Shown one piece after another: positions 1 to 64,000 of a DNA stretch of 64,000 nucleotides. The DNA comes from Clostridia bacterium (GTDB taxonomy: Bacteria > Bacillota > Clostridia > Monoglobales > Monoglobaceae). The notes under the pieces are model-generated. The model was given only the letters and a program-made list of their open reading frames with translations. It had not been told where the DNA came from and made no database searches. The DNA is taken from NCBI GenBank assembly GCA_017456605.1, contig JAFTJA010000003.1:1-64000 (forward strand). Reading direction: 5' to 3'. The stretch's first letter is position 1. Every line of letters begins with the position of its first letter. The position numbers and the translations under genes were made by a program.

Positions 1-32
1 TGAGCTACAGAGGCATATCTGAAAAAATAAAA

Positions 33-109
33 TGGCGATCCGGATGGGGCTCGAACCCACGACCTCCAGCGTGACAGGCTGGCATTCTAACCAACTGAAC
101 TACCGGACC
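33..109 (-). tRNA. tRNA-Asp (GTC)
   Basis: The minus strand folds into a 77-nt cloverleaf. The acceptor stem is GGTCCGG/CCGGATC, the anticodon loop carries GTC, the T arm has GTTCGAG, the discriminator is G and CCA is encoded. It lies just downstream of tRNA-Val on the same strand and probably shares its promoter at 227-255. Confidence 0.95.
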
Positions 110-116
110 GTAAATA

Positions 117-192
117 TGGTGGGCACAATAGGGCTCGAACCTATGACCCTCTGCTTGTAAGGCAGATGCTCTCCCAGCTGAGCTATGCGCCC
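117..192 (-). tRNA. tRNA-Val (TAC), copy 1 of 3
   Basis: A 76-nt cloverleaf on the minus strand. The acceptor 5' strand is GGGCGCA, the anticodon is TAC, the T loop is normal and CCA is encoded. By eye it is identical, base for base, to the two plus-strand copies at 10243 and 10358. It is the first gene of a tRNA-Val/tRNA-Asp unit. Confidence 0.96.
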
Positions 193-226
193 ACATTCAC
201 CGCCGCCGAACTTAGCGACAGCTGAT

Positions 227-255
227 ATTGTACCACTTGAGAAAATAAAAGTCAA
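227..255 (-). promoter_or_regulatory. Promoter of the tRNA-Val/tRNA-Asp unit
   Basis: On the minus strand TTGACT (255-250) and TACAAT (232-227) are separated by 17 bp, about 35 bp upstream of the mature tRNA-Val. This is a good sigma-A type match. Confidence 0.75.
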
Positions 256-334
256 GAGGAATACAAGGGATTATTTTTGATTATGTCAAATTATCTTGGT
301 AAAAGCTTTTAAATTCTTCAAAATGCTCTCAAAT

Positions 335-976
335 TTAAAGTTTTTGAGGACATAAATCTTTTATGGGGCACTCAAGGCACCGTGGCTTTCGTGCGTCACA
401 AAATTCCCTGCCGTGAAAGACCAGCTGGTGGCAAAACTGTGACTGATACTTTGGCGGAATAATTTTGAGGAGGTCAAGCTCTACCTTGTATGGGTCGGTG
501 TTGGTTGTGAACCCCATTCTGCGTGCGAGTCTTCCTGCGTGGGTGTCAACCACTATACCCGGAATTCCGAAAACATCGCCAAGGACAAGGTTTGCGGTCT
601 TTCTGCCTACACCGGGGAGAGACAAAAGCTCGTCCATAGTTTTTGGAACTTCGCCACCAAAATCTGAAATCAGCTTTTGGCAACAAGCAATTATGTTTTT
701 TGTTTTGTTTCGGTAAAAGCCTGTGGAATGGATAAGGGAAGACAGCTCATCAGGGTCGGCGGATGCAAAGTCATAAACAGTTTTGTAACGGTCAAAAAGT
801 GCAGGAGTGACGAGATTCACCCGGGCATCGGTGCATTGAGCTGCGAGCTGAGTTGCGATAAGAAGCTCAAGTGCCGAGGAATAATCCAGCGTGCAATCGG
901 CATCACCATAAACCTCATCAAAAATTTTTATAATAGAAAGTACTCTTTTTTTCTTATTTTCAAGATTTTCCCGCAT
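335..976 (-). CDS. nth: Endonuclease III (DNA glycosylase/AP lyase)
   Basis: A base-excision repair enzyme that removes oxidised pyrimidines and cuts at abasic sites. The helix-hairpin-helix LPGVGRKTA carries the catalytic Lys (about K126), and VDTHAGR holds the catalytic Asp (about D144). Four cysteines in a C-X6-C-X2-C-X5-C pattern (193, 200, 203, 209) form the [4Fe-4S] site. The length of 213 residues is normal for the family. I chose the ATG at 976 because AGGA sits 6 nt upstream. A TTG eight codons earlier would place the ribosome site inside the gene. It is divergent from glyA, and the two promoters overlap the start of nth. Confidence 0.95.
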   Translation of the reverse strand: MRENLENKKKRVLSIIKIFDEVYGDADCTLDYSSALELLIATQLAAQCTDARVNLVTPALFDRYKTVYDFASADPDELSSLIHSTGFYRNKTKNIIACCQKLISDFGGEVPKTMDELLSLPGVGRKTANLVLGDVFGIPGIVVDTHAGRLARRMGFTTNTDPYKVELDLLKIIPPKYQSQFCHQLVFHGREFCDARKPRCLECPIKDLCPQKL

Positions 977-993
977 TTTTTCCTGCAGCCCCC

Positions 994-1022
994 TTGTCAA
1001 AACCTATATTTTATAGTATAAT
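994..1022 (+). promoter_or_regulatory. glyA promoter
   Basis: TTGTCA (994-999) and TATAAT (1017-1022) with a 17-bp spacer, about 65 bp upstream of the glyA start. It overlaps the 5' flank of the divergent nth gene. Confidence 0.7.
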
Positions 1023-1087
1023 TAACTTTGATTATGCTATTATACAACAAAAATTGTTTTTTGTAAACAACAAAGGAGGAAAACAAA

Positions 1088-2326
1088 ATGTTTGAACTTG
1101 AAAACATCACAAAGGCAGACCCCGAAGTTGCTGATGCCATAAAGAAGGAAATCGGCAGACAAAGAAGCAAGATTGAGCTTATCGCATCCGAAAACTTTGT
1201 CAGTCCCGCTGTTATGGAGGCAATGGGTACCCCCCTTACAAATAAATATGCAGAAGGCTATCCCGGAAAGAGATATTACGGCGGTTGCGAATATGTTGAT
1301 ATTGTGGAAGATTTGGCAAGAGACCGTGCAAAAGAGCTTTTTGGCGCTGAGTTTGCAAATGTTCAGCCTCACTCAGGTGCTCAGGCAAACCTTGCGGTAT
1401 TTTTTGCTGCAATGGAACCGGGCGACACATACCTCGGTATGAACCTTGCCCACGGCGGACATTTGAGCCATGGTTCACCGGTAAATATTTCAGGTAAATA
1501 TTTCAACGTTGTTCCTTACGGCGTTGACAGCGTTACCCACAGAATCAATTATGACGAGGTAAGAGAGCTTGCACTCAAGCACAAGCCAAAGCTTATCCTG
1601 GCAGGTGCAAGTGCCTATGCCCGGGAAATCGACTTTGCAAAATTCCGCGAGATTGCTGACGAGGTTGGCGCATATCTGATGGTTGATATGGCGCATATCG
1701 CAGGTTTAGTTGCAGCAGGTCTTCATCCAAGTCCTGTTCCTTATGCGGATTTCGTTACAACAACAACCCACAAGACGCTTCGCGGACCTCGTGGCGGACT
1801 TATTCTTTGCAAGGAAAAATATGCACAGATGATAAACAAGGCAGTGTTCCCCGGAAATCAGGGCGGACCTCTTATGCACGTTATTGCGGCAAAGGCGGTA
1901 TGCTTTGGCGAAGCCTTGAAACCTGAGTTTAAGGAATATCAGGAACAGGTTAAAAAGAACGCAGCTGCAATGTGTGATGAGCTTATGTCTTTGGGCATTG
2001 ACATTGTTTCGGGCGGCACAGACAATCACCTTATGCTTGTTGACCTTTCAAAGAAAGGCTTAACCGGAAAAGAGGTTGAACACAACCTTGACGAAATCGG
2101 AATCACTGCGAACAAAAATACTATACCAAACGACCCACAGAGCCCCTTTGTTACCAGCGGTTTGCGTCTTGGTGCACCGGCTGTTACTACCCGTGGCTTC
2201 AAGGAAGACGATATGCGTGAGGTTGCAAAAATCATCAATATGGTTATTTGTGACTTTGAAGCAAACAAGGATGAAGCAGCAAAGCGTGTAGACGCACTTT
2301 GCAAAAAGTACCCGCTTTATGAATAG
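1088..2326 (+). CDS. glyA: Serine hydroxymethyltransferase
   Basis: A PLP enzyme that interconverts serine and glycine and charges tetrahydrofolate with a one-carbon unit. The 412 residues are full length. The PLP lysine lies in [14 protein letters not shown] (about K229). [10 protein letters not shown] near residue 35 and [13 protein letters not shown] near residue 57 are family signatures. AAAGGAGG sits well placed before the ATG. The last 8 bases overlap rarA, so the two genes are translationally linked. Confidence 0.98.
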
Positions 2327-3590
2327 GCCGCTTGCGGACAGGCTCAGGCCAGAAAGTCTTTTGGATGTGGTGGGACAAAGCCACATAATCGGCGAGGGAA
2401 AGGTTCTGTCCGAGATCGCAAAAAACGGAAAAATTCCAAATATGATTTTCTATGGACCGTCAGGGGTGGGAAAAACCACTGTTGCCAATATTTTGGCAAA
2501 GGTTGCGGGCAAAACACTCTATAAGCTCAATGCTACAACGGCGTCGGTTAGCGATATCCGTGAGGTGTGTGCCCAGACAGAAACATTTTCGGGACAAAGC
2601 GGCATACTTTTGTATCTTGATGAAATCCAGAATTTCAACAAAAAGCAACAGCAGTCCCTTCTTGAATATATCGAGAACGGCAAGATAACATTGATTGCCA
2701 GTACCACTGAAAATCCGTATTTTTATATATACAATGCGGTGCTGAGCCGGTCGGTGGTGTTTGAGTTTAAGCAGGTATCACCCAAGGATATAGAAAAGGC
2801 GCTTAGCCGGGCAATCGGTTTTTTGTCAGAAGAATTTGGTGGTGAAATCAAGGCAGGCGAAGATGCGATTTCACACATTGCCCAGATGTCAAACGGGGAT
2901 GTCAGAAAGGCGCTCAACGCCCTTGAACTCTGCACTGCATATTCGGTGCCTGATAAGGATGGGAACATTGTTATCACAATGGATGCGGCGGAACAGTGCA
3001 CGCAAAAGAAGTCTTTCCGTTATGACAAATCCGGAGACAGCCAGTATGATGTGATGAGTGCCCTGCAAAAGTCAATCCGTGGCTCTGACCCTGATGCTTC
3101 GGTGCATTACCTTGCAAGACTTATTGCGGCGGAGGATTTGCAGACTGCGTGCCGAAGGCTTATGGTTATTGCGGCGGAAGATATTGGTCTTGCTTATCCA
3201 ATGGCAATCCCCATTGTAAAGGCGTGCGTTGACAGTGCGCTGATGCTTGGTCTTCCAGAGGGAAGAATTCCCCTTGCTGATGCTGCAGTGCTTTTGGCAA
3301 CTGCACCAAAATCAAATTCTGCTTATATGGCGCTTGGCGCGGCACTTCGTGACATTGAGACGATGGACACAGGTGAAATTCCACGTCAGTTGCAGAATAA
3401 ACACTGCGACGGCGAGGGAGATGTGGCAAAGGGACAAAATTACCTTTACCCACACGATTTCCCCAATCATTATGTTGTGCAACAGTATTTGCCCGACAAG
3501 ATAAAGAACAAGAAATATTATCACTATGGTGAAAATAAGAATGAGCAGGCAGCAAAGGAATATTGGGACAAAATTAAGGGAAAAAAATAA
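2319..3590 (+). CDS. rarA: Replication-associated recombination ATPase RarA (MgsA)
   Basis: An AAA+ ATPase related to clamp loaders that acts at stalled replication forks. The N-terminus [18 protein letters not shown] is typical. Walker A is GPSGVGKTT (about residues 46-54) and Walker B is LYLDEIQNF. The C-terminal half has the MgsA-type tetramerisation part, including ALRDIETM and [10 protein letters not shown]. 423 residues is the usual length. The start ATG overlaps the glyA stop region. A stem-loop follows at 3594. Confidence 0.95.
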
Positions 3591-3593
3591 GAG

Positions 3594-3616
3594 GTCGGAG
3601 CGAAAAACGCTCCGAC
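3594..3616 (+). terminator. Stem-loop after rarA
   Basis: GTCGGAGCG, loop AAAAA, CGCTCCGAC: a perfect 9-bp stem starting 3 bases after the rarA stop. The following run is only TTTC, so termination may be partial and some transcripts may continue into the YbaK gene. Confidence 0.6.
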
Positions 3617-3636
3617 TTTCTGATATGGTGAAAACT

Positions 3637-4104
3637 ATGGAAAAAACAAATGTAATGAGGATACTTGACCAAAAGAAAATAGAGCACAAGGAGTATTCAT
3701 ACCCTTGCGATGAAGCTATAAGCGGTATGGAAATTGCAGATGTTTTGGGGCAAAATCCAAATCAGGTTTTTAAAACGCTGGTGACGGTTTCGGCAAGCAA
3801 AAAGAATTATGTGTTTGTTGTGCCCGCGCCTTTTGAACTTGACCTTAAAAAAGCTGCCAAGGCAGTGGGGGAAAAGAAAATTGAAATGCTTAAATCAAAG
3901 GAGCTTTTGCCACTCACCGGCTATATTCACGGCGGTTGCTCGCCAATTGGTATGAAAAAGTTTTTCACTACGGTGATTGATGAATCGGCAAAGAATTTTG
4001 AAACAATAATTTTCAGCGCCGGAAAAATCGGCTGTCAGGTGGAAATGTCACTTGATGACTTGAAAAAAGTGATAGATTTTAAACTGGCAGATATTTGTGG
4101 GTGA
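3637..4104 (+). CDS. ybaK: YbaK/EbsC-type aminoacyl-tRNA deacylase
   Basis: Predicted trans-editing enzyme of the YbaK/ProX family, which hydrolyses mischarged Cys-tRNA(Pro) in characterised members. The N-terminus KTNVMRILDQKKIEHKEY, the segment QVFKTLVT and the conserved GGCSPIGMKK (with the family Lys/Gly pattern) support this. 155 residues is normal. I chose the ATG at 3637, giving MEKTNVMRIL, as in homologues. An ATG at 3625 is possible, and neither has a strong ribosome site. It ends at a bidirectional terminator. Confidence 0.9.
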   Translation: MEKTNVMRILDQKKIEHKEYSYPCDEAISGMEIADVLGQNPNQVFKTLVTVSASKKNYVFVVPAPFELDLKKAAKAVGEKKIEMLKSKELLPLTGYIHGGCSPIGMKKFFTTVIDESAKNFETIIFSAGKIGCQVEMSLDDLKKVIDFKLADICG

Positions 4105-4125
4105 AAAGAGTCGATACAAACATAA

Positions 4126-4156
4126 AAAGGTCGCGGTAAAATTTACCGCGACCTTT
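4126..4156. terminator. Bidirectional terminator
   Basis: A long inverted repeat with core AAGGTCGCGGT/ACCGCGACCTT and A/T runs on both sides. It lies between the convergent YbaK gene (plus) and the small gene at 4178-4351 (minus). Confidence 0.8.
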
Positions 4157-4177
4157 AATCGTTTTTAGATTATCAAA

Positions 4178-4351
4178 TTATTGTTCGTCCTCAATATTTT
4201 CCAATGCAACTCTTACTGCTTCTACCACAAATGCTGAAAAAGTGCAGTTCTTGCCCTCTATGGCTTTTTCAATATTATCAATTAAGTCATTTGGAAATCG
4301 AATGCATTTGTTTGTTGTTGGTGGGATTTCGGGTATTTTGAATTTTTTCAT
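4178..4351 (-). CDS. Small DNA-binding-type protein, YlcI/YnfO-like
   Basis: A 57-residue protein starting MKKFKIPEIPPTTNKCIRFP and ending in a helix with FSAFVVEAVRVALENI. Its layout (short beta strand KCIRFP followed by two helices) fits a ribbon-helix-helix fold. I recognise it as similar to small YlcI/YnfO-family proteins common in Clostridia, and the DNA-binding role is inferred. The ribosome site GAGGTG is well placed before the ATG at 4351. It is divergent from the secreted protein at 4482, with 130 bp between them, so it may control that gene. Confidence 0.8.
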   Translation of the reverse strand: MKKFKIPEIPPTTNKCIRFPNDLIDNIEKAIEGKNCTFSAFVVEAVRVALENIEDEQ

Positions 4352-4413
4352 ATAATCACCTCTGCATTACAATTATATGCAAAAAAAATTTTATTGTATG
4401 CATAACAAATGTA

Positions 4414-4443
4414 TTGCAAATTGCAAAAAAAGTGTGATATAAT
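4414..4443 (+). promoter_or_regulatory. Promoter of the small secreted protein gene
   Basis: TTGCAA (4414-4419), an 18-bp spacer and TATAAT (4438-4443), about 40 bp upstream of the ATG at 4482. The flanking AT-rich stretch also separates the divergent small regulator-type gene. Confidence 0.6.
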
Positions 4444-4481
4444 CTCTTAAAATATTTATGAAAAAGTTAGGAGGTGAGAAA

Positions 4482-4949
4482 ATGAAAAGAGTGATAGCGT
4501 TTATTATGACAATTCTTATGAGTGTTTCCATTGCTTCAGAAGTTTTTGCTGCAAATGTATGTTATCAAATATCTGGATATTGTGATGCAGAAAGAACATT
4601 TACCGTAGAAACAAAAAATCGTCCGATTTTATCTGAAAAAATCACACTTAAACAGTCAAAAGGAAAATACGAATATCGACCGATGATTGGAAGTGGCAAA
4701 AAAACTAAATCTGGTTATATGGCTTATAAGGTATATTACAAAAAGAGTTCGGATAAATCGTGGAAATCAAAAAAATGGACTGGCGAAAAGTGTACGCTAA
4801 CATTGAAAAAGAATTCTACTTATTCTGTGCGTGTAGTACCATACAGCAAATCGGCTTTAAGTGTACAGTTTAAAGGAAGCAATATCAAGTGGAAAAAACT
4901 TGCTACTTGGGAGGTTTCGTCTACAAAAGGAATTGACTTGTGCAAATAA
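4482..4949 (+). CDS. Small secreted protein, unknown function
   Basis: 155 residues with a clear signal peptide: MKR, a hydrophobic stretch to about residue 20, then EVFA-AN as a likely cleavage site. The mature part is basic and rich in Lys, Ser, Thr and Tyr, with beta-strand-like segments (YMAYKVYYKKSS, YSVRVVPYSK). It has two Cys near the N-terminus and two near the C-terminus half. I do not recognise a domain. I chose the ATG at 4482 because GGAGGTG lies 5-8 nt upstream. An ATG eight codons earlier has no ribosome site. Codon use is more AT-rich than its neighbours, so recent acquisition is possible. Confidence 0.75.
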   Translation: MKRVIAFIMTILMSVSIASEVFAANVCYQISGYCDAERTFTVETKNRPILSEKITLKQSKGKYEYRPMIGSGKKTKSGYMAYKVYYKKSSDKSWKSKKWTGEKCTLTLKKNSTYSVRVVPYSKSALSVQFKGSNIKWKKLATWEVSSTKGIDLCK

Positions 4950-5013
4950 AATATAGTTCTTTGAAAAGCTGAAGACTAAAAATTGCATCGGAAAATCTAT
5001 GAATTGCCAAACA

Positions 5014-5045
5014 AAAAGGAGAACGACATCTTTCGTTCTCCTTTT
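5014..5045. terminator. Bidirectional terminator
   Basis: AAAAGGAGAACGA, loop CATCTT, TCGTTCTCCTTTT: a perfect 13-bp stem with A and T runs. It serves the secreted protein gene (plus). On the minus strand it starts right at the stop of tmcAL. Confidence 0.85.
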
Positions 5046-6183
5046 AAATTTCCGTCACTTCATAAATTTTATCAAAAACCCGTTCTCTTTCCCAAAGGGC
5101 TTTTATCTTGGGGTCACCTAATTTGTTCACCTGTGAGGTGTTGCGCAAAAGTGGGAGGGTTGCCGTCTTTTTTGCTGCGGCGATTATCTTCCGGCCGGTT
5201 TCGGTGTGGTCAAGAATTTTTATATATCGGGGGTCAGCGCGTCTTTCGTCGTCTGAAATGCCCAAAAACGCTGAAAGAATAATCCGTCTTATTCGGCTGT
5301 GAGTGTAGCGCTTGGTCTTTATGACATCATAAAGTTCGTCAAGGGTTTTTGAAGATAGAGCCGCAGCTTTTATACGGTTTTCAAGACCTTCGCCTACATC
5401 AGCTATTTTTCGTAAATCTTCTGCCGGAGTTTTGATAAGGTGGCAGAGAATGGCTTTTTCCAATTTCGTTATTGAATGGGGAACTGCATTTTCAAAGACT
5501 GAATTAGCGCTGTGGGGAATAAATTCTGAAAAGCTTTCGCCTTGCTTGATTAAATCCCGTATATAGGTAGCGGAAGCAATGCCAGCCTTCGTTTCGCTAC
5601 TATCGTGAGCAGCACCTTTGCGCAGTATGGCGACAGGGGTGATACTGCTTTTTTGAAGGATAAGGGCTTTGAGATACTCAATCCCCAAGAGACTATTGGG
5701 GGAGGACAAAATATCCGCCTTTTCTTTGCCTAAGAATTTTTCAACGGCTTTTGCCCGGGCAAAGGGATAAGAAAGCCCCGATGCGGAAAAATTATTTAAA
5801 AGAGCCGAAAACTCCGACGGTTCATTTGAAAGAACTGCAGCAATTTCACGGAGAACATCGAGATTTTCACATTCTGCACCAAAGGAGAGGAAGTCTACCA
5901 CGCCAAGAACGTCAAGCACTTTGACCGCGCCTTTGGCAAAAAACTCTGCTGAAGCCATTGAGTATGCCGTGGGAAGTTCAAGAACAAGGTCAGCACCGTT
6001 TTGGAGGGCTGCTTTTGCCCGCGACTCTTTTGGGAAAACCGCAATGTCACCACGCTGAACAAAGTTCCCGCTCATTATTGCCACAATAGCGTCTGCACCC
6101 GTTTTTTTGCGGGTTTCTTCTATATGAAATTTGTGTCCGTTGTGAAAGGGATTATATTCACAAATTATTGCGGCAACAGTCAT
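5044..6183 (-). CDS. tmcAL: tRNA(Met) cytidine acetate ligase TmcAL (YlbM)
   Basis: It uses acetate and ATP to make N4-acetylcytidine at the wobble base of elongator tRNA-Met (known for the B. subtilis family member). The N-terminus IICEYNPFHNGH has the nucleotidyltransferase HxGH motif. SGNFVQRGD and LELPTAYSMASAEFFAKGAV are family hallmarks, as is SSPNSLLGIEYLKAL in the middle. 379 residues is typical. It is divergent from pta-ackA, the enzymes that make acetate, which fits its substrate. AAAGGAG precedes the ATG. Confidence 0.95.
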   Translation of the reverse strand: MTVAAIICEYNPFHNGHKFHIEETRKKTGADAIVAIMSGNFVQRGDIAVFPKESRAKAALQNGADLVLELPTAYSMASAEFFAKGAVKVLDVLGVVDFLSFGAECENLDVLREIAAVLSNEPSEFSALLNNFSASGLSYPFARAKAVEKFLGKEKADILSSPNSLLGIEYLKALILQKSSITPVAILRKGAAHDSSETKAGIASATYIRDLIKQGESFSEFIPHSANSVFENAVPHSITKLEKAILCHLIKTPAEDLRKIADVGEGLENRIKAAALSSKTLDELYDVIKTKRYTHSRIRRIILSAFLGISDDERRADPRYIKILDHTETGRKIIAAAKKTATLPLLRNTSQVNKLGDPKIKALWERERVFDKIYEVTEI

Positions 6184-6281
6184 AGAAATACTCCTTTTGG
6201 TTATATTTGTATATAGTATACTCCAAAAACTTGAATAAGAAAAGTATTTTTGCCAAAAAAATAAAAAAATCGCATTTATCC

Positions 6282-6310
6282 TTGCATATATGGAAAAATT
6301 GTTATATAAT
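6282..6310 (+). promoter_or_regulatory. pta-ackA promoter
   Basis: TTGCAT (6282-6287), a 17-bp spacer and TATAAT (6305-6310), about 50 bp upstream of the pta start. Confidence 0.7.
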
Positions 6311-6359
6311 AGAAAAGATTTAAAATAAATGAAAAATTTTTACATTGCGGAGGCGGAAA

Positions 6360-7355
6360 ATGAGTAAATTTTTAGACACAATCAAGGAAAGGGCAAAAAA
6401 AGATAAGAAAACAATTGTTCTTCCGGAATCAATGGATGCCAGAATTTATGAGGCAGCAGAAAAAGTACTTAAAGAGGGTTTTGCTGATATTATTATCATA
6501 GGCACTCCCGAAGAGGTTGAAAAATACAGCAAGGGCTATGACATTTCGGGTGCTACAATCATTGACCCCTATACATACGAAAAGACAGAAGAATATCTCA
6601 ACCTCTTTGTTGAACTGAGAAAGTCAAAGGGCCTTACATATGAAGAAGCAAAAGAAACTGCTCTTGGTGACTATATGTATTATGCGTGCCTTATGGTGAA
6701 GGCAGGGGATGCTGACGGTGTTGTTTCGGGTGCTTGCCACTCAACAGCAAATACGCTTCGCCCAAGTCTTCAGATAGTAAAGACAAAGCCCGGAACAAAG
6801 CTTGTTTCAGCTTTCTTCCTCATTGTCGTTCCTGATTGTGAATATGGTGCAAACGGTGCGTTTGTTTTTGCTGACAGCGGTCTTGTTCAAAACCCCAACC
6901 CCGAAGAACTTGCGACTATTGCTGCTTGCTCGGCTGAGTCTTTTGAGCTTCTTGTGGGCGAAGAGGCTGTTGTTGCAATGCTTTCACACTCAACCATGGG
7001 TAGCGCAAAGCACGAGGATGTGACAAAGGTTGTTGAAGCTACAAGAATTTGCAAGGAAGAAAATCCTGACCTCAAGGTTGACGGCGAGCTTCAGCTTGAT
7101 GCGGCAATTGTTCCTGAAATCGGCGAGTCAAAGGCTCCCGGAAGCAGCGTTGCAGGTCACGCAAACGTTCTTGTATTCCCTGACCTTGATGCAGGAAATA
7201 TTGGTTACAAGCTTGCTCAGCGTCTTGCAAAGGCAGAGGCTTATGGTCCTGTAACTCAGGGTATTGCAATGCCTATCAATGACTTATCACGTGGCTGTAG
7301 TGCTGATGATATAGTTGGTGTTGTTGCTATCACTTGTGTTCAGGCACAGAAATAA
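6360..7355 (+). CDS. pta: Phosphate acetyltransferase
   Basis: Converts acetyl-CoA and phosphate to acetyl phosphate. The 331 residues cover the single PTA_PTB domain. The segment VSGACHSTANTLRPSLQI, the segment ALLS-like AMLSHSTMGSA and GELQLDAA with SSVAGHANVLVFPDLDAGNIGYK are diagnostic. I chose the ATG at 6360 because GCGGAGGCGG lies just upstream. Only 42 bp separate it from ackA, so the two form an operon for acetate and ATP formation. Confidence 0.97.
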   Translation: MSKFLDTIKERAKKDKKTIVLPESMDARIYEAAEKVLKEGFADIIIIGTPEEVEKYSKGYDISGATIIDPYTYEKTEEYLNLFVELRKSKGLTYEEAKETALGDYMYYACLMVKAGDADGVVSGACHSTANTLRPSLQIVKTKPGTKLVSAFFLIVVPDCEYGANGAFVFADSGLVQNPNPEELATIAACSAESFELLVGEEAVVAMLSHSTMGSAKHEDVTKVVEATRICKEENPDLKVDGELQLDAAIVPEIGESKAPGSSVAGHANVLVFPDLDAGNIGYKLAQRLAKAEAYGPVTQGIAMPINDLSRGCSADDIVGVVAITCVQAQK

Positions 7356-7397
7356 GAAAATTCTTACATAAATATTAAGAAAGAAGGAATTGTTTAA

Positions 7398-8597
7398 ATG
7401 AAAATTTTGGTTATCAATGCAGGAAGTTCATCCCTCAAGTATCAGCTTATTGATATGGAAACCGAAAAGGTCCTCGCAAAAGGTCTTTGCGAGAGAATCG
7501 GCATTGAGGGTTCAAAGCTCAATCACACTCCTGACGGTGGCGAAAAGAACGTTATCGAAAAGAATATGAAAGATCATTCAGATGCAATTCGTATGGTGCT
7601 TGATGCTCTTACCGATGCAAATTACGGCGTTATAAAGAGCATGGACGAAATTTCAGCTGTTGGACACAGGGTTGTTCACGGCGGTGAAACCTTCAGCGGT
7701 TCAGTTATCATTGATGCAGAGGTTAAAAAGGCGCTTGAGGCTTGTATCCCCCTTGCACCTCTTCACAATCCTGCAAACCTCATCGGTATCGCGGCTTGCG
7801 AAGCAGCAATGCCCGGTGTTCCTCAGATTGGTGTTTTTGACACAGCTTTTCACCAGACAATGTCAAAGGAAGCTTATATGTATGCAGTTCCCTTTGAGCT
7901 TTATGAAAAGCACAGAATAAGAAGATACGGCTTCCACGGTACGTCACACAAATATGTATCAATCGAAGCTGCAAAAATGCTTGGCAAAAAGCCTGAAGAA
8001 CTCAAAATGATTACCTGCCATATGGGCAACGGCTCAAGTATCACAGCGGTTGACGGCGGAAAGTCGGTTGACACATCAATGGGCTTTACTCCCCTCGCTG
8101 GTGTTGTTATGGGTACCAGATGCGGTGATATTGACCCGGCAATCGTGAAATTTATTGCTGAGCAGGAAGATTTGAGCCTTGACGAGGTTGACAACGTTCT
8201 CAACAAGCAGTCAGGAGTTCAGGGCATTTCAGGTGTAAGCTCAGACTTCCGTGACCTTGAGACTGCACAGGCAGAAGGCAACGACCGCGCAACACTTGCT
8301 CTTTCGATGTTCGTTGAAAGCGTAAGAAAGTTTGTTGGCTCATATATGGTTAAAATGGGCGGGGTTGATGCGATTATCTTTACTGCAGGCATCGGTGAAA
8401 ACACACCTGTTATGAGAAAGGCAATCCTCAATAATCTTGAAGCGTTTGGCATCAAGATTGACGATGAAAAGAACGCCAAGGCAATCCGCGGTGCACAGAT
8501 GGAAATTTCAAGCGCGGATTCAAAGGTGAAGGTTTTGGTTGTTCCCACAAACGAAGAACTTATGATTGCAAAAGAAACACTTGAGCTTTTGAAATAA
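7398..8597 (+). CDS. ackA: Acetate kinase
   Basis: Transfers phosphate from acetyl phosphate to ADP, giving acetate and ATP in fermentation. The N-terminus [12 protein letters not shown] is the phosphate-binding signature, [12 protein letters not shown] is the second signature, and [12 protein letters not shown] is near the C-terminus. 399 residues is full length. AGAAAGAAGGAA lies before the ATG. A strong terminator follows at 8611. Confidence 0.98.
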
Positions 8598-8610
8598 ACA
8601 AAAACGTTAT

Positions 8611-8637
8611 GGGCTGCTGCAAAACGGCAGCCCTTTT
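8611..8637 (+). terminator. Terminator of pta-ackA
   Basis: GGGCTGC and GCAGCCC arms with a 9-base loop, followed by TTTT, 14 bases after the ackA stop. Confidence 0.85.
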
Positions 8638-8666
8638 GCATAACAAAAGATATGGGAGGGTGAAGA

Positions 8667-9290
8667 ATGTCTGAAAAAGCGACTTTGAATTATGAAAATT
8701 TAGATGATGAAGAGTTGGTACGCCTTTCGACTTTGGGGGACAGCTTTGCCACGGAATGTATTTTGGGAAGATACAAAAATCTTGTGCGCTCAAAGGCCAG
8801 AACTTACTTTCTGGCAGGTGCGGACCGGGATGATATTATACAAGAAGGTATGATTGGTCTTTTCAAAGCGATACGGGACTTTGACGGTGAAAAGCTTGCG
8901 TCGTTCCGGGGGTTTGCGGAGCTTTGCATAAAGCGGCAAATTATCACTGCGGTGAAAACGGCAACAAGACAAAAGCATATGCCCCTCAATACTTATATTT
9001 CACTAAGCAATCCCGTATATGAGGGCGATGCCGAGGGCTTTTTGGAAGACGTTCTTTCCGGCAGTGTTGAAACGGACCCCGAGCATCTTTTTATCAGCAA
9101 AGAAAACGCGCAGCTTTTGAATCTTAAGATTCAAGAGGTGTTGAGTGAGCTTGAAAAAACAGTTCTTGCCCTTTATCTTGATGGGAAATCATATCAGGAA
9201 ATGAGCGAGATTTTGGGTAAGTCTCAAAAATGTATTGACAATGCCCTCCAAAGAGTGAAGAAAAAAATGGAGAAGTTCGGGAAATTTTAA
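8667..9290 (+). CDS. sigH: Sporulation sigma factor SigH (sigma-30)
   Basis: An alternative sigma factor that starts sporulation and, in Bacillus, competence genes. 207 residues. Sigma region 2 is visible in YKNLVRSKARTYFLAGADRDDIIQEGMIGL, with the family DDIIQEG core. Region 4 helix-turn-helix lies near LDGKSYQEMSEILGKSQKCIDNALQRVKKK. The ribosome site GGGAGGGTG precedes the ATG. In Bacillus sigH neighbours secE-nusG, but here it follows ackA. No promoter is obvious between the ackA terminator and the gene. Confidence 0.93.
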   Translation: MSEKATLNYENLDDEELVRLSTLGDSFATECILGRYKNLVRSKARTYFLAGADRDDIIQEGMIGLFKAIRDFDGEKLASFRGFAELCIKRQIITAVKTATRQKHMPLNTYISLSNPVYEGDAEGFLEDVLSGSVETDPEHLFISKENAQLLNLKIQEVLSELEKTVLALYLDGKSYQEMSEILGKSQKCIDNALQRVKKKMEKFGKF

Positions 9291-9371
9291 ACAGTATAAA
9301 TATGGTATAAAATGGAAGAAAAATTCCCCAAAATCACGTCAAAAATCAAAAGTCAAGAAAAATTTTAATAA

Positions 9372-9413
9372 ATTATGTAAACTTGTTTTTGGACAAGAGT
9401 TGGTTTACATAAT
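9372..9413. repeat. Perfect 11-bp inverted repeat in the long sigH-DUF1858 gap
   Basis: Arms ATTATGTAAAC (9372-9382) and GTTTACATAAT (9403-9413), with a smaller CTTGT/ACAAG repeat inside. The gap 9291-9832 holds no gene I can support. It also contains short hairpins (GTGGC/GCCAC at 9425-9437, GGGG/CCCC at 9493-9506, CCTTTAT/ATAAAGG at 9707-9731) and DnaA-box-like sites. Confidence 0.7.
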
Positions 9414-9446
9414 ATTGGTAAAAGGTGGCAAAGCCACGATTATAAG

Positions 9447-9476
9447 TTATTAACAGAGTTATCCACGTTATCCACA
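9447..9476 (+). promoter_or_regulatory. Tandem DnaA boxes
   Basis: TTATCCACG (9459-9467) directly abuts TTATCCACA (9468-9476). The second is a perfect match to the DnaA-box consensus TTATNCACA, and the first differs at the last base. A third, TTATTAACA (9447-9455), differs at one base. DnaA binding is inferred. Confidence 0.7.
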
Positions 9477-9615
9477 GGTTTGGGGATTTATAGGGGTAAA
9501 AACCCCCGAAAAAGAGGTCGAAAAGTGGAAAACTCCCATTTTGAAAGGCTTTTCAAAAAAAGGAAAAAATTGACTATTGGTTGACAATAATATTTTCATC
9601 TTTTGAAAAAACAAA

Positions 9616-9624
9616 TGTGAATAA
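9616..9624 (-). promoter_or_regulatory. DnaA box, opposite orientation
   Basis: TGTGAATAA on the plus strand reads TTATTCACA on the minus strand, a perfect match to TTATNCACA. It is about 140 bp from the tandem boxes at 9447-9476. Confidence 0.55.
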
Positions 9625-9756
9625 GGCGGACAGAGGATGAAGGCTGCCAAGCAAATTGTGTTTTGAAAAGCGGAAAAAATACAGAACGTTTTCGCAGTGA
9701 AAAAAGCCTTTATCCCGGATGAAAATAAAGGGAAATATATTTATTTTTCAAAAAGC

Positions 9757-9785
9757 TTGAAAATATCTGAAAAATAGGATATACT
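9757..9785 (+). promoter_or_regulatory. Promoter of the DUF1858 gene
   Basis: TTGAAA (9757-9762), a 17-bp spacer and TATACT (9780-9785), 48 bp upstream of the ATG. Confidence 0.65.
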
Positions 9786-9832
9786 AACAAAAGATGGTTT
9801 ACTTATGTTAATGAAAGAGAGGTGCCTTGAAA

Positions 9833-10039
9833 ATGGCAAAGATTACAAAGGATACTATTATTCTTGATGTGCTTCGGCTTGACCCTGAAACAGCTCCGTT
9901 TTTCCTTGAAATAGGAATGCATTGTCTGGGTTGCCCGTCAGCCAGCGGTGAGAGCATTGAACAGGCTTGTATGGTACACGGCACAGATGCAGATGCATTG
10001 GTTGAAAAGATAAATGCTTTTCTTGAATCAAAGGCGTAA
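9833..10039 (+). CDS. DUF1858 domain protein
   Basis: 68 residues matching the small DUF1858 family (hybrid-cluster-protein-associated disulfide domain). Seen: ITKDTIILDVLRLDP, then ETAPFFLEIGMHCLGCPSAS with the conserved C-X2-C (about residues 31 and 34), then SIEQACMVHGTDADALVEKIN. The paired cysteines suggest a redox or metal role, which is unproven. I chose the ATG at 9833 because GAGAGGTG lies 8 nt upstream. The TTG at 9827 is too close to it. It stands alone between its own promoter and terminator. Confidence 0.9.
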   Translation: MAKITKDTIILDVLRLDPETAPFFLEIGMHCLGCPSASGESIEQACMVHGTDADALVEKINAFLESKA

Positions 10040-10053
10040 AAATGCATAAGGAG

Positions 10054-10093
10054 ATACCGTTCCAAAAACAAGCTTTGCGGAGCGGTATTTTTT
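10054..10093 (+). terminator. Terminator of the DUF1858 gene
   Basis: ATACCGTTCC and GGAGCGGTAT arms (one G-T pair), with a small CAAGCTTTG hairpin in the loop, then TTTTTT. Confidence 0.8.
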
Positions 10094-10169
10094 GTTGCCT
10101 TAAAACTCTGCAGAGAAGAAAGCCTGTGGGATACGGATTTAATTTAAATAAAAAAAATAAAATTTTGTA

Positions 10170-10198
10170 TTGACAAAGTGCAGGGAATTGTGTATAAT
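10170..10198 (+). promoter_or_regulatory. Consensus promoter for tRNA-Val tandem and yceD-rpmF
   Basis: TTGACA (10170-10175), a 17-bp spacer and TATAAT (10193-10198): a full consensus match 45 bp before the first tRNA-Val. No terminator separates the tRNAs from yceD. Confidence 0.85.
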
Positions 10199-10242
10199 GA
10201 TTGCTGACGCTTTATTGATGCGTTGGTTTTGAAAAGGTTTAT

Positions 10243-10318
10243 GGGCGCATAGCTCAGCTGGGAGAGCATCTGCCTTACAAGCAGAGGGTCATAGGTTCGA
10301 GCCCTATTGTGCCCACCA
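10243..10318 (+). tRNA. tRNA-Val (TAC), copy 2 of 3
   Basis: A 76-nt cloverleaf from GGGCGCA to encoded CCA, anticodon TAC. Identical by eye to the copies at 117 and 10358. Confidence 0.97.
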
Positions 10319-10357
10319 ATTCTTTTTCAAGATATTGCACCAAAAAGCCTGAGATGT

Positions 10358-10433
10358 GGGCGCATAGCTCAGCTGGGAGAGCATCTGCCTTACAAGCAGA
10401 GGGTCATAGGTTCGAGCCCTATTGTGCCCACCA
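10358..10433 (+). tRNA. tRNA-Val (TAC), copy 3 of 3
   Basis: Same 76-nt sequence as the copy at 10243, 39 bp downstream of it. The yceD start follows 26 bp after the CCA end. Confidence 0.97.
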
Positions 10434-10459
10434 CATTTCTTTTTAAAGGGTATTCTGCG

Positions 10460-10957
10460 ATGAGATTTGATTTGTTACCTATTTTGAATGCTGACGGAAG
10501 ACGGCTCTCAGTTGATGCTGAGCTGGACTTTGTCGGAAAAGAAGAACAGGGTGCGGTCTTTTTGACACCTGTCAGGGTAACGGGAGAATTTTTGAATATT
10601 GGCGGAAGCATTGAATTTGAGGCGAGGGTCAGCTGCCGTGTTCGGTATGAGTGTGACAGATGTCTTGAAAGCTATGAAGATGATTTCGCCTGCTCTTTCA
10701 AAGAAATTTTCAAAAAAGAAGATGTGAAGAATGGTGATGAACAAAGCCCCGATGTTATAATTCTTGAGGGGACAGCGGTTGAACTTGATGAAATAGTTCT
10801 TCTTAATATAATTGTTCATTTGCCCCACAAACATTTGTGTAAAAATGATTGCAAGGGCTTGTGTCCGAATTGTGGACAAAATTTGAATCTGGGCAGTTGC
10901 GATTGTGACACGCGTCCCACCGACCCGAGGTTTGATATTTTGGATAAACTTTTGTAG
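10460..10957 (+). CDS. yceD: YceD family protein (DUF177)
   Basis: 165 residues of the YceD/DUF177 family, which is usually encoded just before rpmF and has been linked to 23S rRNA or ribosome accumulation. Seen: the N-terminal [10 protein letters not shown], then a [12 protein letters not shown] motif (C-X2-C near residue 70), and a C-terminal [19 protein letters not shown] cluster ending [11 protein letters not shown]. The cysteines suggest zinc binding. I chose the ATG at 10460. The reading frame runs open through the preceding tRNA, but that part is not coding. It is likely co-transcribed with the two tRNA-Val genes. Confidence 0.92.
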
Positions 10958-11018
10958 ATTATGCAGAGACTCGATTCTCTGTTCAAATTATTTTGATTGG
11001 AAAGAGGTGTATTTAGGT

Positions 11019-11198
11019 ATGGCAGTTCCAAAGAGAAAAACTTCTAAAGCAAGAAGAGATAAGAGAAGAGCAAACTGGAAGCTCTTGATTCCTGGAATGG
11101 TTGTATGTCCCCAGTGCGGTGATTACAAAATGCCTCACAGAGTTTGCAAGGCTTGCGGATATTATAACGGTAAAGAAGTTATAAAGAAAGAGGCATAG
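11019..11198 (+). CDS. rpmF: Ribosomal protein bL32
   Basis: 59 residues: [20 protein letters not shown] at the N-terminus, then [22 protein letters not shown], a four-cysteine zinc ribbon (C-X2-C...C-X2-C). AAAGAGGTG precedes the ATG. It follows yceD by 61 bp, the usual pairing. Confidence 0.98.
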
Positions 11199-11219
11199 TT
11201 AAAGCAAAAACGGTGAAGA

Positions 11220-11256
11220 AACCCTGTTGTTTTTTGAAAAACGGCGGGGTTTTTTG
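11220..11256 (+). terminator. Terminator after rpmF
   Basis: AACCC...GGGTT outer stem with G-T rich inner pairs and a T run at 11250-11255. Confidence 0.7.
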
Positions 11257-11300
11257 TTTTCTGAAATTTATTAAAAATGAAATAAAGTATGTCAAAAAAC

Positions 11301-11329
11301 TTGCAGTTTAAATATTAGTGTGATATAAT
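11301..11329 (+). promoter_or_regulatory. Promoter of the ComEA-like gene
   Basis: TTGCAG (11301-11306), a 17-bp spacer and TATAAT (11324-11329), about 50 bp before the start. Confidence 0.65.
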
Positions 11330-11380
11330 ATTGTTGGTGAATTATATAATCAAGACAAAGCTGTAATGCGGAGTGATTTT

Positions 11381-11842
11381 GTGTCAAAAAGACTTGAAGA
11401 AAACGAAAATCTTGAAAGCTTTTTCAGAAAAAATGAAAAGCTTTTGAAAGAAAATGAAAAATATTCGAGGTTTTTGTTTGCACCGATTATTGTGATAATT
11501 GTGTCGCTTTTGATTTTGTCGTATAACATAACTGCGGGGCGGAAATTAAACAATCAGCCAAGGGTTCTTTCTGATACGACTCACAATACTGAAAGTGTAG
11601 ATGCGGAGCAGGAATTGAGATTGACTGAGGACATTGAAAGCGAAAAAGATAAGATAAATCTCAACACCGCAACAGCGAGCGAATTTGATTCCCTTCCGGG
11701 GATAGGCAAAGCAAAGGCTGCGGCCATTGTGAAAACGAGAGAGGCCATGAACGGATTCAGGTCGATAGAGGATATCCTAAATGTGGAAGGTATAGGCGAT
11801 GGAATCCTGGAAGAAATAAAGGATATGGTCTTTGTGGAATAA
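11381..11842 (+). CDS. ComEA-like helix-hairpin-helix membrane protein
   Basis: 153 residues. A charged N-terminal segment is followed by one membrane helix (FLFAPIIVIIVSLLILSY, about residues 32-49), a linker, then a ComEA-type helix-hairpin-helix domain: INLNTATASEFDSLPGIGKA and NVEGIGDGILEEI. ComEA binds DNA outside the membrane during transformation. This one lacks the SLBB domain found in Bacillus ComEA. I chose the GTG at 11381 because GGAG lies 7 nt upstream. An ATG at 11366 has no ribosome site. dprA at 60582 also belongs to DNA uptake. Confidence 0.8.
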   Translation: MSKRLEENENLESFFRKNEKLLKENEKYSRFLFAPIIVIIVSLLILSYNITAGRKLNNQPRVLSDTTHNTESVDAEQELRLTEDIESEKDKINLNTATASEFDSLPGIGKAKAAAIVKTREAMNGFRSIEDILNVEGIGDGILEEIKDMVFVE

Positions 11843-11869
11843 ATTATAAAATCAGGGAGTGTGTAGATT

Positions 11870-12793
11870 ATGCCACTGTTTAAAGGGTCTCTTTCAAAAG
11901 AGGGCAAGGGCGTTGAAAAAGGTGAAAGTGAAAGAAAACGGGCTTCGGCATTGTTTTTTGAGCTTTACACAAGAAAGTTTTGGGAAATTTGCAAGGTAAG
12001 CACTATGTATCTTATTATGTCAATCCCTGCTTTGGTGATATTGATGTTTGTTTCGGGGCAGATTTCGCTTCAGGTGGCAAATGTTTTCAAGGTGGCACTT
12101 GATGCTGCTATCAAGATGGAGGGGGTAAATGACCCTGGAGTGCTTGAGGCGTATACCTCTATTGCTGACATTCTTGTAAGAGTATTTATTACTCTTTTGA
12201 TAGTGACTTTGTGGGGTACGGGCCCTACAAATGCTGGATATACCTACATATTCAGGTGTTATGCTCGTGAAGAACACGCATTTATCTGGAGCGAATTCTG
12301 GGAGCATACTTTCAAAAATTTTAAGCAGACAATCTGGATATTTGTTATTGATGTTGTGGCGTTTGTCCTGCTTGTTAATGCATTTTTCTTTTATGTTTCC
12401 CAAGGCGGAGCTATGAGCATAATGAAATATGTTATTATGTGTGTTTTTCTGGTTTACACAATGATGCATTTTTATATTTATCGGATTGTTATTACCTTCA
12501 AGGTGAAGCTTGGCGAGGCTTTCAAAAATTCGTTGTTGCTTTCGATAATTGCATTGCCGGTGAACCTTTTGCTTTTCGTTGGAGTTTTAGCCATCCACTT
12601 TGCTATGCCATATGCGGGCTTCACATTTGCGTCCCTTACCCCGTCTTTGGGTTACTGGACAGTGTATATAATAATGGCGCTGTTTATACTCCCAGGTCTT
12701 TCCGGATTTTTGACTGCATTTGTGTCAGACAGAGTTATGAAAAAATATGTTCAGGATATGGAAAAAACAGAGGATAAAGAAGTATTATATTAA
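11870..12793 (+). CDS. DUF624 (YesL-like) polytopic membrane protein
   Basis: 307 residues with about five or six membrane helices. The segment GTGPTNAGYTYIFRCYAREEHAFIWSEF with FKQTIWIFVIDVV matches the conserved core of the DUF624/YesL family, of unknown function. In Bacillus such genes sit with carbohydrate systems, but here it lies between a ComEA-like gene and an acyl-CoA ligase, 28 and 30 bp from each. A charged cytoplasmic N-terminus of about 40 residues precedes the first helix. The start ATG follows AGGGAGTG. Confidence 0.78.
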   Translation: MPLFKGSLSKEGKGVEKGESERKRASALFFELYTRKFWEICKVSTMYLIMSIPALVILMFVSGQISLQVANVFKVALDAAIKMEGVNDPGVLEAYTSIADILVRVFITLLIVTLWGTGPTNAGYTYIFRCYAREEHAFIWSEFWEHTFKNFKQTIWIFVIDVVAFVLLVNAFFFYVSQGGAMSIMKYVIMCVFLVYTMMHFYIYRIVITFKVKLGEAFKNSLLLSIIALPVNLLLFVGVLAIHFAMPYAGFTFASLTPSLGYWTVYIIMALFILPGLSGFLTAFVSDRVMKKYVQDMEKTEDKEVLY

Positions 12794-12822
12794 AGCTTTA
12801 TATATGAAAGGCTGTGTTTTAG

Positions 12823-14436
12823 ATGATTAAAGAATATCCACTTTATGATGCACCGCAGATTAAGGACCTTCGGCACCTTATTGATTATGCGGCAGAGAAC
12901 TATGGTGAGGACCCTGCGTTCACTTTTGAGCGTGACGGCGAGGATGTAACTGTTGATTATATCCAGATGAAGAATGATATTTATGCACTGGGCACATATT
13001 TTTACAGCCTGGGTCTTCGTGGTGAAAAAATAGCGGTTATAGGCGAAAACAGCTATGAATGGATTATTACATATTTTGCTGCGGTCAACGGCTCAAATGT
13101 GATTGTTCCCATTGATAAAGAGCTTGGCAGCACTGAGGTGGCAAATCTTATCAAAAGCTGCGAAGCAAAGGCTTTTGTGTATGCAACTTCCAAGAAGGCT
13201 CTTATTGAAGAAGCAAAAGAGAGTATGCCTACCGTTTCCTATTATGTTCCTATGGCGGATTTTGGTGAGATTATTTCCAAAGGCAGCGAAATGATTGAAA
13301 ACGGCAATGATGAATTTGAAAAGAATGAGATAGACCGTGAGGAGCTGTGTACACTTATATACACATCAGGTACAACCGGCACACCCAAGGGTGTTATGTT
13401 GAACCAGAAAAACCTGACAGTTGATATGGTAAACAGCTGTACCAACTTTTTGGAGCCTGCGGGCACTGTTGTTGTTTTGCCGCTCCATCATACATTCGGT
13501 TTTATGGCGGGTATTCTTTGCCAGATTCACAGAGGTTATAAGGTTTATATAAACAGCAATCTCAAAAATGTGCTCAAGGATATCCAAAAGGCAAAGCCCC
13601 ATCACATTTCTGTTGTTCCGTTGTTTGTTGAAACATTCTATAAGAGTCTTTGGAGAACGGTCAAAAAGCAGAAAAAGGATAAGCTTCTTAAAGTTCTTAT
13701 CAAAGTGAGCAACGGACTTCGCAAAGTGGGTATTGACCTCAGAAAGCAGCTTTTCCAATCAGTAAAGAACGGTTTTGGCGGCAACCTTGAAATGATTATT
13801 GCAGGGGGTGCACCCATTGACCTTAAATATGCAAAGGGCTTTGAAGATATTGGAATTCAGATTATGAACGGTTATGGAATTACCGAATGTTCGCCCATTG
13901 TGTCAACAGACAGAAACAAAAAATACCTTTTTGGCGGTGCGGGAGTTCCTATCCCCGGCGTTGAAGTGAAAATTTTTGAACCCAACGAGGATGGCGAAGG
14001 CGAAATTCTGGTTAAGGGCGATATTGTTATGATGGGATATTATAACGACCCTGAGGCAACCGCAGATGCTTTCATTGACGGTTGGTTCAAAACGGGTGAT
14101 GTGGGCAGAATTGACGAGCATGGATTTATCATAATCACCGGAAGAAAGAAGAATATTATAATTTTAAGCAACGGAAAGAATGTTTATCCTGAAGAAATTG
14201 AAGCCGTTATCCTGGGTAACGTTGAGGGGGTAAATGAGGTAGTTGTATTTGGCGAAGATGATGTTATCTGTGCAGAAATTTACACAGAAACCCCTGAAGA
14301 GAAGGAAAGAATCAAAAAAGATGTTCAATCCCTCAATGATACGCTTCCGCCAATGAAGCATATCAGACGTGTTATCTTCCGTGATACTGAGTTTGAAAAA
14401 ACAACAACAAAGAAAATAAAAAGATTCACAAGATAA
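12823..14436 (+). CDS. AMP-forming acyl-CoA ligase (long-chain type)
   Basis: Activates a fatty acid to acyl-AMP and then acyl-CoA (or another acceptor). ANL-family motifs are clear: YTSGTTGTPKGVM (P-loop-like, about residue 184), NGYGITECSP, WFKTGDVGRIDEHG and GRKKNIIILSNGKNVYPEEIE, ending with TKKIKRFTR that contains the catalytic Lys. 537 residues. It is a paralogue of the ligase at 36587. The substrate cannot be told from sequence. A terminator follows at once. Confidence 0.92.
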   Translation: MIKEYPLYDAPQIKDLRHLIDYAAENYGEDPAFTFERDGEDVTVDYIQMKNDIYALGTYFYSLGLRGEKIAVIGENSYEWIITYFAAVNGSNVIVPIDKELGSTEVANLIKSCEAKAFVYATSKKALIEEAKESMPTVSYYVPMADFGEIISKGSEMIENGNDEFEKNEIDREELCTLIYTSGTTGTPKGVMLNQKNLTVDMVNSCTNFLEPAGTVVVLPLHHTFGFMAGILCQIHRGYKVYINSNLKNVLKDIQKAKPHHISVVPLFVETFYKSLWRTVKKQKKDKLLKVLIKVSNGLRKVGIDLRKQLFQSVKNGFGGNLEMIIAGGAPIDLKYAKGFEDIGIQIMNGYGITECSPIVSTDRNKKYLFGGAGVPIPGVEVKIFEPNEDGEGEILVKGDIVMMGYYNDPEATADAFIDGWFKTGDVGRIDEHGFIIITGRKKNIIILSNGKNVYPEEIEAVILGNVEGVNEVVVFGEDDVICAEIYTETPEEKERIKKDVQSLNDTLPPMKHIRRVIFRDTEFEKTTTKKIKRFTR

Positions 14437-14445
14437 ATTTTAATG

Positions 14446-14475
14446 AGCAAAATGGCATTTATGTGCCATTTTGCT
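14446..14475 (+). terminator. Hairpin after the acyl-CoA ligase gene
   Basis: AGCAAAATGGCA and TGCCATTTTGCT arms (perfect 12 bp), 6-base loop. The T run after it is weak, but the stem itself is strong. It ends 25 bp before ung. Confidence 0.65.
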
Positions 14476-14500
14476 GCTTAATAGAATGTTGGGGAATTTT

Positions 14501-15169
14501 ATGGTAAACATAGGAAATGAATGGGATGTCCTTTTGACAGGGGAGTTTGAGAAAGAGTATTATTTGAAGCTTCGGGGGTTTTTGGCAAAGGAATATAAAA
14601 CAAAAAAGGTTTTTCCTGATATGTATGATATTTTCAATGCCCTGAGGCTTACGTCATACAGCGATGTCAGCGTGGTGGTCATTGGTCAGGATCCGTATCA
14701 CGGTGAAGGTCAGGCGCACGGGCTGAGTTTTTCAGTTAAAAAAGGCGTTGAGCCGCCGCCATCTCTTAAAAATATATTTAAAGAGCTAAATAATGACCTG
14801 GGCGTTCCGATTCCAAATCACGGCGAGCTTACCAAGTGGGCGCGTCAGGGGGTTTTGCTTCTCAACGCGGTACTTACCGTGCGGATGGGCGAGGCAAACA
14901 GCCACAAAAATATGGGATGGGAAAAGTTTACCGACCGGGTGATAGAACTTTTGAACCAGCGGTGCGAGCCTATGGTTTTCCTGCTGTGGGGGGCCAATGC
15001 CCGGCAGAAAAAAGCGCTTATCACAAATCCTGCTCACAAAATTTTGGAATCGGTGCATCCAAGCCCTCTTTCGGCATATAACGGTTTTTTTGGATGCAAA
15101 CATTTTTCAGAGGCAAACAAATTTTTGGAGTCGGCAGGGAGAAAGCCCATTGATTGGTCGCTTGATTAA
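14501..15169 (+). CDS. ung: Uracil-DNA glycosylase, family 1
   Basis: Removes uracil from [20 protein letters not shown] holds the catalytic Asp, [12 protein letters not shown] is the Pro-rich loop, [10 protein letters not shown] follows, and [18 protein letters not shown] holds the leucine loop and active-site His. 222 residues from the ATG at 14501, with GGGGAA just upstream. Confidence 0.97.
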
Positions 15170-15191
15170 ATAGATTTTGGAGGAAAAACTG

Positions 15192-15938
15192 ATGTCAAGA
15201 AAAACTGTGGAAATTTTGGGTGTAAATATTGACAGTATGACCTTTGACGGAGCGGTTGAGACTGCACAGGGGTTGCTTAGCACAGACGGAGTGTCAACAA
15301 TTTTTACCCCGAACCCTGAAATTATTATGTGTGCAAAAGAAGATTCTTTGATGAAAGAAATACTAAATTCGGCAGACATTTGCACAGCTGACGGCATAGG
15401 AGTGGTTTATGCCTCGAAAATTTTGAAAAAGCCTGTTCCAGAAAGGGTTGCGGGTTTTGACCTTGTTTGTGCACTTCTCGAAAGAATGGCGGAGACCAAA
15501 GAGGGGGTTTTTCTTTTCGGTGCAAAACCGGGAGTGGCTGATGTGGCAAAAGCCAAAATGGAGGAAAAGTATCCGGGGATAAATATTGTGGGAACACAGC
15601 ATGGATATTTTTCTCCGGAAGGCGAAGAGGATATTGTGAAAAAAATAAACGAATCCGGCGCAAAGCTTTTACTGGTGTGCCTCGGTGCTCCCAAACAGGA
15701 GAAATGGATTGCAAAGCACAAAGAAAAGCTCAATGTAAATCTTGCAATGGGTGTCGGCGGTACGCTTGATGTCTTTGCGGGGGTCGCAAAGCGGGCTCCT
15801 GAGATTTTTGTGAAGCTCAATCTTGAGTGGGCATACCGAATTCTCAAAAATCCATCAAGACTTGGAAGGTTTGCAGCGCTGCCCAAATTTGCATTTGAGG
15901 TCTTGAAGGAAAACACAGGAAAAAATTATAAACAGTGA
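15192..15938 (+). CDS. WecG/TagA/CpsF glycosyltransferase
   Basis: Likely transfers N-acetylmannosamine to undecaprenyl-PP-GlcNAc, the linkage step of teichoic-acid or similar wall polymers. Family features: TPNPEIIMCAKED, ADGIGVVYASKIL with the catalytic Asp region, LFGAKPGVADVAKAKM, and LLVCLGAPKQEKWI near residue 160. The C-terminus PEIFVKLNLEWAYRILKNPSRLGR is typical. 248 residues from the ATG at 15192, with GGAGGAAAAAC before it. No other teichoic-acid gene is in the window. Confidence 0.92.
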   Translation: MSRKTVEILGVNIDSMTFDGAVETAQGLLSTDGVSTIFTPNPEIIMCAKEDSLMKEILNSADICTADGIGVVYASKILKKPVPERVAGFDLVCALLERMAETKEGVFLFGAKPGVADVAKAKMEEKYPGINIVGTQHGYFSPEGEEDIVKKINESGAKLLLVCLGAPKQEKWIAKHKEKLNVNLAMGVGGTLDVFAGVAKRAPEIFVKLNLEWAYRILKNPSRLGRFAALPKFAFEVLKENTGKNYKQ

Positions 15939-15953
15939 ACAGAGGGTGTTTGT

Positions 15954-16982
15954 ATGGACTTTATTAAGAAAAAAGCGGAATTTGACCTTATTAGCTTTGG
16001 GGAGGTAATGCTGAGGCTGTCACCTCCGGGAAAGGATAAAATTTCACAAAGTGAAAGTTTTGAAAAAGCCTGCGGTGGGTCTGAGTTTAATGTGGCATCA
16101 GGGGCGGCAAACCTTGGTATAAGGGCAGCAATTGTGACAAAACTCCCGAAGAATAAGATGGGACATTTTATTTCACGCCGAATCAGATACGGGAATGTAT
16201 CGGACGATTATGTCGTATGGGACGAGTCGGACGAAAAACGCCTTGGGCTTTATTATTACGAGAGCGGGGCTTATCCAAGAAAGTCGGCTGTGGTATATGA
16301 CCGGGCAAATGCATCGGTGTGTTCACTTGGAATTGACGAAATACCAGGGGATATTTGCCAAAAAACGCGTATATTCCACATAAGCTCAATTTCGTTGGCC
16401 CTTGGCAGGAAGCTTAGGGAAACGGCACTTTCACTGATAAAACAAATGAAAGAAAATGGTGCCGCAATCAGCTTTGATGTTAATTACCGCGCAACGCTAT
16501 GGAGCGAAGATGAGGCAAGAGCCGTTATCAAGGAAATTCTTCCACTGGTTGATATTCTATTTGTATCAGAGGAAACTTCACGCAGAATGATGCAAAAGAC
16601 AGGATCGCTTGACGAGATAATGAAAAGTTATGCTGATGAGTATGGTTGCAGTATAATAGCGACTACGAGACGAGAAGTTGTAAGTCCAACAAAACACAAT
16701 TTCGGGTCAAGAGTTTATTATAACGGGAAATTTTATGAAGAACCTCATTATGAGGGCATTGAAGTTATTGACCGTATCGGCAGCGGAGACGCATATGTTG
16801 CGGGGGTTCTTTATGGAATCTTGTCGGGCAACAAAATCGAAGATGCGATATCCTACGGCAATGCTTTGAGTGCGATAAAAAATACGGTTTCAGGTGATAT
16901 GTCAATAAGCTCAATTGATGAGGTTAACCTGGTTATAAAGGCACATCGTGCAGAGGGCGTACAGGACGAAATGTCAAGATAG
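15954..16982 (+). CDS. PfkB-family sugar kinase (KdgK-like)
   Basis: Phosphorylates a sugar or sugar acid. The N-terminus FDLISFGEVMLRLSPPG resembles 2-keto-3-deoxygluconate kinases. GGSEFNVASGAANLG is the PfkB first signature. The second, DRIGSGDAYVAGVLYG, holds the catalytic Asp (GSGD rather than the more common GAGD). 342 residues. It follows the glycosyltransferase by 15 bp and precedes a DJ-1 protein, in an operon-like run. The true substrate is unknown. Confidence 0.88.
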   Translation: MDFIKKKAEFDLISFGEVMLRLSPPGKDKISQSESFEKACGGSEFNVASGAANLGIRAAIVTKLPKNKMGHFISRRIRYGNVSDDYVVWDESDEKRLGLYYYESGAYPRKSAVVYDRANASVCSLGIDEIPGDICQKTRIFHISSISLALGRKLRETALSLIKQMKENGAAISFDVNYRATLWSEDEARAVIKEILPLVDILFVSEETSRRMMQKTGSLDEIMKSYADEYGCSIIATTRREVVSPTKHNFGSRVYYNGKFYEEPHYEGIEVIDRIGSGDAYVAGVLYGILSGNKIEDAISYGNALSAIKNTVSGDMSISSIDEVNLVIKAHRAEGVQDEMSR

Positions 16983-17032
16983 ACACAAAAACTATTACAG
17001 TTGCCGAACAGTGCAGCAAAATGGAGGTTATT

Positions 17033-17575
17033 ATGATTTATATGTTTTTGGCAGAGGGCTTTGAAGAAACAGAGGCAATCGGCTGCCTTGATGTGCTCAG
17101 ACGTGCAAAAATAAAAGTTCAGACTGTGGGCATATCTTCAAAGTGCGTCACCGGTAGTCACAATATAACGGTGATTGCAGATATCACGAAGGATGAGATG
17201 CAATTGGATGAATTTGACGGAATTATCCTCCCGGGCGGTATGCCGGGAACGTCATATCTTGAAAATGACCGCGATGTAATAAACATGATAAAGTATTGTG
17301 CTGCGAACAAAAAGCTTATTGCGGCCATATGTGCAGCACCGCTTATTCCCGGAAAGATGGGGCTTCTTAAGGGGAGAAAGGCGGTGTGCTATCCAGGCTT
17401 TGAAGACTTTCTTTATGATGCAAAAATAACAGATGAGAGTGTCGCAAGAGATGAAAATTTCATAACTGCAAAAGGTGCCGGTGCGGCAATGCTTTTTGGC
17501 GCGGAAATTTCGGAATATATTAAACCAGGTACGGGTGAGAAAATTCTCAAGCAGATGCAGCATCCCAAAGCCTGA
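17033..17575 (+). CDS. DJ-1/PfpI family protein
   Basis: 180 residues of the DJ-1/PfpI superfamily, ThiJ-like branch. LAEGFEETEAIG holds the conserved Glu. The nucleophile elbow is AAICAAPLIPG with Cys about 100, and ILPGGMPGTSYLEND is the family turn. Members act in protein or metabolite repair, and the exact role is unknown. I chose the ATG at 17033 because GGAGG lies 7 nt upstream. The ATG at 17021 overlaps that site. Confidence 0.9.
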   Translation: MIYMFLAEGFEETEAIGCLDVLRRAKIKVQTVGISSKCVTGSHNITVIADITKDEMQLDEFDGIILPGGMPGTSYLENDRDVINMIKYCAANKKLIAAICAAPLIPGKMGLLKGRKAVCYPGFEDFLYDAKITDESVARDENFITAKGAGAAMLFGAEISEYIKPGTGEKILKQMQHPKA

Positions 17576-17589
17576 TAGGATTTGATTTG

Positions 17590-18501
17590 ATGACAAACAA
17601 AAGGTATGAACTCAGAAAACAGATAAAAAGCGTCAGGTGGATGATTTTTTGGGTGGTTTTGGCTCAACTCGCCGCAGAAATGGCGGTGGAGGCGCTGCTC
17701 AGCTTTATGAAAAATCCGCCTCATCAGTATGTCCAGATTGCACTGGTTGAGGTGCTGGCGATAGGTGTACCCATAATAGTTTATGCAAGGTCGGTGTGGA
17801 CAAGCTCGGGAAAAGATGCAAAGCAGGAATTCTGGCTCAATCGCTGCGGAGTATATTTCATTGTTCTTGCGGCACTTCTCGGGATTTGTGGACAGTTTGT
17901 GATGATTCTTCTCAATATGCCGGCGAATATATTCACAAAAACCGTGCTGGAGCAAACTGGTGGTGATGCTGTTGTTGCGGCGCAAAACGGTGCGGAAGTG
18001 TTTTTGGGGATAATTGGAGTGGTGATTATTCCGGCGGTTCTTGAAGAATTCTGGATGCGGGGAATTATTTTTTCGGCGTATAACAAGAGCAATACCTTTG
18101 CTGCTATTTTTTTCACAAGCATTATATTTGCCCTTTTGCATCTGCGGATAAATGAAGCTCTGGGCTTTTTGCTGATGGGGATTGTGGCGTCTTTCGTGTT
18201 GATAAAGTCGCGTTCGATTTATGCTGCGATGATATATCACGCTTTCAGCAATCTCACGGCACTTATGCTGACGAAATTTATTCTTCCTATTCTGGGGGAT
18301 TATATCTGGTTTGTGTTTATTGCGGCATCGGTAGGGTTTGTATTGCTTTTTGCACTGCTTATGCTCCAAAAAAACAAGGTGAGCATCAACAAAAATTTTG
18401 GCACGAGGGGACTTGTCTTTGGAAGCATTTTCAGCCTTCCGGTTATTTTGAGTGCGGCTGTTGTGGTTCTTAAGTATTTTTTAATAAACTTTATAGGATG
18501 A
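17590..18501 (+). CDS. CPBP-family intramembrane metalloprotease
   Basis: 303 residues with about eight membrane helices. Motif 1 is PAVLEEFWMRGIIFS (EExxxR), motif 2 is FALLHLRINEAL (FxxxH), and motif 3 is IYHAFSNLTALM with a conserved His and Asn. These are the metal ligands of the CAAX-protease/bacteriocin-processing fold. The substrate is unknown. The ATG at 17590 is chosen, with AGGA 9 nt upstream. It starts 14 bp after the DJ-1 gene. Confidence 0.9.
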   Translation: MTNKRYELRKQIKSVRWMIFWVVLAQLAAEMAVEALLSFMKNPPHQYVQIALVEVLAIGVPIIVYARSVWTSSGKDAKQEFWLNRCGVYFIVLAALLGICGQFVMILLNMPANIFTKTVLEQTGGDAVVAAQNGAEVFLGIIGVVIIPAVLEEFWMRGIIFSAYNKSNTFAAIFFTSIIFALLHLRINEALGFLLMGIVASFVLIKSRSIYAAMIYHAFSNLTALMLTKFILPILGDYIWFVFIAASVGFVLLFALLMLQKNKVSINKNFGTRGLVFGSIFSLPVILSAAVVVLKYFLINFIG

Positions 18502-18507
18502 TTTGTT

Positions 18508-19560
18508 ATGAAAAAGGTAGGGCACAAAAAGCTTTCTTTTCAAATTAAAAAGCTTACGCCAAGGGGAATTCTTTTTGGCGCTGTTTTGGTTGCTGTCTGT
18601 GTATGGATTGCGTTTATCGCGGGTGACTTTTTGGGATTTGGTCCCGGTCGCGGCAAGGAAGTTATGGTGAATATCCCAAAGGGCGCAACTGTCAGTGAGA
18701 TAGCGGATATCCTGAAAGAAGAACAAGTGATAAGGTCCCCGCTTTTGTTTAAACTTCATGCGAAAATGGCAAAAAATGATTATGTTTTTCAGCAGGGCGG
18801 ACATCTTGTGGGCAAGAGTATGAGCTATCGAAATATTGCAAAGGAGCTTTCTGATGTGCCGGATGTCAGCGAGGGTGAAACGGTGAATGTCCTCATTCCA
18901 GAAGGGTATGAGGCGGTACAAATTGCCGAAACACTGGAAAGTCGCGGGCTTGCAGATAAAGAACGTTTTCTGGAGCTTTTGGAAAAGGGAGAATTTGATT
19001 TTGATTTTATTCATGAGATAGACCGAAAAGAAAACCGGCTTGAGGGCTATCTTTTCCCTGCTACATACGAGATTGGCGTCTGGGAAACAGAATGGGATAT
19101 AATAAATAAGATGCTCCGGGCTTTTGAAACGTATGTTGTCCCGATTTATGAGGAGGCAGAGACAAAATATTCCCTTGATGAAGTTGTGACCTTTGCGTCC
19201 ATAGTAGAGCGTGAGGCGGCAAATGACAGCGAGCGGGGGAAGGTGGCGTCGGTTTTTCACAACCGCCTTGAGATAAATATGGCACTTGGTTCTTGTGCCA
19301 CAGTTCAGTATATAATAAAAGAAAGAAAAGCCGTTTTATCCAATGCGGATACAAGGATAAAGTCACCGTATAATACCTATATAAATCCGGGGCTGCCCAT
19401 AGGGCCGATTGCGTCGCCGGGGATAAATTCAGTAAAGGCAGTGCTTTATCCTGAGGACACCGATTATTTATATTTTGCGGCTAAAAGCGACGGAAGCGCA
19501 AATGTTTTTTCAAAAACACACAGCGAACATCTTGAAACTGTCAGAAATCTGCAGAAATAA
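18508..19560 (+). CDS. mltG: Endolytic murein transglycosylase MltG
   Basis: Cuts nascent glycan strands in the periplasmic or outer-wall zone and so limits chain length. A basic N-terminus leads into one membrane helix (about residues 20-42), then a LysM-like domain (VNIPKGATVSEIADIL), then the YceG domain. LEGYLFPATYEI is a signature and ASIVEREA holds the catalytic Glu (about E234). 350 residues. It is followed by trmR, the same order as B. subtilis yrrL-yrrM, and then by rodA. Confidence 0.96.
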   Translation: MKKVGHKKLSFQIKKLTPRGILFGAVLVAVCVWIAFIAGDFLGFGPGRGKEVMVNIPKGATVSEIADILKEEQVIRSPLLFKLHAKMAKNDYVFQQGGHLVGKSMSYRNIAKELSDVPDVSEGETVNVLIPEGYEAVQIAETLESRGLADKERFLELLEKGEFDFDFIHEIDRKENRLEGYLFPATYEIGVWETEWDIINKMLRAFETYVVPIYEEAETKYSLDEVVTFASIVEREAANDSERGKVASVFHNRLEINMALGSCATVQYIIKERKAVLSNADTRIKSPYNTYINPGLPIGPIASPGINSVKAVLYPEDTDYLYFAAKSDGSANVFSKTHSEHLETVRNLQK

Positions 19561-19591
19561 GGTCTGCGTTTAATGAGGAGAAGCTTTTGAA

Positions 19592-20254
19592 ATGAAAGCA
19601 TGGATTGAAGAAGATAATATAAATTATGAATATATAATAAGGTATCTTCGTGATACAATTCCAAAGTCAGAGGGGTTAATACTTGAAATGGAAGAGTATG
19701 CAAAGAAATACGAAGTTCCCATTTCACAGCCGGAGAGCATCAGGTTTGTGGAGGTGCTCTTGAAAATTGCCGGAGCGAAAAAGATACTTGAGCTGGGCAC
19801 GGCAATCGGTTATTCAGCAATAAGAATGACAAAGGCCTGTGGTGCAAGCGTGACTACGGTGGAAATTTCAGAGGATATGGCACAAATTGCAAGGGGAAAC
19901 TTTGAGAAAGCCGGAGTCAAGGACAAGGTCACCCTTTTGGTGGGTGATGCCCGCGAGGTAATTTCGGATATGGATGGCGAAGAACTGTTTGATGTCATAT
20001 TTGTGGACGCCGCAAAGGGACAATATATGGAGTTTTTCCCTCATTGCGAAAGACTTTTGAAAAAAGGCGGCATACTTATTTCGGATAATGTTTTGTATAA
20101 GGGAATGACAGCCAATGATGAGCTTGTGGTAAGGCGAAAGATTACCATAGTAAGGCGGCTCAGAAATTATCTTGAGATGCTGAAGAACAACAAAAGCTTC
20201 AGCACAGCGCTTTTGCCCATCGGCGATGGCGTTGCTCTCAGCTTTAAGGAGTGA
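19592..20254 (+). CDS. trmR: tRNA 5-hydroxyuridine methyltransferase TrmR-like O-methyltransferase
   Basis: SAM-dependent class I methyltransferase. In B. subtilis the family member methylates 5-hydroxyuridine at tRNA position 34. ILELGTAIGYSAIRM is the SAM-binding motif I, TTVEISEDMAQIA is motif II, and FVDAAKGQYMEFF has the Asp for the divalent metal. LISDNVLYKG follows. 220 residues. The place right after mltG supports the TrmR assignment over other O-methyltransferases. Confidence 0.88.
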   Translation: MKAWIEEDNINYEYIIRYLRDTIPKSEGLILEMEEYAKKYEVPISQPESIRFVEVLLKIAGAKKILELGTAIGYSAIRMTKACGASVTTVEISEDMAQIARGNFEKAGVKDKVTLLVGDAREVISDMDGEELFDVIFVDAAKGQYMEFFPHCERLLKKGGILISDNVLYKGMTANDELVVRRKITIVRRLRNYLEMLKNNKSFSTALLPIGDGVALSFKE

Positions 20255-20261
20255 ATAAGGC

Positions 20262-21386
20262 GTGCTGGTGAAAAATGACAATCTTAGCAAGCACAAGGAT
20301 TTTAAAAAGAATTTTGATTTTTTGCTGTTTGGACTTACCATGGCGGCAAGCATTTTTGGTATGGTGATGATATCCAGTGCGGCACCCTCGCCCACCAGAT
20401 ATGTTGCGGTGCAGTTTGCGGCGCTTGTTATGGGGATTATTGCCATTGGCATTTTGATGGTCCTTGATTATGAATATCTGGCAAACATATGGGGATATCT
20501 TTACCTTGCGTCCTTTGTACTTTTGGTGCTGGTGCTTATTCCGGGCATTGGAACATACGAAAACGGTGCAAGAAGCTGGTTCCGGTTTGGGTCGCTCGTT
20601 GGAATTCAGCCGGCGGAGCTTGTGAAGCTTGCGTTTATTATTACCTTTGCCAAGCATTTATCAGAGGTTGACTATCTCATTGACAGACCGAAAAATGTGG
20701 TATTTCTGCTTTTGCATGCCGGAATATTTATTGGACTTATCTTGCTCCAACCCGATTTTGGAACGGCAGTGGTTTTTGGATGCATAATGATTACTATGTT
20801 GTTTGTGGCAAAAATAAGCTGGAAGTATATCAGCTGTGGCCTTGGTGCTGTGGCTCTGGCTGTGCCGGTGGCGTGGTTTGTGGTGCTGAAGCCGTATCAA
20901 AAAGAGCGTATAATAAATCTCTTTAATCCCGAAAACGACCCGTCAGGAACGGGATATCAGGTTACTCAGTCAAAAATGGCAATCGGTTCGGGTGGCCTTT
21001 TTGGCAGCGGGCTTTATAAGGGCGGCAGCCAAAACAGCAACTTTCTTCCTGAACGGCATACTGACTTTATTTTTTCTGTTGTGTGTGAGGAGCTTGGGTT
21101 TATCGGCGGAATACTTGCGATTGCACTTCTTGTTGCAATCATCATAAGGTGCATTGTTATTGGTATAAATGCAAGAAACAATTTGGGGATGTATATTTGT
21201 TTTGGTGTTGCTGCGATGTTTACCTTTCACGTCATCGAAAATGTAGGCATGTGCATAGGCGTTATGCCGGTCACCGGGATTCCCTTGCCGTTTTTCAGCT
21301 ATGGCGGTTCATCACTTCTTACAAATCTCGTTGCAATAGGGCTGGTGCTCAATGTGAGATACCGAAGCAAGGTTATAAATTTTTAA
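20262..21386 (+). CDS. rodA: RodA/FtsW/SpoVE-family glycan polymerase
   Basis: A SEDS polymerase that links lipid II into glycan strands with a partner PBP. 374 residues with about ten membrane helices. ENGARSWFRFG, the segment IQPAELVKL, LLQPDFGTA, FLPERHTDFIFSVVCEELGF and GIPLPFFSYGGSS are the family signatures. RodA rather than FtsW is inferred from the lack of a division cluster. The start is GTG, either 20262 or 20268, and AAGGAG upstream fits the first. Confidence 0.92.
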   Translation: MLVKNDNLSKHKDFKKNFDFLLFGLTMAASIFGMVMISSAAPSPTRYVAVQFAALVMGIIAIGILMVLDYEYLANIWGYLYLASFVLLVLVLIPGIGTYENGARSWFRFGSLVGIQPAELVKLAFIITFAKHLSEVDYLIDRPKNVVFLLLHAGIFIGLILLQPDFGTAVVFGCIMITMLFVAKISWKYISCGLGAVALAVPVAWFVVLKPYQKERIINLFNPENDPSGTGYQVTQSKMAIGSGGLFGSGLYKGGSQNSNFLPERHTDFIFSVVCEELGFIGGILAIALLVAIIIRCIVIGINARNNLGMYICFGVAAMFTFHVIENVGMCIGVMPVTGIPLPFFSYGGSSLLTNLVAIGLVLNVRYRSKVINF

Positions 21387-21401
21387 TGCGGAGGTAATGA
21401 A

Positions 21402-22466
21402 ATGAATAGGCATATAAAAGCAACACCGAATGCATCAAAAGATAGACTGGAGTATGTTGATGCAGTACGTGTTTTTGCTATTGTCATGGTGCTTTTGCTC
21501 CACTGTATATGTGATTATTCAAATCATTCAGGAAACTTTGGAAGGCCATTGTGGTGGATAACGGCTTTCCTGAATGAGATTACCCGAACAGGAGTGCCGT
21601 TGTTTTTCATGATAAGCGGCTTTTTGCTTATAGATGGTGTAGACACATCAAACATTGGTGGGTTCTATAAGAGGCGTCTTTTAAAGGTAGCAGTTCCTTT
21701 TTTGGTTTATCACGTCTTTTATTATTGTTATTTCAGACTACATAACGGTCAAAATTTGCTGGATGGGACATTCTTTGTGCAACTGGTGAACAGTGGAAGT
21801 GCATATCATTTGTGGTTTGTGTATTCGATGTTAGTCTTGTATCTTTTTGTTCCCTTTGTCAAAATGATTGTGGAAAAATCCACCGTGAAAATGCTCATGG
21901 CGTTTTTTGTATTGACTATATTCCAGACCACCTTAAAACCTTTTCTCAATATTTTATTTGGTGGAAAGGTGTATTTTTTCTTTACAGAAGATGGTATCGT
22001 TGGCTATATGGGTTATGCAGTTTTGGGATACATACTGGGTAGGCATGAAATCAAATGGGATAAAATAATGATAGCTCTTGGGCTTTTAGCTATACCGGTG
22101 TTTGCTTTAGTGAATTTTTGTGGAGCAATGCAGGGCAAGGGGTTTGTTTTCAATGGCGGTTATACAATAAACCATTATATTGAGGCAGCTGCTATATTTT
22201 TATTATTTAAAAAACTGAACGTTGGAAAGACCAGGGTGGTTGGGCTGTTGTCCGTTTTGTCGTTTAGGGCATACCTGATACATGTATTTGTAATAGAGTT
22301 ATTTAAATCGGCATTGAGTAACTTCTCGCCCAGCGTAATGATGGCGCTGCTGTTTATATTAACTCTTTTATTAAGCTTTGTTTGGGCGTATGTTGTTGAG
22401 AGCTTTTATAAAATTGTGAAACAGAAGGGAGAAAAATACCGCCATACCAAAGGTATGACGGCATAA
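21402..22466 (+). CDS. Acyltransferase 3 family membrane protein
   Basis: 354 residues, about ten membrane helices. YVDAVRVFAIVMVLLLHCICDY has the conserved His of acyltransferase-3 proteins. RTGVPLFFMISGFLLI is a second family motif, with HLWFVYSMLVLYLFVP further on. Such proteins O-acetylate cell-surface sugars or peptidoglycan. The target here is unknown, but rodA and mltG just upstream hint at the wall. Codon use is more AT-rich than the upstream genes. GCGGAGG lies before the ATG. The end is only 6 bp from the convergent cca gene. Confidence 0.87.
   Translation: MNRHIKATPNASKDRLEYVDAVRVFAIVMVLLLHCICDYSNHSGNFGRPLWWITAFLNEITRTGVPLFFMISGFLLIDGVDTSNIGGFYKRRLLKVAVPFLVYHVFYYCYFRLHNGQNLLDGTFFVQLVNSGSAYHLWFVYSMLVLYLFVPFVKMIVEKSTVKMLMAFFVLTIFQTTLKPFLNILFGGKVYFFFTEDGIVGYMGYAVLGYILGRHEIKWDKIMIALGLLAIPVFALVNFCGAMQGKGFVFNGGYTINHYIEAAAIFLLFKKLNVGKTRVVGLLSVLSFRAYLIHVFVIELFKSALSNFSPSVMMALLFILTLLLSFVWAYVVESFYKIVKQKGEKYRHTKGMTA
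22440..22463 (-). terminator. Terminator of cca inside the end of the acyltransferase gene
   Basis: Interrupted stem CCG-CATACC/GGTATG-CGG with loop AAA, followed on the minus strand by TATTTTT. It lies within the last codons of the convergent plus-strand gene. Confidence 0.5.
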
Positions 22467-22472
22467 TATGGG

Positions 22473-23696
22473 TTAAAGTGTATTTTCTGACACATTTTTG
22501 AGATAATTCAGAAGTGTGTCTTTTTTATTTTCGCAACGTTCTTCAATTACTGCATCAAGCAATTTGTTAAGGACTGTGCCTATCATAGAGCCTGATAGTC
22601 CAAAAGTATCTTTGAGGTCATTCCCGGTGACATCAAGCTGTTTAAATGAAAAACAGTCGTCGTTTGAAATGATTTCATCAACGATAGTTTTTGTGGGGGT
22701 TGTTTGTTCTGGGTCAAAAATGGATTTTATTGTTAAAAGATTCTGAAAGGTATCAAATCCTGTTTGAGAAATCATTTTTTTAACAGAAATCCTGTTGTCT
22801 GGGAGTGAACCATTCCAGTGGGTCAAAACTGATATAACAAGGCTTTTGATATTGTTGGGGAATTTCATTCTGTCAAAAAAGCTTTTTGCGAGTGTCAGAC
22901 AGTCTTTGTCGAGCCTTGAGGCGGCCAAAATAAGGTATGCGGAAAGGCGCAAGCCCGTATTGCAGGGAATATTGTCAAGGATGCTTGCAAACCCCTCTAA
23001 ATCGTTTTTTGAGGCTTCGCCAAAGAATAACTGGCTTGTTATATTAAAGGTTTTATTCAGAATATCCCCGGGAGCATTCGAAATGAGAATTTTAGAAAAT
23101 TCAGAGGTTATTCGTTCGGCAGAAATGTTTTCAAGAAGCTTTGCGCACGTGTCCATAGCACGAAAAGTTTCTATCTCAATTCCAAAACCAAGCTGTGCTG
23201 CAAAACGCACTGCACGCATTATGCGGAGGGCATCCTCGCCAAAACGTGTTTTGGGGTTTCCCACGGCGCGTATTATGCCGCATTTCAGGTCCTCTTGTCC
23301 GCCAAATGGGTCGATTATGCCGAAGATGGGGCTGTATGCCATAGCATTCACAGAAAAGTCACGGCGGCTCAGGTCTTCCTCTATACTGGCAGAAAAAGTG
23401 ACATTTTCGGGATGTCTACTGTCCCTATAGTCGCCGTCAACACGAAAAGTTGTGATTTCAAGGGGGACATCTTCCCAAATTACGGTAACGGTACCGTGCT
23501 TTATGCCAGTGGGAATTACGTGTTCAGAATGAAAAATCTTCTCAATATCCCAAGGCAAAGCAGATGTAGCAATGTCCCAGTCGGTGGGAGTTCTTCCGAG
23601 AATTGAATCGCGGACACAGCCGCCAACGGCATATGCCGAAAATTTAGCATCTTCGATTTTTGATATGGCAGAAGATACAAAATGAGGGAGGTTCAT
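22473..23696 (-). CDS. cca: CCA tRNA nucleotidyltransferase
   Basis: Adds or repairs the tRNA 3' CCA. AYAVGGCVRDSILGR and PTDWDIATS hold the GG and DxD catalytic motifs (about residues 24-42). RRDFSVNAMAY and GEDALRIMRAVRFAAQLGF are the class II signature parts. 407 residues. All six tRNA genes here encode CCA, so its main job may be repair. Its ATG overlaps the stop of the upstream kinase-like gene by 4 bases. Confidence 0.95.
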   Translation of the reverse strand: MNLPHFVSSAISKIEDAKFSAYAVGGCVRDSILGRTPTDWDIATSALPWDIEKIFHSEHVIPTGIKHGTVTVIWEDVPLEITTFRVDGDYRDSRHPENVTFSASIEEDLSRRDFSVNAMAYSPIFGIIDPFGGQEDLKCGIIRAVGNPKTRFGEDALRIMRAVRFAAQLGFGIEIETFRAMDTCAKLLENISAERITSEFSKILISNAPGDILNKTFNITSQLFFGEASKNDLEGFASILDNIPCNTGLRLSAYLILAASRLDKDCLTLAKSFFDRMKFPNNIKSLVISVLTHWNGSLPDNRISVKKMISQTGFDTFQNLLTIKSIFDPEQTTPTKTIVDEIISNDDCFSFKQLDVTGNDLKDTFGLSGSMIGTVLNKLLDAVIEERCENKKDTLLNYLKNVSENTL

Positions 23697-24514
23697 AAGG
23701 TGTCCTCCTTGCGCTCAGTTTCCTCAAAAATATCCAGAAAGAGCTCGTTGAAATAACGTATAGTCGGAATGTACCGAGCGATTGAGTTGACAGCATCCGG
23801 CAAGTCTTTTGGGAACTTGGGGAGAGTTATGTCATAGCGGTTGCCGCTTTTCAGCGATTTGTACGAAAAGGTACCCTGCATATCCAGAATAAGCTTGTTG
23901 GCAACATCGAAAGAAAAAGATACCATAGTATCACGCGTGGAATAGAATCCGGACAAGGGGCGTCCGCCAACACGGAAATTCTCTTTGATTAGCGGATTTA
24001 CAAAATTTCCGTTATCTTTTATGTGAAACTGAAGATGGTCTTTGAGTTCCCTGACGGACAGGGATATTTTTGTTGATTTGTGAACGCTGTTTTCTGCACT
24101 CCTGAGTGAACAATAAAGAAGATTCAAGAATGCAAATTCAAACTTTTCCATATCAACAGTCATAGGGAAATTGCAACTGGAGCCCGGACAGAGGTCTATT
24201 TTGACAGAAATGTGGTCTGCGACAGTATCGGTCAAGGTTTTGGCTATTCCGGAAAGGACCTCTTCAGGATTGAAGCTTTGCAGTTTTGGGGAAAAGGGTG
24301 ACGGGCTTTCCTGCGATAGAAGATGCTCAAAGATGTTGCAAACCCGGTTTATATGTATTGTGCAAAGATTTGCTGATGCTAAGTGTTCATAACAGAAAAG
24401 CGGGAGGTTTGTGGTGTTTTGGACTTTCTCAATGGCATCGTGACAACAAAAAGCAAACTGACTTATGGCTGCAATGAATGTTCTTTCAAGTGATCTATTT
24501 GCGTTTCTTTTCAT
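23693..24514 (-). CDS. Histidine-kinase-like ATPase domain protein, function unknown
   Basis: 273 residues. A central GHKL-ATPase-like region can be traced: EKFEFAFLNLLYCSLRSAE (N-box), HIKDNGNFVNP (G1-like), then SFSFDVANKLILDMQGTFSY and GNRYDITLP near the end. The N-terminal helical part has FCCHDAIEKVQN, where the His could be a dimerisation-domain phosphoacceptor, but this is uncertain. There is no membrane segment and no response regulator nearby. Its stop overlaps the cca start in ATGA, so the two are translationally coupled. AAAGGAGG precedes the ATG. Confidence 0.6.
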   Translation of the reverse strand: MKRNANRSLERTFIAAISQFAFCCHDAIEKVQNTTNLPLFCYEHLASANLCTIHINRVCNIFEHLLSQESPSPFSPKLQSFNPEEVLSGIAKTLTDTVADHISVKIDLCPGSSCNFPMTVDMEKFEFAFLNLLYCSLRSAENSVHKSTKISLSVRELKDHLQFHIKDNGNFVNPLIKENFRVGGRPLSGFYSTRDTMVSFSFDVANKLILDMQGTFSYKSLKSGNRYDITLPKFPKDLPDAVNSIARYIPTIRYFNELFLDIFEETERKEDTL

Positions 24515-24548
24515 GGCGTAAAAATTCCTCCTTTAAACTGTTGCTAAA

Positions 24549-24577
24549 AGTATACCACAAATTGGAAATATGTTCAA
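24549..24577 (-). promoter_or_regulatory. Promoter of the kinase-like gene and cca
   Basis: On the minus strand TTGAAC (24577-24572), a 17-bp spacer and TATACT (24554-24549), about 35 bp before the ATG. Confidence 0.65.
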
Positions 24578-24719
24578 TCCAAATCGGAAAATTGAGGAAA
24601 ATGGCAGCAAAAAATAAAAAAATTTCGACTTGAAGTTGGAGTAAACGAGAGTAAACATAAGAAAAATAAAGAAAAACAGACTTTGCATATAGCTAAATTA
24701 AATTATTTGAAAAAAGGGG

Positions 24720-24748
24720 TTGACAAAAGAAAAAATTAGTATTATAAT
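24720..24748 (+). promoter_or_regulatory. rplM-rpsI promoter
   Basis: TTGACA (24720-24725), a 17-bp spacer and TATAAT (24743-24748), full consensus. Upstream, the gap holds a 10-bp-phased direct repeat of GAGTAAAC (24639-24646 and 24649-24656) of unknown role. Confidence 0.88.
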
Positions 24749-24755
24749 TGGATAT

Positions 24756-24892
24756 GCTGCGCGAAGAGTGATACGTTGCAAAGGCGAAAATGCCTTGTCA
24801 TTCAGGCCGCAGAAAAAATAAAAATGAGTTTACGGCGGACTGTGGACAAACTCACATATATGATTTGTGTGTGGTTTTGTCCATAGTCTGAA
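24756..24892 (+). ncRNA. Structured 5' leader of rplM-rpsI (L13 leader type)
   Basis: The region from the expected start of transcription to the ribosome site is about 160 nt and folds into two parts. The first is closed by CTGCG/CCGCAG with an inner AAGGC/GCCTT hairpin. The second is GACTGTGGACAAA paired to TTTGTCCATAGTC with one wobble. Autoregulatory L13 leaders are known in Bacillota. The assignment rests on position and structure only. Confidence 0.55.
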
Positions 24893-24917
24893 AGAAGAAT
24901 TAGGAGGTTATTTTAAA

Positions 24918-25352
24918 ATGTCAACTTATATGGCAAAAGCAAATGAGCTTGAAAAAAAGTGGTACATTATTGACGCTGCCGGCAAACCCCTTGGTCGTGT
25001 TGCTGCAAAGGCTGCTGAAATTCTCAGAGGAAAACATCGTCCCGAGTTCACTCCCAACGTGAACTGCGGTGAATATGTTATCATTATCAACGCAAAAGAC
25101 GCTGTTCTTACAGGCAAAAAGCTTGAACAGAAGAAATGGTACAGACATACAGGTTATATCGGACACCTCAAGGAAGTGGCTTACAAGGATATGATGGCTG
25201 AAAACCCTGAAAAAGCTATGGAACTCGCTGTTTCCGGTATGCTTCCCCACAACACTTTGGGCAGACAGGCACTCAAAATGCTCAAGGTATACAAAGATGC
25301 AAATCACAATCATGCGGCACAGTCACCGGTTGAGTGGACTGGCGAGATATAA
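24918..25352 (+). CDS. rplM: Ribosomal protein uL13
   Basis: Large-subunit protein, 144 residues. KWYIIDAAGKPLGRVAAKAAEIL, YRHTGYIGHLK and GMLPHNTLGRQALKMLKVY are the family signatures. I chose the ATG at 24918 because AGGAGG lies 10 nt upstream. rpsI follows 16 bp later. Confidence 0.98.
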   Translation: MSTYMAKANELEKKWYIIDAAGKPLGRVAAKAAEILRGKHRPEFTPNVNCGEYVIIINAKDAVLTGKKLEQKKWYRHTGYIGHLKEVAYKDMMAENPEKAMELAVSGMLPHNTLGRQALKMLKVYKDANHNHAAQSPVEWTGEI

Positions 25353-25368
25353 GGGGAGGTAAAGAAAA

Positions 25369-25767
25369 ATGGCAAACGCAGTTCAGTATTACGGAACAGG
25401 TAGAAGAAAAGAATCTGTTGCCAGAGTAAGACTTGTACCCGGCAACGGAACAATTACTATAAACAAGAGAGATATCGACGATTACTTTGGTCTTGAAACA
25501 CTCAAAACCATCCTTCGTCAGCCATTGGTTCTCACAGGAACACTTGGCAAGTTTGACGTTTTGGTAAACGTTAAAGGCGGCGGCTTCACGGGTCAGGCAG
25601 GTGCTATCCGTCACGGTATCGCACGTGCACTTCTTGAAGTTGATGAAGAAGCTTTCCGTGCAACCCTCAAGGCTGCCGGTTACCTCACACGTGACCCAAG
25701 AATGAAGGAAAGAAAGAAGTACGGACTCAAGGCTGCAAGAAGAGCTCCACAGTTCTCAAAGAGATAA
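25369..25767 (+). CDS. rpsI: Ribosomal protein uS9
   Basis: Small-subunit protein, 132 residues, second gene of the usual L13-S9 operon. [35 protein letters not shown] and the basic C-terminus [17 protein letters not shown] are conserved, the last reaching the P-site tRNA. GGGGAGG precedes the ATG. Confidence 0.98.
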
Positions 25768-25785
25768 TCAGTTTTTGGTTATTAC

Positions 25786-25817
25786 AATCCCACAGACATT
25801 TGTCTGTGGGATTTTTT
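25786..25817 (+). terminator. Terminator of rplM-rpsI
   Basis: AATCCCACAGAC, loop ATTT, GTCTGTGGGATT, then TTTT. Perfect 12-bp stem. Confidence 0.92.
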
Positions 25818-25858
25818 GTATAACGAAAACCACGCGATAGTTTGAAGTAGTAAAATAA

Positions 25859-25893
25859 AAGTAGACACATGGAAAACCACCATGTATCTACTT
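25859..25893 (-). terminator. Terminator of the capA-like gene
   Basis: AAGTAGACACATGG and CCATGTATCTACTT arms (one mismatch), 7-base loop, followed on the minus strand by TTTTATTTT. Confidence 0.75.
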
Positions 25894-25911
25894 CACTATG
25901 CGGGTGGATGT

Positions 25912-27009
25912 TTACTTCTCGTTCGTCATATTATATGTTGGACAAAGCTCGCGCCACACGTCTGTATGAGCTTCACAGTCAAGAAAGTGAGCAAATCTTG
26001 CGTTTTGTCTTTCGGTTGAACTTTCGGTATAACCTTCATTTATAACGTTCAAATAACGGTCTTTCACACTTTCACAGAAAGCGTGCCAACCTGCTTTCCA
26101 TTCGCCGTTTTGAAGCTCTTTGTTACGTTTTTCAAAGCCTGCCAAGATTCTCTCTTTATCTTCGCCCTTGGCAACGGAAATGCCGTCAGTGTCATCGCAA
26201 GTGATAAAAGGAATAAATTCAATTTCGTTTGTTTCGGTATCATATTTTACAGCAAGGGATGTGTTCCACATTTCATCGGTGACGCCAAAATCGGGTTTTA
26301 CGAAGTGGAAGTTGCCCTGCCCGTAAAGAATGTGACCGCCCTCATAGCTTTCGTAACATCCAATGCAATGACTGTGCTGACAAAGAACAACGTCGGCACC
26401 GCTTCTCACCATTGCATGACAGGCTTTGTGGAGTCTTGGCGACGGATAGCGGCAAAGCTCCTTGCCACCATGGTAAATCACAATAACTCTGTCATTTTCT
26501 TTTTTTGCTTTTGCAATGTCTTCGATGGTATGGTATTCATCATAAGGACGTGAGCCCATTCTGTCTTCAAGAGCATAGGAATATTCGTGCTCGCATACGG
26601 CGATGATAGCAACTTTTTCACCATCTTTTTCAAAAACAATATTTTTTCTTGAATCTTCATAGTTGTTACCAAAGCCGGTATACAAAATGCCTGCTCTGCT
26701 GAGAGCCTCAAAGGTGTCTTTTACGCCCTGTTTGCCAAAATCAAAGAAGTGGTTGTTGCTGAGACCACAGCAGTTGACACCGAGTTCCGCAAGAACGTCA
26801 GCAACTTCGAAAACAGCTTTCAGAGGAGGACCAAATTTTTCAATGGCGTTTTCACTGTCGGTGAGTGCACATTCAAGGTTGACAAAATTTATGTCGTTTC
26901 CCTGAAACACAGATACAGTGTCAGTGAAGAGCTTTTCGGTCTCTTTTTTTGCGAACAGTTGGTTTGTTTTGATAGTTGGCGAAAGGTCGCCGAGAAGTAA
27001 TGCTTTCAT
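25912..27009 (-). CDS. CapA-family metallophosphatase-like protein
   Basis: 365 residues of the CapA/PgsA family (calcineurin-like fold), often linked to poly-gamma-glutamate or capsule making. ALLLGDLSPT opens the fold. NFVNLECALTD, CCGLSNNHFFDFG, YHGGKEL and CQHSHCIGCYESYEG with YGQGNFHF carry the family's Glu, Asn, His and Gln residues. It lacks the membrane anchor or signal peptide found in secreted CapA proteins, so it may act in the cytoplasm. I chose the ATG at 27009, with GGGAG 8 nt upstream. No other capsule genes are near. Confidence 0.85.
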   Translation of the reverse strand: MKALLLGDLSPTIKTNQLFAKKETEKLFTDTVSVFQGNDINFVNLECALTDSENAIEKFGPPLKAVFEVADVLAELGVNCCGLSNNHFFDFGKQGVKDTFEALSRAGILYTGFGNNYEDSRKNIVFEKDGEKVAIIAVCEHEYSYALEDRMGSRPYDEYHTIEDIAKAKKENDRVIVIYHGGKELCRYPSPRLHKACHAMVRSGADVVLCQHSHCIGCYESYEGGHILYGQGNFHFVKPDFGVTDEMWNTSLAVKYDTETNEIEFIPFITCDDTDGISVAKGEDKERILAGFEKRNKELQNGEWKAGWHAFCESVKDRYLNVINEGYTESSTERQNARFAHFLDCEAHTDVWRELCPTYNMTNEK

Positions 27010-27039
27010 AAATTTAACTCCCATCGTATATTGAATTTG

Positions 27040-27065
27040 ATATTGACATTAATAAATGTTAATAT
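27040..27065. promoter_or_regulatory. Palindrome at the capA transcription start
   Basis: ATATTGACATT, spacer AATA, AATGTTAATAT: an 11-bp inverted repeat with one mismatch, just downstream of the -10 element. It could be an operator or an RNA hairpin. Confidence 0.45.
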
Positions 27066-27067
27066 AA

Positions 27068-27096
27068 ATTATAGCATACCAATTTCAAAATAGCAA
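27068..27096 (-). promoter_or_regulatory. Promoter of the capA-like gene
   Basis: Minus strand TTGCTA (27096-27091), a 17-bp spacer and TATAAT (27073-27068), about 60 bp before the ATG. Confidence 0.65.
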
Positions 27097-27166
27097 TGAA
27101 ATATATTGAGAAATAACGGTACTTTTTTGCAATTTTTGTTCTACATACATTCAGCACCTTGGGAGC

Positions 27167-27292
27167 ATGATTGGTCAGTATGGAGCAAACGAAGTGAAAG
27201 AGCCTGATATTGAGATTTTTGACGAAAATGCGGAGGAAGAGATTCTCAACATTTTTGGTGACAAAAATGCAAAGGTTTACCTTATTGAATGA
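27167..27292 (+). pseudogene. Probable 3' remnant of a lost gene
   Basis: A 41-codon frame from an ATG to TGA with coding-like composition: acidic, ending EEEILNIFGDKNAKVYLIE. The same frame is open upstream to about 27105, without a start that has a ribosome site. Two terminator hairpins follow at 27315 and 27370, as expected at the end of a gene. I do not recognise the family. It could also be a small intact gene, but no ribosome site supports this. Confidence 0.4.
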
Positions 27293-27314
27293 AATAGTAT
27301 TTGCTATAAGAGTG

Positions 27315-27353
27315 ACAGTCATACCCCGTAAAATATGGGTTATGACTGTTTTT
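27315..27353 (+). terminator. Terminator after the gene remnant
   Basis: ACAGTCATACCC and GGGTTATGACTGT arms (one bulge), then TTTTT. Confidence 0.75.
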
Positions 27354-27369
27354 ATAACGAAAAACAGTG

Positions 27370-27394
27370 AAACCGCTTGATTTCAAGCGGTTTT
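27370..27394. terminator. Second hairpin after the gene remnant
   Basis: AAACCGCTTGA, loop TT, TCAAGCGGTTT, followed by T. Symmetric A/T flanks, so it can act on both strands. Confidence 0.65.
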
Positions 27395-27460
27395 CGTTGT
27401 ATCAACCTTTCGGTTATTCTTTGGAAGAGCCGAATGGTTTGGATGCCGGTGTATTTTAGT

Positions 27461-27636
27461 CGATATGCAAACTTCGTTTGCTCGATATTTTTGTTATCAC
27501 AAAATCGATATGTTTTTCGCTTTTCTCAAAACTCGATATGATATAAATCTCGTTGCCGCAAGGCAACATATCGAGTGCGTCAGCACATATCGAGTCATTT
27601 ATGACATATCGAAAATCTCGAAAGAGATTTATATCG
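27461..27636. repeat. Branched palindromic repeat with eight CGATAT/ATATCG units
   Basis: CGATAT occurs at 27461, 27483, 27506 and 27534, then its complement ATATCG at 27568, 27587, 27606 and 27631. The four forward and four reverse copies pair around one centre near 27549. Most intervals hold their own hairpin: GCAAAC/GTTTGC, TTTTGT/ACAAAA, GTTGCC/GGCAAC, GTGC/GCAC, TCAT/ATGA and AATCTC/GAGATT. The whole could fold into a tree of hairpins. No gene is supported here. It lies between a gene remnant and the terminator of a tRNA pair. Confidence 0.8.
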
Positions 27637-27640
27637 ATGA

Positions 27641-27672
27641 AAAAGCGACTTGTCGAAACAAGTCGCTTTTTT
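27641..27672. terminator. Terminator of the tRNA-Leu/tRNA-Gln unit
   Basis: AAAAGCGACTTGT, loop CGAA, ACAAGTCGCTTTT: a perfect 13-bp stem with A and T runs on both sides, directly after the tRNA-Gln CCA end on the minus strand. Confidence 0.88.
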
Positions 27673-27673
27673 C

Positions 27674-27747
27674 TGGCTGCCGGACTAGGATTCGAACCCA
27701 GACAAACAGAGTCAGAGTCTGCTGTGCTACCTTTACACAATCCGGCA
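27674..27747 (-). tRNA. tRNA-Gln (CTG)
   Basis: A 74-nt cloverleaf. Acceptor TGCCGGA/TCCGGCA, anticodon loop CTCTGAC with CTG, T arm CTGGG/CCTAG, G discriminator, encoded CCA. It follows tRNA-Leu by 31 bp in the same unit. Confidence 0.93.
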
Positions 27748-27778
27748 ATATTAAATTCTCTATAAATAAAAAAGTATT

Positions 27779-27863
27779 TGGTGCGAGCAGTGGGACTTGA
27801 ACCCACACGTCGGTTGACACACGCCCCTCAAACGTGCCTGTCTGCCTATTCCAGCATGCTCGC
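27779..27863 (-). tRNA. tRNA-Leu (GAG)
   Basis: An 85-nt class II tRNA with a long variable arm. Acceptor GCGAGCA/TGCTCGC, anticodon loop TTGAGGG giving GAG, A discriminator, encoded CCA. Confidence 0.94.
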
Positions 27864-27882
27864 ATATCCAAACAGCTTTTAT

Positions 27883-27911
27883 AGTATAATACCTTTTAGA
27901 GCATTTGTCAA
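27883..27911 (-). promoter_or_regulatory. Promoter of the tRNA-Leu/tRNA-Gln unit
   Basis: Minus strand TTGACA (27911-27906), a 17-bp spacer and TATACT (27888-27883), 20 bp before tRNA-Leu. Confidence 0.8.
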
Positions 27912-27981
27912 GAGTTTTTTCAAAAAAAATGTTTTATTTTTACTTTTTTTTGAATATTCTTGTTGTGGAGGCGATTATATC

Positions 27982-28455
27982 ATGAAATCAATAAAAACAT
28001 ATGTGGTATCAATTCTTATTCCTTTGCTGGTGGGAGGACTTTCGGCATTTCTCACGCGGAACAATATGATGCTCTATGAGGACATAATAAAACCACCCCT
28101 TGCGCCACCGGCGATACTTTTCCCTATTGTATGGACAATTCTTTATATCCTTATGGGGATTGGTGCGGCAAGGGTTTATCTTAAACGTGATATTATGCCA
28201 AAAGAGGTGGCAGAGGCAAAAATGGTATATTTTCTTCAACTGGCGGTAAACTTCTTCTGGAGCCTTATCTTTTTCAACCAGAGGGCCTTTCTTGCGGCGT
28301 TTTTGTGGCTTGTGCTTTTGTGGCTGCTGATTGTTTTGATGCTTGTCAAATTCCGCAAGGTAGATTTGCCAGCAGCAGTTATAAACATACCGTACCTGAT
28401 TTGGGTTACCTTTGCAGGGTATCTGAGTCTTGCGATATATCTGCTTAACAGATAG
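27982..28455 (+). CDS. tspO: TspO/MBR family membrane protein
   Basis: 157 residues, five predicted membrane helices, Trp/Tyr-rich. KPPLAPPAILFPIVWTILYILMG is the family signature, followed by NFFWSLIFFNQRAF and a helix with PYLIWVTFAGYL. Family members bind porphyrins and related ligands. The role in Clostridia is unclear. I chose the ATG at 27982 because GGAGGCG lies upstream. The frame is open earlier only through the tRNA-Leu region. Confidence 0.93.
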   Translation: MKSIKTYVVSILIPLLVGGLSAFLTRNNMMLYEDIIKPPLAPPAILFPIVWTILYILMGIGAARVYLKRDIMPKEVAEAKMVYFLQLAVNFFWSLIFFNQRAFLAAFLWLVLLWLLIVLMLVKFRKVDLPAAVINIPYLIWVTFAGYLSLAIYLLNR

Positions 28456-28486
28456 AAAAGGGGGATTGTGGCATCCCCCCCTTTTT
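28456..28486. terminator. Bidirectional terminator between tspO and ptsG
   Basis: AAAAGGGGGAT, loop TGTGGC, ATCCCCCCCTTTTT, starting right after the tspO stop. It overlaps the end of the convergent PTS gene by two bases. Confidence 0.85.
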
Positions 28487-30074
28487 ATTTATCCAATGAG
28501 TCCAGATAGTCTTCAAAATTGCTTTTGATTACAGTTACACGGGGACCATAAATGACCTGAACACCAGAGCCACTTTTTATTACGCCTGAAGCCCCGCTTT
28601 GGCGAAGGATGGCATCCTGAACCTTGGAGCTGTCCTTTACGGTGACACGCAGCCTTGTGGCACAACAGTCAACATTTACAAGGTTATCCTTGCCCCCAAG
28701 ACCCTCGAGAATAAGAGGTGATTTATCTTCCTTTGCTGCATTTACGTCCTTCCTTGTATAAAGCTTGGTGTCTGCTTCGTCATCTTCCCGACCAGGGGTT
28801 ACGAAGTTGAATTTCCTGATGAGATAACGGAAAAGGAAGTAGTAAACAATGAAATAGATAATACCTACCCATATGATGTTAATCCAGTTGGTCTTGTCGT
28901 TGCCCTGCAGAATTCCAAAGAGGAACAAGTCGATAACACCACCCGAGAAGGTCATACCAACCCCGACATTAAGAATATGCATCAGCATAAATGATATACC
29001 GGCAAGCACACTGTGGATGACATACAGTATGGGTGCCACAAACAAAAAGGTAAATTCCAGAGGCTCGGTTATACCGGTTAGGATGGATGTGAGTGCTGCG
29101 GAAAGCAAAAGGCCTCCGGCAACCTTCTTTTTGGTGGGCTTTGCCACGCTGTACATTGCAAGAGCCGCACCGGGAAGACCAAATATCATAAACGGGAACT
29201 TACCACTCATAAAGCGTGTTGCCTCAACCGAAAACTGAGTTGTGTTGGGTGACGCCAGCTGCGCAAAAAAGATGTTCTGTGCGCCCTGAACGGTTGCCCC
29301 GTCAATAACCATACTTCCGCCAAGTCCTGTCTGCCAGAACGGAATATAAAATACATGGTGCAAGCCAAAGGGGATAAGACCGCGTTCTATAGTTCCATAA
29401 ATAAGTGTGCCAAAGTATCCAGAGTTCAGAACAAGACTGCCGAGAGAATATATTGCTCTTTGGATATAGGGCCAGATAAAGTACATTGCGATACCCACGA
29501 GGATATAAACAAAGGTCGATATAATGGGGATAAATCTGACACCGCCAAAGAACGAAATAACGGTGGGCAGTTGGATTTTGTAAAAGCGGTTGTGAAGTGC
29601 CGCAACACCAAGTCCGACAATTATACCGCCGAACACACCCATCTGGAGGGATTGAATACCAACTACATTGGCAACCGTTCCCTCAAGCATTGCGCCCTCG
29701 GCAAGCTGACCGTTGATTTTGAGTAGCGTGGATATGGTCTGGTGCATAACAAAGAATGCAATGGCTGCCGAAAGAACTGCGGTGCCGTGTTCTTTTTCTG
29801 CCATACCCAAGGCAACACCAAGAGCGAAGATAAGGGGCAGATTGCCAAAAATAATATCACCGGTCTGGGCGAGAATCTGCATTATGGAATTGAGCAAGGT
29901 CCCGGGCCCAAGTATGGCTTCGAGATTGTATGCCTCAATGGTGGTCGTGTTGGTGAGGGATGCACCAACGCCCAGCAAAAGCCCTGCAATGGGCAGAAGT
30001 GCGATTGGAAGCATAAACGAGCGGCCGACTCTTTGGAGTACGCTGAAAAGTCCGCTTTCTCCTTTAGTTTTCAT
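28485..30074 (-). CDS. ptsG: PTS glucose-type permease, domains IIC and IIB
   Basis: Takes up and phosphorylates a hexose. 529 residues. The N-terminal IIC part (to about residue 420) has about ten membrane helices, with RSFMLPIALLPIAGLLLG, RGLIPFGLHHVFYIPFWQ and the GITEPLEFTFLF motif. The C-terminal IIB domain has NVDCCATRLRV with the phosphorylated Cys. The glucose/N-acetylglucosamine superfamily is clear. Glucose is the likeliest substrate but GlcNAc or maltose cannot be excluded. The IIA domain is a separate gene just upstream. AAAGGATG precedes the ATG. Confidence 0.93.
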   Translation of the reverse strand: MKTKGESGLFSVLQRVGRSFMLPIALLPIAGLLLGVGASLTNTTTIEAYNLEAILGPGTLLNSIMQILAQTGDIIFGNLPLIFALGVALGMAEKEHGTAVLSAAIAFFVMHQTISTLLKINGQLAEGAMLEGTVANVVGIQSLQMGVFGGIIVGLGVAALHNRFYKIQLPTVISFFGGVRFIPIISTFVYILVGIAMYFIWPYIQRAIYSLGSLVLNSGYFGTLIYGTIERGLIPFGLHHVFYIPFWQTGLGGSMVIDGATVQGAQNIFFAQLASPNTTQFSVEATRFMSGKFPFMIFGLPGAALAMYSVAKPTKKKVAGGLLLSAALTSILTGITEPLEFTFLFVAPILYVIHSVLAGISFMLMHILNVGVGMTFSGGVIDLFLFGILQGNDKTNWINIIWVGIIYFIVYYFLFRYLIRKFNFVTPGREDDEADTKLYTRKDVNAAKEDKSPLILEGLGGKDNLVNVDCCATRLRVTVKDSSKVQDAILRQSGASGVIKSGSGVQVIYGPRVTVIKSNFEDYLDSLDK

Positions 30075-30114
30075 AGTTTTTCATCCTTTCTGATTGATGT
30101 TCTGAATGTTAAAT

Positions 30115-30588
30115 TCATATTTTATATGTCATAGCAGGACTTCCTGCTTTGGCTGACGGGGATTCAAGAACTTTAAATTTGTGCATTTTTTCGGTGTTGG
30201 TTATTGCGACAACCGTTGTTATGTTATAGCCTTTTTCTTTTATAAGTTCAAGATTTGCCGAGGCGATGGCGTCACCTTGTGTGACGCGGTCACCCCTTTT
30301 TACCAGAGGTTTAAAGCCGGTGCCTTTTAGCTCGACGGTGTCTATTCCTATATGAACCAAGATTTCAAGGCCGTCATCTGATGTTATACAATAAGCGTGA
30401 AGGGTGGACGTGACGTCGGTTACTGTGCCGCTTGCAGGGCTGAAAAATTCGCCGGTGGTTGGAATCACTGCAAACCCGTCACCCAAGAATTTCTGGGAGA
30501 AAACCTGGTCAGGGACTTTTGTTATACCGATTACTTTGCCGTTTGCCACAGAGGTAAGTGTTTTTTCTTTTTTAAAAAGATTGAACAT
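30115..30588 (-). CDS. crr: PTS glucose-type IIA protein
   Basis: 157 residues of the EIIA-Glc family. FSPASGTVTDVTSTLHAYCI holds the supporting His (about 64), and EILVHIGIDTVELKGTGF holds the phosphorylated His (about 79). VKRGDRVTQGD follows. It passes phosphate from HPr to the IIB domain of the gene 40 bp downstream. Its own start lies 15 bp after ptsI, so the three genes form one unit. Confidence 0.95.
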   Translation of the reverse strand: MFNLFKKEKTLTSVANGKVIGITKVPDQVFSQKFLGDGFAVIPTTGEFFSPASGTVTDVTSTLHAYCITSDDGLEILVHIGIDTVELKGTGFKPLVKRGDRVTQGDAIASANLELIKEKGYNITTVVAITNTEKMHKFKVLESPSAKAGSPAMTYKI

Positions 30589-30603
30589 AAAAGGTGTGCT
30601 CCT

Positions 30604-32223
30604 TTATGGAAGATTTATTATTTTTTCGCGAAGCTTTAATATATATGAGGGAGATACCGAAAGTTCGTCAACTCCCATATCAATGAATTTTTCGGTGAGG
30701 GACATATCAGACCCAAGCTCCCCGCAGATGCCCACCCATTTGCCGTATTTGTGGGCGTTTTTCACTACCATTTCAATAAGCCTTAAAATGGCGGTGTGGT
30801 GTGGGTCAAAAAATGGCTCTAAGTGACTGTTTTGTCTGTCTATTGCAAGAGTATATTGTGAAAGGTCATTGGTGCCGATACTGAAAAAGTCAACTTCAGG
30901 GGCAAGGATGTCTGAAATAATCGCCGACGCAGGAGTTTCAATCATGATACCCAGTTTTACATTTTCATTGAATGGAATACATTGTTGCGTGAGCTCGTCC
31001 TTTGCCTCGGTGAAAATCTGTTTTGCCCGATTTATTTCGTCAAGGGAAATTATCATAGGAAGCATAATTGAAATGTTTCCATAGGCAGAAGCCCTGAGAA
31101 GTGCTCGAAGCTGGGTCTTGAAAATGCAGGTATCGGTAAGGCATATCCTGATTGCCCGAAAGCCCAGGGCGGGGTTTTCTTCCTTTGGAAGATTGAAATA
31201 GTCTATTTGCTTATCTGCACCGATGTCAAGAGTGCGGACAATCACGGGCTTTCCAAGCATCCTTTCGGCTACCTCTTTATATATGGCGAACTGTTCGTCT
31301 TCAGCAGGAAAGTTCTCTCGCTGAAGATACAAAAATTCACTTCTGAAAAGACCAATTCCGCCGGCGTCATTCTGGATTACCGCGGCCAGGTCAGTGGGAC
31401 CTCCGATGTTGGCGAAAATGTCAATTTTTCGGTTTGATTTGGTTTGGTTGGGTTTGCCTTTTAGCTCTGCCAAAAGCTTGGAGCGTTCATCTTCAAGCGC
31501 TTTTCGGTGTTTGAAATCTTCAATTTTTTCGTCGTCGGGATTTACAAAAAGTGCTCCACTGTAACCGTCCAGCACCGCCATTTCGCCGTGATGTGAACAG
31601 GGGATTTCGCCTGTGCCGATTATTGCCGGAATGTTCATTGTCCGTGCAAGGATTGCGGTGTGTGAAGAGGGCGAGCCGCCAAAGGTCACAAACCCAAGGA
31701 TTTTTTCTTTGTCAAGCTGCACAGTCTCGCTTGGCGTAAGGTCCTCTGCCACAATTATTGAGGGCTCGGTGAGGATATGTTTGTCTTCGCTTTCGCCGGA
31801 AAGCTTGGCAATCAGACGGTTTGATATATCGTTTACGTCGCTTGCTCTGGCTTGCATATATTCGTCATCCATCTCAGAAAAGGAGCGGGCAAAAATATCC
31901 GAGGTATAGCTGACGGCATATTCCGCGTTTACCTTTTGATTTTGAATCATTGCACGTATTGCACCGAAATAGTCTTCGTCGTCCAGCATCATAAGATGAA
32001 TCTGAAATATCTGGGCATTGGCTTCACCCACCTCTGCAAGGGATTTTTTGTAGAGAAGTTGGAGCTCTTCCTTTGCGGTGTTACGGGCGGCCTCAAAACG
32101 TAATATTTCATTTCTTGTATCAGAAATTTTCAGTCTTTTTATGGTTGGGGCATTGCAGTCATAAAAATGAAGCTTCCCCATTGATAATGCGTTGTAGACA
32201 CTTTTTCCGTTAAATTCAAGCAT
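30604..32223 (-). CDS. ptsI: PTS enzyme I (PEP-protein phosphotransferase)
   Basis: First phosphate carrier of the PTS, which takes phosphate from PEP and gives it to HPr. 539 residues. The swivelling domain has GGSPSSHTAILAR with the active His (about H188). The PEP-binding barrel has GIGLFRSEFLYL, ALGFRAIRICL, MIETPASAI, the FSIGTNDLSQYTLA stretch and GICGELGSD. The length is slightly short of the usual 570. No HPr gene (ptsH) is in the window. A short spacer, not an overlap, joins it to the IIA gene. Confidence 0.95.
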   Translation of the reverse strand: MLEFNGKSVYNALSMGKLHFYDCNAPTIKRLKISDTRNEILRFEAARNTAKEELQLLYKKSLAEVGEANAQIFQIHLMMLDDEDYFGAIRAMIQNQKVNAEYAVSYTSDIFARSFSEMDDEYMQARASDVNDISNRLIAKLSGESEDKHILTEPSIIVAEDLTPSETVQLDKEKILGFVTFGGSPSSHTAILARTMNIPAIIGTGEIPCSHHGEMAVLDGYSGALFVNPDDEKIEDFKHRKALEDERSKLLAELKGKPNQTKSNRKIDIFANIGGPTDLAAVIQNDAGGIGLFRSEFLYLQRENFPAEDEQFAIYKEVAERMLGKPVIVRTLDIGADKQIDYFNLPKEENPALGFRAIRICLTDTCIFKTQLRALLRASAYGNISIMLPMIISLDEINRAKQIFTEAKDELTQQCIPFNENVKLGIMIETPASAIISDILAPEVDFFSIGTNDLSQYTLAIDRQNSHLEPFFDPHHTAILRLIEMVVKNAHKYGKWVGICGELGSDMSLTEKFIDMGVDELSVSPSYILKLREKIINLP

Positions 32224-32330
32224 GGGCTTTGTCCTTTCCCAATATTAAGTATTTCTTTGAGTTATTATATACAAAAAAGGAATAAACATACGCGAAATGC
32301 AAATGTGACACAAAAAAATCCTTTTTGAAA

Positions 32331-32364
32331 CGGACAAATTTTATCATAAAAAACTTCTTGTCCG
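32331..32364. repeat. Inverted repeat upstream of the P-type ATPase
   Basis: CGGACAA (32331-32337) and TTGTCCG (32358-32364), 20-base loop, then ATTTTTT on the plus strand shortly after. It lies in the 199-bp gap between the divergent ptsI and ATPase genes and may be an operator or a leader hairpin. Confidence 0.4.
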
Positions 32365-32422
32365 CATAAGATTTTTTAGGATTAAGATATAAAATGTACG
32401 CCCGCAAACGGAGGAATTTTTT

Positions 32423-35053
32423 ATGGAAAAAATAAAGGGACTGTCGCATGCACAGGTTGAAAAAGCCAGGGAGGAGAGCGGATGCAACAAGCTTTCGGAA
32501 AAAGAAAAGATTACCCTTTGGCAAAAATACTGGGAAAAATTTGATGACCCGATAATAATTGTTTTGCTCATAGCTCTTGGAATAAACATTGTTTTCACTT
32601 TTTTGGGAAAGGTGGACTGGTTTGAATGCGCAGGAATTTTTGTTTCAATTCTTATTGCCACTTGTGTAAGCGCCCTTTCGGAATACAGAAACGAAGAAAC
32701 GTTCAGGAAAATTCAAAGTGAAGCGTCAAAAATTTTGTGCAAGGTATATCGTGACGGAAATCTTTCGGAGGTTATGATTGACGATATTGTAAAAGGCGAC
32801 TTTGTTCTTCTTCAGGCGGGAGATATTGTACCGGCTGACGGTAGCGTTTTTCGGGGAAGCATAAAGGTTGACCAGTCAGCCCTCAATGGCGAAAACCGTG
32901 AGGTGCTGAAAACCCCCTTTGAAAATCCCCCGCAATATCGGACAAGATTGGTGGATTTTTGGGATGAAAGCAGTCTGTATCGGGGCGGAATTGTATGCTC
33001 CGGTCAATGCATTATGGAGGTCGGTCAGGTAGGGGATAAAACTGTTTATGGAAGACTCAGCAAGGAAACGGAGGACAAAGACAGAAAAAGTCCGCTTCAG
33101 GTAAAGCTTACGGACCTTGCGAAATGGATAAGCGGATTTGGATATATTGGAGCGGCACTGGTAACAGCGGTCTATATCATTAAAAATTTTTTCGTGGAAA
33201 ATGGCTGGAATGTTTATCAGATTACAGAATATTTTTCTGATGGGGCGCAGGTGATTTCGGATGTTGTAAGCAGCATCATTGTGGGAATTACCGTGGTGGT
33301 AATGGCGGTCCCCGAGGGACTTCCCTTGATGGTTGCCATTGTTTGCTCACTAAATATGAAAAAAATGATGAAAAGCAATGTTCTGGTGAGAAAGCTAATC
33401 GGGATTGAAACAGCGGGAAGCATAAATATGCTGTTTACCGACAAGACCGGAACAATAACCTGTGGAAAGCTCAGCGTCACAGAATTTGTTGACGGCGAAG
33501 GAAATACATATGATAGAAAGGAGAATATCCCAAACTTCCTCAAAAAAATGATAGACATATCGGTTTTGGGAAACTGTGCGGCGCAAATGTCAAAGGGAAA
33601 GGTTGTTGGCGGAAACGCCACTGAAAAAGCGCTGATGGAATTTGTTTATCAAGGGAAAAAGCCCTCAGTCACACTTGAAAAGGTACGTGAAACGCTGTTT
33701 TCAAGTGAAACAAAATTTTCACAGACCCAAGTAAGGGGCGATTTTCAGGGTGCGCTGATAAAGGGAGCCCCTGAAAAGATACTAAAAAACTGCAACAGTT
33801 TTTTTGATGTGACGGGAGAAAAACAAAATTTTAGGTCGATGACTTCTTTATACAAAATCATTGACGAAATGGCGAGCAGGTCAATCAGAGTGCTGGCACT
33901 GGCTGTTTGTGAAACTTATGTTGATGGTGGAATTCCGCAAAATATGACACTACTTGGGCTCGTGGGGATAAGGGATGATTTGCGACCTGATGTGGTTGCT
34001 TCAGTGAGAGAGGTGAAACGGGCGGGGATAAAGACCATTATGATAACAGGGGACAAAAAAGAAACCGCTGTTGCTATTGCAAAAGAGGCTGAAATTCTTG
34101 ACAGTTCACGAAATATAGTTTTGACATCAGAAGACCTTCAGCGGATGAGTGATGACGAGGTGAGTGAAATTCTTCCTGAACTCAGGGTGGTGGCGAGAGC
34201 ACTGCCCACCGACAAAAGCCGTCTTGTAAGGATTGCTCAGGAGAAAGGATTGGTCGTTGGGATGACAGGTGACGGCGTGAATGATTTGGCAGCACTCCGC
34301 CGTGCAGATGTGGGATTCGCTATGGGGAGCGGGGCTGATGTGGCGAAAGAGGCGGGGGATATTGTTATCTTAGATGACAATTTTTCGTCTGTCAGGTCTG
34401 CGGTGCTTTTTGGAAGAACTATATATAAAAGCATAAAAAAATTTATTGTCTTTCAAATGACAATAAATATAGCAGCAGTATTGGTTTCGGCATTCGGTCC
34501 GCTTGTGGGGATTGACAGACCTCTTGGAATAACCCAGATGCTCTGGGTAAATCTTGTTATGGACACACTTGGGGCAATAGCTTTCGGCGGTGAGGGCGCG
34601 CTCAAAAAGTATATGCTTGACAGACCCAAGAAAAGGGAAGAAAAAATTCTTGATAAAAGGGCATGGAGCCAGGTAGCCATAAGCGGTATGTTTATATTTG
34701 CCATGAGTATGTTTATGTTTTTGTCAAAGGATGTTCATTATGCGTTCCGTCAGGCAGAAAACGATGTGGTATTCTACACCGGCTTTTTCAATTTTTTTGT
34801 GTTCGCCGGTACCATAAACGCTTTCAACGTGCGGTGTGACGGGATTGATTTGATTGAAAATATTTCTCTCAACAAGCCGTTTTTGATAATTATGTGTCTC
34901 ATTATGGCAGTGCAGATTTTTATGACGTATTTTGGAGGAGCGGTTCTCAGGACGGCACCTCTTGACCCTCACGAATGGGTGGCTGCGGTTATACCTGCGC
35001 TGCTGATAATTCCTCTGGATCTCACAAGAAAAATTATATTTGGAAAAAAATAA
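32423..35053 (+). CDS. P-type Ca2+-transporting ATPase (IIB/PMCA-like)
   Basis: 876 residues. Membrane pump that probably exports Ca2+. MFTDKTGTI-type motif LFTDKTGTITCG holds the phosphorylated Asp (about D340). AVPEGLPLMVAI in helix 4 is the IIB-type ion-binding motif. MITGDKKETAVAIA and TGDGVNDLAALRRADVGFAMG complete the hydrolysis site. WVNLVMDTLGA in helix 6 has the Asn and Asp of the IIB pumps. There is no Lys-rich regulatory tail. ACGGAGGA lies before the ATG. Confidence 0.93.
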   Translation: MEKIKGLSHAQVEKAREESGCNKLSEKEKITLWQKYWEKFDDPIIIVLLIALGINIVFTFLGKVDWFECAGIFVSILIATCVSALSEYRNEETFRKIQSEASKILCKVYRDGNLSEVMIDDIVKGDFVLLQAGDIVPADGSVFRGSIKVDQSALNGENREVLKTPFENPPQYRTRLVDFWDESSLYRGGIVCSGQCIMEVGQVGDKTVYGRLSKETEDKDRKSPLQVKLTDLAKWISGFGYIGAALVTAVYIIKNFFVENGWNVYQITEYFSDGAQVISDVVSSIIVGITVVVMAVPEGLPLMVAIVCSLNMKKMMKSNVLVRKLIGIETAGSINMLFTDKTGTITCGKLSVTEFVDGEGNTYDRKENIPNFLKKMIDISVLGNCAAQMSKGKVVGGNATEKALMEFVYQGKKPSVTLEKVRETLFSSETKFSQTQVRGDFQGALIKGAPEKILKNCNSFFDVTGEKQNFRSMTSLYKIIDEMASRSIRVLALAVCETYVDGGIPQNMTLLGLVGIRDDLRPDVVASVREVKRAGIKTIMITGDKKETAVAIAKEAEILDSSRNIVLTSEDLQRMSDDEVSEILPELRVVARALPTDKSRLVRIAQEKGLVVGMTGDGVNDLAALRRADVGFAMGSGADVAKEAGDIVILDDNFSSVRSAVLFGRTIYKSIKKFIVFQMTINIAAVLVSAFGPLVGIDRPLGITQMLWVNLVMDTLGAIAFGGEGALKKYMLDRPKKREEKILDKRAWSQVAISGMFIFAMSMFMFLSKDVHYAFRQAENDVVFYTGFFNFFVFAGTINAFNVRCDGIDLIENISLNKPFLIIMCLIMAVQIFMTYFGGAVLRTAPLDPHEWVAAVIPALLIIPLDLTRKIIFGKK

Positions 35054-35056
35054 GTG

Positions 35057-35950
35057 TTACACTCCGCTCAGGTCAAAGGGCGGGGTGTATTTTTTGTTAG
35101 CACTTTGCCTTGATTGGACGAGGGCGCTTGTGAATCCCAAATCAAGAGCGAAAGATGTGACAGATTCATATTCGAAGGTGGTGAGGATGCGGTTGATTTC
35201 GGGGAAAGACGAGAGGTTTTCATTGGGTGTGTATTGACTCATTATGCTGAGCAGAAATTGGTCCGTGCCAAAATTTTCGGCAAGATATGACAAAATATCA
35301 AGAGAATCTTGTCTGCAGGAGGGAAGCACCAGATGTCTTACGATGGTGCCACGGGTCATAATGCCGCTACCTGAAAAAACAGGAGCACCGGTCTGGCGTA
35401 GCATTTCGCAAAGGGCGGATATGGCGATTTCAAAATAGTCTTTAGCGGCGCTGTATTTTTTTGAAAGGTGGGGACTTTTGTATTTGATGTCCACAAGATA
35501 AATATCAATATAGTCTTTAAGCAGACGCAAGGTCATGACGCTTTCATAGCCGCTGCTGTTGTAGACAAATGGAATTTTTATCTTCTTGCGGACAAGGTCA
35601 ATGGCCTCGCAAATTTGTGGCACATAGGGGGTGGGGGTTACAAGATTTATATTGTGGGCACCCTGAGACTCAAGCTCAAGGAAAATTTCTGCAAGACGAT
35701 TGATTGTGATTTCTTTCCCAAAATGCTGCTGACTGATTTCAAAGTTTTGACAGTAAACACACTTTAAATTGCAACTGCTGAAAAAAACTGTTCCGCTTCC
35801 GGTTTTTCCGCTGATGCACGGCTCTTCCCAATGGTGGAGGGCGGCTCTTGCGATTTTGACGTTTTCGCCCGCGCCGCAAAAACCAGTGCTTAAAGTGCGG
35901 TCAATCTTGCAATTTCGTGGACATAGTGTGCAGTTTTTGAGGTTTTCCAT
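35057..35950 (-). CDS. Radical SAM protein, PflA/PflX-like (COG1313 type)
   Basis: 297 residues. The radical SAM cluster motif is SCNLKCVYCQNFEIS (C-X3-C-X2-C, about residues 59-66). An N-terminal CTLCPRNC pair with FCGAG suggests a second metal site, as in the PflX group. INLVTPTPYVPQI and VYNSSGYESVMTLRLL are typical. These resemble pyruvate-formate-lyase activating enzymes, but the partner is not known. Its last codons are made from a terminator hairpin shared with the convergent ATPase gene. Confidence 0.87.
   Translation of the reverse strand: MENLKNCTLCPRNCKIDRTLSTGFCGAGENVKIARAALHHWEEPCISGKTGSGTVFFSSCNLKCVYCQNFEISQQHFGKEITINRLAEIFLELESQGAHNINLVTPTPYVPQICEAIDLVRKKIKIPFVYNSSGYESVMTLRLLKDYIDIYLVDIKYKSPHLSKKYSAAKDYFEIAISALCEMLRQTGAPVFSGSGIMTRGTIVRHLVLPSCRQDSLDILSYLAENFGTDQFLLSIMSQYTPNENLSSFPEINRILTTFEYESVTSFALDLGFTSALVQSRQSANKKYTPPFDLSGV
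35059..35094 (+). terminator. Terminator of the ATPase gene, inside the radical SAM gene end
   Basis: ACACTCCGC and GCGGGGTGT arms (one mismatch), 12-base loop, then ATTTTTT. The plus-strand T run lies within the minus-strand coding region. Confidence 0.75.
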
Positions 35951-35983
35951 AAGAACTCTCCTGACTGAAATTTGTATATATTA

Positions 35984-36012
35984 AGTATATTTCAAACAAA
36001 ATGTGCTGTCAA
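35984..36012 (-). promoter_or_regulatory. Promoter of the radical SAM gene
   Basis: Minus strand TTGACA (36012-36007), a 17-bp spacer and TATACT (35989-35984), about 34 bp before the ATG. Confidence 0.78.
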
Positions 36013-36039
36013 CATTTTGGGAAAAATTTCAAAAAGCTA

Positions 36040-36068
36040 TTGACAATTTTGCGTTGATGTGATATTTT
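36040..36068 (+). promoter_or_regulatory. Promoter of the marR-acyl-CoA ligase pair
   Basis: TTGACA (36040-36045), a 17-bp spacer and TATTTT (36063-36068). The palindrome at 36084 lies just past the expected start of transcription. Confidence 0.65.
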
Positions 36069-36083
36069 GTTTTATGTTAAAAT

Positions 36084-36100
36084 AGTTTGAAGTTCAAAAT
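36084..36100. promoter_or_regulatory. Candidate FabT-like operator
   Basis: AGTTTGAAGTTCAAAAT contains TTTGAA-G-TTCAAA, a perfect 6-1-6 palindrome. It resembles the TTTGA...TCAAA sites of FabT-type MarR regulators of fatty-acid genes. It lies 20 bp upstream of the marR start. Confidence 0.55.
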
Positions 36101-36119
36101 ATTTTTTTGAGGTGGAAAA

Positions 36120-36590
36120 ATGGAGAACAATCAAAAAGAAAAGCTCAATTATTTTTTGGTGCATATTTTCAATCATATATTGTCTTGGGAGGAAAGCAGC
36201 TTCAAAGAGATGGGAGTCTCTGACCTTTCGCTTCGTGAACTCCATGTGATTGAGGCGGTGTGCAGACTCAAAAAATCAGGGAAAAATCGTATGTCAGACA
36301 TTGCGAATTATCTTTCGATTACGCCTGGGTCGCTCACTACTTCTGTGAACACATTGGTGAAAAAAGGTTATCTTGTGCGTGAAAATGACGAAAATGACAG
36401 GCGTGTGGTTTTGATTGTTCCTACAAAACAGGCGGACGAGGTAGACAAAATACACGCAGGCTTTCATGCCGCAATGATAGATGAGGTAGAAAAAGCTATA
36501 AGCAACGGCGAAACGGATATTTTGGTCAATACATTAGAAAAATTAAGTATATTTTTTACAGAAAAATCAAAAGTGAGGGGCAGAAAATGA
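36120..36590 (+). CDS. MarR-family transcriptional regulator
   Basis: 156 residues. The winged helix is seen in LSLRELHVIEAVCRL, MSDIANYLSITPGSLTTSVNTLVKKGYLVRENDENDRRVVLI. The DENDRR wing is characteristic. It ends in a helix for dimer formation. Its stop overlaps the acyl-CoA ligase start by 4 bases, and a FabT-like palindrome lies in its own promoter. I infer a role in sensing acyl-chain state and self-regulation of the pair. GAGGTGG precedes the ATG. Confidence 0.9.
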   Translation: MENNQKEKLNYFLVHIFNHILSWEESSFKEMGVSDLSLRELHVIEAVCRLKKSGKNRMSDIANYLSITPGSLTTSVNTLVKKGYLVRENDENDRRVVLIVPTKQADEVDKIHAGFHAAMIDEVEKAISNGETDILVNTLEKLSIFFTEKSKVRGRK

Positions 36591-38260
36591 AAAAAGAATT
36601 TAAAGGCTACGAGGTTGAGGAATTTACAAGTCTTGGTCAGGCGGTGAAAAGACATGTTGACCGTCACGGCGACAGACCAGCATTTAAGTTTCGTGAGAAA
36701 AAGGAGATAAAGACGGTTACATATCGTGAATTTTATAACGATGCACTCTATCTTGGAAATGCACTTTTAAAACGCGGCTTTATTGACCGTCACGTTGCCT
36801 GCATTGGTGAAAATTGTTACCGCTGGCTTGTGGTACATTCTACAATGATAAACTCTAATGGTGTTTATGTACCCCTTGACAGACAGCTTCCCAAACAGGA
36901 TATTGTGACGGTTCTCAATCACAGCGATTCGGAGGTGCTGTTTTTCACAAAAAAATATATCAAGGTTCTTGAAGAAATAAAAGAGGAACTCCCAAATATA
37001 AAAATGTTTGTTTGCCTTGATGCCCAGGCGGAGGAGGGGAAATACCTTTCCTTTGATGATTTGATGGCAGAGGGCAAGGCTCTTGTGGACTCGGGCTTCA
37101 ATGAATATGAAAAAATTCAAGGTGATACCGATGCGATGAGACTTTTGGTTTATACATCGGGCACAACGGGTATGGCAAAGGGTGTTATGCTTTCAGAACG
37201 CAACGTTATGACCTGCATAAACACAGGACTTCGCCTTACAAGACTTTATGACAGAGCGATTTCGCTGCTCCCTTATCATCACACATACGAGGGTATAGGT
37301 CTTATTGCTGAGCTTGCTTGTGGTGTTACCATTTTCATCAATGACAGTATGAAAAATATTCTCAAAAACTTTGAGGAGTTTAAGCCCGAAACCGCATTTT
37401 TGGTGCCGGCGCATCTTGAGGCTTTTTATAAAAGAATTCAAAAGGCCATCGGCAAGAAAAAGCCTCTTATTGACGGAATGATTGCCCTTAGCAACTGCCT
37501 TAGGAAGTGCGGGATTGATTTAAGACGCAAGATGTTTGGTATGATACTTGCACCCTTTGGTGGTGAACTGAAAAAGGTTATCAGCGGCGGTGCACCAATC
37601 CGTCCTGAGATTGCAGACTTTTTTGAGGCTATTGGCGTTACTGTAGTGAATGGCTATGGAATAACAGAATGTTCACCCCTTGTTGCAATCACCCGTGAGG
37701 GATATGATGATTGTTATACAGCAGGTGTTCCCATCGGCTCGGTAAAGGTAAAAATCAAAGACCCTGACGAAAACGGAATTGGCGAGGTCCTGGTAAAAGG
37801 TACATCGGTTATGCTGGGCTATTATAAAAATCAGGAGGCAACCGACCGCGTGATGGAAGACGGCTGGTTCAACACCGAGGATTTGGGTATGATTGATGAA
37901 TGTGGAAGACTCAAAATCACAGGACGTTCAAAGAATCTGATTGTCCTCAGAAACGGCAAAAACATTTTTCCCGAAGAAATTGAAAATTATATTTTGTCAC
38001 TTCCCTATGTGGCAGAGGCGGCGGTCACCGCATGGCACGACGAAAGCGGAGAAGAATCGGGACTTTGTGCGCATATTTATCTTGACCCCCAGAGCGAAAT
38101 GGCAAAGGACATTGACCGTGAAGCAAAAATTCGTGATGATGTATCAAGAGTCACAAAGGAGCTTCCTATCTACAAACAGGTAAGCCGTATAAACATAAGA
38201 AAAGAAGAGTTTATCAAGACTACGACGAATAAGATAAAGAGAAACGAGATAGAGAAGTAA
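36587..38260 (+). CDS. AMP-forming acyl-CoA ligase, second copy
   Basis: 557 residues, ANL superfamily. YTSGTTGMAKGVMLSE, NGYGITECSPLVA, GWFNTEDLGMIDECG and GRSKNLIVLRNGKNIFPEEIE are seen, and TTNKIKRNEIEK at the end holds the catalytic Lys. It is a paralogue of the 12823 gene, sharing layout but clearly diverged. Its coupling to a MarR/FabT-like regulator points to exogenous fatty-acid activation. The substrate is not known. Confidence 0.92.
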   Translation: MKKEFKGYEVEEFTSLGQAVKRHVDRHGDRPAFKFREKKEIKTVTYREFYNDALYLGNALLKRGFIDRHVACIGENCYRWLVVHSTMINSNGVYVPLDRQLPKQDIVTVLNHSDSEVLFFTKKYIKVLEEIKEELPNIKMFVCLDAQAEEGKYLSFDDLMAEGKALVDSGFNEYEKIQGDTDAMRLLVYTSGTTGMAKGVMLSERNVMTCINTGLRLTRLYDRAISLLPYHHTYEGIGLIAELACGVTIFINDSMKNILKNFEEFKPETAFLVPAHLEAFYKRIQKAIGKKKPLIDGMIALSNCLRKCGIDLRRKMFGMILAPFGGELKKVISGGAPIRPEIADFFEAIGVTVVNGYGITECSPLVAITREGYDDCYTAGVPIGSVKVKIKDPDENGIGEVLVKGTSVMLGYYKNQEATDRVMEDGWFNTEDLGMIDECGRLKITGRSKNLIVLRNGKNIFPEEIENYILSLPYVAEAAVTAWHDESGEESGLCAHIYLDPQSEMAKDIDREAKIRDDVSRVTKELPIYKQVSRINIRKEEFIKTTTNKIKRNEIEK

Positions 38261-38365
38261 TATCGGTGAAATTCACATTATATTGGTCGCTTAGCCTCCT
38301 TTGTGTACAGCAAGTACACGGCAGTCGGCTAATCACCCAATCTAAGGCAAATTTCTCACGATATT
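38260..38365. repeat. Nested imperfect palindrome of about 105 bp
   Basis: Centre GTGTAC-AGCAA-GTACAC. Outward pairs are TTAGCC/GGCTAA, ATTGG/CCAAT and at the ends TATCG.GTGA.AATT/AAATTT.TCAC.GATA. It starts at the stop of the acyl-CoA ligase gene and ends before a normal terminator. It has no coding frame that I can support and looks like a small dispersed palindromic element. Confidence 0.65.
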
Positions 38366-38381
38366 TGCGAATACGGATTTC

Positions 38382-38414
38382 AAAGCCCCCAAACAGGTAT
38401 GTTTGGGGGCTTTT
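38382..38414. terminator. Bidirectional terminator
   Basis: AAAGCCCCCAAACA, loop GGTA, TGTTTGGGGGCTTT, then T. It sits between the acyl-CoA ligase (plus) and the lipoprotein gene (minus). Confidence 0.9.
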
Positions 38415-38421
38415 GGCTCAT

Positions 38422-38982
38422 TTACTTTAAATTGGATGCAGTGTATTGAATCTGGATTGAAAGTCTTTGTTCAAGTACCATAAGTGTCAGCTTGATTTCG
38501 CCTTTGTTGGAGTCTGCTGTGCTCCAGCTTTCGGTATATTCAGCAGGAGTTTTGCAGTCATCAAAGCTTTTTAACACTGAAATACGGTTTTTAAGGCCTG
38601 GATATGTGGTGGGGTTTCCGTATCTTTCAGTTAGCTCATTTTTTATATTTTGGAGCAGATTCCACGCAGCATCACTTTTACCGTCTGTAATATAAAAGTA
38701 TCCGCCACCGTACAAAGCATCATCAGCTACGGTGAAAAGAAGATATTTGGTAAGGCTTGTATCATTATACTCCACAGGGGCATTGAAACAAAACATACCG
38801 GGGGAAGTATCTTCTGTGAGTTCGTCTTTGGAAATATCAAGAGCCTCGTAAATATCAGCAAGCTTTGTCCCGATATTTTCAGAAAAGGAAAAGTCAAGAT
38901 CACCTTTGGTGTTTTGCACATTGACACACCCTGTTATAAGTATCGATAGTGTAATTAACAGTGAGATAATAATTTTTTTCAT
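38422..38982 (-). CDS. Lipoprotein of unknown function
   Basis: 186 residues. Lipoprotein signal: MKK, hydrophobic stretch, then LITGC lipobox with Cys about 19. The mature part has no domain I recognise. It has LTEDTSPGMFCFNAPVEY and a GGGYFYITDG turn, and ends with IQIQYTAS. The protein is probably anchored on the outer face of the membrane. TAGTT-type spacing with GGGAGG lies before the ATG. Confidence 0.78.
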   Translation of the reverse strand: MKKIIISLLITLSILITGCVNVQNTKGDLDFSFSENIGTKLADIYEALDISKDELTEDTSPGMFCFNAPVEYNDTSLTKYLLFTVADDALYGGGYFYITDGKSDAAWNLLQNIKNELTERYGNPTTYPGLKNRISVLKSFDDCKTPAEYTESWSTADSNKGEIKLTLMVLEQRLSIQIQYTASNLK

Positions 38983-39011
38983 AGTTAAGTCCTCCCATGG
39001 TATGTATAATG

Positions 39012-39040
39012 AAAAAAGACACCTTTAAGATGTCTTTTTT
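39012..39040. terminator. Terminator of tRNA-Ala
   Basis: AAAAAAGACA and TGTCTTTTTT arms, 9-base loop, directly after the tRNA-Ala CCA end on the minus strand. Confidence 0.8.
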
Positions 39041-39041
39041 C

Positions 39042-39117
39042 TGGTGGAGATGAGGAGAGTCGAACTCCTGACCCCCTGCTTGCAAGGCAGGTGCTCTCCC
39101 AACTGAGCTACACCCCC
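39042..39117 (-). tRNA. tRNA-Ala (TGC)
   Basis: A 76-nt cloverleaf. Acceptor GGGGGTG/CATCTCC includes the G3-U70 pair that marks alanine tRNAs. The anticodon loop is CTTGCAA with TGC, the discriminator is A and CCA is encoded. Confidence 0.96.
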
Positions 39118-39148
39118 AAATTTTGTGCTGCCTTTTGGCAACAAATGA

Positions 39149-39177
39149 ATTATAGCACAATGTTTCCCATTTGTAAA
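39149..39177 (-). promoter_or_regulatory. tRNA-Ala promoter
   Basis: Minus strand TTTACA (39177-39172), a 17-bp spacer and TATAAT (39154-39149), 32 bp before the tRNA. Confidence 0.75.
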
Positions 39178-39206
39178 GAGAAATTTTCAAAAATTTTTGA
39201 AAAAAG

Positions 39207-39236
39207 AAAACAGCTGAAATTTTCCAGCTGTTTTTT
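39207..39236. terminator. Terminator of rpmE
   Basis: AAAACAGCTG and CAGCTGTTTT arms with an 8-base loop. T runs lie on both strands. Confidence 0.8.
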
Positions 39237-39315
39237 GGTGTAGAATTTTTAAATTTAAACTTATTTGAAACATCCGAGGACATTTCCTGAAAAAATTATT
39301 CGGTAAGAGAAAATA

Positions 39316-39525
39316 TTATTTTCCTTCTTCAAGACCGAAACGTTTTCTAAATTTGTCGATACGACCGCCTGTGTCAACCAACTTCTGCTTACCGGTATAA
39401 AAAGGGTGGCAAGCTGAACAAATTTCGATAGAAACATTTTCTTTTGTTGAGCCTGTTTCAATAACATTTCCGCAAGCACACTTGATAGTTGTTTCTTTGT
39501 AATCGGGATGTATTCCTGCTTTCAT
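39316..39525 (-). CDS. rpmE: Ribosomal protein bL31 (zinc-binding form)
   Basis: 69 residues. [20 protein letters not shown] with C-A-C, then [19 protein letters not shown] with C-S-A-C, forms the zinc site of the C+ type. The end [10 protein letters not shown] is conserved. GAGGTG precedes the ATG. It has its own promoter and leader and stands alone. Confidence 0.97.
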
Positions 39526-39576
39526 CTCTATATTTCACCTCTTTCTTTAGAGTGTTGTAGCTAAATCAGCATTACG

Positions 39577-39609
39577 TTTGCAAAAGGGCACAAAAGTGCC
39601 ATTCGCAAA
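39577..39609 (-). ncRNA. Hairpin in the rpmE leader (L31-leader type)
   Basis: TTTGC/GCAAA outer stem with a GGCAC/GTGCC inner stem separated by small loops, in the first part of the rpmE transcript. L31 leaders that allow self-regulation are known in Bacillota. The assignment is by place and shape only. Confidence 0.45.
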
Positions 39610-39619
39610 AGCAAAATTT

Positions 39620-39648
39620 ATTATATCACAAGGTTTATATAATTGCAA
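39620..39648 (-). promoter_or_regulatory. rpmE promoter
   Basis: Minus strand TTGCAA (39648-39643), a 17-bp spacer and TATAAT (39625-39620), about 95 bp before the ATG. Confidence 0.72.
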
Positions 39649-39665
39649 GTTATTTTTAAAAAAAA

Positions 39666-40511
39666 TTAAATTTTTTTGAGCTCGGCTTCGATTTTTTCTT
39701 TTAAAACCGGAAAGTCAATGGGCATTTCAAGAAAAAACTTATCAGCCCAAAGCCCTTGATATATGAGCATACCAAAGCCGTTGAGGGTGTCAAAGCCGCG
39801 CCGTTTTGCTTCTTTCAAAAAGGTCGTTTCGCTTGGGTTATAAATAAGGTCAAAAACCAAAGAACCCATTTTTAATGAATCAAAAAACGAAAAATCTTCA
39901 AAATCTACAGAAACTCCTGACATACCGAGGGGCGTTGCATTGATGAAGATGTCACAATCGTGTGCGGCTTCTGATATTGAGTCAAGTGTCAGAGTACCCA
40001 CGTCTGTTTTACACTTTTTAAGCCTTTTGGCTATGGACTCTGCAGAAGACAGCGTGCGGTTTAAAATGGTGATTTTTTTAGCGCCCTCCATTTCGGATTT
40101 TAAAGCCACAGTGGAGGCAGCACCCCCTGCGCCGAAGATAACAATGTTTTTTTCGGTAAAATCAAAGCCGTAATCAAAAACCGACTGAGCAAAACCACGT
40201 CCGTCGGTGTTGTAGCCAAGGAGCCTTCCGTCTTTCACTTTCACGGTATTTACAGAGCCAAAAAGCATTGCTTCATCGTCGATAAAATCAAGAAACTCAA
40301 TGATATCTTTTTTATGGGGCATAGTCAGGCTAAATCCGTTTATGCCCAGTTCTTGTGCTTCGGCAAGGTAATCTTCAAGTTCCCCTTTTTTGACACAAAC
40401 TCTGCGGTATTCAAAATCAAGCCCAAGCCCTGTAAGGACCGTACTGTGTATTATTGGAGACTTGCTGTGTGATACGGGGTCGCCGACTATGTCAAGCTTA
40501 ATCTTTTGCAT
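39666..40511 (-). CDS. aroE: Shikimate dehydrogenase
   Basis: Reduces 3-dehydroshikimate with NADPH. 281 residues. DIVGDPVSHSKSPIIHS binds shikimate, NGFSLTMPHKKDI has the catalytic Lys, GYNTDGRGF follows, and VIFGAGGAASTVALK is the nucleotide-binding loop. NRTLSSAESIA is the NADP-type site. I chose the ATG at 40511, with GGGGAGG 9 nt upstream, which overlaps aroQ by 14 bases. It is the last gene of the operon. Confidence 0.95.
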   Translation of the reverse strand: MQKIKLDIVGDPVSHSKSPIIHSTVLTGLGLDFEYRRVCVKKGELEDYLAEAQELGINGFSLTMPHKKDIIEFLDFIDDEAMLFGSVNTVKVKDGRLLGYNTDGRGFAQSVFDYGFDFTEKNIVIFGAGGAASTVALKSEMEGAKKITILNRTLSSAESIAKRLKKCKTDVGTLTLDSISEAAHDCDIFINATPLGMSGVSVDFEDFSFFDSLKMGSLVFDLIYNPSETTFLKEAKRRGFDTLNGFGMLIYQGLWADKFFLEMPIDFPVLKEKIEAELKKI

Positions 40512-40956
40512 CACTGGATGCCTCCCCAATCAGATAGTCTATGGCAAGAAGATATCCACGCAGACCAAGACCCACAATCTGTCCCACGCAGGCGGGGGCA
40601 GTGACCGACTTGTGACGGAATTCTTCACGCTTGTGTATATTGCTTATGTGGACCTCAACAGCCGGAAGATTTACCGCTACAAGTGCATCATGGATTGCGT
40701 AGCTGTAATGTGTGTATGCACCGGGATTGATGACAATAGCATCATAGTTCCCGAGCGAATGGTGGATAAAGTCAATGAGTTCACCCTCGCAATTGCTTTG
40801 AAGAACTGTTGCCTCGATGCCCTTTTCGTTTGCATAGTTTTCAATCAACGCTTCAAGGTCGGCATAGCTTTTTGTGCCGTAAACTCCTACCTCACGAACT
40901 CCCAACATATTGAGATTTGGTCCGTTCAAAACCATAATTTTCATTTTTTCAGCCAT
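40498..40956 (-). CDS. aroQ: 3-Dehydroquinate dehydratase, type II
   Basis: Dehydrates 3-dehydroquinate to 3-dehydroshikimate. 152 residues. VLNGPNLNMLGVREVGVYG holds the flexible lid with Arg and Tyr. QSNCEGELIDFIH, NPGAYTHYSYAIHDAL and VEVHISNIHKREEFRHKS carry the active-site Asn, His and Arg. The family usually acts as a dodecamer. Start overlaps the aroK end by 8 bases. Confidence 0.96.
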   Translation of the reverse strand: MAEKMKIMVLNGPNLNMLGVREVGVYGTKSYADLEALIENYANEKGIEATVLQSNCEGELIDFIHHSLGNYDAIVINPGAYTHYSYAIHDALVAVNLPAVEVHISNIHKREEFRHKSVTAPACVGQIVGLGLRGYLLAIDYLIGEASSDAKD

Positions 40957-41452
40957 TGTAAATGTTCACCTCGTTTATTATTTTTTGGGCTGCCAAGTTA
41001 AGGTCAGCAGTGTTTTCAATTTCTATATTGCAAAAATCTTTATATCTTGCGATGCGTTTTTCATAAAGTGAAAAAAGCTTTTCCTTGCCGTCTTTAAGGA
41101 GCGGGCGGTTTGATGCATCAATATCTTTCACAATAAGCTCCGGCGGACGGTTTATAAAAATTACGACGCCGTTTTTTTGCAAGATGTTTTTGTTTTCTTC
41201 TCGTTCAACAATGCCGCCGCCTGTTGAAATAACGGCATTTGTTTTTTGAGTCAGGTTTTTTAGAATTTCTGTTTCTTCGTCCCTGAAAGAGCTTTCACCA
41301 AAGGAGCTGAAGAATTCTGATATTTTCACTTTTTTCGTTTCTTCAAAAACGGCATCAGAGTCAAAAAAGCTTTTGCTAAGAAGCGTTGCAAGACGCTTTC
41401 CGATGGTGGTTTTGCCACAGCCGGGCATCCCGATAAGAATAATGTTTTTCAT
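40949..41452 (-). CDS. aroK: Shikimate kinase
   Basis: Phosphorylates shikimate with ATP. 167 residues. IILIGMPGCGKTTIGK is the P-loop, FFDSDAVFEE holds the shikimate-binding Asp, VISTGGGIVERE is the GGG motif and FINRPPELIV follows, with SNRPLL in the lid. The ATG at 41452 is chosen. A GTG at 41461 overlaps the pheA stop and sits too close to the AAAGG ribosome site. Confidence 0.94.
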   Translation of the reverse strand: MKNIILIGMPGCGKTTIGKRLATLLSKSFFDSDAVFEETKKVKISEFFSSFGESSFRDEETEILKNLTQKTNAVISTGGGIVEREENKNILQKNGVVIFINRPPELIVKDIDASNRPLLKDGKEKLFSLYEKRIARYKDFCNIEIENTADLNLAAQKIINEVNIYNG

Positions 41453-41457
41453 AAAAA

Positions 41458-42615
41458 TCACAGCCTTTCTGACGGAGATTTCGGGGCGTGATAATTTCCT
41501 AAGATTTTTAAGTATGCGATATTTTCCTTTATGGCGGACATAACCTGACGAACGCTAGGGTCAAGGAGATTGCCCTCAAAATCCACAAAAAACATATATT
41601 CAAAGTTGCGGTCGTGACGTGGTCTTGATTCAATTTTTACAAGATTTAGCCCGCTGTTTTTGAATTCCGAAAGGATATGGTGAAGAGAGCCGCTTTCGTT
41701 GGGCAGAGTGAAAAGGATGCTGATTTTGTTGCAATCTTCGTTCAAAATTCCGCGTTTCGCAATAGCCGCAAAACGTGTAACGTTGTTCTGGTTTGTGCTG
41801 ATGTTTTCAGCTAAGACTTTCAGCCCATAAATATTCGCTGTCCGTTTGTCAGCGATTGCCGCCAAAGTGGTATCGCCCATTCCCGCAACATATTTTGCGG
41901 CGAGAGCGGTGTTGTGATATGTGGTGAACTTCATTTTGGGATAGTTCTTGAAAAAGTCCTTACACTGAAGATATCCCTGTTCGTGGGAATATACGCTTTG
42001 AATGATATCAAGAGTTGCGCCCTGCGGTGCCACAAGACAGTGAACAATGGGGACATCCACCTCGCTGACAATATAAAGGTCACGGCTTTCAAGGAGGTCA
42101 AAAACTCCTGAAATTGAGCCGGTTGAGGAGTTTTCAAAGGGAAGAACTGCATAGTCCGCACGATTTTCGTCAAGGGCGTCAAGCGCTTCGGCAAAGGTCA
42201 TGGTGTTTATGCGTTTTGTATCATCCCCGAAAATTTTCATAAGTGCGGTTTCGCTGTTAGCTCCCGCAACGCCCTGAAAGACTACAGTGGGGTTTTCTTT
42301 GAGATCAGAGCGGTCAAAGCCCGCATAAAGGTCGCTGTCAAAATCACCACAAGCCAAAAACTGCCTTTGTGATTTGCGACTTATCGACATAATTTCGGAA
42401 AAAAAGTCACGGACGAAAGATGCCTTGTCAGGAGAAACCAATGACCCTTTGTGGTCAAGGATTTGTTTTTCACGGGACTTGTCAAGGACTGGAAGATTGT
42501 TTCTTTTTTTATAGTCAGCGACTTTTTCTGAACATTCCATTCTTTCAAGAAAAAGTGGAAGAAGCTTTTCGTCAATTTCGTCTATTTTATTTCGTAAAGT
42601 TTCAAGTTCGTTCAT
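41458..42615 (-). CDS. pheA: Chorismate mutase/prephenate dehydratase (P-protein)
   Basis: Makes prephenate and then phenylpyruvate. 385 residues. Chorismate mutase is at the N-terminus (LRNKIDEIDEKLLPLFLERM...KREKQ-type helix to about residue 85). The dehydratase part has VFQGVAGANSETALMKIFG and FENSSTGSISGVFDLL. The ACT domain at the C-terminus has SGSLHHILSEFKNSGLNLVKI with ESRP, the Phe-binding site for feedback control. It gives a second, protein-level control by Phe besides the operon attenuator. Confidence 0.95.
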   Translation of the reverse strand: MNELETLRNKIDEIDEKLLPLFLERMECSEKVADYKKRNNLPVLDKSREKQILDHKGSLVSPDKASFVRDFFSEIMSISRKSQRQFLACGDFDSDLYAGFDRSDLKENPTVVFQGVAGANSETALMKIFGDDTKRINTMTFAEALDALDENRADYAVLPFENSSTGSISGVFDLLESRDLYIVSEVDVPIVHCLVAPQGATLDIIQSVYSHEQGYLQCKDFFKNYPKMKFTTYHNTALAAKYVAGMGDTTLAAIADKRTANIYGLKVLAENISTNQNNVTRFAAIAKRGILNEDCNKISILFTLPNESGSLHHILSEFKNSGLNLVKIESRPRHDRNFEYMFFVDFEGNLLDPSVRQVMSAIKENIAYLKILGNYHAPKSPSERL

Positions 42616-42637
42616 TTTGGGTGTTACCTTTCATAGC

Positions 42638-43702
42638 TTAAAGTATGATGTCAAGTATAGCAAGGGCTGCACTGCACTCAACCACCACCGCTGCACGCTG
42701 AACGATGCAGGGGTCGTGACGACCATTTATTTGGATGGTAGTGTTTTCCATTTTTTCAAGGTCAACTGTTTTCTGCATCTTTGCAATAGATGGCGTGGGC
42801 TTTATTGCCACCGAAAAGAGAACCGGCATTCCGTTTGTGATGCCGCCGTTTATTCCGCCGTTGTTGTTTGTGGTGGTGAAAACCGTTTTGCCGTTGGTTT
42901 CAAATGGGTCGTTGGCAATGCTGCCTTTCATCTCCGCAAAGTCAAAGCCACTGCCGAATTCCACGCCCTTGACCGCAGGAATTGAAAACATCATTGATGA
43001 GATAGTACTTTCAAGGGATGCAAAAAACGGTGAGCCAATCCCCGGCTTTATACCAAGCACGGCACATTCGATTATGCCGCCCACAGAGTCTTTGTCCGCT
43101 GCGGCGTCAAGGATTGTCTGCTGCATTTTTTCGCCTGCGTCATCGGATATGACAGGAAAACTTTTTGCAGAAATCTTCTCCAAAAAGTCTTTTGAAAGGT
43201 CACAGTCCATGAAAGAAGCTTCCTTGACGTCATAAATTTGCTTTATGTGAGAGCCGATTGTTATACCATTTTCTTTCAGCAGTTGCTTTGCGATAGCCCC
43301 CGCAAAAACCAATGGTGCGGTAATTCTCCCTGAAAAGTGTCCGCCGCCACGAAAATCGTGGAAGCTTCCGTATTTTTGAAAGCCGGTGAAGTCCGCATGG
43401 CTGGGGCGGAGAAGGCTTTTGTCATAGTCCTTTGATTTTGTATTGGTGTTCCGGATAATTCCGCAGATTGGTGTTCCTGTGGTAATGCCGTTCATAACGC
43501 CTGAAAGAATTTCCACCTCGTCGCTTTCTTTCCGTGGAGTGGAAAGAGCGTTTTGACCGGGAGCCCGGCGGAGCATTTCCCGGCGGATGAAATCCATATC
43601 AAGGGAAAGCCCTGACGGAATTCCGTCAAGCACAACGCCGAGGGCAGTCCCGTGGGATTCGCCGAATATACTTATTTTTATTTTGTTGCCCCAGGTATTC
43701 AT
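42638..43702 (-). CDS. aroC: Chorismate synthase
   Basis: Makes chorismate from EPSP with reduced FMN. 354 residues. FGESHGTALGVVLDGIPSGL is the first signature. The segment RPSHADFTGFQKYG and DFRGGGHFSGRIT are conserved FMN-binding parts. NNNGGINGGITNGMP and FSVAIKPTPSI are near the C-terminus. It overlaps aroA by 4 bases. Confidence 0.97.
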   Translation of the reverse strand: MNTWGNKIKISIFGESHGTALGVVLDGIPSGLSLDMDFIRREMLRRAPGQNALSTPRKESDEVEILSGVMNGITTGTPICGIIRNTNTKSKDYDKSLLRPSHADFTGFQKYGSFHDFRGGGHFSGRITAPLVFAGAIAKQLLKENGITIGSHIKQIYDVKEASFMDCDLSKDFLEKISAKSFPVISDDAGEKMQQTILDAAADKDSVGGIIECAVLGIKPGIGSPFFASLESTISSMMFSIPAVKGVEFGSGFDFAEMKGSIANDPFETNGKTVFTTTNNNGGINGGITNGMPVLFSVAIKPTPSIAKMQKTVDLEKMENTTIQINGRHDPCIVQRAAVVVECSAALAILDIIL

Positions 43703-44970
43703 TTAACATTACCTCCGAGTTTAATATAATCATCAAAAAACATAGGGTATGACTTTGTTACAGCTTTTTTTGCTCCTGAAATAGTGACGCTACCCTCACA
43801 ACGGCAAGACGCGATTGCTGCAGCCATTGTGATGCGATGGTCGTTCCATGAGGAAAGGTCGGCACCTTTTAAAATTTGTTTTCCCGTGATTTCCAGAAAG
43901 TCATAACCTTCGGTTATATCTGCACCCGTTTTTTTGAGTTCGCTGGTGATTGCTGCCAGACGGTCACTTTCTTTTATGCGAAGTCTGCCTGCGTTTTCGA
44001 TGCGGCTCTTGCCTTTGCAAAATGAAAGAAGAACCGAAACAATCGGCACAAGGTCCGGAATTTCGTCGGCATCTACCACAATGCCATGCATCTGCGCAGA
44101 GGCGAATGCCCTCACGGTGTTGTCATCAATCCATTTTGTGGTAGCACCGGCATTTTCGAGAATATCAATGATTTTTTTGTCACCCTGAATACTGCCTTGA
44201 TTAAGACCGCGGCAGGCAATATCACAGCCAAGTGCCCCGGCAACCAGGAAAAAGGCTGCCTGAGAAAAATCGCCCTCCACAGTGTAGTTTGTGGCAGAGT
44301 ATTTTTGGTTTCCTTTTATGATAAAGGTTGAATAATCAAAGTTTTCAATGTCAATGCCAAAGGTTTTTAGAACGTCAAGGGTTATATCAATATAGCCTTT
44401 TGATGAAAGGTTACCCTCGATTTTTATCACACTGTCACCGCCAAGAATGGGGAGCGCAAACAAAAGGCCTGTAACAAACTGTGAACTCACATCTCCGGGA
44501 ACAGAAAATTCGCCCGGCGTGAGCTTGCCTGAAAGGGACAAAACGCCTTTATTCAAGCTGTATTTGATGCCATTTGTGTCAAAAATCTTAAAGTACGGGT
44601 CAAGGGGACGCTCCATAAGCTTGCCGTGACCTTTAAAGGATATGTTATCTGTAAGTGCCAATGCTATGGGAACGAAAAACCGCAACGTAGAGCCGCTTTC
44701 GCCACAATCAAGAACAAGTTTTTTGGAAGAAAAAGAACTTGTCTTTTTGAAAGAAAGCTTTTTTGTTTTTTTGTCAAACGCCCAATTTCCGCCCAGTGCT
44801 TTCACACAGGAGAGAGTTGCTTCAATGTCCTTTGAAAGCTCAATGTTTGATACCGTGCAGGGCGAATTCGACAAAAATGCCGATATGATTGCCCGGTGGG
44901 CAAAACTTTTTGAGGGCGGAATGTTTACGGTGCCGCAAAGGGGTGTGGGTGTAATTGTTACCATATCCAT
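43699..44970 (-). CDS. aroA: EPSP synthase (3-phosphoshikimate 1-carboxyvinyltransferase)
   Basis: Adds enolpyruvyl to shikimate 3-phosphate. 423 residues. PPSKSFAHRAIISAFL holds the catalytic Lys. LDCGESGSTLRFFVPIAL is the active-site signature. The end has RLRIKESDRLAAI and WNDHRITMAAAIA. Residue choice in the CGESGSTLRF loop (GES rather than GNAGT) suggests a class II-like enzyme. It overlaps aroB by 13 bases. Confidence 0.96.
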   Translation of the reverse strand: MDMVTITPTPLCGTVNIPPSKSFAHRAIISAFLSNSPCTVSNIELSKDIEATLSCVKALGGNWAFDKKTKKLSFKKTSSFSSKKLVLDCGESGSTLRFFVPIALALTDNISFKGHGKLMERPLDPYFKIFDTNGIKYSLNKGVLSLSGKLTPGEFSVPGDVSSQFVTGLLFALPILGGDSVIKIEGNLSSKGYIDITLDVLKTFGIDIENFDYSTFIIKGNQKYSATNYTVEGDFSQAAFFLVAGALGCDIACRGLNQGSIQGDKKIIDILENAGATTKWIDDNTVRAFASAQMHGIVVDADEIPDLVPIVSVLLSFCKGKSRIENAGRLRIKESDRLAAITSELKKTGADITEGYDFLEITGKQILKGADLSSWNDHRITMAAAIASCRCEGSVTISGAKKAVTKSYPMFFDDYIKLGGNVK

Positions 44971-46013
44971 ACCTTTTCTTTCTCCGTTGGCTTTAAAACT
45001 GCTTTGCCTATTTTTTCGGGAAGTACGAGGGTTACGAGATTTCCCTCGCCTTTTTTATCTACTTTCACTGCATCAAGAAGAGATGACTTGTCTATTTTAG
45101 CGTCTGATGGCAAGCCAAAGCTTTCAACCAGTGCCTTTATGCGTGACGATGTGCCAAGTGGAGTGATGCCTGCGTGCTCGCCGTACTGTACTGCCATAAC
45201 CATACCGGCGGCAACGGCCTGTCCATGGGAGTAGCCTGAGAAATTATACTTCTTTTCAATAGCGTGACCGAAGGTGTGACCAAAATTCAAAATCATACGC
45301 CGTCCGGTGTCCAGCTCGTCCTCTTCAACAACCATCTTTTTTAGCTCACAGCAACGGTAAATTACGTCATCAATGATTTTTGAGATGGTGGCTCTTGATG
45401 GGGTTGCTTCGATTTTTTCGAAAAGCTTTTCGTCAAGAATAACGCCGTACTTTATAGCCTCTGCCATGCCATCGGAAAAAATTTCATCAGAAAGGGTATC
45501 AAGACAGAGGGGGTCAATGAGTACAAGCTTTGGCTGATAAAAAGTGCCAACCAGATTTTTTCCATGGGGCAGATTTACTGCTACCTTTCCGCCAACACTG
45601 CTGTCTATTTGCGCCAGGAGTGTGGTGGGGATTTGCACAAAAGGAACGCCCCGAAGAAGTGTTGCCGCACAAAAACCCGTGAGGTCCCCGACAATTCCGC
45701 CGCCAAGGGCTATTATCAAATCACTTCTGGTGATGCCAAAATCCAGCATTTTGTCATAAAGTGTGCTGAGGGTTTTCAGGGATTTTGAGCCCTCACCGGG
45801 AGGAACGGTGATAAGAACAGAAGAAAATCCACTTTCTTCAAGGGATGAAATCAGAGCTTGGCTGTAAAGGGGCGCAACGTTGCTGTCGGTGACAATTGCA
45901 ACTTTGCAGGGTTTTGTCAGCTCTTTGATGAATTTTCCGCTGTTTTTCAGTATTCCCTTTTCGATTTTTATTTCATACTCCCGATTTGGGATGTTTATAC
46001 AAAGATTTTGCAT
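44958..46013 (-). CDS. aroB: 3-Dehydroquinate synthase
   Basis: Closes DAHP to 3-dehydroquinate using NAD+ and a metal. 351 residues. ALGGGIVGDLTGFCAATLLRG binds NAD, FVQIPTTLLAQIDSSVGGK and HGKNLVGTFYQPK are active-site runs. MAEAIKYGVI and LNFGHTFGHAIE hold the metal-binding Glu and His residues. GGAGGATTTTCACAG lies before the ATG. Confidence 0.97.
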   Translation of the reverse strand: MQNLCINIPNREYEIKIEKGILKNSGKFIKELTKPCKVAIVTDSNVAPLYSQALISSLEESGFSSVLITVPPGEGSKSLKTLSTLYDKMLDFGITRSDLIIALGGGIVGDLTGFCAATLLRGVPFVQIPTTLLAQIDSSVGGKVAVNLPHGKNLVGTFYQPKLVLIDPLCLDTLSDEIFSDGMAEAIKYGVILDEKLFEKIEATPSRATISKIIDDVIYRCCELKKMVVEEDELDTGRRMILNFGHTFGHAIEKKYNFSGYSHGQAVAAGMVMAVQYGEHAGITPLGTSSRIKALVESFGLPSDAKIDKSSLLDAVKVDKKGEGNLVTLVLPEKIGKAVLKPTEKEKVWIW

Positions 46014-46073
46014 ATCTGTGAAAATCCTCCTGAATATACATGGATTTCATTTTAACACAACATCAAAAAAAAT

Positions 46074-46943
46074 TCAACAATTTTCAGGCTCTTTGTTTTG
46101 CATAGTCAGTTTATTTTCTCTGACAGATGAAAGAAGCCTGATGAGCGCTTGTTTGTCACTCGCCTCGATGGCACTTTTGAATTTTGAAAGGGAACTTAAA
46201 AAAGTGTCAAGCTCTTCAAGCAAAAAGTCTTTATTTTCAAGGAACAACTGACTCCAAAGCTGTGGGTTTATGTTTGCAATTCTGGTGCAATCACGAAAGG
46301 CTCCGGCGGTGTATGCACGGTTCATTTTGCTGTTATAATCAAGGCAAAGAGCGGCGGCAGACACATGCATCAAATCGCTTGTGTAGGCAATGACACTGTC
46401 ATGTTCTTCGGGTGCACTCTCTGTAATCCTTGTTGCGCCAATGAATTTTGCCATTTCCCTCACCAGCTTTATTGCGTCGGGTGAAGAAGATGAAATAGGA
46501 GTTATAATAAACCCGCACATACCAAAAAGCTCAGGCGCAGCGCTGTCAAATCCGTCAGTTTCTTTGCCTGCCATAGGGTGCCCGCCCACATACTGACAAC
46601 CATCGGGTAAAATTTCGGCAATTTCCTTGGCGAGCTTTGTTTTTACTCCGCAAACATCTGTGATAACTGCACCTTTTTTGAAATGCTCGCTGTTTTCAGC
46701 AATAATTTTTGTTATAAGCTCGGGATATACACAAAGAATGATGAGGTCAGCATCGCGGATAGCCGGAGCAGGATGTTCAAAGACCTCGTCTACCGCATTT
46801 TTCGCGAGTGCTTTTTCGCGGGTCACGGGGTCAATGTCGCAGCCTGAAATTTTCGCATTCTTAAAGCCGTGCAGAGCATAAGCCATAGAGCCACCGATGA
46901 TGCCAAGCCCGATAATTGCAATTTTAAAGTCGTTTTCCTCCAT
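46074..46943 (-). CDS. tyrA: Prephenate dehydrogenase
   Basis: Oxidises prephenate to 4-hydroxyphenylpyruvate, the Tyr branch. 289 residues. IAIIGLGIIGGSMAYAL is the nucleotide loop, GCDIDPVTREKAL follows with the acidic NAD-type residue. DVCGVKTKLAKEI, GGHPMAGKE with the catalytic His and EHDSVIAYTSDLMHV mark the family. There is no ACT domain, unlike Bacillus TyrA, so feedback control of this enzyme may be weak. Confidence 0.94.
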   Translation of the reverse strand: MEENDFKIAIIGLGIIGGSMAYALHGFKNAKISGCDIDPVTREKALAKNAVDEVFEHPAPAIRDADLIILCVYPELITKIIAENSEHFKKGAVITDVCGVKTKLAKEIAEILPDGCQYVGGHPMAGKETDGFDSAAPELFGMCGFIITPISSSSPDAIKLVREMAKFIGATRITESAPEEHDSVIAYTSDLMHVSAAALCLDYNSKMNRAYTAGAFRDCTRIANINPQLWSQLFLENKDFLLEELDTFLSSLSKFKSAIEASDKQALIRLLSSVRENKLTMQNKEPENC

Positions 46944-46974
46944 AACAAGTTACCTTTACCTTTCAAAATGTCGG

Positions 46975-48000
46975 TTATTTTATTTCTTTCCCAAAGTGAA
47001 CACTCATTGCCCGAAGTTTTTCCATAAGGCTTTCGTACTGAGCCAAATCAAGGGACTGAGCACCGTCGCAAAGAGCGTTTTTGGGGTCGTTGTGAACTTC
47101 TACAATAATACCGTCAGCACCCACAGCAAGTGCTGCAAGGGACAAAGGCCCAACCATCCAGCTGATTCCTGCAGAGTGAGAGGGGTCAACCACAACAGGA
47201 AGGTGACTCATCTTTTTTACTGCCGGGATTGCGCTGAGATCCAGAGTGTTTCGGGTGTAGGTTTCAAAGGTCCTGATGCCCCGTTCACAGAGAATGACGT
47301 TGTGGTTTCCGCCTGCCATAATGTATTCAGCAGACATCAGCCATTCTTCAATGGTAGCAGAAAGTCCACGTTTCAAAAGAACAGGCTTTTGAATTTTGCC
47401 AAGCTCTTTAAGAAGGTCAAAATTCTGCATATTTCTTGCCCCCACCTGAATAATGTCCACGTTTTCGTTGAAGGTTTCAATAAGGGACGGGCACATAATT
47501 TCTGTGATTATGGGAAGACCGGTTTCGCGTCTTGCCTCTTTCAAAAGCTCAAGACCTTCAAGCTCGAGACCTTGGAAAGAGTAGGGCGATGTGCGAGGCT
47601 TGTATGCACCGCCGCGAAGCAATGATGCACCGTTTTTCTTTACGCTGTTTGCAACTGTGAGGATTTGCTCCTTTGATTCAACGCTGCAGGGCCCTGCCAT
47701 AACTACGAAGCTTTTGCCGTCACCTATTTTTGCATCGCCGACATCTATCACAGTGTTGTTGGGATGAAATTTTCGGTTTGCCTTTTTGAACGGCTCCTGA
47801 ACGCGCATAATGCGTTCTACATCCGGGTCAAGGAGGAGCCTGTCGGCGTCAAGGGCGTGGGTGTCGCCCACAAGACCCATAACGATGCTGTCTTTTCCTC
47901 GGATAAGGTCAATATCAAGACCTTTTTCTTTGAAATCCGCCATCATTAGATTGAGTTTTTCTTCTGCGATAGTTGTTTTTGTTACGATTACCAAATTCAC
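46975..48000 (-). CDS. aroF: 3-Deoxy-7-phosphoheptulonate (DAHP) synthase, type I-beta
   Basis: First step of the shikimate pathway: condenses PEP and erythrose 4-phosphate. 341 residues. The N-terminal ferredoxin-like domain (LVIVTKTTIAEEKLNLM to LVGDT) is the allosteric domain found in Thermotoga-type enzymes. The barrel follows: VMAGPCSVESKEQ, LRGGAYKPRTSPYSFQG, QVGARNMQNFDLL, LLKRGLSATIEEW, VVDPSHSAGIS. I start it at the GTG at 48000, with AAAGG just upstream. The frame is open further up, through the terminator. It is the first structural gene after a Phe/Tyr-rich leader frame and terminator. Confidence 0.94.
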   Translation of the reverse strand: MNLVIVTKTTIAEEKLNLMMADFKEKGLDIDLIRGKDSIVMGLVGDTHALDADRLLLDPDVERIMRVQEPFKKANRKFHPNNTVIDVGDAKIGDGKSFVVMAGPCSVESKEQILTVANSVKKNGASLLRGGAYKPRTSPYSFQGLELEGLELLKEARRETGLPIITEIMCPSLIETFNENVDIIQVGARNMQNFDLLKELGKIQKPVLLKRGLSATIEEWLMSAEYIMAGGNHNVILCERGIRTFETYTRNTLDLSAIPAVKKMSHLPVVVDPSHSAGISWMVGPLSLAALAVGADGIIVEVHNDPKNALCDGAQSLDLAQYESLMEKLRAMSVHFGKEIK

Positions 48001-48031
48001 CAAGACCTTTCCTGAATAAATTAAATAAAAA

Positions 48032-48061
48032 AGAGAGCCCGTTTTGTATAACGAGCTCTCT
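48032..48061 (-). terminator. Attenuator terminator upstream of aroF
   Basis: On the minus strand AGAGAGCTCGTT, loop ATACAA, AACGGGCTCTCT (one U-G pair), followed by TTTTTTATTT. A 12-bp intrinsic terminator between the leader frame and the first gene of the operon. Read-through is needed for expression. Confidence 0.9.
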
Positions 48062-48080
48062 GCTAAATTTTGAAATTGTG

Positions 48081-48221
48081 CTAAATAGTTGGCGCACATA
48101 TCAGCCCATTATACTTAAAGTTTTTTGCAAAGTAAAAATAACCATAGCTAAAATAAAAGCTAAGGCTGATAAAGTAAAAGAAATATTTAACTGTACTTGA
48201 AAGTGCATTTGACAGTTTCAT
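48081..48221 (-). CDS. Phe/Tyr-rich leader peptide of the aromatic operon
   Basis: A 46-codon frame, ATG at 48221 to TAG at 48081, not reported for this operon type as far as I know. It holds 8 Phe and 7 Tyr codons, and 13 of the 19 residues at 13-31 are Phe or Tyr. It begins MKLSNALSSTVK and ends KYNGLICAPTI. AAAGGA lies 9 nt before the ATG, and a promoter is about 35 bp upstream. It ends 20 bases before the attenuator stem. I infer that ribosome stalling at the Phe/Tyr codons controls read-through. A small membrane peptide is the main alternative. Confidence 0.85.
   Translation of the reverse strand: MKLSNALSSTVKYFFYFISLSFYFSYGYFYFAKNFKYNGLICAPTI
48099..48171 (-). promoter_or_regulatory. 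Mutually exclusive RNA segments of the aro attenuator
   Basis: Segment A, TATCAGCC (48171-48164), lies in the Phe/Tyr codons and pairs with GGCTGATA in segment B (48106-48099). Segment B also contains AATGGGCT (48110-48103), which can pair with AGCTCGTT in the terminator's 5' arm (48057-48050), with two wobbles. B resembles the terminator 3' arm AACGGGCT. So B can either close A or block the terminator. Confidence 0.75.
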
Positions 48222-48251
48222 ATTTGTGCGTCCTTTCGACCATTTCAAAAT

Positions 48252-48280
48252 ATTTTAGCACATTAAAGCAATAAAGTCAA
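48252..48280 (-). promoter_or_regulatory. Promoter of the aromatic operon
   Basis: Minus strand TTGACT (48280-48275), a 17-bp spacer and TAAAAT (48257-48252), about 30 bp before the leader-peptide ATG. Confidence 0.8.
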
Positions 48281-48340
48281 GACCTTTTTAGAAAAAATTT
48301 AATAGGGTTTAAAGTAATGTTTTAAGACATGGGCGCGTTT

Positions 48341-48721
48341 TTATAAGATTTCTTCTATGCTGAAGCCTTCCTGGTGGGGAATGTGGTCAAGGAGCATAGT
48401 AAACATAATAAATTCGCCAAAAAAGTCGGGTTTTTCCTGCAAAGTCGCAAAAGCCCTGCTTTGTTTCAGCGAAATTTCAATCTCCTCTATGTTCTTTGTT
48501 GAAATGGTGAGAGAAGCCCACACTCGTTTTTTGTCCCACTGCTTTTGTATCCGGTCTATGTTTTCAATCACGCTGTCCCAACGGTCGGAACTTGCAAGGG
48601 TGAGGGTTTCTTCGCAGAGGGCATTTATACTTTCGGCAAGGGTAAACATTATATATGAATGGATGCCTATGAATACAAATATTATCAGCAAAATCACAAT
48701 TGACAAAACCAATGCTTTCAT
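48341..48721 (-). CDS. DUF4363 family protein
   Basis: 126 residues. One N-terminal membrane helix or signal anchor (LVLSIVILLIIFVFIGIHSYI), then an all-helical part with WDSVIENIDRIQKQWDKKR and the end FMLLDHIP-like TMLLDHIPHQEGFSIEEIL. This matches the DUF4363 family, common in spore-forming Clostridia next to DUF421 genes. Function unknown. The ATG overlaps the stop of the DUF421 gene by 4 bases, so the two are translated together. Confidence 0.82.
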   Translation of the reverse strand: MKALVLSIVILLIIFVFIGIHSYIMFTLAESINALCEETLTLASSDRWDSVIENIDRIQKQWDKKRVWASLTISTKNIEEIEISLKQSRAFATLQEKPDFFGEFIMFTMLLDHIPHQEGFSIEEIL

Positions 48722-49416
48722 CGCTTTTTACGCTCCTTGTGGGTATCATTTTTGATAATTACAATTTCGCCCGTGCGGTCGGCCGTCATACAGAAAATGT
48801 GAGAGGCGTCCGGGATTTTTCGGCTCTTTAGCTGTTTTGTCAGCCATTCCCGATTGAAACCAAGCCGGCGCAAATTGTTGTCGTTTATGTGCCCGTTGTC
48901 AATGAGTACATAGCTGATGAAGTTTTGTGAAGCGGGGACAATTTTTAAGTCCCGGGGAGTTGCCGGCCCGAAATCGGGCTTTGGAATAACACTCACGTTG
49001 CCGTTGGTTTCCATTATTACATAATCCACCTCTGCAAGAGAGGTTGCTCCTGTATTTCTTACGGTTTCCATAAGGTCGTTGAGGTTGAAACGCTGGCGTG
49101 CCATCTCCTTTTGATTAATTTTTCCTTTTTCATAAAAAACGCTGGGAGTGCCGAAAAATATTTTTCGCAAGGCAAAGTTTTTATACGCACCAAATGAAAG
49201 CAGCATCTCAAGAACAAGGAGAAGAGCTATGGCAAGCAGACTGCTGATTATGGGCTGTGAGGTATCCTGAATGGGCAGTGCCGCAACCTCTGAAATAACA
49301 ATGGTTACAACAAGCTCTGAGGGTTCAAGCTCTCCTATCTGGCGTTTGCCCAGCATCCTGAGAGAAATGATGACGAAAAAATACATTATGATGGTACGGA
49401 TAAATGTTACGAACAA
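48718..49416 (-). CDS. DUF421 family membrane protein (YetF-like)
   Basis: 232 residues. Three N-terminal membrane helices, with FVIISLRMLGKRQIGELEPSELVVTIVISEVAALPIQD as the family core, then a two-part soluble domain. The start codon is TTG at 49416, with GGATG upstream. In Bacillus, YetF-type proteins are spore-associated. Its pairing with DUF4363 is the usual one. Its role is unknown. Confidence 0.88.
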   Translation of the reverse strand: MFVTFIRTIIMYFFVIISLRMLGKRQIGELEPSELVVTIVISEVAALPIQDTSQPIISSLLAIALLLVLEMLLSFGAYKNFALRKIFFGTPSVFYEKGKINQKEMARQRFNLNDLMETVRNTGATSLAEVDYVIMETNGNVSVIPKPDFGPATPRDLKIVPASQNFISYVLIDNGHINDNNLRRLGFNREWLTKQLKSRKIPDASHIFCMTADRTGEIVIIKNDTHKERKKR

Positions 49417-49496
49417 GCTATCACATCCATTCGAAACTTTTTAAGGTTATTATTTCCTCAAAAGGCTTTTGGTATTCAGTGGCTTTTTTGACTTTC

Positions 49497-49523
49497 ACGA
49501 AAAAACTTTTTGTGCATAAAATA
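49497..49523 (+). promoter_or_regulatory. Candidate sporulation (sigma-K/E-like) promoter
   Basis: AC (49497-49498), a 16-bp spacer and CATAAAATA (49515-49523) fit the sigma-K pattern AC...CATANNNTA. There is no good sigma-A match at this place. It lies 32 bp upstream of the first gene of the wall-binding cluster. Confidence 0.45.
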
Positions 49524-49555
49524 TTTTAGTAAAAAAAGTGAAAGGAGTGTATGTT

Positions 49556-49942
49556 TTGCCGGAAGGATATATTATTGTTCAGGTATACATAGCGGACCAG
49601 GCGATTCCCTTGGCAAATGCAAACGTAATTGTGTCAAAACCCACCGAAAGCGGTGAAGAGGTTGTGCGGATTATGAAAACCGACAGAAGTGGAAAAACGG
49701 CGATAATTGCTGTTCCCACGTCACCTGCGGCAAATTCGCAGACACCGGATGGTGGGGAAAGGTTTTTCAAATACAACATCCGGGTGGATTATCCGGGATA
49801 CCGAACGGTGGAGAATGTAAATGTCCCCGTTTTTGATGGCCAGACCTCTATCCAGCCCGTGGGAATGATACCTCTTGCTGAGGGGCAGGAAAAGGGCAAG
49901 ACCGTTACGGTTATTGAGGAAGAACCCTTTGAAAATGAATGA
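49556..49942 (+). CDS. Carboxypeptidase-regulatory-like (transthyretin-fold) protein
   Basis: 128 residues, mostly beta strands. IIVQVYIADQAIPLANANVIV and KTDRSGKTAIIAVPTSP, then YNIRVDYPGYRTVENVNVPVFDGQTS, match the carboxypeptidase-regulatory-like fold (seven-stranded, transthyretin-like). I chose a TTG start at 49556, with AAAGGAG 8 nt upstream. GTG codons nearer are too close to it. There is no signal peptide. It opens a run with two peptidoglycan-binding proteins and may help assemble a spore layer. Confidence 0.75.
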   Translation: MPEGYIIVQVYIADQAIPLANANVIVSKPTESGEEVVRIMKTDRSGKTAIIAVPTSPAANSQTPDGGERFFKYNIRVDYPGYRTVENVNVPVFDGQTSIQPVGMIPLAEGQEKGKTVTVIEEEPFENE

Positions 49943-49960
49943 AAAGGCAGGTGATTTGTG

Positions 49961-51358
49961 ATGGTAGGAAGACCATATATACCCGAGACGATAACCGTAC
50001 ATCTGGGTACTCCGGATTCGGATGCGGAAAATGTGACAGTCAGCTTTGCGGATTACATAAAGAATGTGGCGTCAAGTGAGATTTTTCCCACCTGGCCGGA
50101 AAGTGCCCTGAGAGCAAACATCTATGCCCAGATTTCTTATGCACTCAACCGGATTTATACAGAGTGGTATCCCTCAAGGGGATACAATTTTGACATAACA
50201 AATTCTACGGCGTTTGACCAGTCGTTTGTGAAAAACCGCGACATTTTTGAAAATATAAGCCGGATAGTTGATGAAATCTTCAATGATTATATCAGGCGTC
50301 AGGGGAATATTGAGCCGCTTTTTGCAGCATTTTGTGACGGCCGTGAGGTGACCTGTGACGGGCTTTCACAGTGGGGGACGGTGGAACTTGCAAATCAGGG
50401 GCTTGGACCATATGACATTCTTACATATTATTATGGTGACGATATTGAGCTTGTTCAGGACGCTCCTATTCAGAATGTGACCGAAACCTATCCGGGCACT
50501 CCCCTTCGGATTGGCTCTTCCGGTCAGGAAGTGCGGACAATACAGACTCAGCTAAACCGCATATCAAGAGACTATCCCCTTATTCCAAAAATTTCATCTG
50601 TTGACGGAGTATTTGGGGAAGAGACCGAGGATGCAGTGCGGAAATTTCAGGAAATTTTCAATTTGACTGCAGACGGAATAATAGGAAAGGCCACATGGTA
50701 TAGGATAAAATCAATTTTTGTAGCAGTATCAAGACTTGGGGCACTCAATTCAGAGGGGATAAAGCTTGCGGATGTTTCAAAGAATTTTGTGACAGAAATA
50801 AGACCTGGGGAAACAGGAAATCCGGTGAGGGTTATACAGTACTATCTGTCGGTTATTGCGACATATGACAACGCTGTGCCTGCTGTAAATATTGATGGGA
50901 TATTTGGTCCTGCTACCGAAAATGCGGTAAGGAGCTTTCAGCAGAGCAGAGGTCTTCCCCAGACCGGAGTGGTAGATGAAGCAACCTGGGATGCACTCAG
51001 TAGTAGCTACCTTGGAATCTTAGAGAACTATCCGCCTCAGTTTTTGGCAGAGGAGTATTCACCATATCCGGGCACACCCCTGACTTTGGGAACCAGCTCG
51101 GATGCAGTCAGAGTTCTTCAAACGCGGCTTGATTTTATATCAGGAGTTTATGAAAACATACCGTCGGTGGAGGTTACCGGATATTTTGGAGAGCAAACCC
51201 AAAATGCAGTTAATGCTTTCGCTACGGATGTGGGCGTGCCCTCAAAAGGATTTGTTGGACCTGTGCTTTGGGATTTGATAGAGGATACATACTTCAATCT
51301 TAAAAACGGCGACCTGAAAACACCGGGACAGTACCCGGGATATGCAGTGCAAGGTTAA
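49961..51358 (+). CDS. SpoIID-like and triple peptidoglycan-binding protein
   Basis: 465 residues. The N-terminal part (to about residue 165) resembles the SpoIID/LytB fold: ESALRANIYAQISYALNRIYTEWY, then TCDGLSQWGTVELANQGLGPYDILTYYYG. Three PG_binding_1 domains follow, each with GxxxxxVRxxQxxL and a FGxxTxxAVxxFQ turn: GSSGQEVRTIQTQL, GNPVRVIQYYLSV and SSDAVRVLQTRL. There is no signal peptide, which suits mother-cell proteins that reach the spore surface. The ATG at 49961 follows AGGTG. It is likely part of cortex or coat building, and the catalytic role is unproven. Confidence 0.8.
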   Translation: MVGRPYIPETITVHLGTPDSDAENVTVSFADYIKNVASSEIFPTWPESALRANIYAQISYALNRIYTEWYPSRGYNFDITNSTAFDQSFVKNRDIFENISRIVDEIFNDYIRRQGNIEPLFAAFCDGREVTCDGLSQWGTVELANQGLGPYDILTYYYGDDIELVQDAPIQNVTETYPGTPLRIGSSGQEVRTIQTQLNRISRDYPLIPKISSVDGVFGEETEDAVRKFQEIFNLTADGIIGKATWYRIKSIFVAVSRLGALNSEGIKLADVSKNFVTEIRPGETGNPVRVIQYYLSVIATYDNAVPAVNIDGIFGPATENAVRSFQQSRGLPQTGVVDEATWDALSSSYLGILENYPPQFLAEEYSPYPGTPLTLGTSSDAVRVLQTRLDFISGVYENIPSVEVTGYFGEQTQNAVNAFATDVGVPSKGFVGPVLWDLIEDTYFNLKNGDLKTPGQYPGYAVQG

Positions 51359-51373
51359 AAGGGGGAATTTAAA

Positions 51374-51907
51374 ATGGAAAACAAGATTTATTTTTCATAT
51401 CGTGACAATCCCAAAAATATTTATGAGCTTCAGACATACTTGAGGTTTATATCGCGATACATAAGGGCTATTCCAGATGTAAAGCCCGACGGAATATACG
51501 GCCCGGAAACCGAAAACTCGGTCAGGGCTTTTCAGCAAAGATTTGGTCTCCCTGCTTCAGGGAATGCGGATTTTGAGACCTGGACGAATATTGTAGAGGT
51601 TTATGACGATTTGGTGAGAACTCACAAGGTTTTGAGGCCGGTGCACGTTTACCCCGTTGATATTCCAAATTTAAAAGAGGGGGATGACTTTGAGGAGATT
51701 TATGTCCTTCAGGTTATGCTGAGCCGTTTGGCAAAAATATTTGGAAACATCCATCCGGTAAAGATTACGGGTGTATTCGACAGCGATACAAAAAAAGCGG
51801 TGGAGGATTTGGAAAAGTATTACAACAAAGAGTCAAAGGGCATTGTTGACAGAGAACTCTGGAACATTCTTGCGGATGTTTATAGTGGGTTTACCTACAA
51901 CGATTGA
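51374..51907 (+). CDS. Double peptidoglycan-binding domain protein
   Basis: 177 residues made of two PG_binding_1 repeats: IYELQTYLRFISRYI with DGIYGPETENSVRAFQQRFGLPASG, then IYVLQVMLSRLAKIF with GVFDSDTKKAVEDLEKYY. It has no enzyme domain and no signal peptide. The start ATG follows GGGGGAA. It lies 15 bp after the larger relative at 49961, from which it may have arisen by duplication. Confidence 0.82.
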   Translation: MENKIYFSYRDNPKNIYELQTYLRFISRYIRAIPDVKPDGIYGPETENSVRAFQQRFGLPASGNADFETWTNIVEVYDDLVRTHKVLRPVHVYPVDIPNLKEGDDFEEIYVLQVMLSRLAKIFGNIHPVKITGVFDSDTKKAVEDLEKYYNKESKGIVDRELWNILADVYSGFTYND

Positions 51908-51908
51908 G

Positions 51909-51937
51909 TTGACTTTTTGACATAATTTTGGTAAAAT
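51909..51937 (+). promoter_or_regulatory. trmB promoter
   Basis: TTGACT (51909-51914), a 17-bp spacer and TAAAAT (51932-51937), just past the stop of the preceding gene. Confidence 0.65.
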
Positions 51938-51947
51938 ATCAAAGAAA

Positions 51948-51981
51948 AAATCACCTTGGGGCAAAAGCTTCGGGGTGATTT
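51948..51981 (+). terminator. Hairpin between the wall-binding cluster and trmB
   Basis: AAATCACCTTGGGGC and GCTTCGGGGTGATTT pair across a four-base loop with several G-U pairs. It serves as a weak terminator for the cluster. As it lies just past the trmB promoter start, it would also be the first structure in the trmB transcript. Confidence 0.55.
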
Positions 51982-52023
51982 GATTAAATAAGTGTCAACA
52001 GCTGACGGAATGGAGAGGATTTT

Positions 52024-52671
52024 ATGAGAATGCGAAGAAAAAAACACCGTGAGGAACGTATGGAAAGCTGTTCCTCCCTTATGATAAAAGACATTCTTGA
52101 ATACAAAAACGATATAAAAGCTGTTTTTCCTGATGGCAAGCCCTTGCATATTGAGATAGGCTGCGGAAAAGGCGGGTTTATTCTTGAAATGGCAAAGAGA
52201 AACAAAGGCACAAACTATCTTGCATTTGAAAAAAATCTTGATGTTTTGGTGCTTGCCATGGAGAAGATAAAAAATGAGGGACTTACCAATGTAAAGTTTG
52301 TTCCCGGGAATGCCGAAATTCTGGGCGAGATGGAAACTGCCACAAAAGCTAGCCGGCTTTATATAAATTTTTGCGACCCGTGGAGCAAGCAGGGCTACAA
52401 AAAACGCAGACTTACCCACGAAAGGTATCTCACTATATATGAAAGAATTCTCGAAGAGGGCGGTGAACTGCATTTCAAAACGGACAATCGTGGGCTTTTT
52501 GAATTTTCCCTCAATTCCTTTTCGGATTTTGGGCTGAAATTAAAAAACATTACCCTCGATTTACACAACAGTGATTTCGAAGGTAATGTTATGACCGAAT
52601 ATGAAAAGCTCTTTTCAGAACAAGGACAGCCTATATACAGATGTGAGGCTATCTTTCGCGGGACTCGGTGA
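52024..52671 (+). CDS. trmB: tRNA (guanine-N7)-methyltransferase
   Basis: Methylates G46 in the tRNA variable loop with SAM. 215 residues. HIEIGCGKGGFILEMAKRN is the SAM-binding motif, FEKNLDVLVLAMEKI follows, and YINFCDPWSKQGYKKRRLTHERYL holds the signature DPWxKxxHxKRR-like core with Tyr in place of the usual His. GGELHFKTDNRGLFEFSL is near the end. GAATGGAGAGGA precedes the ATG. Its end overlaps the convergent membrane protein gene by 23 bases. Confidence 0.95.
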   Translation: MRMRRKKHREERMESCSSLMIKDILEYKNDIKAVFPDGKPLHIEIGCGKGGFILEMAKRNKGTNYLAFEKNLDVLVLAMEKIKNEGLTNVKFVPGNAEILGEMETATKASRLYINFCDPWSKQGYKKRRLTHERYLTIYERILEEGGELHFKTDNRGLFEFSLNSFSDFGLKLKNITLDLHNSDFEGNVMTEYEKLFSEQGQPIYRCEAIFRGTR

Positions 52672-53110
52672 GGAAAATATGAATTAGAATTCCTGCAGTT
52701 ATTATATGAGAAATAAGGACAGAAATAAACGCATATTCCGAGTTGAGCATAGGTTCCAAAAATCTTGTATGCTGAAAAAACCATCTGAAGATATAGCTCA
52801 CTTTGACACCATAAAATGAAGCCGCATTGTTTATGTAAAGAAGTGTTGAAAATGCAGCATAAATGAGGAATGAAACCGCTGCGGGGATGGCGTATTCTGC
52901 CGTGGAAAACGTGTTTCGATAGACTTTTCTCCAGTTGCGGCGATAAAGATAAAGAAACAAAAGAAAGGCTGCAATGTTGAGGACAAAGCATACATAACGA
53001 TAAATAACCACGGTTTCGCGGAAAATCATCAATGAAAATATTATTGAACAAAGAATAGACAAGCACAATGTCTTGATTGTTTCAATTACAGAGCTTGTTA
53101 AAATGTACAT
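52649..53110 (-). CDS. Small membrane protein, unknown function
   Basis: 153 residues with about four membrane helices (near 8-30, 38-57, 72-92 and 127-146). A basic loop YRRNWRKVYRNTF separates helices two and three. I recognise no family. I chose the ATG at 53110, with AAAGG 9 nt upstream. A TTG three codons earlier touches that site. The end overlaps the last codons of trmB, so the two genes converge. Confidence 0.62.
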   Translation of the reverse strand: MYILTSSVIETIKTLCLSILCSIIFSLMIFRETVVIYRYVCFVLNIAAFLLFLYLYRRNWRKVYRNTFSTAEYAIPAAVSFLIYAAFSTLLYINNAASFYGVKVSYIFRWFFQHTRFLEPMLNSEYAFISVLISHIITAGILIHIFLTESRER

Positions 53111-53169
53111 AAAAGTCAACCTTTCTGTTCCTTTTTAATGAAATTATTTTACCACAATTTTTTCAAATG

Positions 53170-53198
53170 TTCAAGTGCAATATGAAAAATATTATACT
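53170..53198 (+). promoter_or_regulatory. Possible promoter of the large phosphoesterase gene
   Basis: TTCAAG (53170-53175), a 17-bp spacer and TATACT (53193-53198), about 90 bp upstream of the ATG. The -35 element is weak. Confidence 0.4.
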
Positions 53199-53290
53199 TT
53201 TTCTTACTATATTCCAAGAAATTATATACATTTGTGTGTTAATATGTAATGGGAAATGTTTAATTTTGTTTCTTGAGGGAGGAAGTAAGA

Positions 53291-56200
53291 ATGAAAAAGT
53301 TTATTAGTTTGTTAACACTTGCGGCAATGCTGATTTCATTGTTTGCAGGAATTCCCGTTTCTGCGGCGGCAGATGCGGTTGTTTTTGAACAGACCTATGA
53401 AACGAATTGTACTGCGACAGATATGAAGACAGCACATTCCGGAAGTGCTGAAATTATTACTGAGGAAGGTACAAACAACAAGGTTTTGAAATTTTATGCC
53501 CAGTCGGGAGATGTGGAAATGGGTGTTGCAGGTGCAGCGGACGGGATTGCATCTGATGTATTCACCATTCAGTTTGACGTGCGTGCGATAAAACCCAATG
53601 CCGGACTTGCCATTGCCATCAACAATCCGTATCAGTCAAGCCTCAGCGGTTTTGGCACACCTTATCTTTACCTTTTGTCGGCAGGAACTTTCTATACCGG
53701 ACAAGTAGCCGGCAGCGGAGAGGTGGATGATAACTGGTATACTTTTTTGCTGACAGTTGATGCAAGCACTTTTAGAGAAAATAATACAACTCTCTCTAAC
53801 GGAAATAGAAATATTGTAACTGCCAAGTATAAATTGCGCGGTGCAAGCAGCTGGACGACCTTTACATACAGCGGCTCGCTTACAAACGCGGGCGCCCGTA
53901 TGGTAAATGATACTATACCTGCGAATATTCCGGAGGGAATCTCTTTTGCGACAATGGATGATTATGTAAGACCTCTTGGTAGCGGACTTACTTTTGCCGG
54001 CACAGAGTATCATCTTGACAACATCAAGGTTTGCCTTGACCCAGAATACACTGTTACCAATGCAGAAGAATCAGTAAGCGGAATAAAGAATATTTCATTT
54101 GGACTTGGAGCTGACTCAATGCAGAGAAATCTGGCATGGTTTTCAGAGAGTGATGCCACTGGCACTGTAAAGTGGCAGAAAGCAGACGAGATGATTGACG
54201 GAGCTTTCACAAGTGCTGCAAACACAGTGACTGCAACACGTGACAGCTGGGGTTATAATTATACCGGAACTCATTACAACAACAAGGCTACAATAACAGG
54301 TCTTGAACCGAATACCAAGTATTTTTATCAGCTGACAAACGGTGACAACAAGACAAAGCTCATTCCCTTTGAAACAGGTGATGGAAAAAGCAGTTTCAGC
54401 TTTGCTTATGTTGCTGACCCTCAGATTGGTGCAAATCAGCTTACCGTTGCAGAAGCGGGCGTTACTTGGGGAAGAACACTTAATCAAATTGCCACAGACC
54501 CTGTGTTTTCGGGAATTGATTTTATGATGTCGGGCGGTGACCAGATTAACTCACTTTCAGGCAGGTCGGGCGACCAGCCTATGTATGATGCTTACCTTGA
54601 CCATGATGAGATGATGAGTATAGCAAATACAGGAGTTTTGGGTAACCACGACAACTATACAGAGGGCGGACATTATGTGCATTTTAATGAGCCAAACTTA
54701 GATGAAAATTACGGTGCTACATATTATGCAAATCAGAAGCTCAAAGGTGCAAACTACTACTTTGTGTATGATTCGATGCTTTGCATTGTTCTCAACCTTA
54801 ACACATTTACTTTGACAAATCTGGGTTCAGCTGAGGCTGAAGCGATTGACAAAGCTGCGGCTGAAGAACACATTGAATACATCGAAAAGGTGCTTGAAGA
54901 AACAAAGGACAACAAGGAAATCAAATGGAAGGTTATTTTGCAGCATCAGTCACCTTACGGCGGAAGCTATCATAACGATTATCAGTGGAATAATAGTTAT
55001 GCGAACTCTTATGACCGTGATGAAGTTTTCCAGTTTATGAATATAAGAAAGTATCTTATCCCGGCGTATTATGAAAACGGAATTGACCTTGTTCTTTCGG
55101 GTCATGACCATACATATACAAGAACGCATATCATAAAGCCCCAAAAGGATACTGACGGCAACTATACCGCGTGGTCAGAAATTACACCTTATAACAACAC
55201 TTCGGGTTCCAATTATTATACCTACGAAGATGGAACAACATCGCCAACCTTTGTTAACTGGACTGACCTTGACGGAGTAACCTATGACAAGCTCAAGGTT
55301 TCATCGAAACCCGTGAAGGTTACAAACCCCGATGGCGTTTTGCACGTTACAGGATCAACGGCATCTGGTTCGCAATGTAATGATAACACTGCGCCAAACC
55401 ACTATGCGGCAGTGTCTTTGGGACACGAAGCAAAGCTTGAAGCCCTTGGGTTTGATGCAGGAATTCGCAGACAGGCGATAAAAATTGATGTAACACCAAA
55501 AACGCTTACCATTACAAACTATGGTCTTGGCGGCAACACATCAGACGTTAACCCGGCTGATAATGTTCTTGATACATTTACAATAGAAAAAACTGATGCG
55601 ATTGCTGTTCAGGGAATCGCACTTGAAAAAACGAGTACAACCATTGCTCAAGGTATGACTGAAACTTTGGCTCCGGTATTCACACCGGCAGAGCCTGACA
55701 ACAAGAACATAACATGGACATCAAATAATACATCTGTTGCAACAGTTGACCAGACAGGTAAAGTCACAGCAGTTGCAAAAGGTAATGCAACTATCACTGC
55801 AACAACTGCGGAGGGTGGCTATACTGCAACATGTGCTGTCACAGTTATTGAGAAGGTGGCAGTTACGGGTATTACACTTGATAAGACATCACTTTCAATA
55901 AACAAAGGTAGCACAAAGACTCTTTATGCAACAATTACACCATCAAATGCAAGTGTACAGGATATAACCTGGACATCATCAAATGAAGGGGTTGCCACCG
56001 TCTCTGCAAACGGAAGTATCACGGGTGTTGAGGTTGGAACTGCAACCATTACTGCAACCACGAAGGACGGCGGGAAGATTGCAACCTGCAGCGTTACAAT
56101 AACAAAAATACCTGTCACAAAGGTTTCCTTTGCGGTTTCTGCACTTACGGTTAATCCACTTAACGAACGCACAATGCAGCCCATGATTGAGCCATCTGAT

Positions 56201-57457
56201 GCGACTTTCAAGACGGTTTCTTATGTATCGTCAAATCCAAGTGTTGTGGAAATTGACGGAGGTACAGGGAAGTTCAAGGCTCTCAAAAAAGGTTCATCAG
56301 TGATTACTGCGACCGCAGACGGCATAAGTGCAACATATACAGTAAATGTAGTTGGCGGTGTGTTATTCAATCAGGATTATGAGGATGCAAGCAATACGCT
56401 GTTTTCAAACAGCAATTATGGCTGGTCTCGTGTTCAGGAGGAAGACGGCAACTGGGTTCTTCAGCTAAAGAGGGATGCCAATACCGCAAAACAAGCCGCT
56501 TATTATCCGGCAGGTCAGTTGGAGGCGCCTGACGGCACAGCACCGCTCCCAATAGGTGAATACGTTCTGTCTCTTGATATATGCAATATGTCAGATAAGG
56601 GTGCACCGATTTATGCACTTCATGCTTATCAAAAGAAAGGCACTGGCGGATTGTATACACTTAATATGCAAACCTTCGACGTAGGCGAGTGGTATAATGT
56701 AAAGATTGTCAATAATGGCGGTACATCTGTAGCTTACAGAAAAAAGGCGAATGAAACAGCTTATACAGTATTTGATGTTGCAACTTATTCACATAATATT
56801 TCAAGCGGAGAAAGCCGTCTTGTAATGTGGCTTGACAACTGGGATTATCTGACGGGATACCCCTCATATACCGAAGAACAGATTGCAAATGCTTACATCA
56901 AGCTTGATAATGTAAAAATCAGTTCGGAAATTGCAGCAACAGGTATAAGTCTTGATAAGGAGTCTTTGACTCTTGGCGTTGGAAGTACAGCAAAGCTTTC
57001 GGCTAGTATGCAGCCAAGCAATGCAACAGACACGAATATCACATACACATCATCAAATCCCAATATTGCGACAGTTGACCAAAAGGGAAATGTGACAGCA
57101 AAAGCCTTTGGTACAGCAACAATAACAGTAACAACAGTCGACGGTGGCAAGACAGATACCTGCGCGATTACCGTTTCGCTGGGAACGCCCACACTCACAA
57201 AAACTGCTACGAACCTCTTGTCGTGGTCATTTGAGGTGGTGGCAGACCTTGAAATTGAATCGGGCAAGGTATATGTAGGTGCATTTGATGCAAATGACAT
57301 ATTGATTAGTGTTGGGAAGACTGATTTCAACACCGAAGCAGCAACGGCGGTTGATGTGGAATTTGCTGACGGCAAGACAGCAAGTTATTTCAAAGCATTT
57401 ATATGGAACTCAAAACTTACGCCACTTACCAATGCGGTACGGCTTGAAAATGAATAA
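53291..57457 (+). CDS. Large secreted metallophosphoesterase with Ig-like domains
   Basis: 1388 residues. Signal peptide MKKFISLLTLAAMLISLFAG to VSAAA. Residues about 27-250 look like a LamG/jelly-roll domain. At 255-365 is a purple-acid-phosphatase N-terminal domain (ITGLEPNTKYFYQL). The metallophosphoesterase domain (370-760) has ADPQIG, GGDQIN, GNHDN, LQHQSP and SGHDHTYTRTH, all metal ligands in order. Three BIG_2 Ig-like repeats follow (about 765-1022, each with VTGITLDKTS-type starts and WTSSNxxVATV), a second jelly-roll-like part (1025-1215), a fourth BIG_2 and a short C-terminal domain. There is no LPxTG or S-layer motif. GAGGGAGGAAG lies before the ATG. Confidence 0.88.
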   Translation: MKKFISLLTLAAMLISLFAGIPVSAAADAVVFEQTYETNCTATDMKTAHSGSAEIITEEGTNNKVLKFYAQSGDVEMGVAGAADGIASDVFTIQFDVRAIKPNAGLAIAINNPYQSSLSGFGTPYLYLLSAGTFYTGQVAGSGEVDDNWYTFLLTVDASTFRENNTTLSNGNRNIVTAKYKLRGASSWTTFTYSGSLTNAGARMVNDTIPANIPEGISFATMDDYVRPLGSGLTFAGTEYHLDNIKVCLDPEYTVTNAEESVSGIKNISFGLGADSMQRNLAWFSESDATGTVKWQKADEMIDGAFTSAANTVTATRDSWGYNYTGTHYNNKATITGLEPNTKYFYQLTNGDNKTKLIPFETGDGKSSFSFAYVADPQIGANQLTVAEAGVTWGRTLNQIATDPVFSGIDFMMSGGDQINSLSGRSGDQPMYDAYLDHDEMMSIANTGVLGNHDNYTEGGHYVHFNEPNLDENYGATYYANQKLKGANYYFVYDSMLCIVLNLNTFTLTNLGSAEAEAIDKAAAEEHIEYIEKVLEETKDNKEIKWKVILQHQSPYGGSYHNDYQWNNSYANSYDRDEVFQFMNIRKYLIPAYYENGIDLVLSGHDHTYTRTHIIKPQKDTDGNYTAWSEITPYNNTSGSNYYTYEDGTTSPTFVNWTDLDGVTYDKLKVSSKPVKVTNPDGVLHVTGSTASGSQCNDNTAPNHYAAVSLGHEAKLEALGFDAGIRRQAIKIDVTPKTLTITNYGLGGNTSDVNPADNVLDTFTIEKTDAIAVQGIALEKTSTTIAQGMTETLAPVFTPAEPDNKNITWTSNNTSVATVDQTGKVTAVAKGNATITATTAEGGYTATCAVTVIEKVAVTGITLDKTSLSINKGSTKTLYATITPSNASVQDITWTSSNEGVATVSANGSITGVEVGTATITATTKDGGKIATCSVTITKIPVTKVSFAVSALTVNPLNERTMQPMIEPSDATFKTVSYVSSNPSVVEIDGGTGKFKALKKGSSVITATADGISATYTVNVVGGVLFNQDYEDASNTLFSNSNYGWSRVQEEDGNWVLQLKRDANTAKQAAYYPAGQLEAPDGTAPLPIGEYVLSLDICNMSDKGAPIYALHAYQKKGTGGLYTLNMQTFDVGEWYNVKIVNNGGTSVAYRKKANETAYTVFDVATYSHNISSGESRLVMWLDNWDYLTGYPSYTEEQIANAYIKLDNVKISSEIAATGISLDKESLTLGVGSTAKLSASMQPSNATDTNITYTSSNPNIATVDQKGNVTAKAFGTATITVTTVDGGKTDTCAITVSLGTPTLTKTATNLLSWSFEVVADLEIESGKVYVGAFDANDILISVGKTDFNTEAATAVDVEFADGKTASYFKAFIWNSKLTPLTNAVRLENE

Positions 57458-57471
57458 TTGAAGAAATCTGG

Positions 57472-57494
57472 GGCACCGCCGATTTGGCGGTGCC
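57472..57494 (+). terminator. Hairpin after the phosphoesterase gene
   Basis: GGCACCGCC, loop GATTT, GGCGGTGCC, 15 bases after the stop. The T run (TCGGTCTTTA) is poor. Confidence 0.65.
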
Positions 57495-57535
57495 TCGGTC
57501 TTTATTTGAGAAAATGAAAAAATTTCAAAAACTGG

Positions 57536-57564
57536 TTGACAAAAGAAAAAAGGTGTGGTAAACT
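57536..57564 (+). promoter_or_regulatory. infC-rpmI-rplT promoter
   Basis: TTGACA (57536-57541), a 17-bp spacer and TAAACT (57559-57564), at the head of a leader of about 140 nt. Confidence 0.78.
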
Positions 57565-57569
57565 ATCAA

Positions 57570-57692
57570 GGTAAAGCAGAAGGTCCGCTTCTCCCCTCAG
57601 CTTTTCGGCAAAAGGGTATTGAACTTGTTTTTTGAGTGCGGAGTTTTGTGCTTTCCGCACTTTTTTGTTTTTCAAAGGAGTGCAAACTATTT
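57570..57692 (+). ncRNA. L20-type leader with terminator, upstream of infC
   Basis: The leader ends in a strong terminator: AGTGCGGA (57635-57642), a loop, TCCGCACT (57654-57661), then TTTTTT. The region upstream can fold with GGTCCGC and neighbouring bases. This is the place and layout of the L20-controlled infC leader of Bacillota, where L20 binding favours termination. Confidence 0.72.
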
Positions 57693-57707
57693 TGGAGGTG
57701 TTTAGGT

Positions 57708-58223
57708 ATAGCTAAGCAAGAGTTGATGATTAACGAGGAAATCCGTGATAAAGAAGTTCGTCTTATTGGTCCTGACGGTGCGCAGCTTGGAGTTGTTTCC
57801 AGCAAAGAGGCACTTTCTATGGCTGATGAGCACAACCTTGACCTTGTCAAGATTGCACCTCAGGCAAAACCGCCGGTGTGCAAAATTATGGATTACGGAA
57901 AGTACAAGTTTGAGCTTGCCAAAAGAGAAAAGGAACAGAGAAAGAACCAAAAAGTCATTGACGTCAAAGAAGTTCGCCTCAGTCCCAATATCGATGAGCA
58001 TGATTTTCAGACAAAGGTTAATCAGGGAATTAAGTTTTTGAAGTCCGGTGACAAGGTGAAGGTTTCGGTGCGTTTCCGTGGCCGTGAAATTACTCACAGT
58101 GCAAGCGGAAAAGAGTTGCTTCTCAGAGTTAAGGATGCAATGGCCGAGGTTGGCGTTGTTGAAAAGGACATCAAGCTTGAAGGAAGAAGCATGGCTATGT
58201 TTGTATCACCCAAGAAAGCATAA
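57708..58223 (+). CDS. infC: Translation initiation factor IF-3
   Basis: Checks the initiator codon and keeps subunits apart. 171 residues. LMINEEIRDKEVRLIGPDG and GVVSSKEALSMADEHNLDLV form the N-domain. CKIMDYGKYKFELAKREKEQRK and VKVSVRFRGREITHSASG the C-domain. The start is AUA at 57708 (read as Met), placed 9 nt after GGAGG. No ATG, GTG or TTG fits that site. This fits IF3 homologues, whose protein begins at this point and which start with rare codons. Confidence 0.93.
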   Translation: MAKQELMINEEIRDKEVRLIGPDGAQLGVVSSKEALSMADEHNLDLVKIAPQAKPPVCKIMDYGKYKFELAKREKEQRKNQKVIDVKEVRLSPNIDEHDFQTKVNQGIKFLKSGDKVKVSVRFRGREITHSASGKELLLRVKDAMAEVGVVEKDIKLEGRSMAMFVSPKKA

Positions 58224-58282
58224 GATTTTGACTTGGATAGGACAAAAGCTTTAAAAAGTTATTTATGGAAGGAGTATGAAAA

Positions 58283-58480
58283 ATGCCTAAAATCAAGACA
58301 CACAAAGGCGCAGCAAAACGTTTCGGCGTTACAAAGAACGGAAAAATCAAAAGAGGTAAGGCTTACAGAAGCCACATTCTCAACAAAAAGTCAACAAAGA
58401 GAAAAAGAAAGCTCAGAAAGGGCGGTTATCTTGCAACTGCAAATGCTGCTACAATCAAGAGCATGATGCCTTACAAATAA
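58283..58480 (+). CDS. rpmI: Ribosomal protein bL35
   Basis: 65 residues, very basic. [20 protein letters not shown], then [22 protein letters not shown], are the family signatures. GGAAGGAG lies before the ATG. It is the second gene of infC-rpmI-rplT. Confidence 0.98.
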
Positions 58481-58508
58481 AAAGGCGCATACGTTAAAAG
58501 ATTTTTCG

Positions 58509-58548
58509 GTCCCAGACGGGACAAATTGAAACGCGGAGATATTCCGCG
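58509..58548 (+). repeat. Two hairpins between rpmI and rplT
   Basis: GTCCC-AGAC-GGGAC (58509-58522) and CGCGGA-GATAT-TCCGCG (58532-58548) lie in the 102-bp gap. Neither has a T run, so they look like RNA structure or protein sites rather than terminators. Confidence 0.5.
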
Positions 58549-58582
58549 AAAATACATTTAGATATGAAAGGAGTCTTTAGAC

Positions 58583-58927
58583 ATGGCAAGAGTTAAAGGT
58601 GCTATGCACACAAGAAAAAGACGTAAGAAAATATTAAAATTAGCTAAAGGTTACAGAGGAGCAAAGAGTAAGCTTTTCAAAACAGCTAACCAGGCAGTTA
58701 TGAAGTCACTTACTTATGCTTATCGTGACAGAAAACAAAAGAAGAGAAACTTCAGACAGCTTTGGATTGCCCGTATCAATGCGGCAGCTCGTGCTAATGG
58801 TATAAGCTACAGCAAGTTTATGAACGGCCTCAAGAACAACGGTATTGAAATAAACAGAAAGATGCTTGCTGAAATCGCGGTTTCAGATCCTGCAGCATTT
58901 GCAAAGCTTGTTGAAAAGGTTAAATAA
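58583..58927 (+). CDS. rplT: Ribosomal protein bL20
   Basis: 114 residues. [32 protein letters not shown] and [29 protein letters not shown] are highly conserved. It binds 23S rRNA early in assembly and, in Bacillota, the infC leader to stop its own operon. GAAAGGAG lies before the ATG. Confidence 0.98.
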
Positions 58928-58938
58928 TTTTGGATCAG

Positions 58939-58969
58939 AAAAGTTATACCGCATATGGTATAACTTTTT
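58939..58969 (+). terminator. Terminator of the infC operon
   Basis: AAAAGTTATACC, loop GCATAT, GGTATAACTTTT, then T. Perfect 12-bp stem. Confidence 0.88.
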
Positions 58970-59026
58970 CCTACGATAAGGGGAAATCAAATTTTCATCA
59001 GGAATTTATGTTAGGGGATGCGATTT

Positions 59027-59764
59027 ATGGGGGAAGAACAACTTTATAATCCTGTGGAAGGAATAAACCAGATGATTGCGGATATTGAAAGCGTTGTAAC
59101 ACCTATGGTGTTTAAGTTTCATCCGCTGCTCAGGATTTTGAGCATATTGAATATTTACTTGGTTGTGGCATGCTTCGTGGCTATGCTTGTGTATTTGGTG
59201 GTAAAAAGAAAACACCGTATAGGCAACAAGCTCAAGACACCTACAAACTATTTTATGGCAGTGTTTTTCCTTTTGCTTTATGTCCTGCTTACGGAAACAC
59301 CAATCAGGCTGGGACCTGACATAAGCCTAAATTTTGGACTTGTGGTTATGCCTATGGCGGCTAAAGCGTTTGGACCGCTTCTGGCAGGGGCATTTGGCAT
59401 CGTTCAATATGGTGCTTCATTTGCTATGCATTCGGGGGAAGCGTTCAGCATTAGCTCGTTGTTGGTTGCGGGACTCAGCGGTATGATTTACGGAAGATTT
59501 ATTTATGCACGTCGTACTACGTATTTGAGATGCCTTGGAGCAAAGCTTTTGGTGAATGTTATGTGCAACATCTTCTTGGTTCCTATGGTTACAACATCGG
59601 TGATGTCTGCTGAACTTGCAGACGCAATCACACAGAGTGTGGTATCAAATGTATTTCTTGCACCACTTCAGGCGCTTATCATTTATGCTGCACTTATTAT
59701 TATGAAAAAAGCCCGTGAGGCTCTCAGCGAGGTTTCGTGGGGCATTGCGAGAAAAAATGATTAA
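59027..59764 (+). CDS. Folate-type ECF transporter S component
   Basis: 245 residues with about six membrane helices. An N-terminal helix, then a FolT-like core: LTETPIRLGPDISLNFGLVVMPMAAKAFGPLLAGAFGIVQYG, and SSLLVAGLSGMIYGRFIYAR. These are typical of substrate-binding S components for folate, and the energy-coupling units EcfA/EcfT are not in the window. I chose the ATG at 59027, with AGGGG 9 nt upstream. The ATG at 59018 touches that site. The folate need matches glyA in the same genome. Confidence 0.82.
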   Translation: MGEEQLYNPVEGINQMIADIESVVTPMVFKFHPLLRILSILNIYLVVACFVAMLVYLVVKRKHRIGNKLKTPTNYFMAVFFLLLYVLLTETPIRLGPDISLNFGLVVMPMAAKAFGPLLAGAFGIVQYGASFAMHSGEAFSISSLLVAGLSGMIYGRFIYARRTTYLRCLGAKLLVNVMCNIFLVPMVTTSVMSAELADAITQSVVSNVFLAPLQALIIYAALIIMKKAREALSEVSWGIARKND

Positions 59765-60545
59765 AATAACAGGAAAAGACAATAAGACATTAAAACTGAT
59801 AAAGTCTCTAAAGAAAAAAAGCAATCGCACAGAGCAAGGTTTATTTGTGGCAGAAGGAAAGCGGATTGTGGACGAGGCTTTTCGGTACGCGCCGGAAAGG
59901 GTCAAATTGGTTGTTGTGACAGAATCCTTTGCCCTGAAAGAACCGGAGTTTGTGGAAAAAGCCACCGACGTTTGTGAAAGCATATTTGCAGTTTCAGAAT
60001 CAGCTTTTGATGAGATTTCTGATACCGATACGCCTCAGGGAGTTCTGGCGGTGATTGAGATGCCCGATGACCGGCTTAAGAATTTGGCTGATGCAAAAAA
60101 CATTGTAGTTTTGGACGGGGTGTCTGAACCGGGGAATATGGGCACAGTTATAAGAACAGCCGAAGCGCTGGGGTTTGACTGTGTTTATATTATGAAAGGT
60201 TCAGCGGATGTTTTCGGGCACAAAACGGTTCGTGCTACTATGGGTTCTGTTTTTAGGATGAAGTTCAGGACCGATTGTTCGGCAGACGATATTGTGAACT
60301 TGCAAAGCCTTGGTTTTTCTGTGATTTCGACCACACCTTGTGGGGATACTGTCCTTGAAGAAATGGATGTTCCCGAAAAGACTGCAGTAGTTATTGGGAA
60401 TGAAGCTCACGGGGTTTGTGATGAAATTCTGGAGGTTTCAGATCTCAAAGTGAAAATTTCTATGGATGGCCTTGCTGAATCACTTAATGCGGCGGTTGCT
60501 GCAGGTATTGCTATGCACTGGATTAAAAATGCTTCAAAAAAATGA
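59757..60545 (+). CDS. TrmH-family (SpoU) RNA 2'-O-methyltransferase
   Basis: 262 residues. An N-terminal rRNA-binding part (LKLIKSLKKKSNRTEQGLFVAEGKRIVDEA) is followed by the SPOUT fold: VLDGVSEPGNMGTVIRTAEALGFD (motif 1), VVIGNEAHGVC (motif 2) and ISMDGLAESLNAAVAAGIAM (motif 3). The exact RNA target is unknown. The start overlaps the previous gene by 8 bases. I chose the ATG at 59757. Confidence 0.92.
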   Translation: MIKITGKDNKTLKLIKSLKKKSNRTEQGLFVAEGKRIVDEAFRYAPERVKLVVVTESFALKEPEFVEKATDVCESIFAVSESAFDEISDTDTPQGVLAVIEMPDDRLKNLADAKNIVVLDGVSEPGNMGTVIRTAEALGFDCVYIMKGSADVFGHKTVRATMGSVFRMKFRTDCSADDIVNLQSLGFSVISTTPCGDTVLEEMDVPEKTAVVIGNEAHGVCDEILEVSDLKVKISMDGLAESLNAAVAAGIAMHWIKNASKK

Positions 60546-60581
60546 TAAAAAGTTTTTTTAATCTCGTTAGGAAAGAAAAGT

Positions 60582-61703
60582 ATGAAAGTTTTGTATGAAT
60601 TGTGGCTTCAGAGTGTTTGCAATTTTGAGCCCGAAATAGTTGAAAAAGCTGCGGTGTTGTTTGATGGACCGCAGAACAGATTTTCCTCACCGGAGCTTGA
60701 TGAACAAAGGCTCAGCCGAAACGGAGTGCCGAAAGATATTTCGAGAAAAATATCCGACGGAAAATATTTGGAGCTTGCTGAAGACATTGAAGAATACTGC
60801 AAACAAAATCACATAAGAGTGATAACGCAGGATTCTGATGAGTACCCAAAGCTCCTTTGTCATATAAATACTCCGCCGCGAATATTATTTGCAAAAGGAG
60901 AAAAACTGAATTTAAATGACGGGGTTTCTGTTTCGGTGGTAGGTTCAAGAAAGCCCACACCCGGGGGAAAGAGTGTGGCGAGACAGCTTGGCAAGGACCT
61001 TGGACAAAATGGAATCACAGTAGTAAGCGGTATGGCTGAGGGGATAGACGGCGAGGCACATAAGGGTGCCCTTGAAGCCGGCGGAAAGACAGTTGCTGTC
61101 CTTGCGGGTAGCGTGGATGCTATTTATCCCAAAAGCAATGAAAAATTATATTATGAAATATTGAAAAACGGCACCGTGATTTCGGAACGACCCCCCGGTG
61201 CAGTGGTTAAACCCTATTTTTATCAACAACGCAACAGAATTGTCGTGGGACTCTCTCAGGGAACGGTTGTGGTAGAAGGAAAAGAAAAAAGCGGTACGGC
61301 GATTACGGCACGTCTTGCTCTTGAAAACAATCGTGATGTTTTTGCAGTGCCGGGCAGCCTTTTGAATTGGCAGTCTGAGCTTCCCAATATTCTGGCAAGT
61401 GATGGTGCCATAATTGTTGATAAAATCAGCAGGGTAAGTGAGTATTACAGAGAGACAAGACCGGACCTTTTTGAAAACAAGAAAAATGAGAGTAAAAAAC
61501 GCGAAAAGCTGTCAGGATTATCCGCCGAGGATGAGAAAATTTTAAATTTTGTTATTGAATGCGGTGGGGTTTCAAGCAGCGAAGAAATGCTTGAGAAAAC
61601 AGGTATTGCACCAAATGTATTGAGTAGCAGACTGACTATACTTTGTATAAGAGGAATACTCGGTCAGGAAAGCGGAAACCGGTATGTGTTGTTAAAGTAT
61701 TGA
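60582..61703 (+). CDS. dprA: DNA-processing protein DprA
   Basis: Loads RecA on incoming single-strand DNA in transformation. 373 residues. The Rossmann-like fold has VVGSRKPTPGGKSVARQL, SGMAEGIDGEAHKGAL and VLAGSVDAIYPKSN. YQQRNRIVVGLSQGTVVVEG and VPGSLLNWQS are conserved. The C-terminus has a winged-helix part (EDEKILNFVIECGGVSSSEEMLEKTGI...LSSRLTILCIRGIL). With the ComEA-like gene it suggests a DNA-uptake system. Confidence 0.95.
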   Translation: MKVLYELWLQSVCNFEPEIVEKAAVLFDGPQNRFSSPELDEQRLSRNGVPKDISRKISDGKYLELAEDIEEYCKQNHIRVITQDSDEYPKLLCHINTPPRILFAKGEKLNLNDGVSVSVVGSRKPTPGGKSVARQLGKDLGQNGITVVSGMAEGIDGEAHKGALEAGGKTVAVLAGSVDAIYPKSNEKLYYEILKNGTVISERPPGAVVKPYFYQQRNRIVVGLSQGTVVVEGKEKSGTAITARLALENNRDVFAVPGSLLNWQSELPNILASDGAIIVDKISRVSEYYRETRPDLFENKKNESKKREKLSGLSAEDEKILNFVIECGGVSSSEEMLEKTGIAPNVLSSRLTILCIRGILGQESGNRYVLLKY

Positions 61704-61720
61704 ACAAAGCGGAGGTAAAG

Positions 61721-63856
61721 ATGGCGAAAACAGTCGAAAAGACAACGAAAGCAAAGAAAAAAAATCTTGTTATCGTTGAGTCACCTGCAAAGGCTAAAAC
61801 AATAAAAAAATATCTGGGCACAGGATATGAAGTTACAGCATCAATGGGACATTTGAGAGATCTTCCCAAAAGTCAGCTGGGAATTGACCTGGATAATAAT
61901 TTTGAGCCCAAGTATATTACCATACGCGGCAAAGGGGATTTGATTTCAAAGCTCAAAAAGGATGCAAAGAACTCTGCCAAAGTATATCTGGCGACAGACC
62001 CTGACCGCGAGGGTGAAGCAATTTCGTGGCATCTTGCAAATCTTTTGGATATTAAGTCAGATGATGAATGCCGCATTACTTTTAATGAAATAACGAAAAA
62101 TGCAGTAAAAGAGGCAGTTAAAAGCCCCAGAAAAATAGATGAAAAGTTGGTTGATGCACAGCAGGCAAGACGTGTGCTTGACAGAATTGTGGGTTATCAG
62201 CTCAGTCCGCTCCTTTGGAAAAAAGTCAAAAAAGGTCTCAGCGCGGGAAGAGTCCAGTCTGTAGCGACAAAGCTCATTGTGGACCGCGAACGCGAGATAG
62301 ACGCTTTTTGCGAGGAAGAATATTGGACGATTGATGTAAAGCTTACCGACCAAAAGGGGAAAAAACCCTTTGTGGCGAAGTTTCACGGAAAGAATGCGAA
62401 AACGAAAATGAAGCTTTCTGACGAAAGCAGCACCAATGAGGTTGCGAAGAGACTGAAAGAGTCTGACTATGTGGTGGACAAGATAGTTAAAAGTGAAAAA
62501 AAGAGATATTCTGCTCCGCCATTTACCACCAGTACTCTTCAGCAGGAGGCAGCCAGAAAGCTGAATTTTACAACAAAACGGACTATGGCGACGGCACAGC
62601 AGCTTTATGAAGGAATTACCCTCAAAAGCGGTGGAAGTGTTGGTCTTATCACATATATGAGAACGGATTCGCTCCGCATTTCAGCAGAGGCGCAGAGTGA
62701 GTGCAGAAAATATATAGGCGATAAATTTGGGGCAAATTATGTTCCGGCAAAGCCCAAGTTCTATCGATCAAAGAAAACTGCTCAGGATGCCCATGAAGCT
62801 ATCAGACCCACATCGATGATGTATGATCCTGAAAAGATAAAAGATTCGTTGAAAGCTGACCAGTACAAGCTTTACAAGCTTATCTGGAACAGATTTGTTG
62901 CGAGCCAGATGACAGATGCTGTTGTTGACACTGTTCAGGCGGATATTAAAGGCCAGGACTTTGTTCTCAAAGCCAGCGGGGCAGAAGTGAAGTTTGACGG
63001 CTTTATGGCTGTTTATGTTGAGGGAAAAGACTTTGCTGAAGAAAAGGAAGGAAAAATTCCTCAGATTCAAGAAGGGGACATCCTTCTTGTCAAGGACATT
63101 GACCAAAAACAGCATTTTACTCAGCCACCGGCAAGATATACAGAGGCATCATTGGTCAAAAAGATGGAAGAAGATGGCATAGGCAGACCAAGCACTTATG
63201 CGCCGACCATTACCACCATCACGAGCCGCGGCTATGTGGCAAGAGAGGGAAAGGCCCTTTATCCCACGGAACTTGGAAACCTTGTTACAGGGCTTATGGA
63301 AGAGTATTTTGAGGATATTGTTGACGTTGAATTCACCGCCAATATGGAAGAAAAACTTGACGGAGTTGAAGATGGCAAAAAAGAGTGGAAAGAGGTAATA
63401 GGCGAGTTCTATACCCCTTTTGCAAAAACTCTTGAAAATGCAGAAACTGAAATCGGAAAGATTGAAGTTCAGGATGAAGTTTCAGACACTCCTTGTGAAA
63501 AATGTGGCCGGATGATGGTATACAAGCAAGGTAGATTTGGAAAATTTCTTGCCTGTCCCGGATATCCTGAGTGCAAAAACACAAAGTCTATTGTTGAAGA
63601 AATAAATGCGAAATGCCCCAAATGCGGTGGCAGTGTTCAGGTGAAGAAATCCAAAAAGGGAGCAAAATACTATACTTGCGAAACGGGTACGGATTGTTTG
63701 CTTTCGTGGGATGAGCCAACTTCGCTGGTGTGTCCCAAGTGTGGCGGGGTTTTGATGAAGAGAAGACCTTTTAAAGGTCGTGGCCCTATTAAGTATGTTT
63801 GCTTCAATGAAAGCTGCGATTATTCAGAAGTTCCTTCAAAAACCAAAAAGAAATAG
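61721..63856 (+). CDS. topA: DNA topoisomerase I
   Basis: Relaxes negative supercoils. 711 residues. LVIVESPAKAKTIKKYLG opens the Toprim domain, with ATDPDREGEAISWHLANL as its acidic motif. SVGLITYMRTDSLRIS holds the active Tyr (about Y312). Two or three C-terminal zinc ribbons follow: CEKCGRMMV...CPGYPEC, CPKCGGSVQ...CETGTDC and CPKCGGVLM...CFNESC. GGAGG lies before the ATG at 61721. It follows dprA closely, the order known in Bacillus. Confidence 0.97.
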   Translation: MAKTVEKTTKAKKKNLVIVESPAKAKTIKKYLGTGYEVTASMGHLRDLPKSQLGIDLDNNFEPKYITIRGKGDLISKLKKDAKNSAKVYLATDPDREGEAISWHLANLLDIKSDDECRITFNEITKNAVKEAVKSPRKIDEKLVDAQQARRVLDRIVGYQLSPLLWKKVKKGLSAGRVQSVATKLIVDREREIDAFCEEEYWTIDVKLTDQKGKKPFVAKFHGKNAKTKMKLSDESSTNEVAKRLKESDYVVDKIVKSEKKRYSAPPFTTSTLQQEAARKLNFTTKRTMATAQQLYEGITLKSGGSVGLITYMRTDSLRISAEAQSECRKYIGDKFGANYVPAKPKFYRSKKTAQDAHEAIRPTSMMYDPEKIKDSLKADQYKLYKLIWNRFVASQMTDAVVDTVQADIKGQDFVLKASGAEVKFDGFMAVYVEGKDFAEEKEGKIPQIQEGDILLVKDIDQKQHFTQPPARYTEASLVKKMEEDGIGRPSTYAPTITTITSRGYVAREGKALYPTELGNLVTGLMEEYFEDIVDVEFTANMEEKLDGVEDGKKEWKEVIGEFYTPFAKTLENAETEIGKIEVQDEVSDTPCEKCGRMMVYKQGRFGKFLACPGYPECKNTKSIVEEINAKCPKCGGSVQVKKSKKGAKYYTCETGTDCLLSWDEPTSLVCPKCGGVLMKRRPFKGRGPIKYVCFNESCDYSEVPSKTKKK

Positions 63857-63859
63857 TTT

Positions 63860-63897
63860 ATCGGACCTCGGGCGGTTTGCCCGGGGTTCGATTTTTT
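63860..63897 (+). terminator. Terminator of dprA-topA
   Basis: ATCGGACCTCGGGC and GCCCGGGGTTCGAT arms (two G-U pairs), loop GGTTT, then TTTTTT. The remaining bases 63898-64000 hold no feature I can support. Confidence 0.88.
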
Positions 63898-64000
63898 GGC
63901 TTGAATATCGGTAAATAAATTGAATGTATTGAAGACGGATGAAAAATAAGCAATAAGGTTGTGAATTTTTTGTAAAAAACCTACAAAAATCTTGCAATTT

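Follow-up and report, generated by a model that had tools for sequence, protein, structure and literature searches.

A probable phenylalanine/tyrosine leader-peptide attenuator ahead of the aromatic amino acid operon in Clostridia

Leader-peptide attenuation of pheA (through pheL), pheST and trp is established in Proteobacteria, and the textbook view of control by tRNA charging assigns T-boxes to Bacillota and leader peptides to Proteobacteria. The proteobacterial attenuators consist of a short open reading frame (ORF) with many codons for the regulated amino acid and its own start site, and an antiterminator that competes with an intrinsic terminator; the biosynthetic operon lies 3′. The Clostridial leader described here is alike in each of these respects. 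It differs in carrying Phe and Tyr codons in similar numbers, at times with one Trp codon, in having a pause-type hairpin within the sensor codons and mostly apart from the antiterminator strand, and in preceding one operon that covers the common pathway and both branches.

Within Bacillota, His leader peptides have been predicted at hisS/hisZ in bacilli (PMC2965389) and at the his operons of the Bacillus cereus group, Peptostreptococcaceae and Erysipelotrichales (PMC9413887). Like the present leader these are predicted classical attenuators in place of T-boxes, but they concern histidine and each is reported from a few lineages (PMC2965389, PMC9413887). A Leu-rich attenuator peptide of the ilv-leu operon in Staphylococcus aureus has genetic support; it too is a leader-peptide attenuator in Bacillota, and differs in its Leu/Ile codons and branched-chain operon (PMC5794164). 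In Acholeplasma and environmental sequences only, the uORFC-13-1 motif (24 representatives) comprises a predicted uORF with a U run coding at least one Phe, upstream of aroF, for which attenuation was proposed (PMC8632094). A Phe-codon uORF followed by a terminator upstream of aroF is common to both loci, whereas the description of the motif itself reports neither a Tyr run nor an occurrence in Clostridia (PMC8632094). Since His and Leu leader-peptide attenuators have already been predicted in Bacillota, one of them with genetic support (PMC2965389, PMC9413887, PMC5794164), the kind of system is not new. The preliminary description of this locus had called it a candidate new system; this holds for the Phe/Tyr leader, of which no description was found in the open-licence literature searched (an earlier report elsewhere is possible), but not for the attenuator type. 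The element is real, conserved and unusually widespread, and from sequence comparison it is most likely a Phe/Tyr (perhaps also Trp) leader-peptide attenuator.

The leader reading frame, its operon and its conservation

The window is a stretch of 64,000 nucleotides from a Clostridia bacterium of the order Monoglobales, and its features are collected in Table 1. The translation of the leader ORF is MKLSNALSSTVKYFFYFISLSFYFSYGYFYFAKNFKYNGLICAPTI. The frame of the preliminary description, with its codon counts and its Phe/Tyr-rich stretch, was reproduced in full; the promoter and ribosome site that it had placed ahead of the frame were found, as was a terminator between the frame and the DAHP synthase gene, 19 nt past the stop codon. 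The promoter matches the consensus at 10 of 12 positions, and a TG precedes its −10 element. Dinucleotide shuffling of the region, repeated 20,000 times, gave no ORF of at least 30 residues with Phe/Tyr at 13 of 19 positions, the shuffle maximum being 11. Across the six frames of the 64-kb window, the top-scoring 19-residue Phe/Tyr stretches all lie within the leader ORF. The Phe/Tyr richness of the frame is not due to chance.

Downstream lies the operon aroF-tyrA-aroB-aroA-aroC-pheA-aroK-aroQ-aroE, which comprises the common pathway, the Phe branch and the Tyr branch and is without trp genes. The start of aroF was assigned to a GTG at 48000 behind AGGAAAGG; a TTG at 47994 is an alternative.

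Table 1. Features of the leader region and the aromatic operon in the window (positions are those of the window).
Feature	Position	Strand	Basis or detail
Sigma-70-type promoter	48252..48280	(-)	TTGACT (48280-48275), 17 nt, TAAAAT (48257-48252)
Shine-Dalgarno AAAGGA	48231..48236	(-)	ATG 9 nt downstream
Leader peptide ORF	48081..48221	(-)	46 codons, 8 Phe and 7 Tyr; kept in relatives
Phe/Tyr sensor run, residues 13-31 (YFFYFISLSFYFSYGYFYF)	48129..48185	(-)	Phe/Tyr at 13/19
Segment 1, AUCAGCC	48164..48170	(-)	can pair with 48106-48100 (GGCUGAU) and so block the antiterminator; window's genus
P1 hairpin AGCC.UAGCU-UUUAUUUU-AGCUA.GGUU, in the Phe/Tyr run	48140..48167	(-)	synonymous-codon null, pair counts, AGC serines
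Segment 2, GUAUAAUGGGCU, antiterminator 5′ strand, in the last third (3′ part) of the ORF	48103..48114	(-)	
Segment 3, AGCUCGUUAUAC, antiterminator 3′ strand	48046..48057	(-)	overlaps terminator 5′ arm and part of loop
Intrinsic terminator hairpin AGAGAGCUCGUU...AACGGGCUCUCU	48032..48061	(-)	12 pairs
Terminator U-tract	48023..48031	(-)	
aroF, DAHP synthase, N-terminal ferredoxin-like domain	46975..48000	(-)	Pfam DAHP_synth_1 and ferredoxin-like domain
tyrA, prephenate dehydrogenase	46074..46943	(-)	Pfam
aroB, 3-dehydroquinate synthase	44958..46013	(-)	Pfam
aroA, EPSP synthase	43699..44970	(-)	Pfam
aroC, chorismate synthase	42638..43702	(-)	Pfam
pheA, chorismate mutase-prephenate dehydratase	41458..42615	(-)	Pfam
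aroK, shikimate kinase	40949..41461	(-)	Pfam
aroQ, type II dehydroquinase	40498..40956	(-)	Pfam
aroE, shikimate dehydrogenase, final gene of the operon	39666..40529	(-)	Pfam

Non-conservation of the Phe/Tyr frame in close relatives had been named beforehand as grounds for refutation; the frame is kept upstream of aromatic genes in many families. In a survey of Monoglobales that used the window's DAHP synthase as query, followed by inspection of the upstream DNA, a Phe/Tyr-rich frame was observed upstream of aromatic genes in nearly all relatives; two loci (L008 and L014) lie at contig ends. Across almost the whole family, a profile built from 17 leaders finds a single strong copy in each genome. 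Among these are three members of the window's genus that have no aroF match; there the leader lies immediately 5′ of tyrA-aroB-aroA-aroC-pheA, with tyrA first. A chorismate-mutase gene follows the leader in G028, as it does in another family (G042, G044). The leader device stays put while the gene behind it changes. Upstream DNA of L029 and L030 (genus g3) was without a Phe/Tyr leader on inspection, and no convincing leader was found in genera g3 (L029, L030), g5 (G024/G025) and g8 (G031/G032). T-boxes were absent from the stretches inspected in relatives that have no convincing leader (L068-L070, L208) and from those inspected around aroF in G010 and G032. A 6S RNA gene (70 bits; L012:64-255, minus strand) was observed near the aromatic operon of G030.

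Beyond the family, a 19-row profile matched 52 of 391 genomes and 34 of 222 genera in a class sample at E <= 0.01, and a 27-row profile matched 25 of 398 genomes in a phylum sample, other classes included; both tallies are approximate and would shrink somewhat under strict counting, as phylum-profile matches with E > ~1e-4 and several of the class-profile ones are chance or unrelated frames. All strong matches that were checked precede aroF, an aroG-type DAHP synthase gene, tyrA, aroB or a chorismate-mutase gene, and among those inspected the gap between leader and gene is ~80-400 nt. A pattern scan of named genomes assigned the family to Monoglobus (Clostridia, order Monoglobales, according to NCBI) and relatives, comprising uncultured Monoglobus spp., Ca. 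Monoglobus merdigallinarum, Ca. Roslinia caecavium, and Oscillospiraceae and Clostridia MAGs; it also found the leader in Pygmaiobacter massiliensis ahead of aroB-aroC, and in Christensenella sp. UBA6094 and one Negativicutes MAG. This pattern of retention marks the frame as a conserved leader peptide.

Codons and RNA structures within the leader

At run positions −12 to −10, Phe and Tyr exchange freely between leaders (27 Phe/24 Tyr, 28/23 and 30/17), and synonymous variation is also seen. At least two Phe and at least two Tyr occur in the 20-residue core in 40 of the 43 lineages. The interchange of Phe and Tyr together with synonymous change fits sensing of codons, through charged tRNA, better than it fits a specific peptide being recognised. 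The Phe and Tyr input proposed in the preliminary description is supported in this way, although it may be wider, as a Trp codon occurs in the core in 16 of 43 lineages. Trp may be a third input or may merely suit the hairpin. In family f59 (L142, L144, L210) and in FSWGY-type leaders a single recurrent Trp codon lies in or beside P1, and at this position it may let the leader sense Trp too. The Gly of the GYF motif is present in 55 of 62 leaders. A Cys occurs at codon +4 after this Gly in 37 of 62, and the P1 hairpin does not account for it.

P1 lies inside the sensor run; its loop consists mostly of Phe/Tyr codons and its 3′ flank is U-rich. In Monoglobus it reads UAGCCAGAGCU-UUUACUUU-AGCUUUGGUUA, again with a loop of Phe and Tyr codons. 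Across 43 lineages the mean energy of P1 is −11.64, compared with −3.95 (sd 0.40, minimum −5.13) for random synonymous codons, drawn for all lineages with the codon usage of this window. This synonymous-codon test is the main support for P1 and is stronger than the pair counts. Among 14 ungapped P1 sequences the share of paired cells is 86%, as opposed to no more than 49% after sliding, and the covariation score is high; changes on both sides occur at 2 pairs in these sequences, which is not above shuffles. Codon choice points the same way. AGC encodes Ser in 87 of 91 cases in the core and in 24 of 138 in the remainder of the leader ORFs; in the operon genes the AGC share is 48 of 208. UAU is favoured for the Tyr of GYF relative to other Tyr residues (34:4 versus 140:70, p = 0.004), a bias that keeps the 3′ flank of P1 U-rich, and the Phe codon has no comparable bias. 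The stem-to-stem register of P1 differs between lineages, mostly in whole codons. This dual-coded hairpin, absent from the preliminary description, is the most novel part of the leader system.

The antiterminator, formed by segments 2 and 3, is a duplex of 12 bp in the window. As segment 3 comprises the 5′ arm of the terminator and part of its loop, antiterminator and terminator are mutually exclusive. Lineages differ widely in the paired sequence; Monoglobus has, for instance, GUAAAGCCCG, another genus CCUUUGAACCU and distant families CUAAUGAG. Native duplexes of 43 lineages have a mean energy of −15.3 kcal/mol, whereas 10,000 permutations of the partners among these lineages gave −9.8 (sd 0.45; best −11.4). 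For 26 of 43 lineages the native pairing ranks among the best 5% when partners are swapped, and 37 of 64 have p <= 0.05 for the antiterminator relative to shuffled upstream sequence; terminators and antiterminators were called automatically, and for some lineages the calls are weak or incorrect. The antiterminator, which excludes the terminator, covaries between lineages. The UAAUG element of segment 2 is read in each of the three frames of the ORF, encoding for example PNEL or FLMS, and so is conserved as RNA, not as peptide. Segment 2 typically begins 8-31 nt past the GYF core and finishes near the stop codon; from this position it would be free with a ribosome in the run and near or under the ribosome once the stop codon is reached, as the switch proposed below requires. 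In the window, however, its end lies ~20 nt ahead of the stop codon, just at the limit of the footprint of a ribosome standing there.

The pairing of segments 1 and 2 is present in the window and in most of its genus. A trp-like 1:2 pairing in every lineage was dropped, as it fails by eye outside this genus. With the pairing confined to one genus so far, the ribosome may by itself block segment 2 in fed cells. Another promoter-like match, TTTACT-17-TATAAT, lies inside the leader ORF (48136-48108, minus strand); it is probably coincidental, since its TATAAT belongs to segment 2.

Proposed switch and alternative explanations

The ORF, its conservation and genomic context, the exclusive pairings and their covariation are observed, and they suggest a ribosome-mediated transcription attenuator that would report the charging of tRNA-Phe and tRNA-Tyr and govern the whole Phe/Tyr biosynthesis operon. 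The probability of this reading is put at about 0.88. RNA polymerase would initiate near 48245 and copy the leader ORF, and P1 probably holds it until an arriving ribosome melts the hairpin. A shortage of charged Phe- or Tyr-tRNA would stall the ribosome within the run and leave segment 2 unpaired. Segment 2 could then pair with segment 3, the terminator would be prevented and the operon transcribed. With both charged tRNAs plentiful, the ribosome would reach the stop codon, so that it covers segment 2 or, within the genus of the window, segment 2 pairs again with segment 1; with segment 2 occupied, the terminator would form and transcription would end ahead of aroF. That the frame is translated, that the ribosome stalls and the polymerase pauses, and which way the operon responds are inferred from sequence. 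The preliminary description had likewise read the locus as leader-peptide attenuation, and the conserved frame, together with a covarying antiterminator that excludes the terminator, supports this.

P1 is probably an RNA polymerase pause hairpin that is opened by the translating ribosome; a weak first terminator is possible. A more far-reaching version, put forward tentatively and with the balance of judgement somewhat against it, is that the leader is an ancient, phylum-wide dual-amino-acid attenuator whose sensor codons themselves are the pause hairpin, a stem with a U-rich tract that may also serve as a weak first terminator, such that decoding of Phe and Tyr releases the polymerase. Such a two-stage switch, if true, would be unlike the trp/his design, in which the pause hairpin is formed by attenuator strands 1 and 2. 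Through the dual-coded hairpin, the coupling of transcription to translation becomes open to direct test in Clostridia.

The same RNA switch could in principle be driven by nascent-chain arrest, with the Ser, Gly, GYF and Cys residues of the peptide stalling the ribosome in response to a free metabolite, as in the metabolite-responsive arrest peptides TnaC and SpeFL. Some non-aromatic residues, the Gly of GYF and the Cys at +4, are indeed kept across families. The conserved Ser, however, is explained by P1, given the confinement of the AGC preference to the core, and Phe and Tyr interchange freely. Arrest motifs are usually located in the C-terminal part of a peptide, and this part of the leader varies by lineage and is read in different frames. 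Since the hairpin and the frame changes explain most of the conserved residues, arrest at the level of the peptide is ranked low and considered improbable.

Less probable again, and very unlikely, is a switch independent of translation, in which a ligand or protein would bind P1 or the leader RNA and the frame would have no part. The strong conservation of P1 as RNA and the covariation of the antiterminator are in keeping with such a switch, yet a Phe/Tyr-rich frame with start and stop codons persists despite great sequence divergence, through Phe/Tyr exchanges and synonymous substitutions, and the register of the P1 stems is variable, mostly by whole codons. Rfam covariance models, known amino-acid leader families included, left the leader unmatched in the window and nine leader loci. 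The hydrophobic character and length (~30-60 residues) of the peptide would also suit a small membrane protein or toxin encoded ahead of the operon, but there is a single strong copy per genome, always by aromatic genes where checked and with a terminator after it; length and C-terminus vary, and an NCBIfam search with four leader peptides returned nothing meaningful. A membrane peptide or toxin was rejected on genomic context and is hardly credible. If the attenuator reading is correct, Tyr joins the amino acids read by leader-peptide attenuation, and many short "hypothetical" frames in gut genomes would be marked as regulatory.

T-boxes in the same genome

The premise that Bacillota mostly use T-boxes holds for this organism. 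The T-box model (RF00230) has five matches in the window's genome and none at the aromatic operon. One of the five is a T-box-like leader upstream of pheS-pheT (L180; G000:C12:14200-17000) with 75.5 bits and E = 3.5e-15, which is under the Rfam gathering score of 93 yet bears the conserved GGUGGUACCGCG element. T-boxes are thus available to the cell, and their absence from the aromatic operon indicates that the operon uses something else. T-box leaders resemble the present leader in the signal, tRNA charging, in their similar output and in their occurrence in the same phylum, and at pheST in this very genome; they differ in binding the tRNA directly, so that translation is not needed. One cell probably reads the charging of tRNA-Phe through two unrelated devices, the leader peptide and the pheST T-box. 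The aromatic-pathway leader recurs across many families of Clostridia and beyond, and in this genome it stands alongside T-boxes. The other four T-boxes (L176-L179; G000 C13, C7, C11 and C2) lie ahead of a sodium/solute symporter together with an AMP-binding ligase in one case, acyl-CoA-synthetase-like genes with an N-terminal extension resembling an XRE domain in two, and a VorB-type 2-oxoacid oxidoreductase operon in one. These four targets look catabolic, which is unusual for T-boxes.
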